Assembly (NCBI GenBank): GCA_001969505.1
Contig: LSSK01000164.1
Coordinates: 1 to 53,858, forward strand
Length of the DNA stretch: 53,858 nt
Direction: 5' to 3'
Source of the DNA: Zancudomyces culisetae
Taxonomy: Eukaryota; Kickxellomycota; Harpellomycetes; Harpellales; Legeriomycetaceae
Numbering within the stretch: position 1 is the stretch's first letter; each line of letters starts with the position of its first letter. Shown one piece after another: positions 1-53,858 of the stretch. The notes beneath the pieces were generated by a model. The model ran no database searches and was not told the origin of the DNA. It saw only the letters and a list, made by a program, of their open reading frames with translations. Both the position numbers and the translations under genes were made by a program.

Positions 1-487
1 TTCTTACAGTTGGAAAACCAAATAATATTTTGTTTTCGATTCGAACCAGTCAAGAAGTTTCACTATATTTGGATGGTCAAGACTTTCTACAACAGCTATT
101 TCACTTTTAACCATCGCTTCATCACCTTTTAGTGAAGACTTTTTGATTATTTTTACGGCTACCTCCTGGTTTGTTGGGATAAATATAGCATGCTTTACTT
201 CTCCAAATGTTCCCGAGCCTATAATAGCGAATTTATTCGTGTTATATTGGTTTAAAATAATATACGAATACGCGAATACACAGCACTTCATAATAAAAGT
301 GGTAAATACTCAAAAAAGTGAGCAGGTGATATACATAAAGTGCAATATTAATGGGTTTTATATTGTTTGCTTTCTTACCCAATGTTTTTCCGAATTTGTA
401 GTATTGCTTTCTCTCCCTCGACGAAGGTTGATCTCTGCCTATCTTGTTCCACAAACTCCAAAGACTAAATATCTTGCTGCTTGACAT
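1..487 (-). CDS. CaMK-type Ser/Thr protein kinase, 5' part only
   Basis: N-terminal end of a protein kinase that continues beyond the left edge. Exon 1 is 379-487, starting at the ATG at 487, and ends in YKFGKTLG. An intron (219-378, GTAAGA...ATAG) splits the glycine-rich loop, which reads LGSGTFGEV after splicing. Exon 2 (8-218) carries the VAIK-type lysine as AVKIIKK, the alpha-C region with a glutamate in KSEIAVVE, then HPNIVKLLDWFES and YYLVF. A second donor (GTAAGAA) lies at position 7. The YKFGKTLG start and the HPNIV block resemble fungal calcium/calmodulin-dependent kinases as I remember them. The catalytic loop, DFG motif and calmodulin-binding tail are outside the window, so the subfamily is inferred. 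The short Ser/Arg-rich leader has no clear targeting signal. Confidence 0.85.
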
Positions 488-3400
488 TTTACTTTTTCTA
501 GATGGGATTTTGCCTTTTGCTTCCTTTTGGTTTGTGCGTATTACTAATATTGTTGTTGTTGTTATTCTATATTCTCAAAATATTGTTCTTTTTTTGGTCG
601 ATTTATGTCCGTGATTTCCTTTATCCCCGACTATATAGTCGCTTCCCTTGCGCTTCTATCCTGAGTTTCGGTTTGAGAATGAAGCGCTAATTAATATACG
701 TTTTACTGCTATAAAGCTTTGAAAAATCTTTGTGAAATTCTTATAGAAAAGCTAACTGGCTTTTAATTCATTGCATTATATCCTGCCCCCAATTTGCATT
801 TTATGGTGTTTAATTTGTTCATTAATTTTATTTTATTTTATCCAGTTTACTTTTTGGTATCCTCATCCCATTTTTATGCACTAATGTAGGATCCTATAAA
901 TTAAGCTATGAGCTACCCTATTTGATAACTCATTTTCTATTACAATCGCTATTGGTAAGCCAAGGGATTCGGTGTATTTACCTTTCTGTAATGCAACATT
1001 TTTTTTTTTTGCATTTCCCAAATATCACATTTAAAAAATGCAGTCCTCTCCCTAAGAAATATAAATGCCTTTGCTAGCCAAGATTTATTTTCATACAAAA
1101 ATGTTGGTTCGTTTATTGTTTTCGGGTTGGATTGTTGATGAAATTTAGCTAAACAACAATTTTTTTTAATGTACATTGCATTCATTTTCACCTAATTGCT
1201 CGGCTTTATAAACAGAAGTGCTAAGAAACAGGATTTCTCTTGACTTGCAATAATTTTGGGCAAACTAGTTATTTTCGTCGTTATACTTTTTCTCTACGTG
1301 CTTTGAGAATTTATCTGTATTCACTGAAAACTCAAAATCCAGTGTTCATTCTCTAATTCTATGTGGTGCGTAAACAAATCCCGACTGTATTCTTTTTTTG
1401 CATTTTTATTTCACATTAGTATATAGCTGCTTTTAGCTGCAGGATTTGAAAATGCATGTGCATGTTAAGAAAAATCAAGTGAATCTTTTAGCCAACCTCT
1501 AGTGTTACAATGGCACTCGTTTTCTGGCTCAGATAAAGGTAGTGGATAAGTGAAAAGTAGTATCACCAGCTTTTTTTTCTGTAATCTTGCATACCGTAAA
1601 CACCAGCAGCAAGTTAAATACTATTAATGTTTGAAAAATCCAAAAATTACACAATCCAAGATGGGTAAACTGTATGAAATATATAGTTGCTCTATTTTCT
1701 TATTAACTGGCTTTCATTTGGTTTAAAAAGAAAATGGATCGAATCAGCCGATAAATAGTATTATCATTTTTCAGCCCCATTTCAAAATATAAAACAAAGA
1801 AATACAATAATAGTAATAATAATACTAAAAAACTAATATGGTATGAGGTCTGCCATTACAACCTCAATAATGATAGTTGCACAGTTTACATATTGGTTAT
1901 TTTCGATGTAAACATGATTCTCAGGACAAGTTACTGTAATAAATATTTACAACCCGTTAAGGAGAGGTATCTTATATATATAAAAGTCAATGCAAAGCGA
2001 GAAGCATTCACAGTTCAGATACCTGGGGAGTTGTGTGACAACTAAATATGTTTAAGTATATATTTATATTTATATATATTTATCTTTTTTCAAAAGCCTT
2101 ATTCAACTGTATTTGCTCACTACTTGACATTGTCTTTTATCAAACTTTGTGGGATATTTTACCTTTCCTGTGTACGAAACTTACACTATAATTGGTGTTT
2201 TATAACCGAGCTCTACAAAAAACTATGTATATCTTTTACCAGTTATGTACTATACATTCCAGCAACTTGGATTCAAATTCTTCAGAATCACGCATATTCC
2301 ATATTATACGGCCTTCGATTTACACACCATATCTAGAACAGTATATGTTTAAAATATCCTCCCCACGACTAGGCGGAAGCCTTTTAAAACATTCCACTTT
2401 TTCCGAAATTGTTGCAAAACAATCAGTGCTGGTTATGGTTATCTGTGGTTTCGTAAAGGGAAATGTGCTAGAAAATCTTTACTTGGCTATCACACATTCC
2501 TAACCCAAATTATTACATATAAAATGTGAAGGAAGATTCCCCAAAAACAAAAAATCGCTTTGGACTAAGCGGACCTTAAATACCAACAAGTAAAAACTAA
2601 ATTTTAGGCCTCATTAGTAAAAGACTTTGAGTCTTACCCTTCCCACCCTTTGAAGAAAAGCATACATTCCCAACCAATTACATAGGACATTACGAACAGC
2701 CTGAAAATGTGCAATAAAAATAGGCTAATCTTTAGCATACTCAACCATCTCTGTCACTATGCAAACAAAAATGCACACTGTTAATCAAATATAAAGTTAT
2801 GTAATTATCTGTGCATTAGGTTCGATTTGTGTGCTATTGTGATGAACCTAGATTCGGTTTTTTGATTATACGTACGGTTTTATTAAATCTCTTTAAACCC
2901 ACCCATTTTTCCGAACCTTACGTATTTGTATAGCATTTACAGTTTGGGTCAAAGTTGAACAAAACTGCTGATAAATACATAGTCCAAAAAAAGCCAAGGG
3001 GTAAAAGTTTGAAAGAATTGGCGTCAATTTTTGGTGAAGTCTGAATAGTAATGACAGTATACATCTTGGTCCTGGCACAGGTTCTAAAATGTGGTTTAGA
3101 TGAGGTTACCTATGGTTTTGCAAATATTCTTATTTTTATTTTTATCATCGTTATCATTATCATTATCATCACTGTTACAACTGCAGTTACAGTCACCCTA
3201 CACACTTGTCATCACCATAGCGACATTCAAACCATACTGGCGCATTTCTTTGCTATAGAGTTATGAGCTTACGTGTACAAGGGAATGACTCGGAATAAAA
3301 ATAAGAGAAAATTAATAAATATTGGTTTCCCTTTTTTATCAACTTTTTTACCAACCTTAGCGCGCGTAAATTTACCGATACAATGATACTTTTTGTGTAG

Positions 3401-6400
3401 TTGTAACAAGCGGTAAAAGATGTTTAAAGACATCCTTATATCAGAATAAAATTCTAACTATTAATTAGATTTGAAAGTCTTGTATAAATCCGTTTGATAT
3501 TGTAAATAGAACATTTTCTTCCCGAAATATGTCATAATTGGTTACCATACTATACTGATTTAATAGAATCTGGGTTTCAAATGATTTAAAAGTATAATAC
3601 AGGAATGGCAAACGTAAATTGTGGCAGAAATGGCTATTATACGAGTCGAAGAAAAGTGAAAATAAGGTATAATATATATTATGTTTGTACTGGTAAGGTT
3701 ATACTCGGAGATATCTCACCCCAAAAAAAGTCATCTGTTCTGATAAAGACGGCCACCTAAGCATGTTACTCTTTTCTCGATGTCTGGAAGTTTGAGAAAG
3801 TGTGGATAAAAAATTATATGCATTTCGGCTGGTGTACACAATCAGTTTCCCTGTATTAACATGGGTATTTACTATTGCTAAGTTTCTAACAATAATGAAA
3901 ATATATTCCAACTTTAATGTTCGTATTTTGTTGCAAATACCACTAGAAAACCTTTATTATTTTAATGCCTTAAAGTCGGATGGTAGCACTAAAACACCTA
4001 AGCTTCTGAGGGACAGGAATGAGTTTAGCTGTTGCAAAAGTTTTGCAAAGATTTATTAATGAATTAAAGAGAAACGCAGGTATATTTCGGGAAGAACCAA
4101 CACAAACATTACTAAATCGTTTGTTGCTCTAGAAAATAAAGCCAGGTTCCTTTAGGCCGATTTGAAAATTTTCATAAAATCCCATAATTTTTTCCCGCAG
4201 ATTTATGAGTTTCCAATTGATGGACCCATCTTATTCATTATTTTTTAAAAAAATGATGTAACGAAAAGTAAAAAAAGGGTAATGAATGTTAGTTTTTAGT
4301 AACCTACGAAAAACAAAATTTTTGAATAAAAAAAAATGCAAAATAAGTCTAGAACGTCAATTTATTCTTTAGAACCTCTAAATTTGGCTTCGTTTGCATT
4401 TGCTGACTTGTTTGGTTAGCAACCACCCCTTTTTGAATCAACAATATTTTAGACAAAAAATAATAAAAAATGCCAAAATTTAAAAACAGGCCTTTACTAT
4501 TTGTCTAAACAGGGTTAAACATGATATGGGAAGGGCAAATTATAATAGAGTTTTATAAAAATTAAAATGATAAATAGTAAAAAAAATAGAAATAATCTAG
4601 TAATATTTTTGTAAAATCCTTGAGAATTAAAAAAATAATGGCAAATTGTCAATAACTTTAACCAATTTGGATGTGAGCATGATGAGGTGCAGTATGTACC
4701 CACTAAAACAAGCGAAATGTATCTCTTGGTAAAAAGGAATGGGTATTGTTTCATTTGCTCAAAGCAGCGTAAATCGTAGTACCAACAATAATGAGAATAC
4801 CTGTGAACGAAAATTGACTCAGTTGATATCCAGTCAGCATTGTTCCTATACATATATAAGCAGAGGAAACATTGTATTTCATGTCTGTTTAAGGTATCTT
4901 ATTAGATGCACTCAAGGTCTCAAAATAGAAGTGGTCGTTATCTGAAAAAAGGAGTTAAATTACTTGTCAGCCTAAAGTTATAGTAATCCGACTATTCTCG
5001 AGAGTTTATATCAATAAGGAGTGCGATTTACTTTTCAATCTAACCAGTGCTGTATATGCTTTTTTAACTCTTGATGTTTGAATGTAAATAGTGGGGGTGG
5101 GATGATAGAAAGATGAGGAACGTAAATGGGAATGTAAAGGTGACCAATAATCATTTACACTCATTTGTTTGAAAGGTTTCATACTTCCAGTTCAGAATAT
5201 ACATATGATGGGTAATCCGTTATATCACTTTCTTGTCTGGTAGATCACTGCTCTCGATTCCCGAGCATACAATTATTAGAATGCGTAACTTTGGGGTAAA
5301 AAAAAGGGAAAACGCATTGTGAGGCCTAATATAATCAAATACACCCGTTCCACCAACAAAAAAATAATTTACACACCTCCTACATTTTTGTAAGCTACTT
5401 CCATTCAATGTGAGCAAAAAAATAACCTTAAACCCCGTGGGTTGTGGTAAGAACTCAGCCTTGAACGCGTTAACATACTCCAGGATTCTTTAAGCAAAGG
5501 TTAAGTCATAAACCATGGTTTACCATGACCACTTTGCATATTAACGTATTATGTGTACTAAAAGTTGGCTGGGTTGACATCTGTGGCCCGGATAAGGCGT
5601 ATGCGCGTTTTCTGTATATGCTGGTGTGCACCCTTAATTTTAATTTCAAAACACCTTGAAGTGGTTATTTTGCTTTGGCTGAGCAATAAGAACGTTTTAA
5701 ATGAAAGCGCATCTGTGATCTTTTCACCTGTTTTCAACTTTTTCCAGGTAAATTCTTTCATAGATTTTCATTTGTTCTATGGTAAATTAATTAGCTAATT
5801 AGTAAATGAAGAGTGGATAATTTTTTTTAAAAGCGTGATGTAGCGAGATCCACAATAAAACAGTGAGGCCAATCAGTGGCAGTTCTACTAAAGATGAATC
5901 TACCTGAATACTACGGTGTTGTAATCTTTTTTTTTTTGTACGTCATGCAAAACTGAAGAAAAGTTAGAATTAATGGAGGAAATAAACGGAGATGAGCTGC
6001 TTAGGTAGATCAAAAAAGGTAAGACGCTAAAAATAAAAAGTAGAGGTAAGATGAGGTGGAATATTTGAAATAAGAGATTTTGGTGAGGAGTAATAATCTT
6101 TGGAATTGGTTAATCATCGGAAAAAGATCTTTGTTCTTTTATATTTTTAGCCTTAATAATTCATGAGGCGTAAATAGTTTGAACACACTTGAACGCATTG
6201 TTGGTGGGAATTTTTGTAATCAAGTATATAACCAGAAAAGAAAATAGAACAGTCGTGAATAGAGTCAAAGTACCATTTTTAGACTTCATGATGGTGCACA
6301 AAGGTAAAATAAAATACAAGATTTACGCATATGAAAAAGTGATAATATCATAGCTGATTGAACTGAGTGACCCGAGTGGGGTGAGTGGGGGATAAAATGA

Positions 6401-7490
6401 AAATAGGATGACCCGTTTTTTTCAAAAGCTGCCAAGTGAGAACAATAAAATTGTATGAGGCATATAACTGGACATATATGGAATTGGCGGTTTACACATT
6501 TACCACTATTTCTAGAATATTTTGTAAAGTGATAATCTCAAAAACATGTCTCCATTCCCTCCACATCTTCGAATATTACTGTTACATTAGAACTTCTGAG
6601 TTATGTGGCATCATCATATATAGGATTTTTTTTGTATTTTCGGTTTTTTTAAAAATTCAATATCCGGTAACGTTTTGTAGTTATTATGATAAGTATGGTG
6701 TCTGAGAACACTTAGATTTTGGGTTTGATTCCAAAAAAAATATAGAAAAGACTGGGGAGAAACAGTATATCACATTGGCAAAACTTTTTATATATACTGT
6801 TTTGCGCTTTTATTCACAAGTTTGCACTTGTAATTCAATAATAACGGGAATTTGTGAGATTAGACAAGTGTTTGTGATTATTTTTTTGTATTTCTGCAAA
6901 ATTGCATGGCAACATAAAAAACCAAAATTCCTAATTTTTTGTCAAAATAAATCCTCGGTGTGATATAATTGTGGATATAGACATAAAACTAGAAAAAAAA
7001 ATTAGAAAAAATACCTGCACAGTTCAATACATTTTATAATATAAGAGTTTAAGAGTGTCTAAGCTTGTGTATAAAGGATAGATAATCTTAGAAAAAGCGA
7101 GATCTATCACTAAATCAACATTATAATACATAAACACTGATATTTGGTAGAGCCAACCTTCTAACCAAAAAAAAGGCACGGATTTTATTCGACTAATATT
7201 GATATAAAGCGGTGCTATTAATGAGAATAACAGTATTTCTCTAATGAAAACAGTATTTATTCGTCGCAATAGTAAATAAGACGGCGAAGAAGAATCATAA
7301 ATGCGAATTTTCTGACAAATCAGTTCCACAGCTCAATAAATTAAGCTAGAATAGGAGTAGAGAAGGGTGGTTTATACAAAGATTCTGATATCAGAAAAGA
7401 CCCGAATCGTCAATTTTCCTCCTCCGATACTACAAAAATAGTTTAATACATATATAAAACGAGGAAAAAGTAGCATTAAAAAAAATTGGT
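488..7490. other. Gene-poor AT-rich spacer, about 7 kb
   Basis: No convincing coding gene or RNA gene was seen on either strand. Open frames here are at most about 110 codons, low in complexity and rich in Phe, Ile, Lys and Tyr, as expected from chance in AT-rich DNA. There is a perfect 14-bp palindrome centred on CCATGG at 5509-5522, a short ATTATC repeat near 3145-3170, and a relatively GC-rich patch at about 5430-5780. No tRNA B-box or 5S/U6-like sequence was recognised. A gene made of very small exons, or a decayed element, could be missed by eye. Confidence 0.5.
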
Positions 7491-9769
7491 ATGGTGACAC
7501 CTACGGAAGCTTTCAAATGGAGGTTTCTTCATTCTCGAGGATACTCAAGGATAGCTAAATGCATGAAAATGATACTTGAATACAGAAGTACTGTGTGTGG
7601 AGTTACTCTTTCATTTCTATTGCTATATGTGCTGAGACAAATAAAGAGTCTAATTATAGACAATGAGAACAGTATAGAAAGAATATTTGACAAATCCTTG
7701 TATCTGGTTAAGGTAGCGGTGATATGCAGATTCATAGCCTTAATAATGAAGGAGTCTATCAAAGAACTCGCGATTCCATATGGCCTGCGGGTAATTATTA
7801 TTTTATTTAACTATAGCTCATTCAGTAGTGTAGTACATTAGTATTATCAGAGAAAGTGAGGTGAGAAGCGGTAAAGGAGGATAGAGTTAATAGATGCGAC
7901 AGATTTATTTAACAATACTGTGATGTTTATCCCCCCAAAAATAGGACATAGACCCACCGGTGCTAAAAAGTAGTGAATATTCAGTAGAAGTGTCGAACTA
8001 CGAGTTGCTGGACACTATAGTAAGTTACAGTTAGTAGTCGAGGTTTGTGGTATGTTAATGCGATACAGATATCTAAGTTATTATTTTTAATAATACACAA
8101 ATAGAATAACCAAGTGGTAAAAGCAGCCAAAGGGAACGATCACTTTTTAGTTGGGGGAAGATTTTTTAACGAGTATTATTCATTTCCTGAAAATGTATTT
8201 AGTAGATTAAAGTCAAGTATACAGGTAATAATTACGTAGAAAAAAATCAATATAAAAAAAAGGTTATTAGCGTGTATGTGCGGAGATGGAGTGTGCTAAC
8301 ACTGATATTTATTGTTTACCTGTAGGAGTTTTCAAGTTATACAGCGATGCTTGGAAACGAGAAATTTGACTCAGAGAACATAAAGGAACTATCGCAATTT
8401 ACTTACTTGGTGGATTTATCAGAATCTATCGAGGTTTGCAGTTCTGTAGTGGAAGTGGATATCGACAAGGCGGTTAGAACCTATGGGTTTAAAAGTGGAT
8501 TAGGATTTTCGGTTGTAAATTTAAATTCGTTTATCCAGCACTTTTTAGTCAATGCAGTTTCACACAGGTTTTTGGGAAAGGTAGGAGAATAAAGAGCATG
8601 AATGGGGTTGTTATAAGCATCTTGAAGCATAGAATTTTATAATTTGGTAGTTGATATAAATTTATAAATTTGGTAAACATAGGTTGTACTTTTAAACAAG
8701 GAACTAAAAGATTCTATTCGTGGTATTGTATCCGATGTTAATTCAGAGCAGAGAGGAAACGGATTTTATATTAAGAAATTAATGACGCTATACCCATTCA
8801 TGTGGACACGAAAGTTTATTCAGAGAAAAATATTCGAAAAATATGTGCGATACGAAATAAAAAGGCGAGAGATATATCCTGAATACGATTCACCACGGGA
8901 TTCGGTTCAGTATATGATTGAAAACACAGACAAATTTGACATGAACAACAAAAATGCAATTTGTGACTCGATTTTGCTTTCGATAAGTCTGGCGATAAAA
9001 CTTGTAACATCAATGATATACACAGTGTTAATAGATATCTCGATTAGGGACGGTGTGTATAGGGATCTTAAAGAGGAGCAACACAAGGTAGTGAGCGAGC
9101 ACGGCTACAGTATTAACTTGGCAACTTTAGAGAAAATGCCTATTTTAGACGCAGTTATTAAAGAATCTGTTAGGTTATCTACGAATTATGGTAAGTCCAA
9201 CCAACGTGATTATCGTCTTATTGAGTTACGAACATAGCACAGTTTAGGGTTCTATAACATTCTGTGGATGCAATATACTGATATATTACGATATTTTTTA
9301 AATGTAAATAGCAAATACACAAAGATACACCAACAAGAAAGTAGTCTTGTCAAATGGCGTTACAATACCAAAAGACCAATACGTATATTTTAACACTTAT
9401 ACTCATAACCGGTTTAATGACGTGTTTGGATCCTCACTGTTTGAGTTTGATTACCACCGACAACTAGGCCTAGATTCTGGCCTTGCAGATGAATTCCACA
9501 ACAACCTTATGTGGATTTATGGATCAAATGTACATTTTGCTCAGGAATATAGCTTGGCGCTAACCAAAATGGTTATAGTTTTGTTGGTCAGAAAATACGA
9601 AATCCTACCAGGAAGGAGTACCACTAACAAAAACAATCGCCTAATGCTTCATTCAATTACAGGAAATAGATTCTACGCCGGAAAAGCAATTGGTTCTAGT
9701 GTTCCACATGTATCCGTGCATTTTAAACCACGAGGGAACCACTTTGAGTTATTTGAAGATGCATTTTAA
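7491..9769 (+). CDS. Cytochrome P450-like protein lacking the heme-ligand cysteine
   Basis: Six-exon model: 7491-7790, 7945-8019, 8105-8224, 8326-8580, 8683-9190, 9312-9769. Every junction is in frame, every acceptor is TAG, and the product is 571 residues. Family signs in order: a membrane segment at about 33-50; VSHRFLGK near the end of exon 4, matching the VS.R.F.G block of fungal ent-kaurene-oxidase-type P450s; an I-helix region LAIKLVTS at 353-360; the K-helix ExxR as KESVRL (E411, R414); and VVLSNGVTIPKD, matching the L.dGt.iPKg strand. The heme-binding loop aligns without gaps as WIYGSNVHFAQ (487-497), where the family has FG.GRHACPGR. The invariant cysteine is His494 (CAT at 9533-9535), and the following Pro and Gly are also replaced. 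The PERF-type motif is weak. Without a thiolate ligand, ordinary monooxygenase activity is unlikely. It may be a recently decayed copy or a non-canonical P450 fold protein. The open frame across six exons argues against old decay. Confidence 0.8.
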
Positions 9770-10299
9770 AACAATAGCGATGTCTGTGACCGCTTAGAAG
9801 CTAGTCATTTGTATTTTTTGTTCTATCCTTTTTTTTTTTTTTTTGTACGACACTGCACTGTATTGCCTAGACCTAGGATGTATTCGTTTAACTTTTAACT
9901 TTGGTTTTGCTTTGGTTTGTTTTTGTGTTAGGCCTGTAAATTAACACAATGAGCTTAATAATAGAAAATGAAAAATAATAAACACCATTAGATACTCCAG
10001 TGCAAAACACAACAACAACAAAAAAAAGCGTACTTTTACCCAAGATACTTGGATTAATAGCATCCAGCTTGTGTTACTTTTCATTCCCTTTTCTATTCAT
10101 CTTTTCCTTCTTCCTTTCTCGCCAAAACAAAGCAAAAAAGAAAGAAAAAAGAAAGAAGAAGCTTAATGGATTAATTTTGAAATAGTGGATATAAATCAGT
10201 GAGTAAGCAAATGAATAATTAACAAAAACAAGAACGTTGAAAACAACAACAACAACAAAAAAAACAAAAACAAGAGTAAAATAAAAAAAAATAAAGTTT
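9770..10299. other. Convergent intergenic spacer
   Basis: A 530-base AT-rich spacer between the tail-to-tail P450-like and uL15m genes. It contains long T and A runs (for example near 9829-9844 and 10250-10295) that may serve 3'-end formation for both genes. No gene was seen. Confidence 0.5.
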
Positions 10300-11351
10300 T
10301 TATAGTTTAGAAAGATAACCTCTATTTTCAGGATTGGCATACCAAGACCTTAATTTAGCGTTTGTGGGTTCAGCAAATTTAGGAATAGCGATAAACTTTT
10401 CGGGTTTGAGGAGAGCCTTTAGTGCCAACCGATTGTGATAAACACAGGTAACTTTCCCGCCAAGCTCCTCAATCCGGGCTATCGCAGCCTTTGATGCCTT
10501 TGTAACGTGTATATCAACTACTGATTTGAACCGCTCTGAACCGCCCGCAAGCAGGCTTACACCGCAACCACTACCCATTGTTCTTGTTGAGAAACGAACA
10601 ATTTTGCAGTCAAACAGCTCCTTGAGTGTAATTGGCTTTTTTGGATCTATTCGCCCATTATCAATGAAATGTTGTAGCTTATCGATGTTTAGTGGTTCTA
10701 ATTCACGTTTAAACAGTGCGTTTTTGAACCCACGCTTTGGGTATCGTTTGTGTATTGGCGTTTGTCCTCCCTCAAAGCCTGGTGTCATTTTACGGTTTCC
10801 TGTTCTACTATTTTGACCCTTGTGACCCTTTCCACTGGTCTTTCCTTTTCCCGACCCTGGTCCTCTACCAAGTCTCTTCTTCTATTTATATGTAAATACA
10901 TACATACATGTATACGTATTTAGTATATATTCATGTATAGCCAACGTAGAAAGGTCAAGTACAACCAAAAACAAGTAAATGGAGTAGAAAAAAAAAATTT
11001 TTTTTTGTGAATGGAGAAGGAAAGATAGTAGAAAATATAAAGATGATGTAGAAGAGGAGGAGAAGGAGGGAGGAGGGGGAGATGTATTACCTTTTTTTTA
11101 GATCCTGGTAAATCGTTAATCGTATTCAATGCAACTACAATTTTTGGTTCTGCCAACATCGATCTGCCAACAGTACCATTCAATACGGTAGAGTATTTTC
11201 TTATGTGTTGCTGCTTGGCAAATGCTAATTGTTTCAGTAGCGATTGTATTTGTGGAACTTGTGTTTGGTTTTTGCTCAATATCGCCAAACATCGTGCCGA
11301 AATGTACTTTCCACCATTGTTTACCACAAATCTGCTCTTAGTTAACAACAT
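10300..11351 (-). CDS. MRPL15: Mitochondrial large-subunit ribosomal protein uL15m
   Basis: Two exons: 11091-11351 and 10300-10881, with an intron (GTAATA...ATAG) at 10882-11090, giving 280 residues. The first exon encodes a basic, hydroxylated N-terminus starting MLLTKSRFVVNNGGKY, typical of a mitochondrial presequence. Exon 2 opens with the L15 signature KKRLGRGPGSGKGKTSGKGH, followed by GQNSRTG and GFEGGQTPIHKRYPKRGF, the glycine-rich segment that contacts 23S-type rRNA. The rest matches the L15 globular part (ITLKELFDCKIV, GGKVTCVYHNRLALKALLKPEKF). It assembles into the 54S mitoribosomal subunit. The fungal family has a similar length and an N-terminal extension compared with bacteria. 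The intron sits just before the RNA-binding signature. Confidence 0.93.
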
Positions 11352-11924
11352 TTTCCTGGTCGATTATAGAATCCTCTTTTCTTTATAGTTGGGATTTGAT
11401 TGAAGTGTTGGTGTATTTATACGATAGTCGTTTGCCAAAAATGCCAAAGAAAAAAAAAAGTCCAAGTCTACGAACAAAGTAGAATTATAATGATTTATAT
11501 TTCCAATTCTTGGGGGGGGGGAACTGATTTCTACACACAACTTTTATTTAAAGCTAGTAAATATTGCTTTGTTTTTTTTTTTTCTTCAATTAAACTCCAA
11601 ATATCACAACATTCTCAAATACAATTTGGTTTATTCTAGTTAATGTTATCTATAGAAAAAAAAAACGCAAATCAAATCAAATTAAACTAAATCAAATGAA
11701 ATCAAATCCAATTTCTCAGCACAGTAGAATAGGCATGAAAAATTTTTTTTTTCAGTGCAACCCAAACTTGAACACCCAAAACCTTGATTGAGATATGTAG
11801 TTACCAGGACAATAACAAAAGTGTTTATTGTTAGTAGGTGAAACGCGTTTAGAGCTACACTTAATAAAAGAGACCAGCTAATAACGAGTAAATAATTATT
11901 GCAAGCAAGGCATGTTTATAAATA
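11352..11924. other. Intergenic spacer upstream of uL15m
   Basis: 573 AT-rich bases between the uL15m start and the end of the acidic protein gene, both on the minus strand. It holds a 10-base G run at 11512-11521 and repeated AATCAAAT-like words at about 11665-11710. No coding sequence was recognised. Confidence 0.5.
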
Positions 11925-14525
11925 TTAACAAGTAAAAGAGTAATTTGGAACAGTTACACCGTTTTTTTCATCCTTATCCAGCACAGAATCGCAAATATCG
12001 CGGAATGTGTTCTCATCAACAAGGCTCTTCATATTTAATTTCAACACATTTGTCTGCTTTTGTACAACATCCTGGTTAAACACAAAGTTTTGTCTAGAAG
12101 TAGGTTGGATCAACCCGCTTGGTCTAGTGCTCCTGCTCGCCATCCTGTCGCTTTGTTGGTTGTTCAGGGAAAAGTTGAACGTCGGCAGCAAATTAGGTTT
12201 GGTTTTTTTGAGGATGGAATCTATCAAGCTATCCACGTTCTCCTCTTGATTAACACCGGATCCAGTAACGCCAACAGATTCTTGAGGTGGTAGTGTCTCG
12301 ATTTCTTTGTTTGCCTTTTTGGGAAGCAAAGTTGTAGTGTTCTTTTTGGGAATCAGTTTAGTTTTCAACGATTTAAAATAGCTTGAGCTTGAAAGCTTGG
12401 AATGAGTAGGCAAAGAAACAAAGGGTGACTTGGGAAACACAATGGGGGAGAGTTGAAACCCAGACTCTCCGCTTGAAAGTGACTTTTTAAACCTAGACTT
12501 TATCGAATCAGGAGCATTAATTAATAGCAACTCGGCTGAAGTTGGAGACAGCAACTGCTGGTCATCAGAGTAGTCAAGCCCGTAACCCCGTTTGTGCTTT
12601 CTCTCGGATTGAACAGACAAGCCGAGTGGCTCATCTGGTTTGGCTTCCTGATCAGCAATATCATCTTTCAAGAAACTCGGCAGGTTTGTTGAATGGAATA
12701 CATTTTTTGTGGTTTCTTTTTCAGTAGGAACTTGGTCCACGATGTTCATGATGGCTTGAGCTGTTTCTTGGCCAATCTTTTTGCGCCTGTTTGCTACTAC
12801 CTTTTTTCTATGCACTTCATCGAAATCAAGTTCGCCTTCTTCACTTTCGCCTTCCAAATATGTTTTAGACGGCTTGCTGGCTCTTCGGTTGTTTTTGGGG
12901 GTTTTGATCTTTCCATACAGTGATCCAGCCTCCAATGGATTTCCCGTACTTCCAAGGCCATAATATGGTCGTAGCTGCATTAACTTTTCTTTCTTGGCGC
13001 TACCTTCGCCACTCCGTTTCGTCCGCTTAATTGGTGTTTCCTTTTTTTCGCTTTCGGGGCTTTGTCGTTTGTGCACGCCTTCATCCAATGTATATAGATC
13101 AACTGTAGGCCACAGATTCAGCTCTGGCTCAAGTATTTCGCTTTTGACTCCTTGTAGCTGCAAGATTGGTTCGCTTTTGAGCTTTATTTTAAATCCACTT
13201 TCTCGCCTTTCTACCGAAAACTCCAAACCCTCCTTCCTTTCAAACTTGTCCTCCTCGATCTCTTCAATATATTCGTTCCCCTCCTCCTCCTCTTTTCCCC
13301 ACTCTTGCTGTTCGTCTTCCTCCATCTTTTCTTGTTCTAGTTGCTCATCCTCCCCTTGCTCTTCTTCAGAGTATTCCTGTTCTCCAGCAACAATATAGCG
13401 CTCCGCGTCCTCTGCAGCCAGAATTATATTCTCACTACTCTCTGTTTCCTCCAAGTCTTCCATTGTTTCTTCAATTATCTCCTGAACCAGTCCTCCAACC
13501 AGGTCATCAACCAATTCTTTAGATATTTCTTCAGTTTCATCTATACTCTGTTCAATGGGTTCAAGAGTTTCTTCTTCAGTGGGCTGAATGACCATCTCGT
13601 GTCTTTCTTCTAGCACTTCTTGTGCTTCTTGTGCTTCTTGTGCCAATTCCTGCTCAGAATTCCCATCTTGTTCAGTCTCCTTTTGTTCTATCTCTTCGAC
13701 CTCCTTGTCTTCTACATTACATGCCTCTTCCTTTCTGCCACGATATATTCGCATAAACAGCTCTGATAGATAGCTCCCTTTGCTGTGGTCTTTTTCCTTT
13801 TTCTGTGTATTTTCCTGTTCCGACTGTGACTCTGTCTCCATACTACTATCAACACCAACATTATCATTGGTATCAACACCCAAACATTCGTCTTCCTTTT
13901 TATCCCCCATTGCCTCCTTGGCTAAATCTTCGTGTTGCTCCTCTTTTTCATTGATATTTTCCGGCTCCACATTTGTTTCTTTGCTATTTTCTTTCTCAAT
14001 ACCAGGAGTTTCTTTGTTTTCAGTTGTTACACCAAGCTTAAACTCCTGCATCGTTTCTTCTAGTGCCTCTTGTTCAGATTCGTCGAGTACAGCGTCACTG
14101 GCATCTAGATCTTCGCCATACTTTGTGCCTCCCATATTATCTGTAAGATCAACACTGTTCCTGTTGATAATTTTATTCCAGGGATAAGAGATGTATGCAT
14201 CCCGTTCCTCCCTATCACCTATCACTTTTACCCTTCCATAACTGGTCAGTACCCAAGAAAACAATCTTGTGGTTCCCTCTATGATACTTTTTGCCCTTGC
14301 CTTCAAGATTTCAGTCTGCTTTTGTTTCAAAAGCTCTTGAAGCTGCTTCTTTCTCCTAATTTTACTCTTTCGCTTCTCTTTGCTAACCACCTTGTCTAAT
14401 CTTGTCTTCGCATGTGCCTTCGGGTTGTCTTGCTGATCTTGGGCTATTTTCTGTGGGCTCTTTCCAACCGGTTCCAACTCACTCGGTTTAGGAGTTTTCG
14501 TTTTAGATTTCGCGACTTTCGCCAT
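11925..14525 (-). CDS. Large acidic low-complexity protein, possible nuclear-basket nucleoporin
   Basis: A single uninterrupted frame of 866 residues. Layout: a basic Lys-rich N-terminus with a predicted helix at about 45-95; a very acidic Glu-rich centre at about 145-435; a basic Ser/Thr-rich second half. Three details recall fungal or animal nuclear-basket nucleoporins (Nup1, Nup124, Nup153 group) as I remember them: YYGLGSTG...GSLYG at 521-538, resembling their PFYPG..TYGG segment; TAQAIMNIVDQVPT at 588-601, resembling the A..IL..L..MPTP motif; and scattered FNF, FVFN and YSF motifs near the C-terminus. It lies head-to-head with a clear nucleoporin gene. The assignment is inference: no catalytic domain is visible and acidic low complexity can mislead. 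The N-terminal segment RLFSWVLTSYGRV could be an amphipathic helix. Confidence 0.8.
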   Translation of the reverse strand: MAKVAKSKTKTPKPSELEPVGKSPQKIAQDQQDNPKAHAKTRLDKVVSKEKRKSKIRRKKQLQELLKQKQTEILKARAKSIIEGTTRLFSWVLTSYGRVKVIGDREERDAYISYPWNKIINRNSVDLTDNMGGTKYGEDLDASDAVLDESEQEALEETMQEFKLGVTTENKETPGIEKENSKETNVEPENINEKEEQHEDLAKEAMGDKKEDECLGVDTNDNVGVDSSMETESQSEQENTQKKEKDHSKGSYLSELFMRIYRGRKEEACNVEDKEVEEIEQKETEQDGNSEQELAQEAQEAQEVLEERHEMVIQPTEEETLEPIEQSIDETEEISKELVDDLVGGLVQEIIEETMEDLEETESSENIILAAEDAERYIVAGEQEYSEEEQGEDEQLEQEKMEEDEQQEWGKEEEEGNEYIEEIEEDKFERKEGLEFSVERRESGFKIKLKSEPILQLQGVKSEILEPELNLWPTVDLYTLDEGVHKRQSPESEKKETPIKRTKRSGEGSAKKEKLMQLRPYYGLGSTGNPLEAGSLYGKIKTPKNNRRASKPSKTYLEGESEEGELDFDEVHRKKVVANRRKKIGQETAQAIMNIVDQVPTEKETTKNVFHSTNLPSFLKDDIADQEAKPDEPLGLSVQSERKHKRGYGLDYSDDQQLLSPTSAELLLINAPDSIKSRFKKSLSSGESGFQLSPIVFPKSPFVSLPTHSKLSSSSYFKSLKTKLIPKKNTTTLLPKKANKEIETLPPQESVGVTGSGVNQEENVDSLIDSILKKTKPNLLPTFNFSLNNQQSDRMASRSTRPSGLIQPTSRQNFVFNQDVVQKQTNVLKLNMKSLVDENTFRDICDSVLDKDEKNGVTVPNYSFTC

Positions 14526-16603
14526 ATTTCTTTTTTTATCCCCAATTGTTTCGATTTTCTTTCTTTTTCTTTTCCTTTTTTACTTTATTCTTTTATAATT
14601 TAAAAAATACATTAAAGTTTAAGTAATTTAATTTAGCGAGGTTTATATGCCTATAATGAGCCGTGTATCTCCCTATATCTAAAGCTTTACCAAATATTAT
14701 AAGAAAAAACTGGTTGTTCGATATATGCTTTTATAGTACTGGGGGGGAGGGTTATACTGTAGTTTAAACTTAAAGGGGATATTTCGCTATATTATTATTC
14801 ATTCAAACCGTTGATGGTATGTCTAATTTCTTGTTTATATACACCAATAAACTTTAACTAAGCAATTAACACTAGCCACCTAATTGCTGCAAAAAAAATT
14901 TTTTTCAATTATTTATTCTTGCCTTGGTACTAATTGCTGACAATCTGAAAAAGAACCCAATTCATGTCCAGCCAGCTTTGGTTGTCTTTTACCCAACTCC
15001 GTTTGATTCAAACAAGAGATTATTGGGAAATAACAAGTGTTTTTGAAAAAAAATAAATAAATAAAAAAAATAAATAAAAATATAATAAACCTAATTTTTT
15101 TCGCTGATTTTATAATCTGCGTTTAGGCATAGTCAGAAAGGTAGCTTAGTTTGGAAAACTATTAGCCAGAGCTATTTACGTTTTGGTATGTTTTTCGCAT
15201 TTCACACATTTCAGCACACCATTTCTTGTTTACAATACACGAAAATCCACATCAGACAATCAAACAACCATGCAAAAAAAATAAAAAAAAGCAACCTTCT
15301 CTATATTTTTGCCCTTTAAATAACAAATCAAAATATAAAGTTGGCTCAATGTAGTGTTTTTGTTTGTTTTGAACAATGCTCCATACGCGAGATAAAATGC
15401 ATATCTATGGCATGGACAGCAGATATATTAGTAAAATGGGCAAGCTATGCTGTAGCTTCCACTAGCTCGTCATTGTTTCATGTTATCAGCCTACATGCTG
15501 CCACTTTGCTCCTGTGGCACGTGTCCTATTCATCGGCCGCAGTTTTTGTTTTTTCGTATCGGTTTGTTGTAATGCTACTAGTTGTTCGGTTTACTTGAAA
15601 AGGGGGTAGGGACGGTTGTAAGTACCAATGTATTCACAATGTTGTTTAATCAGGGTTGGTTACGTGTCTCCGGGTCTGTAACCCGACGGCGTTTGGCTAC
15701 GCAGAGGATGCAGATGTCAGAAATCGATCTAATATATCTCGTCCTGGTACAAAGACAAACTGTAGTTGCTCAGTATTGAGGAAGTATACTTTATGGCCTA
15801 TTTTTTTTTTGTATTTTTGGTGTTGTTTTAATCTAAAGAACAAAAAATAGACATACAGCCATTCGCACCTTAAATCTTGATGTACCAACCAAGTTGTGCT
15901 ATTTATCACTGGTATATTTTTTATTTTTCGAATTAGACGGTCACTACCATCGTTGATCTAGTATACATCTACACAACGTAAAACAATGGCGGCGTGAAGC
16001 AAACTCAGATATAATCTTTTGAGAGGTGAATAAATGATCCGCTACCAGAGTTGTAGCATCTGCAGTCAGCATAGCTTTTAGCAACCATATTTAAATTTTT
16101 TTTTTTTGCAAACTGGCTTGGAAATCAGGGCAACTAAATCAAATTAAAAAATTTTCCCAGAAAATGTTAGGGAGTATTTTATTTTATTTATTTTTCTAGT
16201 TCTGTTATTGTACTGCTAGTGCTAATTATTTAATTTATTTTTTTTCCAAGCAGAAAATTCAAATAAAAAAATCTGCAAAGGTTTTTAGCAAAAATGAACA
16301 ATCCTTTACGAGAAAGCAAGGAATAAAAAAAAAATCCTTAAACACTAGTGTTTGATTCAGTTGTTACCACCAAAAATATTCACTACAAAGACAAGCCACA
16401 AAAATATACGGCGATAAATGTTTAGATTTGAAATTGTGAATTTTAATGTAAGAATACAAATCCCATCTCCTGCAATCTAAATCACAAGTACAGTAGGTAG
16501 TACATACAATTAACAACTTGAAATTACAAGAACAGAAAGACAGTACTAATATATCATAACGGTTTTAATAATCTAATTTGCGAGTTGAGTGTAAAAAAAA
16601 AAC
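14526..16603. other. Divergent intergenic region between two nucleoporin-like genes
   Basis: A 2.1 kb region from which the acidic protein gene and NUP49 are transcribed outward, so it should hold both promoters. A/T runs dominate. A GC-richer patch at about 15400-15780 contains a perfect 5-bp hairpin, CGGGT(15671-15675)-CTGTA-ACCCG(15681-15685), and the word ATGGCGGCGTGAA at 15986-15998 that recurs at 35108-35120. Small open frames at 15341-15779 have no recognisable similarity and were not called. Confidence 0.5.
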
Positions 16604-19504
16604 ATGTTTGGACAAACACAATCTGCTAGTTCGAATAGCAACGACAGCAAGAGCAATGAATGTACGACAATAAATAATAATCCTGCGACATCGACTAGTA
16701 TATTTGGCGCGGCAAATACACATGCAACTGGCGGTATGTTTGGCGGTTTCAAAACACAATTCGGTGGCGCCACGAATAGTTCCACTAATGCCAGCAGTAG
16801 CACCAGCATAGGAACAACAGAAGCAAGCAAGCCTAACATTTTTGGAAATTCTTTGTCCGGTGCCAATAACAATGCTAGCAGTGGAGGTAGTGTGGGTAGT
16901 GGATTGTTCGGGGCAACAACAGGAACAACAACAGGAACAACAACAGGTGCAACAACAGGTGCGTCCATTTTTGGAAGTTCAAGTCAGGCAGAAGCGGCAC
17001 CAAAAGGGGGTTTTGGTGGTTTTGGTGGGTTTGGCAGCACCCCAAGCCTAAATGTTCCAGCAGCAACAGCAGGAACAACAACAGGAGGTGGCGGTAACAT
17101 ATTTGGGAGTTCTCCTAGTCTTACAACAAAACCAGGTGGGCTTTTTGGAAATATATCGAACCCAACAGTAGCAACGGCCTCAACAACCTCAGCAGCCTCA
17201 ACAACATCAGCACCAGTATCAACCGGAGCCCCAATGGGAGCAGGGAGTTTGTTTGGTAAGACTACCGAGAGTACAGGGGCAACAGCGAGTTCATTGTTTG
17301 GGGCGAATCCGACAGGTGGGTTTGGAGGAGGGGGGTCAGGGTTGTTTGGTAAACCTGCAACAGCAGCACCAGCATCCACACTATCTGCGACAACAGCACC
17401 ACCACCAACAACAACAGCAGCAACAGCAACAGCAGGAGGCACTAGCTTATTTGGTAAAGTAGCAGACGCACCTACCACAGCAGCAGGCGGAGAAAGCAAA
17501 CCCAGTCTTTTTGGCGGTGCGACTACAACCACAGGCAGCGGACTGTTCGGTAAAACCACTACACCAACACTAGCGCAAACAATAGCACCAACATCAACAT
17601 CAACATCAACATCAATACCAGCTTCAGCATCGGCTTCAGCACCTACATTAGCAACCACTTCTGCTACTACCAGCAGTGGTATTGGAAGCGGATTTAGCTT
17701 ATTTGGAAAGACGGATGCAGGTTTGAGCACTGGACAAAGTGATACCGCCAACAAACCCAGCATGTTTGGTAGCTTGCAACCAACTACTGCCAAACCTGCA
17801 GATACTACAGGTGGAAGTTTATTTGGAGGTGTAAAACCAGAAGCAGCTGCTGCGCCAACAACAACAACCACAGCGGCACCAAGTGGAGGCAGTTTGTTTG
17901 GAAAGCCTCAAACTACCTTGGGTTCGACAACTGCGACTTCTGCCGGAATACAGACACCAACATCTCTGTTTGGTACTTCGCCAAGCACTACCCTATCACA
18001 ACCAGCCAAACCAGCTACTCCTTTGTTTGGTAATCTTTCTTCAAAACCATCTCAACTAACCAGTCCACTTATTTTCCAGAATTCGGAGGCTCTAGGAAAA
18101 GGAAACGCTGCCAAACCAAACACACCGACTAGTACTTTAGCTACAGAAGGTAGTAGTCTTTTCGGAGCTACTGAAACATCTCAGAAACGAACTAGTCTTT
18201 TTGGAGCCTCTCCTTCATCCACAACAGGAACAGCTACAACTACAGCAACAACTACAGCAGCTCAACCCACAACTTCTCTATTCTCTGGAACTGCATTGTC
18301 CACGGCTGATGCTACCAAGAAAGAAACTACTTCTATACCTACGTTTGGTTCTACCCCAGCGTCTACTACACCATCTGCCACATCTAGCCTATTCAACACA
18401 CTATCTACAAAGCCTGCGACAACCACAACCACAACCACACCTGCAGCCACTACTACAACATCAACCACTGGCGCTGCCTCTGCCTCTGCCTCTGCTCCCA
18501 CATCTATCACTACTTCTACAGCTCCAGCTGCTCTAGCACCAGCGGCAACTTCCGCCGCACCTGTAACCACGACCAAAACCATCACACCTTCAGTACCAAA
18601 ACCACAGCACGATCCTAATAAGCCTGTCACTAAAAACACCAAGTTTGATGAGCTTCCCGAACAAACAAAGCAGCTGCTGAAACAAATAGAGTAAGTATTT
18701 TTTTTCTCTCACCTTTTCTACGGACATCCATAACATACAAACCCTTTATTTTACTGACATTTCTTTTTTTTTTCTCATCCTCATTTAATTTTTAGGATAT
18801 TCAAAAAGACGCAGATTTCTATTGGGAAAAACATTGTGATAAAAGAAATTGAGTCACAATTATTTTCTGTTAAGAAAATGTCTTTCAGCACTGAACAACA
18901 TCTAGCCGCAGTTCGTTATTTATTGACAGCGGATACAAATAGTGTTGGGGAATTCAGAAAAAGAGTTACCCAGACATTACGCGAAACCGAGCAGGTTATC
19001 TCAGCGGTTACTCAGACAATTGACGAATTGACGTGGGAAAGTAGTGGACTCACATCACAACAAATGTCACTGCGGCAGAAGCTGATATCTGCACTGCAGG
19101 ATCCCAATGTGGTGAATAACGCTCAAGAAACCAACTCGCTTTTGGAATTGGTGGCTGTTCAAAAACCAGTGGATCCAAAGGAGGTCGCTCGGCGGATACA
19201 GTATTCTATGATCAATTCAAGTATCACTACTGATTATTTTTGGCGGTGGCTGAGTGAAACCGAAATCAAGCTTGCTCAGATCAACGAGGCATTGGCCAAT
19301 GTCGAGGGTTATCTAAAGCCGTTGTACTTGCAGACCTTTTCGCAGAATGCACTGAGTACTAGTGATTTGGGTAGTGACTTGAAATCAAAGACCGATTCAG
19401 TTGTGCGAGTGATTAGAGGTCAAACTGAATCATTAATTTCACTGGCTCAAAAGATTGCATTTGTTAATGATGAAATAATGAAGCTAAAACTTGGTGCTTT
19501 GTAG
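16604..19504 (+). CDS. NUP49: FG nucleoporin NUP49/NUP58 of the central channel
   Basis: Two exons, 16604-18690 and 18796-19504 (GTAAGT...TTAG), giving 931 residues. The first about 660 residues are Thr/Ala/Ser-rich with roughly 25 FG units, mostly SLFG, GLFG and NIFG; these bind karyopherins and form the permeability barrier. After the intron comes the structured coiled-coil part. KFDELPEQTKQLLKQIE followed by IFKKTQ matches the start of the NUP58 helical domain (FNELPE...IE.F), and TDYFWRWLSETE matches the family's ADYF.....E block. These helices pair with the NSP1/NUP62 and NUP57/NUP54 coiled coils. The FG part is long compared with yeast Nup49. The Thr/Ser/Ala linkers are encoded by CAA/ACA-type trinucleotide and ACATCA or CTCTGC hexanucleotide repeats. 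Choosing NUP49 rather than NUP57 rests on the DELPE and DYFW blocks. Confidence 0.87.
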
Positions 19505-21737
19505 ACCTGATTTTATCGAAGCAGGGTGGGGGGAGGAGGTTTTAATTTTTTATACATTTGTTTGTCATTAAATCATGTTTCTATTACTAGTTATTCTGAT
19601 ATATATACATAGTTTTATATACCTAGCTATTTATGGGAAGGTTTGAAAAATATATCATGTCAGGTTTTACTGCTGAATCTACAATGTTTAGTGGTAAACT
19701 GACAATTGTGAACTTGCTGCACACCATGACCGGGTCGCTTTGTTTTGTTTTATTTTATTTTTATTTGTAAAGGTATCAACTCTAACTATGTGTACATCTA
19801 CTCAGGATAATACAACCAGGAGCTGGTAAATTAAGTGGGGAGGGAGAGAGAGGGGGGGGGAGAAAGAAGAGTATAGATATGTAAAATAATAGCGCAGTTC
19901 TTATAAACAGTTAAGCTGCGTAGATTGTGCTCAACCATGTGTTAATGTTCAATATATTTCAATGCTATTTCTATTAAATACTATTAGAAAAGTACAAATA
20001 AACGAGATCAGAGAATACTTGAAAAACTCATTCTGCACCAATTTATTATGCCATACCAATATATGCATAGTTTGTACATTTTCATCAGTTGTTTAATCAA
20101 GTGTATTCAACATTACGCACTCATGTTCCGTTCAAATATGCATATAATACAAATAGCCCAAGTATTGATGCATTTTTACAGGTTTGTTGCTTCTCTTGGT
20201 GCAAGTAAACGGACAAAAGCAAATATAGTAGCATTAATTCCCAGCAACGAATGTGTGAGAAAAAAGGTGTGAGAATACGAAAACTTTACATCATACCAAT
20301 TTGTCATAATGTTGATGTCATTAATTAGTTATGCCAATATTTATATGTTATACACACACACTCTCTCTCTCTCCACGTAAAAAAAAAGTAAATGATAGAC
20401 ATTGACAGAATAAAAAGCAAAGAGTGTAAATCCAAAAAACAGCCTTATCAATATTGTTATGTGCTGGTTTTTAGATTTGGTGATACATCTAAACCTTTTC
20501 AATGATTCAAATATTTTGATGTCACATCATTTTCCACCTCACCAACTCTTTTTTTATTTTTAGGTTGCGTTTGTACCCTATGTTTTTTTGAACTTTGGGT
20601 TTATTATCAAAAACAAAACAAAAGAAAAAACAAAAAAAAAGCTTTAATAAGATAAATAAAACGAAAAAACAGCATTTACAAAGTGGTACAAATCTAGAAT
20701 ATATTTATAATGGATAAAACAGCTAGAGTTGTAAATATTAGTAATCTAGGTAAATATTAATATATATATTGGTTGTAAATAATCTGTCAATAAATAATAA
20801 TAAAAGTCATGCAAAATGCAAAGGAACAAACGAGACACAAGCTTTATTCTCAATTACTATTTGCAGCAACACCACTATAACGATTTTTATATATGCATGC
20901 CTTATTTATACTTGGTGTATAAATGAGCTGAAAATTGTGGATGTCATTTTTTTAATAAGTGTATAAGTATGAGAGCGTGCTATAAGTATGGCAAGTTAAT
21001 CACCTGTCATTACAAACACCACTACTTTACCTTCTCCTCTAGCACCATTACTATCACCATTACTATCATCATCACTGCCACTCTAATTACTTTCCCTTCC
21101 ATACCTTCGCTTCAAAAAATGTCAACTTTATTCCAGGCAAAACATACCACACCAAGTACACAAGTTCCTTCAGCTTACAAAGGTGACAGATTGAATTATT
21201 TTTTTTGAAATTAAATGCAAAGCTGGTACAGTTCGCAAAATAGAGTTCTTAATCATGTGGTTTGTGAATGTAGGGGAGAAAGAGGAACAGAGGGATAGAG
21301 ATAAAAGTTGAATACAAGTGAGTTCAAAAGGAGAATATTTTTACAATAGTGTAATTATCGTTATTACTATTCGTTTGTAAACAAACACAATTTGGAAAGG
21401 CAACACATTTATTTACCATTTATTAAAATTTCTCTATATTACAAATTTGCAGTTTAATTTGGCCTTTACCAAATATTGGAAAAAATAATTTAAAAAATAA
21501 CACAATGAAGTTTAAATGAAAAAAAAACTAGTTAAAAACAAAATTTGCAGAAATATACATAGCTGTTTATTAAGGTTTATTTTACTAATATTAAAGTTGA
21601 AAAATATAGAATAACAATCATAAACAGTAAAAAAAAAAAGAAAACAAAAGAAAAAACAAATAAAAAGTAAAGGTAAGGATAAAGCATAGAAAATAGAAAA
21701 TAGAAAATAGAGCAAAGTAAAAAGATTATACAATACA
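19505..21737. other. Intergenic region upstream of LIS1
   Basis: 2.2 kb of AT-rich DNA between two plus-strand genes. It has a 9-base G run at 19852-19860, a CA/CT dinucleotide tract at about 20352-20372, and a heptamer repeat (ATAGAAA, about 3.5 copies) at 21686-21711, only about 26 bases before the LIS1 start codon. No gene was supported. Confidence 0.5.
21686..21711. repeat. ATAGAAA heptamer tandem repeat
   Basis: Three full copies and one partial copy of ATAGAAA directly upstream of the LIS1/PAC1 start codon, probably within the 5' leader or core promoter. Any regulatory role is unknown. Confidence 0.85.
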
Positions 21738-22988
21738 ATGTCATACCTCGGTGCAACCCTAACAACGAGACAAAAGTCGGAGTTGGAAAAAGCAATACTC
21801 GACTATCTACAAATGCAAGGATATAGCAAAAGTTTTCAGGAATTCCAAATCGAGAGCGGAAATCAAGATTTTCAACCTTCCGAAAATGATCGCCATCACA
21901 ATTTGCTGGCAAAAAAATGGACCTCGGTGATCCGACTACAGAAAAAAATCATTGAATTAGAGAGCAAAATGGAAGAATGCGAGGAGCAACTAAAGACAGT
22001 GGGTTCACGAAAGGGAGAGCGATCAAACGAGTACTTGCCACAACAAACGGAACATATACAACTAAGCCAGCACAAGGGACCAATTACTCGCGTTGTTTTC
22101 CATCCATCATATTTGGTCTTAGCGACAGCCTCAGAGGATATGACAATAAAAATATGGGATGCAGAAACAGGCGAATACGAACGCACACTCAAGGGACACA
22201 CAAAGTCGGTTCAAGATATAGCGTTTGATCCCAAGGGGCAGTACTTGGTTTCGTGCTCCTCTGATCTAACTATTCGGATATGGGATGTGCAAAACGAATA
22301 CAAAAACATCAGAACATTATATGGGCATGACCATTCTGTATCCTCGGTTTGTTTTATGGGTCCCGATCGGATCGTTTCGGCATCAAGAGACAAGTCAATA
22401 AAAATCTGGGAGCTGAGCTCTGGATACTGCACCAAGACAATCGTGGGCCATGCTGAATGGGTTCGCCGTGCTTCTGTTTCTGAAGATAACCGGTTACTGG
22501 TCACATGCTCAAACGACCAAAGCGTACGTGTATGGGATGGCAATACCGGTGAGTGTAGGCTCGACCTGCGTGGCCACGAGAATGTTGTCGAGTGTGCCGA
22601 GTTTGTGCCATCAAATTGTTATTCTTCCATTGCTAACCTATTGGGTCTTGATCCGAAAATCCAGCCCAACACTACCCCTGGCAGATACGTGCTATCCTGT
22701 TCGCGTGACAAGCTGATTAAACTTTGGGACTCTTCTGGCCAACCTGTCCATACCTTTGTTGGACACGATAACTGGGTCCGTTCTCTGGTTTTTCATCCCT
22801 CTGGCCATTTTTTCCTCTCTGTTTCTGATGACAAGCGACTTAAAGTCTGGGATTTAAAAACTGGTCGATGTGTACGAACCATTGACGCCGCCTCTCATTT
22901 TGTTACTACCGTTGCTTTTTGCCCTATTGCTCCTCTTTTGGCTACTGGGAGCGTTGATACTAACGCCACTGTTTGGCAATGCAAGTAG
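21738..22988 (+). CDS. PAC1: LIS1/PAC1 (nudF), dynein regulator
   Basis: Intronless, 416 residues, the usual family length. The LisH dimerisation motif is at about 9-40 (ILDYLQMQGYSKSFQEF). A coiled coil follows at about 60-90, then seven WD40 repeats, recognisable by endings such as TIKIWD, TIRIWD, SIKIWE, SVRVWD, LIKLWD, RLKVWD and a final ATVWQ. The protein dimerises through LisH, and its beta-propeller binds the dynein motor domain; with NUDEL/NDL1 it supports nuclear migration and microtubule-based transport. The extended loop after repeat 5 (LLGLDPKIQPNTTPGRYV) is typical of LIS1 orthologs. No unusual residues were noticed. The lack of introns contrasts with the intron-rich neighbours. 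Confidence 0.97.
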   Translation: MSYLGATLTTRQKSELEKAILDYLQMQGYSKSFQEFQIESGNQDFQPSENDRHHNLLAKKWTSVIRLQKKIIELESKMEECEEQLKTVGSRKGERSNEYLPQQTEHIQLSQHKGPITRVVFHPSYLVLATASEDMTIKIWDAETGEYERTLKGHTKSVQDIAFDPKGQYLVSCSSDLTIRIWDVQNEYKNIRTLYGHDHSVSSVCFMGPDRIVSASRDKSIKIWELSSGYCTKTIVGHAEWVRRASVSEDNRLLVTCSNDQSVRVWDGNTGECRLDLRGHENVVECAEFVPSNCYSSIANLLGLDPKIQPNTTPGRYVLSCSRDKLIKLWDSSGQPVHTFVGHDNWVRSLVFHPSGHFFLSVSDDKRLKVWDLKTGRCVRTIDAASHFVTTVAFCPIAPLLATGSVDTNATVWQCK

Positions 22989-23965
22989 TTCCTCTTTTTT
23001 TGCCCTGTTATCTGTATTGTATATAATATATAACCTCGCTACATTTCCCCCCCCCATATTTTAGCATTTCCTTTTTGCCAACCATTACACTCTTAATATT
23101 ATCAATATACGTTTTTTTTTGTTTCAATACAGGAAGTACTATCTATATTGCACTTTAAAAATGCCTTCCCCCTCCCCTCTTGTACTATGGTTTGCTAAAC
23201 TTTTGTAGGCTTGTCTTCTTTTTTTTTGTCGTAGTATATACTTTAAATGAATAGTACAAAGAAAACAATCAGTTCTTCTATACAATATCTACAGTATTTA
23301 CATGCTCTATCCTTCTCTTTTTAGCTCCCCCCCCTCTGAAACTTTACATACACTAAAAGTCGGTTTTAAAAAGCTAGTTTATCTATTTTCATCATTTATT
23401 TTCTTAGTACAGACATTTTTATTCACAAGGTATATGGCGAGCAATAACCGGATGGAATTTTGCTACTAATTTCGTATATTTACACCAACTTGCAAAAACC
23501 ATATTACATTACAATACCTCAAAGCACAAGCTACAAAGAGTGTGATGAGGTGGAATAAAAATGGAGATAGTGATGGGGATAGGAATTTCATCTTATTGCC
23601 TTTTTTATCTTATGTCGAAGTCGCATGGTTTTCTCTTTTATTAGAATATGAGTGATCTTCAATTTCGACTTTAGTGATGTAAAATTGAGCCGCTTAAATA
23701 CACTAGAAAGTGGGTGTGTTATTACGCCGAAGGCCATGCCTGTTTTTCTCAATTTAATTTAAACGAATTTAAATATTTTTAGTAGAATCAACATTTTTAT
23801 TACCTCTTTCTTTTCTATTTAAATAATGCACACATGTTCTTGTTATTTTCTTGCATTCAAAAATTACCTAAACTGGATTTATGTAACAATTTAAAATTCA
23901 ATTTAAAAGACACTTGTAAAATAAGAATAAACAAATAAGCGATTATTAAATAAAAAGAGAATATA
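22989..23965. other. Intergenic spacer
   Basis: About 980 bases between LIS1 and TRS33, both on the plus strand. It contains C runs at 23047-23055 (9) and 23327-23334 (8) and T-rich stretches suited to 3'-end formation. No gene was seen. Confidence 0.5.
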
Positions 23966-25235
23966 ATGTCTGTGGCTAATGCTATAAATCTTCTTCGAAA
24001 CCTGACGGGCGATACAAAGGGCCAGGACCAATCTGCATTGGCTGTAAACAATTCACTAGTCGAATTATTTCTGCTCAGCCTTGTTCAATCTATAAAGCTC
24101 TCATCAACCACAAACAGCGATAAATCTACCAAGGCCCTAAACTACAACATTGCAAACCTCGAGCGCCTATTCAAAAACCAGGTCGAATTTGAGACACCAA
24201 TTGATAATACTAACCAAGGTAAGTAGTAGCACAGGTTTACCTAGATTCCATTACCGACCCTATCCCATCCCATCCCATTCCTTTGCTTTCTCTTCATATA
24301 AATGGATTTTGATTTAAATATTTTTACAAATTGTCTGGCCTTGTAGAACAAAATGGAGAAAATAATCTGCTTGTTATCAACAAAAAGTTAGAGAATATCG
24401 GATTTAGAGTTGGTACGAGGATTGCTGAAAGGTTTGTTACACCTCCGTTTTTTGACTTTGCATTGTTACAGGATATAAGCAATTAAATCGAATTGACAAA
24501 AAAAATGATATCTCCTTAGATATTCTGCTGATATCCCAAGACTCGTCGATACACTGGACGTCGTAAAATATATCTGTAAGGATGTTTGGTACTTGGTGTT
24601 TCAAAAACAAATCGACAATCTAAAGACTAACCACAAGGTACTAATCCCAATTTACACCCACTGACAACCATACTGCGTTCGCCATGTATATATACTTGCT
24701 CATACTAACCGCTATATGGTACTGTGTAATGTATGCCATTTTAGGGAATATATATTCTACAAGACTTGCGGTTCAAATGGATAACTAAAATATCGAATAT
24801 CGAAAACAGTCACGAAGCTCTTAACGAAGCTACACATGTAAGATAATACCCGAAAACAAGCATACCTTTTCTCCTCTCCCCCAAAAACACTGTCATTAGT
24901 ACATTACTACATCTTCTTAACCAGAAAATGTCAAACATAAGCCCAGTTTTTTAAATAACGTCTCTTCTCCTCCCCCCTCTACTCTCTTCATATAGTTTTT
25001 GAACCTTGCCTGTGGGATCCTGAAGGGTGTTTTGTACAGCTTTGGGGTAAAGACCGAAGTTACTTTTAACATGGACACCCCCCCTAAATGTAATGCACTA
25101 TGCAATTTAGTTTATATTTGTGCGTTTACTCATATTTACCATGCAAATAAGCCCATAAATAACAACTATGTACACATGTATAAACGCTTTATAGGTAATT
25201 TTCAAGTAAAAGAGATAACCCGTCAACTAGCTTAG
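23966..25235 (+). CDS. TRS33: TRAPP complex subunit TRS33/TRAPPC6
   Basis: Six exons: 23966-24218, 24347-24431, 24520-24637, 24745-24837, 24996-25089 and 25195-25235. All junctions are in frame and the product is 227 residues. After a variable N-terminus, the Bet3-fold signatures appear in order: [55 protein letters not shown], then [20 protein letters not shown] and a C-terminal PKCNFQV block, which is completed only by splicing into the tiny last exon. TRS33 is a small core subunit of the TRAPP tethering complexes that activate Ypt1/Rab1-type GTPases at the Golgi. The last exon contributes only 13 full codons plus the stop, so an automatic gene caller could easily miss it. The N-terminal extension of about 80 residues is longer than I recall for animal TRAPPC6. 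Confidence 0.93.
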
Positions 25236-27155
25236 ACATCTAGAATTCCCGTGATACCTTCCTTAATTTTAGCAATAAACAACTACACTCTTTCTTTGGA
25301 GCAGTGGTGCCTAGTAAAACTTGAATATATCAACTCTATAGCTTGGCTATTCAAATGAACAAAAATATATCAAACTGGATGGATATCTTAATGTACTTTT
25401 TTCTGTTTAATACATCGGCACTTGCTTTATTTACAAAAACATCAAATGCTACATATATTACTAAGTATACCAAGTTCTAATAAATGAAGATGAATCAAAA
25501 TATATGAATAATGCGTATTTCGAAGCACATTGCCATTTACCTAGTTAAAACAATAATACAGATAATACATGTGTTAATATAGTTTCAGAAAACATAATTG
25601 TTGTATAGAATAACACATATATTTGAATAAACATTGACGCAAGTGCAGATGTTAGCGTTTAATCAGACAGTTTTTTATAATTATAACCGTTTTTCAGCAA
25701 CATTAAATTATGAAAGCCATGCATATAAAGTTATTTTTCGTCATCATTCATTAAACATAAAGAATACCACCAAACAATTTTATTCTTCCCCCCTTTAACC
25801 CCACCCTTTCATGTCAAGTTTATGAGTAATAAATAGTTGAATATATAAATATCTTACCTTTCTCGCTCCGAAATGTTCCACTGTTCAAAGGAAGATGATC
25901 AAGAATATTGTAGTGTCCTTGAAACCCACCTCCCCTTTAAATAGAACTTGCATCACAGTTCCCTTGATAAATCCCTTTTTCTTTACTGTATTAGTATTAT
26001 TTAGGTTATTCGATTTACTATGTACAATTCAAAAAAGCGATGTATTTATAAATAATCTAAGAACTGAAAGAAATAAAATTTAGCAAAATGAAAAAAAAAA
26101 TTTTTTTATCAAATATTTTTCTTGTTTGGTAAAAGTAAGGGGGGGGGGTGAAATTTGGTGAGTGAAAAGGCAATGAGCGGATTTGCCAGGAGCAAGAAAT
26201 GAAAAAAGGAGGAGGGGGAGGGGATTCGGACTTGGAAAAAAAAAATCAAAGAAGCAAGCTCCATAATAACCAAACAGCTGAACTCTGTCATCCGTCCAAT
26301 TAACGCCGCTTTGATAACTGGCATATTAATCGCTAGTCTAACAGCTGTGAGATTGAAATAACATCCAGATAAATGAGTAAAGGAGTTGTGTGCCAGGGAA
26401 AAGGCTATCTTGAAAATGAAAAAGAAATAAAGCACTGTCGCAAAAAAAGATGGTATTGCTAGTCAACTATTTTTCTTGTATACCGGTCCACCTACAGTTA
26501 TTTCTAAACTCTATTTAAAGTGGTTTTCTTTTGCAAGAGCTAGCAGCAAAAAAGAATATTTAATATCAAACTTGGATGAAAAGCGAAAAAGCGCTTATAA
26601 TAAAAAAGAGTCTAGCTGACCCACTTTGGTCTTGCTTAATAGCTAGCCTCGCCATACATCCAGCTATGGTATGGGTCGGGCAGTATAGTTTACAACTACA
26701 CCTATGTCTTACTCTGGTTGTCACTGTGTATATGTAAATTACGCCCACATAAATATAAAAATAGGGATAAATATGATAAAAGTAGGATAAAAAAAAGGGG
26801 GGGAGGCGAGGAGCGACTGATGGTAAAACTAAACTGATTATGATTTCTTGCAACTCCAATAAGCTGAGTTCTGTAAAAACCACAATAGTTTATCTATTTC
26901 ATAATGCTTTTTTTTTTCAACTAATTACTGGAAAGATTGTTTCTGGTTAAAATAATCCAAACTCTGAGGATTAATTCAAGTTCAGTGCCGCCAAAAAAAA
27001 AAGACTGGTAAAACGTAGCCGAAAAGCAATTAGTAAAAAAAAATTTGTTTATAGATTATAAAATAAAATAAATTCACAACTATCAGTGCAAAAAAAAAAA
27101 TACAAAGTTAAAAGATTAACTAAATCTTTTATGACAAACTTCTCCTGATTGGGAA
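25236..27155. other. Intergenic region between TRS33 and NDUFS2
   Basis: 1.9 kb, AT-rich, with G runs at 26139-26148 (10) and 26797-26803 (7). Short open frames near 25895-26435 and 26566-26883 encode hydrophobic peptides without recognisable similarity. One plus-strand stretch at about 26276-26359 could encode a single transmembrane helix, but no matching upstream exon was found. No gene is called. Confidence 0.45.
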
Positions 27156-28728
27156 ATGATTGGCGGTAGATTTGGCATAAGAAAGCTCGGCAGCCTCGGA
27201 GGGCTTATGAAGACCGAAAAGGTCTCAATTAGCAATTCAGTAAAAAGACAGTTTGGCTATGGACTTTTACATGGAAACAAGAAGATTGCAGTGGGACTCA
27301 AAAACAGGCGAAATTACACTAATTATCCAGAGCCAAGTGGAAGAGAGGACAGTTACATGGTGGGAGGCAGAATCGTACCACCAGGAACTACACCAGACGA
27401 CTATGTAGAAAAGATTTCGCGTAAGTAGATTGAAACACTACATATCATTGCATCCTGAATAAAAAGGTAGATTAAAAGTGTTGGGATAATGGTACTAACG
27501 GGGAATGGGGGGAAAAATTATATAAAAAATAGCTGAGTTGCAAAGCAGAGAGGATCAGGTTACAATCAAACCATTTACACTCAATTTTGGACCACAACAT
27601 CCAGCAGCGCACGGTGTACTTCGGTTGATTATAGAACTTGATGGAGAAAAAGTAACACATTGTGACCCACATATTGGGCTGCTACATCGAGGAACCGAAA
27701 AATTGATGGAATACAAGACATACTTGCAGGCACTCCCATACCTGGATCGGTTGGATTACTGTTCCATGATGACTAACGAACAAGTATTTGCACTTTCAGT
27801 AGAAAAATTGCTAAATATAGATATTCCAGAGCGAGCAAAATACATTCGTGTGCTGTTTGCTGAAATCACACGTATTTTGAACCACATGTTGGCCGTAGGC
27901 GCACACGTTATGGACGTCGGTGCGTTCACACCATTTTTGTATCTGTTTGAGGAGCGTGAAAAGTGTTTAGAGTTTTATGAGCGCGTGTCAGGAGCACGAA
28001 TGCACGCAGCATATGTTCGACCAGGAGGAGTGACAGCGGATATTCCCCGTGGGTTGATGGAGGATATCTACAAGTGGGCTGACCAGTTCCCCGACAGATT
28101 GGATGAAGTTGAAGAATTGGTCACTGGAAACAGAATCTGGATGAACAGAACAGTTGGCATTGGTGTGTTGACTCTTCAAGAAGCTCTTGATTGGGGATTC
28201 ACCGGTCCTATGCTTAGAGCCTCTGGTCTCCGCTGGGACATCCGTAAATCTGCTCCTTACGAAGTCTATGACAAATTGGAATTCGACATTCCAGTTGGTA
28301 CTCGTGGTGATACCTATGACAGATACTTGGTCCGTATAGAAGAAATGCGTCAGAGTATCAGAATCATTAAACAATGCCTTGATAACATGCCTCCTGGTCT
28401 ACACAAGATTGATGACTGGAAGATTTCTCCTCCTCCAAGACATGCCATGAAATCGGATATGGAGGCTGTCATTCATCACTTTAAGCTCTTCTCTGAGGGC
28501 TACAACGTCCCTGCTGGTGAAACATACACTGCCATTGAGGCTCCTAAGGGCGAGATGGGTATTTACCTTGTTTCTGATGGCGGAAGCAAGCCTTACAAAT
28601 GCCATATTAGAGCCCCTGGCTTCTACCATCTTGGTGGTGTCCACAAGATGGCTGTAGGAAGTCTTGTCGCTGATCTGGTGGCCATTGTCGGTACTTGTGA
28701 TTTGGTATTCGGTGAAGTTGACCGTTAA
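27156..28728 (+). CDS. NDUFS2: NADH:ubiquinone oxidoreductase 49 kDa subunit (complex I)
   Basis: Two exons, 27156-27420 and 27533-28728 (GTAAGT...ATAG), giving 486 residues. Exon 1 encodes a basic mitochondrial presequence. Exon 2 carries the whole nuoD-like core: [88 protein letters not shown] and the C-terminal [12 protein letters not shown]. These residues form the ubiquinone-binding cavity beside the N2 iron-sulfur subunit in the peripheral arm. Length and C-terminus agree with the family. The core is essentially gap-free, so the gene looks fully functional, and its presence implies a respiratory complex I in this fungus. Codon choice shifts toward more C/T-ending codons in the second half, as expected for a well-expressed gene. 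Confidence 0.97.
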
Positions 28729-29023
28729 TTTTATTTAGCCTCTTAGCAATATACTTTTTTTCTTTTTTCTTTTCGTTCTATTCATCCTTATTTTTTTTTT
28801 CAACTTTCGTGTTGAACCTGGAATAAAAAAAATGATATTAAAAAAATTGTACTAAGAACTTGTAAAGTATCAAAAAAGACCAGCCCTTTCTTGTTACTTT
28901 TGTTTTTTTTTTTTTTTGCTTTTCCTTAAATCACTAATAATAAATCGACAAATTTGAATACCCACCCCGTAAAACCTTTTTATGTAAATAGTAACTGTAT
29001 TCAGATTAAGAGTTGGAGTATAA

Positions 29024-32000
29024 ATGGCATCCTCAGCTACGGAAATCGACATCGAAATCGACACAGAAACGGATACAGAAACCAAAGCTAAAGCCAGAAA
29101 TACACCCATAAAAACTAGAGTCAACTACAATTGGTATTATCCATTTATAAGGTTCTTTGAAAAGGTTAGTGTCCTTTTGCACAGGGTTTATCCATCGTGT
29201 CTCCTTTTTTCTGTTTTTTTTTGGACAAGAGGGGGGAGGAGTAGAAAAAACAGACATCATACAGACTAACTTGCAAAACCAAACTTGCTTGTATAAAATA
29301 GAATCATTTACTACATAGCTGTAAAGCCTTCGAGACTGAGGTGGATTTGTTTTCAATCCCACTGAAAAAAACTATACTACTAGATTCTTTGGAAGTACTA
29401 ATTGATGATTTACTGGTATTTGCACATTTCTTCCTTCCTTATTGATGCTTTCCTCTACGATTAGCTACATTTTTTTTTCTCTTTTTCTTGCTTAAAACAT
29501 AGGTGTATAACTAAGTATTCACATTTATACATATATAGCGTGTCTTGGATGAGTTGGATGAGTTGGAGAATATCGAATATATCCAGCGGAATATTGGATC
29601 GGATGCAACCGGAAATAGTGGCTCAAAACGTAACGATTCAACACCACAAGGTAAACGTTCAACACTTGTACCTGTGTTTATTCTCCCTTTTTTTCTTTTC
29701 TTTGAGCATATCCTAATTACTTTTCTCCTTTCTGATCCATTATTGTGTATTCAGTATTTAATATCCAGCTCATGTTACTAATACAGTATTTAACCTGAAA
29801 CCATTTCATTTTTAACTTTAGAATCGCAAAAATACATCCGGAAACTCGAGGAGAGACTGCGAAAACACCAACAGAAAGAGGTTTTGATAACTCTAAATAA
29901 CGATCAGGTAAAGAATAGATATACATTTTTTGACTCTCTCTACGTATTTACTTTTTGTTTCTCTTCTGATGCTAAAACATGATCAATTCTTCGTTTATAT
30001 AGGAACAGGAAGAACTAGATCGGTTTCTAGAGAGGCAACGAGAGATTATCAATGAAAGCAATAACAAAGAGTTTTTAGTAGAGAAAGCTGAGGGAGAGAG
30101 TAAGTAGCAAGATCCAAAGTGTATGTGTTGTATAAAAATATTAGATCCATTTAAGACAAGTTTTCTATTTCGATAAAATAGCAAGATGTTCCAGGGTTGA
30201 TGCTCGGGAGTTAAATCGAGGCGTGCAAATGGAGCGGGATGTTCTTGAGGGAACATACTTATTCAACATGCACTCAAATCCTCAAAAGGCCACTGATACT
30301 GATGGTAATAGTGCCGAAGTTAAACCATCAGCTAATGAGTTAAACAAAAATTCTGCACTTTCCGGGCTGGAAGAGAGAATTGAAAACCTAAAAACACATT
30401 TGAACTTGACGTTTAGTAAGCTTACTCAAATTCTCACTCTCTATCTATAGTTTTAGTATAAAAACAGCAAAACAAGATATATAACAATACGTTTTTTATT
30501 CGCGTAGAGGATTACCCATCAAAGCTCAGCATTCATCAAAAAGTGTCGGCTTTGGAAGAGAGAATAATGCAGTTGGAAAGAGACTATCCAGTTTGGTCGG
30601 CCTTACATTTTGTACAATCAGGGGAAAAGGTATCCTATTTAATCTTAGATTGTTTTATATAATTAAAAAAACTAGTGCCTTTTTTTCTTTTGGCCTTCGG
30701 AATTTAAAATTAATCGATTTACAATGATAGCTACCGAACCCATCGTCTTACACGATTGTTGCTTCAAAGGACCCAAAAAGTAATTCTGTGCAATTGAAAA
30801 AAACCAAGCTGACGCCATCGTTGAACAACCCACTTCCAGCTAAAAACACATCAACAATAGCTCAAGACATGTACAGCAACTATGAGAGCAACACAAACTC
30901 TAACCTTAAGGCCAGTTCACTTGTGATATCCGAACCCGATATTCTAATTCCAAACTCTCCAAAGAAACGGAAAAGAGGTAGACCAAGACTGACCGATTAT
31001 GTAAATATCAACACAACGCCTTCTACCTCGTTTTCGTTTATGAAGCCCAGATCGAAGGTCAAAATAGACAATAAAAGAAAGAAACGGAAATATACAAAAC
31101 GCGAAAAGGCCGTTGATGTTAATGAGCTCGTCAACAACAATACTGGTGACGCCATCAGCTCATCTAAGATGGACAAGTTGATTAAAGAACAAGTTGAGCT
31201 CCTAAATAAAAATAGAGCACAGTCTACGTCTCAATCGCAAGCCCAGTTTGCAGGTAAGGTGTACTGGCCTTTCTCTAACTCCAAGCGCACCTCTTCGCTG
31301 ACGAAAGCTGTCCTCACCAAGTTTTTGTCGAAACAGCAGCAGGAAATTTCTAAATTCACTATCAATAACGACGCAAATGCAGGTTTAAACATGCCTACTG
31401 GCAGAAATGTAGCATCTAGTTCCCACCACATGGTTGATGGTAACACCGCTATTGATAGCACTGGTAGTTTTGCAAATATTGATAACACTGCATCCGCTCC
31501 AAAAACTGTGACATCCACATCCACATCCACATCCACATCCACATCCACATCCACATCCACATCCACATCCACATCCACATCCACATCCACATCCACATCN
31601 NNNNNNNNNNNNNNNNNNNNNNNNNNNNNNNNNNNNNNNNNNNNNNNNNNNNNNNNNNNNNNNNNNNNNNNNNNNNNNNNNNNNNNNNNNNNNNNNNNNN
31701 NNNNNNNNNNNNNNNNNNNNNNNNNNNNNNNNNNNNNNNNNNNNNNNNNNNNNNNNNNNNNNNNNNNNNNNNNNNNNNNNNNNNNNNNNNNNNNNNNNNN
31801 NNNNNNNNNNNNNNNNNNNNNNNNNNNNNNNNNNNNNNNNNNNNNNNNNNNNNNNNNNNNNNNNNNNNNNNNNNNNNNNNNNNNNNNNNNNNNNNNNNNN
31901 NNNNNNNNNNNNNNNNNNNNNNNNNNNNNNNNNNNNNNNNNNNNNNNNNNNNNNNNNNNNNNNNNNNNNNNNNNNNNNNNNNNNNNNNNNNNNNNNNNNN

Positions 32001-32284
32001 NNNNNNNNNNNNNNNNNNNNNNNNNNNNNNNNNNNNNNNNNNNNNNNNNNNNNNNNNNNNNNNNNNNNNNNNNNNNNNNNNNNNNNNNNNCCACATCCAC
32101 ATCCACATCCACATCCACATCCACATCAACATCCACATCAACACCCACACCTACAACGTCTAAAACACCTACAACATCAACTGCAGATAATCCTGATACA
32201 GGTACTGCTTCTGACCTTGATGTTGATATCGAACCTGATCCTGATCCTGATCCTGAAACAGGCTCTGATTTCAAAAAATTTTGA
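29024..32284 (+). CDS. MBIP-like protein with AT-hook and Thr-Ser repeat tail
   Basis: Seven exons: 29024-29164, 29539-29650, 29822-29907, 30003-30099, 30182-30415, 30508-30629, 30731-32284. All are in frame with TAG acceptors; about 781 residues if the assembly gap length is right. The middle matches animal MBIP (MAP3K12-binding inhibitory protein, an ATAC acetyltransferase subunit) as I remember it: REIINESNNKEFL, CSRVDARELNR, LSGLEERIENLKTHL, then YPSKLSIHQKVSALEERI and LERDYPVW. The N-terminus is acidic and Leu/Glu-rich, with a small DNA duplication giving LDELDELE. The last exon adds a basic region with an AT-hook core, KRKRGRPRLTDY (30962-30997), and a second basic cluster KRKKRKYTKRE, then (TS)n, PT-rich and PDPDPD tails. 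A nuclear, chromatin-associated role is inferred. Residues encoded at 31600-32090 are unknown. Confidence 0.75.
31511..32129. repeat. CCACAT hexanucleotide repeat with assembly gap
   Basis: An uninterrupted ACATCC repeat runs from about 31511 to 31599 and again from 32091 to about 32126. The 491 N bases between (31600-32090) fit the repeat phase exactly: the repeat stops at base 5 of the hexamer and resumes at base 5. The repeat encodes alternating Thr-Ser inside the last exon of the MBIP-like gene and keeps its frame. The true length is unknown. Confidence 0.95.
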
Positions 32285-32957
32285 GTTCATTTATTTGTTT
32301 TCGGTTGTTTCTTTTTGTGAAATATGCACTAAATATATCAACGAGATAGTGGCAAATTTATTTATTACAGCCATAATCAAATAGCCTATATTCTGATATC
32401 CATCCCGCTATAACCTTTCAGGTATAGTTAGGCTGTTTTTGTAAGTAAAAGACATTAATATCTACATTAATAAAATCAAAAATATATAAAAAGTCGAACG
32501 GACGGGCAAAATAAGAAGAATGTAAATAACCAACCCAGCCTGTTTGGTTCATATTTATATTAAAACTCGCTTCTTTTTACGCATACTTTTTTACTCTGTA
32601 ACCCCAATATTTACTTGTGCAAACATTTCTGTATTTTATTGCCATTACTATATCAGTCGATTAATTTGCAAAATGTTGGATGACCTAGTTAACCCCATTT
32701 TTCTATTTGAAAAACTACGATCAAAATTAAGGTTAATATAAAAAATTTCAGCCTGGCGGTTTTCAATAGTTTGAGATAAAAAAAAGGCAGCAAAATCAAT
32801 TTGTATAGCAGCTTCAGAAACTAGTTTGCCTCTTTCTTTTTTTTTTTGAAGATAAAAAAGACACTTTCTTGAACAAGACCAAGTAAACAGTACTAGACAC
32901 TCAAAACTACCACAAATTGATATTTAGATTTATTTCTGCAGTAAAAAATATATAAAG
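32285..32957. other. Intergenic spacer
   Basis: 673 bases between the MBIP-like gene and COA3, both plus strand. AT-rich with T and A runs; no gene was seen. Confidence 0.5.
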
Positions 32958-33389
32958 ATGTTCGGCAAATTAATTGGAAAATCCGTAACTGCTTCATTGA
33001 ACTACGGAGCCAAAACACGCTTAGTTTCTACAAGACAGATTGGCAGGCGATATCTACTTACACCTAGCTATTCTAACAAGGAATCCATGGAACGCGGTCG
33101 TCAACAGTATCGAATGAAAAATGCAGCTTTGTTTGCAGGGCTTAGTTTGACTGCAATTGGAATATGTAAGTCCAAATGTACCTTCATAAATCCATAGCAC
33201 TCAAAGGATTACCCCGAGCCTTTCTTTAATCTTATGTACATATATATATGATCACTACTCTTATCATAATAAGAATAATTTGGATGTATTATCTCTGATT
33301 ATGTAGATTATTATTCGATGTATGCTGTTGGCCAAGAAGATTTCTCTGACATTCCTTTGCCTGAGCCTGTCAAAGAAGAAAAGGCCTAA
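32958..33389 (+). CDS. COA3: Cytochrome c oxidase assembly factor COA3
   Basis: Two exons, 32958-33165 and 33307-33389 (GTAAGT...GTAG), 96 residues. The N-terminus is basic and lacks acidic residues, suiting mitochondrial import. SMERGRQQYRMKN precedes a single transmembrane helix (AALFAGLSLTAIGI); the helix continues across the splice site into YYYSMYAVGQEDFSDIPLP. The AVGQ.DF.D tail after the membrane segment is the hallmark of the COA3/Cox25/CCDC56 family, which sits in the inner membrane, binds newly made COX1 and links its translation to complex IV assembly. Length fits the family. The second exon carries the diagnostic tail, so a one-exon model would lose it. Identification is from memory of short conserved motifs. 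Confidence 0.8.
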
Positions 33390-33692
33390 TCACTTTTAAG
33401 AACACTATCCAAAATCCTGAAATATGGTTTTGGGTTTAAGCTAGCTGGTTTTGTATTTATTCTATAGTTATTATAGTCATTATATTTCGTTTCAAGTGTA
33501 TGAAAAATACATTTCTGTGAACCTGAAATCTTAAATCAGTGCACTTTATATCATAAAACCGCAAAATAAGTCCTGCTCAAATATACCAGAATTTAATGAA
33601 TAATTTAAACTAACAACCAAAGCATCTAGTATTCAAAATATCTAGCATTCAAAATATCTAGCTAAAACACCAGCTTAAAATATCCATCTATC
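33390..33692. other. Convergent spacer between COA3 and the GDSL esterase
   Basis: 303 AT-rich bases between two tail-to-tail genes. It contains two tandem 16-bp units at 33624-33655 close to the esterase 3' end. Nothing else was recognised. Confidence 0.5.
33624..33661. repeat. 16-bp direct tandem repeat
   Basis: Two copies of ATCTAG(T/C)ATTCAAAAT at 33624-33639 and 33640-33655, followed by a partial third copy (ATCTAG), immediately 3' of the GDSL esterase gene. One mismatch separates the full copies. Confidence 0.85.
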
Positions 33693-34818
33693 TTATGGAA
33701 TAATGGTCTCCCAGGTAGGTAAAAATGTGGGAACATTTTCAGGGCTAAGTTCTGGAAAGTTTGTGTTTATGGTTTCCATCAGGCTCTTAAACAAAAAGTC
33801 ATTTCCTAAGTTCTCCAAATGTAGCCCATCACAGAGATACCGATCATACCCGAATCTTGGATTGTTCACATCAGTACAGTATTTTTGATCTGTGTTTGTG
33901 TCTTGTTGTTGCTGTGAACCATCTGAGTTGACTGCAGCATTCTTCAGTTCCTGGATCTTATCCTCGATTCCTTGCCACAGGTTTATAACAGGAATGTTGT
34001 AATCTTTTCCAATTTTCACCACCTCGTCAGCATAGATTTTTACTGACTGGTTGTTTCTATTAACCTCTGTGTACCCCTTTTCTTTGAGGATTTCTTGCCA
34101 CATTGTACTACACAGTGGTGGTGGAGTGATCAATATTATTTTCACATCAGGATTGTAGTATTCTGACTCTTTGTTTGTTAAAAAATCAATCATTTGACGT
34201 ATGTTGGCACCATATTCGGCTAGCGGAACATGCTGAAACCAAGGTGGCAATGAGCTATCATTTGCTCCCAAAAATATCGTTACCAACCTTATTCTTGGGG
34301 TTCTACTTTCTTCAAACCCTGTCAGTATCTGTTGTTCATAGTTCACCTTACCATTGTCCGCATTTTCCGATAAATTTTTTTGTTCATCCTTACTAGTTAT
34401 ACTAGACCCATCTGATCTTTTTGGAAATGTTTTAAAAAATATATGCTTTCCCCATCTGGTGTTGTATCCTATTTTCAATACAAAATGCATTTGTTTGGTA
34501 TTTCAGACTTTTTGTCTTACTACTTTAGTTACACTGAAAACGAAAAGTTGTAATTTATTTCAGAACTTGGCTCAAGCATATTTGTACAAACAATTGGTAT
34601 GTTGTGTGATAATATACACGCTAGTAACACACTGAAATATACATAGAATCTAACATGGTCGTCTTACCTGAATATCCTCTGTTAACTACTTCTATTTTTC
34701 GTACATACTGGTTTGCCAACTGTGATACCCAACCATCCTTTTCTACTTGATATCCAAGCTCGGTTATTGAGTCACCAAAAGTGATGAAAATGTCTCTAGC
34801 TAGCCCCTTTGATATCAT
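33693..34818 (-). CDS. IAH1: GDSL esterase, isoamyl acetate-hydrolysing type
   Basis: Two exons, 34668-34818 and 33693-34468 (GTAAGA...ATAG), 308 residues. SGNH-hydrolase blocks are all visible: block I FITFGDSITE with the catalytic serine; block II at the splice junction, NRGYSGYNTRWGKHIF, with the glycine; block III IFLGANDS with the asparagine; and block V DGLHLENLG with the catalytic Asp and His. The order and the VVNRGYSGYNTRW phrase match yeast Iah1 and its relatives, which hydrolyse short-chain acetate esters. No signal peptide is seen, so it is probably cytosolic. Two insertions are longer than usual: a Ser/Lys/Asn-rich stretch after KHIFFKTFPK and a Gln/Asn-rich stretch with QQQQ near the C-terminal third. 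The real substrate cannot be told from sequence. Confidence 0.93.
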
Positions 34819-37469
34819 TTTTGTGAATAGTGTTTGTTACTCTAAGGTATATTTACTTTCTGTTTGTTTTAACCTTTTAAATAAATAAAACCCCTTTTTA
34901 AATAGAATTAGAAATAGAAAATAAAAGAAAAGAAAAGAAAACAAAGAATATCTTTGGAAAGAGTAATTCTATGTAGATATAATTCTGTGATCATATATTA
35001 GTTCAGAATTTTTTTAAATTAATTTTAAACCGAATTGATCTGTTCACGTAAATTATTAATTCTTTGCTTTTTGGATAGGCTGGTTACTTAATTAGAAATT
35101 GCGGTAAATGGCGGCGTGAAATAAAATCGCCAGTCATTCCGTTGTATACTAAACACAGATAGAATCTTTGGCTAATACTGCCTGATTCATTACTTGTAAC
35201 TATTAAACCACCCAATCTTTTTTGCTAGTGATATAATGGTATTATGATATGTTAATAACCAACATAACACATTTTGAAATTTTATAGTCTATTTATCCGG
35301 GAGATATTTAGGTGTTGTAGTTTATGGTAAAAACTCAGGTCATTATAACTTATGTATTTTGGTAGGACAATAATAATACAAGTTGTAAAACTTTAAGAAT
35401 AATACGAGAGATGGAGGAAAAGTCACATATTAGTAGTAGCTCAAAGTGCACAACAAGCAAACAAGATACAGAGTATAGCTGCTAATACGACCAATAAACA
35501 AGTTTTCTAGTATCTTGTACTCAAGCTGTACAGCAAATGGCTAATGTATACTCATTTTAACTGCTTAATGCAGAGTTGTTGGTGTAGTCGTGATTTTAGG
35601 AAACTCTAGCTGTCTTTTAATTTATGTTGCATCTAGGTTACTGACTATAATTGCAGAAACATAGAGTTTTTTTTCTTGTGAAAATGTCTCTATTGTTACC
35701 AGGGTTTGTAATATTCTGTACAAGGTTTTGAACGACAACGAGCTTTGAAAAGCTAAGAGAGCAGAAGGGTTTGGATTTCCTTATATATTACTTTAGAGAC
35801 AAATTAAAAGTTCAAGGGTATTGTTATATAGTTTTTGGTAATGCATAATGCACAGTAAAAAAACGATATAATAACAAAAGATGATAACCATATGTAAACA
35901 GTCATCTCTCATCCTTTTGAAGAGATAAAAGTTGATGATTACAGGCTAAACTCATTCTTTCAATTAATCAAGTTAGCAAATCAAGTATTTCATTGTGTGG
36001 ATTTTGTATTCATCAATTCATATTTCAACAATTCCTCCCCACTAATGGAATTCCTTTTTCTTGGTTATATCAATTTTGAAAAAACCAATAAAATACCCAC
36101 TTTCCCATATACATACTCAAAAACGCAAGTAGATTGTATATAATTCATACCCATCTGAATGTTGAAGGAGATCAAATTATGTGATGTGAAGTCCAACGAT
36201 GATGTATGGTATATCACCAGTTTTTATTTACTTGAATTGCTCTAGAGTCACTGCGTACCAATAGTTGATTAAGGCACAGAAAGACAATGAGGGTTGTAGG
36301 GTTGGCAGAAAAAATTAGGTGGAGGGGGGGGGGAGGGTTCTTTCTTTTTAACAAGGATGGTTTCTTGTTTTAGGTCCTAATCGCCAGCTTTTTTTCACAT
36401 GAAAATATTTTAAAACGCTTTTATTGTTCATTTTATTTTTGATAAAACGAGAATGATGAAAATAAGCTCTTGTCAAGAAATCAAGTAAAAATAAATTCAT
36501 GTGAAAGTGAGATTGTTTTGTCGGGATATTGGGGATATTGGTGGTATTGCATATGTTTTCAACAGATTTCAAAGAAATGGAAAGAAAAAGAAAAAAAGCA
36601 ACAGCCAGGTTTTTTTTTGATATTTGCTATATTTTTTTTGCTGATGTGTGTATACATGCTTAAATATATGTGTGTCAGCTGCTAGTATAGTGGTGTAATG
36701 AAAGTGTCGCATGTTTTTTATTTTTATGTAAGCTCTCTGCAAATAAAATTGAAAGTAATCGAATAATAAGTTTTGGTTGGATTTGATGGAAAATTAAAAA
36801 GAGTGAGAAAAAAATAATGTTACAGAAGCTTGCAAATAATAAACCCTAAAAACCTCATTCCCTCCCCCCCCCCTATTCCCTTCTCCACTCCCGTCTCTCC
36901 TTTCCTAAAATTGATGATTTTTGTTGGTGTAGAAACCAGTATTATTAATATAATCAGGAGCTGATTGCAAGTTTTAGGAAAACCAATCTCTTTTATAACC
37001 AATACTCGCTTTGTTCACAAGGGGGTATTTATATTTTGGTATATATACTAACCATTTACTACAAACGCTGTTTCTTGATATAATACAATAGCGACAGAAA
37101 TAGCTGTAAAATACAGGGTTCTAATCAACAGGTGGAGATACTTTAATTTTAACATTTTTTTGGTAAAAGGCATTACAAGAGTGCTATAGAAATATTCAGC
37201 AATCTCAATTGTCAAGGTAAGTATTAATTATTAGCATTGGATGAGTTTATCCAAAATAGCTAGTATATACACATGGTGTGGGGTAAGGAGCAAAGCGGTA
37301 GGTGATATTGAAGATGGGTGGTAGAGGTTATAGCGATGGAAAGATTATCTAAACACACACTAAATGGCCTTTACGGAAGATAGAGGAGAAATAAAGATAC
37401 AGCTATATCACCATTCCCAAATAAACACTGAATAAAACACATAGGAATACATCAACTTCAATAAAGAAA
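34819..37469. other. Intergenic region between divergent IAH1-type esterase and PEX5
   Basis: 2.65 kb of AT-rich DNA that should hold promoters for both outward-facing genes. Notable words: ATGGCGGCGTGAA at 35108-35120 (shared with 15986-15998), a 10-base G run at 36324-36333 and a 10-base C run at 36864-36873. A short frame on each strand near 36350-36685 has no recognised similarity. No RNA gene was identified. Confidence 0.5.
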
Positions 37470-40293
37470 ATGTCGGGATTACCAAATATGATGTCGGGTG
37501 GGGCTGATTGTTCAACAGGAAACCCATTAGACGGTATCACTAAACAGTTTAATAAGGATAGATCGCTTGAACAGGTATGTAGTATGGTATTTTGTTATTT
37601 GAAATTTACTGTATATCTTTTTCGAGTTACAATATATGTATGTATATACTTATTTTGGAATGGTATGCTCAAAACTGTATACAAATAAACAGAATATAAA
37701 CAACAAGCTCATTGTACTCCAAAACTAAAATAAATAGAACCGATTCGGTCCAGATCATGCTGTGGGAAATGCTCCACAAAACGCGTTTAGACAGGCCATG
37801 AGAAATGCACAAAACCGCGGACCCCAGCCGGCAGATGCAGTAAGTCGACTCATTCTCTGTTTATAGGAGAAGCCAATGGTGTTTTGACTTGCCGTTCCTT
37901 TTTATTTGTATTTTTTTCAAGTGCTATATAGTGGATATATTCATAAAAGTATATGGCTGATATTTTTCTTGTAGCTGGCACGGGAGTTTTTGGGTGGTGG
38001 AGCAATGCACAAACAACCAGAGAATTTTAGACCTGATGCGTTTAGCTTTGAGGAATTTAATAGAGAATTAAGTAAAGGACCAGCCATTGCTGGTCCTAGG
38101 GGACCACCAGGAGGGTGGGCCAATGAGTTTGCACACAGCAGGCCGGCTGTTCCACAAGGTGTAGAATTTTCTGAAATGAGTAGTGCATTTAACCGAGCAA
38201 TGGTGAGCCGGCCTGGTATGGGAGTCGCGATGAATAGCAGTTTTCAACAACAGACAAATATTAGCGCACCAGTAAACGTAGAAAAGGAGGCTATGGATAA
38301 AGCATTTGGGCAGGCCAGGATAGGTACGTCTTTTTTGGTTGTTTGTTTTTCACTTTTCAAAGTGAGGTTATTTACATATATTGTATTAAAGTTTGCAGAA
38401 AAGGAAAAGGTGAATTCTGTTGAATTTAAAAAATGGGTTTTGATATAATGATAACTATAACAATGTGTAGCGGCCAATATGTATATGCAATCGAATTATA
38501 TGATGCCAATGTATGGAGCTCAGGTAGGTTTGGTTCGTTCAGATATTAATAATGAAAAAATACAAGAGGAGGCATCAAAAGAGGTTGAAGAAGACGATGA
38601 GATGGGAAATAGTAACGAGCTGACTGAAGCAGCTCAAAGATTCATTGAAGCTACTTCGGGATATGCCGGAAATGAAAATTTTAGCAAATCAGAATTTCTA
38701 ACGTTTATTCACAAGTTGCGTGACGGTGATATTAACATACAGGGAAGTAGAGTGATTGAAGTAAACAATACGGCTACTGCAAGCACAGGCAAATCAGCAG
38801 AGGAAGTCAAAGCAAGTAGCTGGTCCGAGTCATTTATAAAAGAAGTACAAGAGATAGAGGCGCGTGAAAAGGGAATATCTGATAAAGCAGACGGGAATAT
38901 TTTTAAACCAGAGGTAGCGCAAAGTATAGAAAAGAATTGGTCTGAGGAATTCGAGAAGAGTCTCGATGGTCCGCTGAAGGAAACTTTTGTCGCAGGAAGT
39001 ATGGAGGATTGGGAAGAGGAGTTTGCAAAACACGTAAGATATTATCTAGTTAATTATGTTATACAGGTTCCTATTGATATTATAGGCGGGAACGAGTAGT
39101 TAGCATTATAATATAACGCAAATATGTATACGTGTTACAAAACATAATAGGAAAACGAAATCAGCATTGGTGATCCCGAATCTGTTGGATTTGATGAAAT
39201 GGACTGGGTATCTCAGTACCGAAATAATGTCGACAAGCTAAGAACAGAATCAGATGACCAGTGGGATCAAATGAAGAAGGAATGGGACAATACCTTAGAA
39301 AACAGCTACAGGGCCACTGATATTAAGTATGACACCTATGGGTTTGCAAGTGCGAATCCCTTTGCTAATAACTCACAACAAGAGTTAGACAGACTTCTTG
39401 CGCAGATAAAAAACGATCCGGCTTCTATCTCGCTAAAGGATACCATCATGTCACTTGAATCGATGCTGAAAAACGATCCTCAAAACGCAACCTTATGGAC
39501 CATGTTGGGAGTCAAGCAGCAAGAAAATGAAAGAGATGATGCCGCTATAGCTGCTCTACGCAAAGCTATCAGCATTGATCCAAACTCCCTTGATGCTTAC
39601 ATTGCTTTGGCTGTATCTTATGGGAATGAAAACTACCAGGTCGACTCTTACGTTTCGCTTCATGAATGGATATCTCGACACCCTAAATACAAGGACATTG
39701 TTCCCGCTGATTCTTCTCTAAAAGTTTCTGATCCAAAATCCAGAAAGGAATACCTCCAAGATTTATATTTGAAGGCCATCAGAATGCAACCTGGTTCTGA
39801 TTGGGATCCTGACCTACAAATCTCCTTTGGTATCTTTTTGTCTATCTCTGGCGACTACGATAAGGCCATTGACTGTTTTAAAGCTGCTCTTTCAAAACGC
39901 CCTGATGACTACATGTTATGGAATAAACTTGGTGCTACATTAGCCAATTCCCAAAAACATACCGCTGCTACCGAAGCCTACTTCCGTGCACTTGAGCTTC
40001 AACCCAGCTATATAAGAGCCATTTTTAATATGTCTATTGCCAGCATCAACATGCAACACTATAGCGAAGCCGCAACTCACCTACTTAGTGCCCTTGCCTT
40101 GCAGGCAGATAATGACTCCATGATCCAAACCAATTTTGGCTCTAATTCTGATGGTTTTGTTCCTGCTCTATCCATGAGTTCCAGTCTCTGGGATACTTTA
40201 AAGATGGTTATGTATATGTTGAATGAGTCCTCGTTGGCCGAAGCCTGTGAGGGTAGAGATATCACTCCATTTAGAGCCAAGTTTGATTTTTAA
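37470..40293 (+). CDS. PEX5: PEX5, peroxisomal PTS1 receptor
   Basis: Five exons: 37470-37574, 37738-37839, 37975-38323, 38471-39033, 39151-40293; all in frame, 753 residues. The N-terminus has the conserved cysteine (Cys14 in GGADCSTGNPL), whose ubiquitination recycles the receptor, followed by TKQFNKDRSLEQNRFGP. The disordered half carries diaromatic motifs that bind PEX14/PEX13: WANEF (117-121), WSESF, WSEEF, WEEEF and WVSQY. The C-terminal half is the TPR domain that reads the C-terminal SKL signal, with repeats such as ATLWTMLGVKQQENERDDAA and the family block YMLWNKLGATLANSQKHTAA, then AYFRALELQPSYIRAIFNM. The end is the usual LWDTLKMV...helix bundle. It shuttles cargo from the cytosol into the peroxisome lumen. 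An eight-base C run lies 10 bases after the stop. Confidence 0.95.
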
Positions 40294-40832
40294 TCACTAC
40301 TACCCCCCCCTTCTTTTCACTGATTTTTATCTTTATTATTATTTCTTTCACTATATCATCATGTACATTTCATTTCTAATTTTACTAGTACATTAAGATG
40401 TTTTTCCTTATCCAAGTATAAGCGTTTTTGTCCTAAGCTTGTTATTTTATCTGGATAATGTACTTCCCAAAACCTTTACCTAAGCTTTCCAGTTCTTGGT
40501 TACCAATGTAATTTGAATCTAGGACAATTCTAAATACAAACGCATTAAATGGTTCCATGTATACCATGGTTTAGTTTTTTTTATAAACCAACGCACCCTC
40601 CCTATTTTAGAAGCAAGCATTATTTCGCTTAGTTGAATCAAGTGAGAGACTCTAATTTCATATTGCAAAGTTTATGAAAATTGGTAGTAGCAGCAATACA
40701 AACAAGAAAATGGCAAATAAGAATTCCAATTCTAATTCCAATAACCTTATTGAAAAAATATATAAACCGATTCAATAAAATTCTATAAATACACAAGCAA
40801 GAATTATCTCCAGCATCATACATGTAACGTAC
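40294..40832. other. Convergent spacer after PEX5
   Basis: 539 bases between the tail-to-tail PEX5 and J-protein genes. A C8 run is at 40303-40310. No gene was seen. Confidence 0.5.
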
Positions 40833-41624
40833 TCATAGTACATTATACACACCGATTCCCAGACTCCCCAGGACTCCAACCAAAGTAAATGATATTATAA
40901 AAGTGCTAAAGTATTCAGCCTTGCGCTTTGCATTGTTGCTCCCTCTGCTTCTACCCAAGTTCAACACATTTTCGTGTCCATTTTCAAAAAATTCGCTACC
41001 TCCACTTCCACTTCCACTTCCATTCCCACCATCACCACCACTATTTTTACTTTTGTTTGTACTTGCACTTGCCTTGTTCCGTTGATTTAAGTCATCAAAA
41101 TGATACCCATTAGCCCGATAAAACATGGTTCGGCGCATTTGACTAGCAAAATGGTGGTTTTGTTCATCCATTTTTGCATCCTGATACGTTCTACTTCCGG
41201 GTTCATTAAAGTTATCTCTTCCTCGTCGATTGAAAATATTGTATTTGTCCCCTGCTCCGTAAAAACTCTCAGTCTGCCTGCTGAAATGGTCCCTATTAAC
41301 GTTGACCCTTTTCACACCACTCCTTATTCTGTTTTCCAGGTCGTATTTTCGTCTTGTCTGCTCATTTCTAAGCACTCTGTATGCCTCAGTTATCAGAACA
41401 AACTCGTCATGACTCTTTTTTTGGTCTGTGCTTTGGTCTGGGTGGTGAATTAGCGAGAGCTTATAATATGCTGCTTTAATGTCCTTATTCGTACACGATG
41501 GCTTTACATTCAAAAGTTCGTAGTAGTTTCGTTTTTTAGTAGAGTTTTTGTTGAACGTGGAATACCAGAGCCTAGAATGGTTACTGATTGTAATCTTCCC
41601 CTTTTTTAACTCGATTGCCACCAT
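40833..41624 (-). CDS. J-domain co-chaperone with C-terminal membrane anchor (DNAJC30-like)
   Basis: One exon, 263 residues. A basic N-terminus with Ser, Thr and Arg (about 1-30) could target mitochondria. The J domain is at about 33-97: YYELLNVKPSCTNKDIKAAY, then the HPD tripeptide in LIHHPDQST and the closing ITEAYRVLRNEQTRRKYD. There is no Gly/Phe or zinc-finger region, so it is a type III J protein that would stimulate an Hsp70. A hydrophilic middle and a Gly/Ser stretch (GSGSGSGG, from a CTTCCA hexamer repeat on the plus strand) lead to a transmembrane helix at the extreme C-terminus, FIISFTLVGVLGSLGIGVYN. J domain plus C-terminal anchor and likely presequence is the DNAJC30 arrangement. 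Yeast Jid1 is an alternative; the precise ortholog is uncertain. Confidence 0.9.
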   Translation of the reverse strand: MVAIELKKGKITISNHSRLWYSTFNKNSTKKRNYYELLNVKPSCTNKDIKAAYYKLSLIHHPDQSTDQKKSHDEFVLITEAYRVLRNEQTRRKYDLENRIRSGVKRVNVNRDHFSRQTESFYGAGDKYNIFNRRGRDNFNEPGSRTYQDAKMDEQNHHFASQMRRTMFYRANGYHFDDLNQRNKASASTNKSKNSGGDGGNGSGSGSGGSEFFENGHENVLNLGRSRGSNNAKRKAEYFSTFIISFTLVGVLGSLGIGVYNVL

Positions 41625-43935
41625 TTTCCTTTTACCTGCGTTTGATTGCTGTTTTTGAATTTTTATTTTTCAAATTCACTGTTTTACATGTCTATATATA
41701 CATGTATATGTATTGTAGAGAATTTAGCCTGTTTAAATCGATTTTGCTTTTAAATTCATTTATCTGTAACAAAAAAAAATATAAAGAAATGTTTTATCAT
41801 ATTTAGCTGTATTTTGAGTTAAAATCTTTTCAATTTCCAAGGCAAAAAAAATTAAAGTGAATAAAATTAGGTAATTCTCGTCAGCTGTTTATTAGGAAAT
41901 AACAAGAACACCATGTTTTCTTGGGTTGGTAACTTAAGCTGAGGGACTTTCTATTTTGGATATCATCTCTTCACAGCAAAAGTATGTTTTGACAGCACTG
42001 TTCACGGAGAAGGAAATGGTGTAGATGTGAGGTGCTAGATGTGTATTTCATACTATTTAAGTTTAATGTTTAGCACATTTTGATTTTTTTTTGATACACC
42101 AAGCAATCACAAAACAACAATGTCTTTGCGTCTTTAGAAAAATGAGAAAAATAGATAGGTGTTTACAACCAACTATAAAGAATTTATAAATTGGAATCGG
42201 ATTGTGCTGTGTAGATACCAATAAACATGGTATATTTGATCGTTTGTAGGCTAAAATCAAAGAGTGTCTCAAAACGTGATCCCTCGTGTACACAAACATC
42301 CGTACTATTTTTTATTTTTATTTTTATTTTTTGTTGATGAGAATAGTTTTCTCGATCTCGGTAAAGTATGTTTCATCAAGTGAATCATGCTAGACAGCTT
42401 AAACATACACACCTTTCTGGGAAAAAATAGGAATGTGGTAATCAAGTATCCTTTGTATTACTTACTCAGCCACCAATCTGAATTTTATGTGCTTATGCAT
42501 GTGGGAGGGAAAGGGGGGGAACAAAGTAATGTGGAGGAAACCTGTCACCCTCCTCTCTCCTCCATCTTTCAGAAAACTTTGTACAAAAACCTAAAAGAAC
42601 ATCCACGTGTTTGAAAAGAGATGAGGCAGTTGGTTGGTTCTTTTTAGCTTTGCTGATATGTTGTGCTTAGAATGAATCTAGTGGTTAACTTGCTCTAACA
42701 TTGCAGATTTTATGATGCAACTTTATCATTTGTTTCATTTTGTTTTATTTTATTTTTGTAAAAACAGATTACATCCAGAAATGGAAATAAAAAGTCAAAT
42801 GATTTTTTCACCCAAATATATTACCACCAAAACATGCCTTTTTTGCAGATTCATCAACTAAGTGCGACAATATTATGGTAAATATAAAAAAGTTTTAGCC
42901 TAAAACCATCGTGATTATGCGATAAGCTTATTTGGAGATGCGAAATAAAAAGATAATGTAGTAGGGTTTGTAACTTTACACGTATTAGAAAGGGAGAGGT
43001 GAAGTGTTGCTGTCTAAGCACAAGTATACCATTACAAAGTGCATCACAACAGTGGAATTAGAACCAAGTTTTCTTTACCTGCTTAATATGAGCCCATTCA
43101 CGACAGGACAGGGTGCACCAAACCTATTAGCACAACCATCTTGCAATAAAATAAAAAAGCAAGCTAATCTTTTGTTAAGTCACATTTTGTTGCCTAGAAA
43201 AATATCTCGAAAGACGTTTAATTTACAGTCAAGGTTCCTGGTAAATTTGGATACGCCTTTACTTCGTTAGGCTAGATAAAAGCATTCACAGTTCTTGTAT
43301 GAAATTTCAAACCTGAAATCCGTTAAATAGTAATAGGGAAGCTCAATAAAAAAAGTGCAAAAGATACCAGAAAAAAAATCTCCACACCCATTTACCTAAG
43401 CCTTTATTGGTGTTTTGGCAGTTTTTATTTTATTTTATTTTATTTCATTTCATTTTCGTTAATACTGTTTATTAATTTATCACAATACTGCAGAAGGAAC
43501 CTAGACTGATAACTAAGCAATATACATTAATATTAGATTTTGTATTTCATAGAACCACATAGATGCGACTGAGGGAAATTAACACGAATCAATAAAAATC
43601 GCAACAATTTACAGGTTAAACTTGAGTAGCGTCTTTTGAGGAAGGAAGAATGTATATTTGGAGACTAATTCAGTAACCGAATCCAATACAACCTAGGAAT
43701 GTATATATTTACAATAGTAAATATTCTATGAAAATATCAATCGTTCAAGGTTTTTAAGTATATATTTTTCTCGATCAAGGGAATCAGGTGAATGTGAATG
43801 CAAGTATAACATAATACGGATTTTCAATAAATCATAAAATATCTACGCAATATAAATGCTAATACGGCGAATGAATCTGCAATACCCTAAAATTTAACAA
43901 AGAGTCGTTATAAACAGCAAGTAGAACGTACAATA
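41625..43935. other. Divergent intergenic region
   Basis: 2.3 kb between the J-protein and the coiled-coil gene, transcribed outward from both ends. Contains T-rich pentamer and hexamer tracts (about 42306-42335 and 43420-43455). A somewhat GC-richer patch at 42990-43270 has an 88-codon frame with no recognised similarity. No gene is called. Confidence 0.5.
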
Positions 43936-46448
43936 ATGAATATGCAACTTCAAGCAAACAAAGTTAAAGCTAGTAATATAATTCGAGCAACAAGTAGACA
44001 GGAAGGGTACCAAGGCGAAAATCCAACTTATGATCGAAGTAGTGGTAGTGGATTTTCTGGGGGTAATAGGGCACATTTTCCCTACGAGAATACCAATAGT
44101 AATCTGTATAATATTGAGACGAGCGGTAATGCTCAACTTTCGGGTGTTCAAAAGCGACCAGTAATGGCCAGGAGAAACACAGGTGTAAATGAGACAAGAG
44201 ACAATACTATTTTCCAAGCCAGTATGCATCAGCAGTTCGGAAATAAGAATGTAGAAGCCAATGCATTCCCAGCAAACTACAGCATCAATAATTTAGATGA
44301 AAACGTTCGACCTGATAGTGTGTTGAAACGGATTTCCGCCGGATCCGGTGTCTTGAACGAAGGTGTCTCCTTGCAGAACCAACAGGTAAGCGCATTGGGT
44401 GCGGGTGCTCGGGTGTTGAAATTTCCAGAACCCCAAAAAGAAGGTGTGAGCGAGTTGAGCGCTCAACGAATATCGGAAATTATAGCAAGACTTGGGACGG
44501 GGATGCAACAAAGGGTTGGTGATGGAAGTATCAACTCTTCCGGGAAAAATAGCACCAGTAATATCAGCAATGAGTACATTGCTAACCCGGCATCCTTGCA
44601 ATCCGACAATAGAGCAGCGAATGTGAGAGGACCCAGTGAAAATATAAGCGGTTTGTCATATCCGTATCCTCTGAATGATAGTGTAGGACAGGAGCAGTTG
44701 ATCAGGAGTAATGATAAAGGGTTTGTCGGGTATACGAGAGGGGGCGTAAGGGTTAGTAGTTCCAACAGAGTTTTTAGTCGAAACGAGACCAGGAATGATA
44801 CTGTTTACAATGGACCTATCGCCCAGACGGAACAAACTATGCATGATTCAGCTAAAAGTGGCACTCTAGTGAGCCAAATGGGGATAGAAAAAACCATACC
44901 TAGTAGGAACTCGCACACTATGATACATTCTATGGAAAATGTACTGAGTACTCCTAGACCAATGTCATTGAGCGAAATCCACAACAATAATCAGAAAAAA
45001 CTGGTAGATACACCCTTGGATGGTATTTCTACGACAAATATTACCAGTAAAACCGCAATGATGAATGCTGCAAAAGCATCGCCTGTTTCTAAAAAGTCAT
45101 CACTGCTTCATCACCGTGAACAGGAGCACCAAATGGATACCACCTATAGGATTAATGATGAGTTTTACACGCATGAGCCAGCGAATTTTAGATCAACGAG
45201 TAGACTAATGGTCGAGAGTTATGGCGAAGCAGTAGAGGGATCCCACGGCGGGACGCTTAGATCTATTCGCGCTGCTAACGAGCGGAATTATGGAAGTAGC
45301 TTTTATACACTAGATGAAACCTCTATGGAGGCAGCTGAAGCGCGGGTAGGTCGAAAAATAGAGGATTTGGAAATAGCAAAAAAAGCGCTACTGGCTGTCA
45401 ATACACAGCTGGAGTCTGAGGTGAAAAATCAAAAACGACAGCTTTACGAGTTGAAAAAACAATTGAAAAGCCAAGGTGTAACTACTTCAGATTCCAACAC
45501 TATTGAACTTTTGAGTGAAGAGTCAGAAAAGGTAAATGATGTTCGGTTGTCTTTTTCTTTTTTTAAAAAACAGGTGCAATATTATGTTAAACTGAGCTTG
45601 ATCCGAGATGCTTATCAAAGCTATGTTCATATATCATTACTAATCGGTACCTTTTTGCTATGTATCTAACTGTATTACAGATTGTAGAAGCAGTATTAAA
45701 AGAGGACGTATTATTTCAGAAGCTACTTTCTAACATCGAATCTCTTATAAAAAATGCCAAAGAAGCCTTAGAGTATCGCTCAGAACATACTGCAAAGGTC
45801 ATTTCTGAACCAGAAATGAGCACACTAGATCCAGAAACGCCCGAAACCTCTGGAATCGCTGGCGCACAGTCTTTGCCTGCCCCAAAACCATCGCGAACAC
45901 CGCGCCATGGGGTTGATAAAGAGGTTCGTGGTTCAATGTTGCGGCACCAGCACCATCATACTTCAACCACAAATAGTTCTATCATTTCGAATTCAGAAAG
46001 TTTATCTAAAAGCGGTTTGCCAGAAACGCGAGTATCTCCAAAAAAAATCAAACACTCTCGCGACTTGCTTGACCAACTCCTCACTCTTGTATCCAATAAG
46101 GGGCTTTCTCCACCAAAGGACCTATCAGTAGCTCCTCTTGGAAAACCCGAAAAATCAAGTTTTACTAGTCCCCTGAAACCCCCTACCAGAATTCCCCGAC
46201 CACCCTCGTCGTTAATCAGAAAACCACCACTACTTTCAAAACAGCTACAACAGGAAAAAACCACCGCGCACAAGACTGATATGTATCTTAGCAGTCCCAC
46301 CAGGAGTATAAAGCCTACTGAGCGCAATGTCACTACAACATTTGGCTCTGATCAACGGTCACGTGCAGCCAGTTTGAATGCTTTAGAACCCAGTGATAGT
46401 GACGACGTTGTTAACATTATAAAAAAGCTTCAAAACTTACTTTCATAA
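43936..46448 (+). CDS. Conserved-looking fungal coiled-coil protein, function unknown
   Basis: Two exons, 43936-45531 and 45681-46448 (GTAAAT...ACAG), 787 residues. The intron's 3' site is CAG, the only non-TAG acceptor among the well-supported models in this window. The first about 460 residues are disordered, rich in Ser, Asn and Arg. A compact coiled coil follows: ARVGRKIEDLEIAKKALLAV, then NTQLESEVKNQKRQLYEL. I have seen a similar 'DLEI.N.SLLA.N..LE' block in uncharacterised fungal proteins, but I do not know a function. A second helical stretch comes straight after the intron (VEAVLKEDVLFQKLLSNIES). The tail is Ser/Pro-rich with basic and proline clusters, as in cytoskeletal or septal scaffold proteins, and ends in a short helix (VVNIIKKLQNLLS). 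No catalytic domain is visible. Confidence 0.85.
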
Positions 46449-48799
46449 ATCCATTTGGGTTCAGTTTGGTAATCGTTTTGTTGTGTATTTGTTTGTAGGT
46501 AGATTTCATTCTGACACTGTGATTATAGCTATACATGCCTTTTTTTACCATCGATTTTTTTTCTACTGCCATTTTTATTATCTTCGCTGTTGACGTGGAG
46601 GCCATGATTTTCCAACTTGAACAGACATGAATACACCAATAGGCAGTATCAAAATGCCCCCAAAAAAACTAAACCATGTAACCCAGACTGTGTATAGCAT
46701 ACCATTTCCGAATAACCCCACAAAGGCTAATTAGCATGACTGATTTTTACTTCCCAAAACTAATTGGCATAAAAAGATTCATAGGAAAGGCCGTACTGTT
46801 TGACCAAGAAATTATAATGGATGACAAATAGCGTATATTGCTATTGTAGCATTCCAGGTTTAGAGATGTTGAAAAGCAAGGTCCCAACTTTCATGAAATC
46901 CAAACATTGTTTTGGGATAAAGCTAGTCATGTTATTTTTCTGTGAGTAGCTTCAAAAAACATTCTACTGGTTGTAGGCGGTACTGAGTGGGCCATATTCA
47001 GGTAAAGCGTAGTGACTGTATCATTGGTTAGCTCTGCCCAACAAGTCACAAAAGTCATTAAACATTTATTGTTTTAGACCCTCTCCCCTCCCCTCCCAAC
47101 AGAGGTACACGACTGTCAACTATATTGATCACATAATAAATATATGTAATATTCCCTTCTTAGCATAACATCCACCCAGCTGATCAGTTTTGATTGAGTT
47201 AAATGTTTACAAGAACCAACTTCAAGCCTTGTAAATGGCGTTTGTTTGCTATCAAATCAGTTCAGTTTACACCTGGACACACTTTTTTGTTTTTTGTTAC
47301 AACTATTCGTTACCAAAGCCATAGTTGATAAACGGGTTTTATTCAAGAAAAAGCCGTCGTTTTCAATGACCTAAGGGCATGACCTCACCATAATACATCG
47401 CTCTTTTTCACAGCCCCAACAGATATAGAAAGTTTTCAACTCTTGCAAATACCTGCCCTCGCAACCCCAGGCTAGAAGAATTAAGACTGTGACTTTTTTT
47501 AGGGGATTAAGGAAAATGTATGATATAATAAATACCCACTTACAAGCGATTTTCATCAGGTTAATTCCCATTTTCTAACAACTCACACCAATGGTACACG
47601 AATCTGTAGTACAAAAAATAAAAACAGTATTTGTTTGTTATGTATATTATCGATTTATCACATTTTTAAAGTAATATACCAGCTTAATTCTGTATTTTGT
47701 AAATAATGACTTGTAATTGCTTATCCACTCCTCATAAATGCTTGATAATAATTCGGACAATATTACTCATCATAACAGCTAAGCTTTGTTAATTTCCACC
47801 TTAGGTATTATTGATATTCCATAAACGCGAGAAATCCCGCTTGGTCTCCGCGTATTCATATTTATAATTTGTCTTGGAGAACACGTTTTTAAACCATCCC
47901 TCTTCCTCCTCCTCCTCCTCCTCCTCTTCCCGTCTCCTTTTTTTGTTTGTAGTGGATTAACTAGGCAAATCATTTCAGAACGCTTGAAGAAAAGTTCTGA
48001 CGTAATATTTTACTTTATAGCAAAGGCAGAAATAGCCAGTCTTTTTTCTGTAAACCAGTTGAGAAGATGCTTCCGTTTATTAGTGTGCTTGTTTGATGTA
48101 CTGAATTGTTGAGCTATAAATAGTTGTGCATATTACATAATCATTATTTTTACATTTATCGTGTCCGATAAAAATTTACCAATAGCTCTAGTCGATGACC
48201 ATGTAATATTACAAATGCCAATTTTTCAATTACACGGCTTTAATGCCAATTATATACTAACACCAGGTTCCCTTACTTGAAGGTAAATTGGTGATGAGCA
48301 TCCCGGTATTTAGTCCCAAGAACTCATCCCTATTACAAGATAAGTTTTATTTCCACCACTGTTTACACAGCTACAAACGTGGATTAGAAAGTAAGCATGT
48401 TCTAAAAACAAAATGAATGTTAAAACGCTGACAAATGCATATCTAAAAATGGAACGCACTATATTTGGATTTACTAGAAATTTAGAAACTTGTGAAACTA
48501 AGTATTACACTTCATAACAGCAATTATTTCTCGATTGCACAAATTTCTAAATGGTATAAATACCCATCCAAATTGCGATGAATTTGAAAAAGTAAATCGG
48601 TACACATTCCCTCTAAAATAAAGTATAGCACGTCCTTAACCAACATTCATTTGTATTCTGCATAACACAAAAAAATAGTGGCAAAGAAAAGCGAAATTTA
48701 TAAAGCACACAAGAACTCTGAGAATCCTGATAAGCTTTTAACAACTCATAGCTAACTATATACAAACCACAAGAAAAAGAACTTTTAACCATTTCGAAG
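46449..48799. other. Intergenic region upstream of the small secreted protein
   Basis: 2.35 kb, AT-rich. A (TCC)n tract is at about 47902-47930, and a GC-richer patch at about 47370-47500 has no convincing frame. A small minus-strand frame at 46417-46605 overlaps the end of the coiled-coil gene and was not called. The 100 bases before 48800 include TTTATAAAG at about 48698 and TATATA at about 48757, possible TATA elements for the secreted protein. Confidence 0.45.
47902..47930. repeat. CCT/TCC trinucleotide tract
   Basis: About nine TCC units with one interruption on the plus strand in non-coding DNA upstream of the small secreted protein. A simple microsatellite. Confidence 0.85.
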
Positions 48800-49396
48800 A
48801 TGAAGTACACAGTCTTTTTATTGGCACTAACAGCTTCTGCTGTTCCAGTCAACAATGTTTCAAATAATGGAGGTCGCGGTGTTGTCGCTCCAGCTCAAGA
48901 GCCAGCACCGGCTGCGGCTCCGGCACCGGCTCAAATCGAAGATAGATGGCTCGGGCCTACCAGTTGGTTCCTTAGTTGGTGGTAAATGGTTCACAAGACC
49001 TGTACTGCACGGGAGGAGTCATGATGTTTTGCACTTAGGATGAGTCCTTGCTCGTCGTGGGATAGGGGTTCGTTCTGCCCTTTCCTTTGCCTATTTGATT
49101 TAACGACATTTACGAACTTTACGTCATAATTACATAGTACTTTGGCTTTTGCATTTCTTTCTTTTTTTTCTTTTTTTTTTCCGAAAACTGTACTAAATAT
49201 ATTGTTTTTCGCAACACCTTTAGTCCATGTATTATCAACTATGAGCTTTGGTCCGTGTTTTGGTGGGCTCAATGCTCCGATACGAGATGTTTTGGGAGGG
49301 ATGGGGGATCCAGTTTTAGGAGCAGACCCTCTAGATTGGGACTTTTCTTGCTTTTTTCAGTGCTTTCCTTTTAGGATAAAAAAGAAAAAACATTAA
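48800..49396 (+). CDS. Small secreted Ala/Pro- and Cys-containing protein
   Basis: Exon 1 (48800-48981) encodes a textbook signal peptide (MKYTVFLLALTASAVPV), an Asn/Gly segment, an Ala-Pro repeat (APAAAPAPA) and RWLGPTSWFLSW. The reading frame then meets TAA inside a good donor, GTAAAT at 48982, as exon frames often do here. My preferred continuation is an exon at 49246-49396, which joins in phase, giving 110 residues with two paired-cysteine motifs, CFGPC and CFFQC, and a lysine-rich end. Its acceptor is GAG, unlike the TAG used elsewhere. A TAG acceptor at 49221-49223 also keeps an open frame, but in another reading, giving a different tail. A single-exon 61-residue protein is the third option. 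No family was recognised. Small secreted proteins of this kind can be wall components or host-facing effectors; which one cannot be said. Confidence 0.5.
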
Positions 49397-50512
49397 AGGT
49401 GATAGATTCTATCAAAAAAATATGCATACTGGTTGTTACCATCCACATATGTTATATTAAAGTGATCAGAAGAATTTTGGTTTTATGTGTAGTCATTAAA
49501 CTTTCCAATTGATACAAATACTCACACTTATGTTTGTTGATTTGCGTAAATATACCTTTTTAATAAAACATCAGTAGAAAAGCGAAAAAAGGAACAAGAT
49601 TAAGCGGTTTGTGTAAAATATATGTATTATGTCAAATATAACCACACAAAAAACGATTCATGTGGTATATTGAATATTCAAAACCCTACTTTACCTAGAT
49701 TCCCCATTTTGGTATTTAAAAGAATATTACAAGGTTAATACGTGTATATATATAATCATTATCGAACCTAGTCAAAGGCTACATATAGTACCTGTAGCAA
49801 CAGCATAGGTTGGGTTGTATATTTTAACTTAATGAGGTGTGGTTATACGAGTTCTGTGGCTACAGCTCAAGTTTGATGTGATTTACTTGCTTTGAATGTA
49901 CATTTACACAACATGCATATACACACATACATAGCAAAAAAAGAATTAAGGGAAAACCCACGCCAAGGAAGGAGGGGAGGACGGGAGGACAGGAGGTTTT
50001 CACCTCATCCTGTATATAAAGATATGTCACACCTACCAACCTTGATCTCATCTAAAAATTGTAATCTTATAATGGACCTCTGAAATACAAACACTACTTG
50101 CGCTTTGTTATGGGTTTTGTCATTTGTGTAATCGCTTAGTTAACTATCTGTATAAACATGACCCCCAACTCTTTATAACAAAATCCGTGGAGCAAAAAAA
50201 TAGCCAATAAAAAAACAACAAAAGGGTTTTAATTTAAGTGAGTTACTGAATGATATTAGCACACAAAAAACAAAACACAAAAACAAAACACATTCAGTCC
50301 CAGCACGAGTACCTTTTGTGGCTTAATCGTTTTTTGCTTTCATATTCTATTTCAAAAGCAAGAAGAGCAATTCTGGCTAACAAAATATATCAATCTCCAT
50401 TTTTCTCCCTGATGGAAACCTAAATTTTGTAAACGTGATAAAATACATACGAGGACAAGGAAATAAAAAACAAAACAGGCAGCTAGAAACACAAATACAG
50501 AAATAAAAATAG
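49397..50512. other. Intergenic spacer upstream of SLY1
   Basis: 1.1 kb, AT-rich, with A-runs, short CA-type tracts and a GGA-rich patch at about 49970-49995. Short frames on both strands near 49860-50083 are antisense to each other and unconvincing. No gene is called. Confidence 0.5.
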
Positions 50513-53500
50513 ATGGACACTATAAGAGCTCGTCAAATAGGTAAGCTTCTCGTCCTTACCCTCATATTTTTGTCATTTTTGATGAGAGTTTGCGAGTATA
50601 TTTTGTTGAAGGGTGGAAAATGCTGAATTAATCCGAGAGTGGCTGTATTTTACCTGTTGAAATATGAACATATATATTTTCAGGATGAATCTGGAATGAA
50701 AATACGATAAGCCTCATGTTATAAACGTGAAGAAAAAAAAGAACAATAAAACATGTTTATCTCGAATACTTTGTATAAAAAATAGATGCACTCGTGCAAA
50801 TGCTGAATTTGCATGGAGAGAAGAAAATCAAGAAAATTGCAGAGGAGAACGGAACAGAAAAGAATAGGAGAACGAGGTTTTATGACGAAAACAGTGTGGA
50901 AGATGATGGTGATGAAGTGGTTTGGAAGGTACTCGTCATAGACGAATTTTCACGGGATGTGATATCAACTGTTTTGAAGGTATCGGACTTACGCGAGAAC
51001 GGAATAACAGTTCACATGTAATGACCTGAAACGATTTATAATATATTTTGTTTGGAGGTAAAAAGGGAGAGATGGAAGCATATTTGAAAAAAAAGTATTT
51101 AAAGGAGCATGCGTATGTAAAAATAGGATGTTGGACTCGGTTAGATCAAGCATCTCGGATGTACCGGCAATATATTTTATGCGAGCAACATATTCGAATA
51201 TGACACGGTTAGCACAGGTCAGTATATATCAGAATAAACCACGTGGATTAATAATAAAAAAAAGAAAGGGGAACTAACTATACTTGTAAATAAAAATGAC
51301 ATAGGATATGGGAAAAGAGATGTACGATTTGTATTATGTGAATTTATGTAACTCAATAACACGCGATTTGATGGAGGAATTGGCGGTGGCTACAGTGGCG
51401 TCAAAGACATCACACCAGATAGCTCAAGTTTTTGACAAATATATAGAATTCATATGTCCAGAGGAAAATATGGTATCATTTGGCATAAAAGACAGTTTTA
51501 AAAAAACACACGACCCAACTCTCACAGAAGAAAAAGTCAAAGAATTGGTGGATCAAATAGTTGGGCAGATGATATCAGTTTTAGTTACACTCAAGACAGT
51601 ACCAATAATATGTGCACCAAAGGGGGGAGCGGCAGAGATGGTAGCAAACAAGCTGAACTATCGAATAAGAGAAAGTGTTTCCCATAGCAAATACCATTTG
51701 TTTAGTGATAGTGAGGGGGAGGGATGGTGTGGTGGAATTACGTCTGAGCCGGGAAGTAGAGCTGTTCTGGTTTTACTGGACAGAGACTTTGATATCGGGT
51801 CTATGTTGAGTCATAGCTGGACATACCAGGCTCTGATTCATGATATACTGGGAATAGAGCTTAATAGGATAACACTAAATGTAGGTGGATCTAAAACATC
51901 ACATTTTCTGTAGACATAATTTTATGTATATCAAATCTACAATAAGCATCAATTGATTGGAATAGACCGAAGTTGACGGGAAAAAAACGAAAAAGGTTTA
52001 TGACCTGGACGCGAAAGATGAATTCTGGGCACGAATAGCTTCTATGCCATTCCCTGAAGCAGCGAGTAAGTTTTTTTCTTTATCACTACGTGCACACACA
52101 CATATATATATACTAAGATGTATAACTTGAAAGAAAGGAATAATGAGCCAAGTCATTAATAAAGTACAAACTAACCATTACTATGCAAACTTGTAGTCAG
52201 TATAGACGAAACGTCAACAGATTTCAAAAAGCAGGCTGATGAAATGACCAGGATGGGAGTATCTACAGATAATCTAGGCCTTGAGCAGGAACTGTAAGTT
52301 GAAAATAATACAGTCATAAAAGAGAACAGCATATTTTAAACACATTTATGTTATTGGGACGTAGTGATTTTGGAAACAGTACAAGGCAGCTGCAAAAGGC
52401 GGTCGACTCGCTTCCAGAAATGACTGCAAGAAAGGCAGCCATTGACATGCACATGAACGTGGCCACTGCGCTTTTAGAAAAAATAAAAGAAAGACAACTG
52501 GATATTATTTTTCAGCTTGAGGAGAATATGAACAAGCAAACCAGACAGACAATACTGGACTTTCTCAATGATGAAGGGAGGGGATCACTAAACGATAAAC
52601 TCCGTGTCTTGATGCTGTATTTACTATCTAGGCAAGGAAAGGGTGGAAATGTTGGTGGTATGGCCGGATCTAGTAGCGGGCTCGACGGACTGCAAGCCTC
52701 AGGCAAATCCCAATCCGTGGATTCGGTTGCGGAGGCATTTGAAAAGGCATTTTTAGAGAAAGACATTGATTTGAGCGCATTGGCCTACTTTAAGAAGTTA
52801 CAAGCCATGAACAAAATCATGCTGCAGAATGTGGTTACTTCGAGCCCCAGTGTTGGTGGCAGTGACTTTTTGGGCAAGTTTTCCTCAATTGGAAGCAAAG
52901 TAAGTTTGTTTTATATACTGTGTGCTTGGAGGGGGGGGGGAAGGTATTTTCTAAAATAAAAGAATTATGGTCGTGTCTACATTTTATTCAATACTAAGCA
53001 ACAAAACATAATTTAATAGCTTTCGGCAATTAAAGATGGAACTGGTCTGGCTAGTGGTTTATTCGCTGGAGTGAAGGGATTTCTCCCCCAGGATAAGGAT
53101 CTTCCAATAACGCAATTGGTAAAGTCAATCATGGAAAGACCCGGAAACATTGGTACTGCCAGTGCCAGCTCATCACCAATGCTGGGTGGTGGAGGTATTG
53201 GCGGCGTTGGTGACAATATGATTTATTTGGATCCCTTATCAACCTCACCTCCATCTTTTTCACTATTCCCACCAGCTGATCAGGGCAAATTTGGCCACCA
53301 ACAAAAGTCTGTTATAAGCTCGTTCCAGAATTGTATAGTGTTTGTTATCGGAGGTGGAAATTACCTGGAATATCAGAACCTGCAGGATTATGCAAATGTA
53401 AGTTCTTATTTACTAGTATTTTTAACCCATTTACAGCTCACAGTTATGCCAAAACATGAAAAATGAAAATAAAAATAAAAATAAAAATAAAAGGAAAAGG

Positions 53501-53682
53501 AAAAGGAAAAATATCAATGTGATAGCTTTCAATTTAAAAAGCCCCAATATTGAGCTAACACATCGATCTTTAAATAATAGGAATCAAGTCCGCGCAAATT
53601 CATCATTTATGGTTCAACCGATATTGTTAACCCCGAAGGTTTATTGAAACAGTTTAGCGAACTAAACTCGTTACAATCTTAA
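50513..53682 (+). CDS. SLY1: SLY1, Sec1/Munc18 protein of ER-Golgi traffic
   Basis: Nine exons: 50513-50540, 50786-51017, 51127-51217, 51305-51880, 51966-52065, 52197-52293, 52365-52899, 53020-53397, 53581-53682. All eight junctions are in frame with TAG acceptors, giving 712 residues. Family landmarks: start MDTIRARQ then DALVQMLNLH; WKVLVIDEFSRDVIS; LRENGITVHM; SDVPAIYFM; YYVNLCNSITRDLMEE; VFDKYIEFI; VPIICAPKGGAAEMVANKL; VLLDRDFDIGS then WTYQALIHDILG; VYDLDAKDEFWARI..MPFPEAA; VFVIGGGNYLEYQNLQDYA; and the last exon KFIIYGSTDIVNPEGLLKQF. SLY1 clasps the syntaxin Sed5 and promotes SNARE assembly at the cis-Golgi. It is longer than human SCFD1 because of Gly/Ser-rich insertions at about 52640-52720 and 53150-53290. 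The first exon is only 28 bases, so its start is easy to miss. Confidence 0.95.
53465..53512. repeat. Hexanucleotide repeat in SLY1 intron 8
   Basis: Eight consecutive six-base units, AAAAAT-type then AAAAGG-type (GAAAAT, AAAAAT x3, AAAAGG x3, AAAAAT), inside the last SLY1 intron. It creates a misleading open frame of alternating Asn-Lys and Arg-Lys that is not coding. Confidence 0.9.
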
Positions 53683-53783
53683 TATACTTTATTTATTTTT
53701 ACTTTTACATTTCCACGTTTTCCTACTTTTAAATAAACTATTTATATATGTTACAACCCGTATTTAACCAAAGTTAGTTCCAG

Positions 53784-53858
53784 CTACATCCCGCTTTGTA
53801 TCTTTTTGATTATGTCTTGTTCGTCAAAGCTATCCTCCTCCTCCTCTTCTTCTTCCTC
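53784..53858 (-). CDS. Acidic C-terminal end of a gene entering from the right edge
   Basis: Read on the minus strand, the last 75 bases of the window encode a run of eight glutamates, then DSFDEQDIIKKIQSGM and a TAG stop (53784-53786). The composition, with a mixed-charge helix after a Glu tract, looks like the end of a real protein rather than chance, and it would lie tail-to-tail with SLY1, 101 bases away. There is too little to identify a family. Confidence 0.5.
   Translation of the reverse strand, partial: EEEEEEEEDSFDEQDIIKKIQSGM

Follow-up and report, generated by a model that had tools for sequence, protein, structure and literature searches.

A Zancudomyces culisetae P450-like gene with an intact spliced frame and histidine in place of the heme-ligating cysteine

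The locus described here raises the question of whether a P450 fold can be kept after its heme-thiolate ligand has been lost. Among 4304 fungal P450s surveyed in 2014, pseudo-P450s having been left out, the cysteine was reported to be the one position of the ligand motif that never varies (PMC3990721). A fungal gene that departs from this rule, but is intact and keeps the remaining frame of the pocket, would show a P450 outliving its chemistry. The candidate gene lies in a 53,858-nucleotide stretch of DNA (the window) on the contig labelled C261 in the draft genome (23.1 Mb in 859 contigs) of Zancudomyces culisetae, a Harpellales gut fungus whose hosts are aquatic fly larvae (mosquito larvae). 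We refer to its spliced product as the window protein.

The original prediction, made from the DNA letters, proposed an open frame of 571 residues in six exons with five in-frame introns. A blind spliced alignment, whose profile was built from 11 paralogues and contained neither the window protein nor the Smittium simulii protein P0001, recovered all five introns with identical borders and a score of 407.6, as compared to 20.5–25.7 for seven partly overlapping control stretches of the window (Table 1). Splicing yields 1716 nt (571 codons plus a TAA stop) with intron phases 0, 0, 0, 0 and 1. All five introns are bounded by GT and AG and each contains a YTRAY branch-like motif, although about 35% of such stretches do so by chance, and GC content is 0.366 in the exons versus 0.275–0.318 in the introns. 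A membrane anchor had also been proposed; the N-terminus is indeed hydrophobic, but hydropathy analysis places two segments there (residues 38–56 and 69–87) rather than one. A DNA search of the organism's own genome with positions 7000–10100 matched the window alone, giving no sign of an allele or second copy.

Table 1. Exons, introns and ligand-position codon of the P450-like gene in the window.
Feature	Position	Strand	Remarks
Exon 1	7491..7790	+	Codons 1-100; starts ATG; both hydrophobic segments; last residues of the exon AIPYGLR
Intron 1	7791..7944	+	Phase 0, GTAATT..TAG
Exon 2	7945..8019	+	Blind spliced alignment
Intron 2	8020..8104	+	Phase 0, GTAAGT..TAG
Exon 3	8105..8224	+	Blind spliced alignment
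Intron 3	8225..8325	+	Phase 0, GTAATA..TAG; CTAAC branch-like
Exon 4	8326..8580	+	Blind spliced alignment
Intron 4	8581..8682	+	Phase 0, GTAGGA..TAG
Exon 5	8683..9190	+	I-helix region, Leu at Thr position; K-helix ExxR at residues 411-414
Intron 5	9191..9311	+	Phase 1, GTAAGT..TAG; profile position 430, as in C198 relative intron
Exon 6	9312..9769	+	beta1-4 Arg424, SNGVTIPK block, PERF-like Arg469, ligand loop, stop
Codon 494, CAT (His)	9533..9535	+	Column of the heme Cys

The spliced-alignment script revealed a second intron-bearing gene of the same family, on contig C198 (L026, 24500–30500, minus strand). Its model is good in the 3' part alone and poor in the 5' half, and the additional introns returned by a low-penalty run are weak. 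Within the well-modelled part, one intron coincides in profile position and phase with window intron 5, and since this intron is common to both genes the window introns are unlikely to be frameshift-bridging devices; together with the blind spliced alignment, this led us to reject frameshifts posing as introns. We also considered intron 3 as a second shared intron but make no such claim, the aligner giving profile positions 173 and 196 for the two genes; by eye, both introns lie eight residues past KIF/NVF, in phase 0. The loop of the C198 relative, FLFGLNRGCPALKYS, retains the cysteine and is itself interrupted by an intron, and the gene has Ile in the I-helix Thr column.

Membership of the window protein in the P450 superfamily (PF00067) is indicated by a Pfam p450 match well above the cut-off (E 2.4e-18, 66.6 bits, cut-off 22.8) and by the presence of both the K-helix ExxR and the PERF-type Arg469; the match spans residues 222–469 and ends short of the ligand loop. 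Across the genome there are 25 Pfam p450 matches. Eleven distinct intronless paralogues (L007, L008, L009, L011, L012, L014, L015, L017, L018, L019 and L020) are 534–597 residues long and 23–27% identical to the window protein, and the eight that were compared with the Pfam profile scored 72.5–103.2 bits. These paralogues, the intron-rich C198 relative, two proteins of Smittium simulii (P0001 and P0002) and the window protein make up the family considered here, a divergent and expanded P450-like group. Omitted from the family profile A1 were the near-identical L010, L013 and L016, the contig-end fragments L027, L028 and L029, and P0002, while L021, L022 and L024 (further Pfam matches) and L003–L006 (canonical-type P450s) were covered by a listing of their ORFs. 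Several members occur as near-identical copies on separate contigs (L012/L013, L009/L010, L011/L016/L027 and L018/L028; 99.7–99.96% identical where aligned), which are either unmerged haplotypes or recent duplications. In L019, the 534-residue open frame has its first ATG 160 residues in, and its start or a 5' exon is uncertain.

The two Smittium simulii proteins were the only relatives found in the protein collection (7992 candidates scored per search). They are linked to the window protein with E-values of 1.9e-11 (P0001) and 1.8e-6 (P0002); better values from the family-profile search arise partly by construction, P0001 being inside profile A1. Neither has a Pfam p450 match of its own. P0001 (542 aa) has KSLL in place of ExxR, and its Cys-loop segment occurs twice near the C-terminus, by tandem duplication or through a gene-model error. 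The window protein and its paralogues were absent from the candidates scored, while the Z. culisetae CYP51 (L001) is present as a 100% identical entry, Lanosterol 14-alpha demethylase erg11. No report on P450s of Zancudomyces culisetae or Smittium was found in the open-licence literature.

Much of what had been singled out as altered in the window protein turned out to belong to the family as a whole. The I-helix Thr (A/G-G-x-D/E-T motif) is usual in P450s, if not universal, and was present in all five canonical P450 rows that we aligned. Its replacement by Leu in the window protein is real, but the column is aliphatic in all 15 family rows (Ile in eight, Leu in four including the window, Val in three) and so does not set the window apart. 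Likewise, the Pro-Gly said to have been lost after the cysteine is not a feature of this family, in which the cysteine is mostly followed by Leu, Val or Met and then Ala. Loss of the I-helix Thr and of the second loop Gly is no sign of a dead gene, because both are common to cysteine-bearing paralogues whose pairwise dN/dS values are 0.21–0.33. Two further family traits are a Trp for the loop Phe (14 of 15 rows, the exception in that alignment being the C198 relative) and the retention of ExxR and the PERF Arg (13 of 15 rows, window included; the two Smittium rows have neither).

The central claim of the original prediction, in contrast, was borne out. His494 stands opposite cysteine in each of the 13 other family rows that have a letter in this column (P0002 has none), the alignment through the loop is gap-free against the intronless paralogues, and the fifth-ligand Cys of the heme-thiolate signature FxxGxRxCxG is absent. 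At loop position 488 the window protein carries Ile, whereas all 12 relatives carry Gly or Ser. In the aligned sequences, the lost cysteine and Ile488 are thus specific to the window within the family. The Arg/His before the cysteine had been reported as changed as well, and the loop Arg is indeed Asn; however, this Arg is also missing from L017 (Ala), L020 (Glu) and P0001, and L017 and L020 keep the cysteine nonetheless. The window protein retains loop Trp487 and Gly490, ExxR (E411 and R414, at the residues predicted), Arg469 and the beta1-4 Arg424, which we take, by homology to CYP51, to be a propionate-contact position. Because it has no cysteine at the defining position, the window protein does not belong among the functional P450s.

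Could the histidine be an artefact, with a base error, a mis-assembly or a wrong choice of exon masking a cysteine loop? The genome is a draft in many contigs, which leaves some room for such errors, but we consider this explanation very improbable. CAT is two base changes away from any Cys codon and adjacent codons differ as well; the loop falls within one exon in the blind spliced alignment. As for an alternative exon supplying a cysteine loop, which the original prediction had raised, a six-frame pattern scan of positions 7000–10500 gave three matches, none of which was a P450 loop by eye.

We then asked how much of the family's constraint the window protein has kept. It retains 27 of the 31 columns that are invariant in eight representatives; the four lost are S192Y, K468H, C494H and I512V, of which only one is catalytic. 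By leave-one-out, the representatives themselves retain from 31/37 to 31/31 (84–100%), the C198 relative 15/26 and P0001 18/30. With a looser cut the window protein retains 50 of 63 columns. The family is under purifying selection, as judged by the dN/dS of close paralogue pairs (L007/L008, 0.21; L014/L018, 0.26; L011/L015, 0.33); values for L017/L020 (dS 2.87) and L007/L020 (saturated) were not used, and L009/L010 differ by just five changes. We also asked whether the loop had been lost faster than the rest of the protein and found no significant difference (invariant columns kept, 2/3 in the loop versus 25/28 elsewhere, p = 0.35; looser-cut columns, 3/4 versus 47/59, p = 0.61), these being weak tests with three or four loop columns. 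The branch leading to the window protein is long (1.76–2.05 changes per column) and has no firm place: in a 14-row tree, excluding P0002 and two outgroup rows, it falls in a seven-row group with L009, L011, L015, L012, L019 and P0001, the C198 relative lying in the other half.

These data bear on the two readings that the original prediction offered: either the P450 fold has been put to a new role, or the gene is a pseudogene of very young age. Retention of the invariant columns speaks against a pseudogene that is old or in decay. A P450-like gene that died recently, losing constraint so lately that its loop has drifted before any stop arose, is harder to dismiss: the branch is long, the loop has taken a minimum of seven steps over 10 sites versus 189 over 501 elsewhere, and the protein, like its paralogues, was not found in the protein collection. 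Nevertheless, it is disfavoured, and we regard it as unlikely. The five intron borders are intact, all 571 codons are open and few invariant columns have been lost. Moreover, the Cys-to-His change and the change from the majority Arg to Asn take two base changes each, and an unconstrained gene could hardly have accumulated two such double-base replacements within a short loop while still free of stops; when bases of the coding sequence were drawn at random, 36.5% of trials were stop-free after 20 draws, 8.75% after 50 and 0.9% after 100.

The new-role reading is the better supported of the two, since the frame and splice sites are intact and the invariant columns are largely kept. At roughly even odds (about 0.5), we favor a membrane-anchored protein of P450 fold that has lost its heme-thiolate ligand and has been kept by selection for a role other than monooxygenation; its likely role is that of a pseudoenzyme in the membrane or of a partner to another protein. 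The protein would be produced from the spliced gene and, lacking a thiolate-ligated heme, could not carry out normal P450 chemistry. Most simply, and by analogy, it may pair with a cysteine-bearing paralogue or another membrane enzyme and steady or tune it. It might do so free of heme, acting through contacts, as the Cys-less EryCII does on EryCIII. Counted against a kept protein are the long branch and the finding that the loop is no worse kept than the rest. In addition, P450s with a mutated invariant Cys are reported in the fungal survey to be usually misfolded and inactive (PMC3990721).

The retained Trp487, Gly490 and Arg424 fit a heme-free protein and equally one that binds heme through histidine, which is able to ligate heme iron. 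A natural His-ligated heme protein of P450 fold, with His494 taking the place of the thiolate in peroxidase-like, carrier, sensor or some other non-monooxygenase chemistry, is an alternative that we entertain only tentatively. It would draw on a pocket frame that is otherwise retained (ExxR and Arg469 included), in a family that lacks the O2-activating Thr throughout, so that the shift away from monooxygenation would already have begun. Engineered axial-ligand variants of CYP119 still work for carbene transfer, which lends this alternative some support, although His is not among the replacements in the part of the list concerned (PMC9837850). On the other hand, the side chain of His is longer than that of Cys, Ile488 occupies a position where the relatives have Gly or Ser, and the loop Arg is Asn (as noted, L017 and L020 also do without it). 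That the window encodes a His-heme P450, drawn from a family already without the O2-activating Thr and forming a natural counterpart of the laboratory axial-ligand variants, is an unlikely proposition.

Comparison with known systems places the window protein more precisely. Its nearest solved relative is CYP51 (5jlc_A, E 2.4e-5), while that of the family profile (window protein, paralogues and P0001) is CYP3A5 (5veu_A, E 1.6e-17), with the Cys loops aligned. With the superfamily it shares a sequence-based fold assignment, ExxR, the PERF-like Arg, the beta1-4 Arg and a hydrophobic N-terminus; unlike the superfamily, it lacks the Cys ligand, the I-helix Thr and the second loop Gly, and has Trp for the loop Phe. 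The 11 intronless paralogues resemble it in the aliphatic residue at the I-helix Thr position, in the loop Trp and in being alignable over most of their length, but all 11 have the cysteine and none has introns. A different kind of P450 partner is the X-domain of glycopeptide synthetases, which recruits P450s; it belongs to the condensation-type domains of NRPSs and is not known to be a P450 homologue.

Cys-less homologues of P450s are already known, and the window protein is a further variant. EryCII and DesVIII are reported to be homologues of P450s that have no Cys and serve as activators of glycosyltransferases (PMC3391682). By description they resemble the window protein in having the P450 fold without the heme Cys; unlike it they are bacterial, soluble and encoded in macrolide clusters, with a special N-terminal helix reported to bind the partner. 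Among eukaryotes, CYP5619D of oomycetes is reported to include P450-family members without the conserved Cys (PMC5919972), though these differ from the window protein, by that description, in being fused to a peroxidase/dioxygenase domain.

The family to which the window protein belongs offers natural steps: canonical P450s; the 11 paralogues, in which the Thr is lost and the Cys and ExxR are kept; Smittium P0001, in which the Thr and ExxR are lost and the Cys is kept; and the window protein, in which the Thr and Cys are lost and ExxR is kept. Such steps would allow a test, on natural proteins, of whether the thiolate is needed for the folding and retention of P450s.

Two other features of the window were observed. 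A run of N (masked or unresolved) at 31512–32125 lies within a simple repeat coding for alternating Ser-Thr. Downstream of the P450-like gene, at 10300–11363 on the minus strand, is a gene that we take, by eye, to encode a uL15m-like mitochondrial ribosomal protein; it contains an intron with the same GTAATA donor as intron 3 of the P450-like gene.
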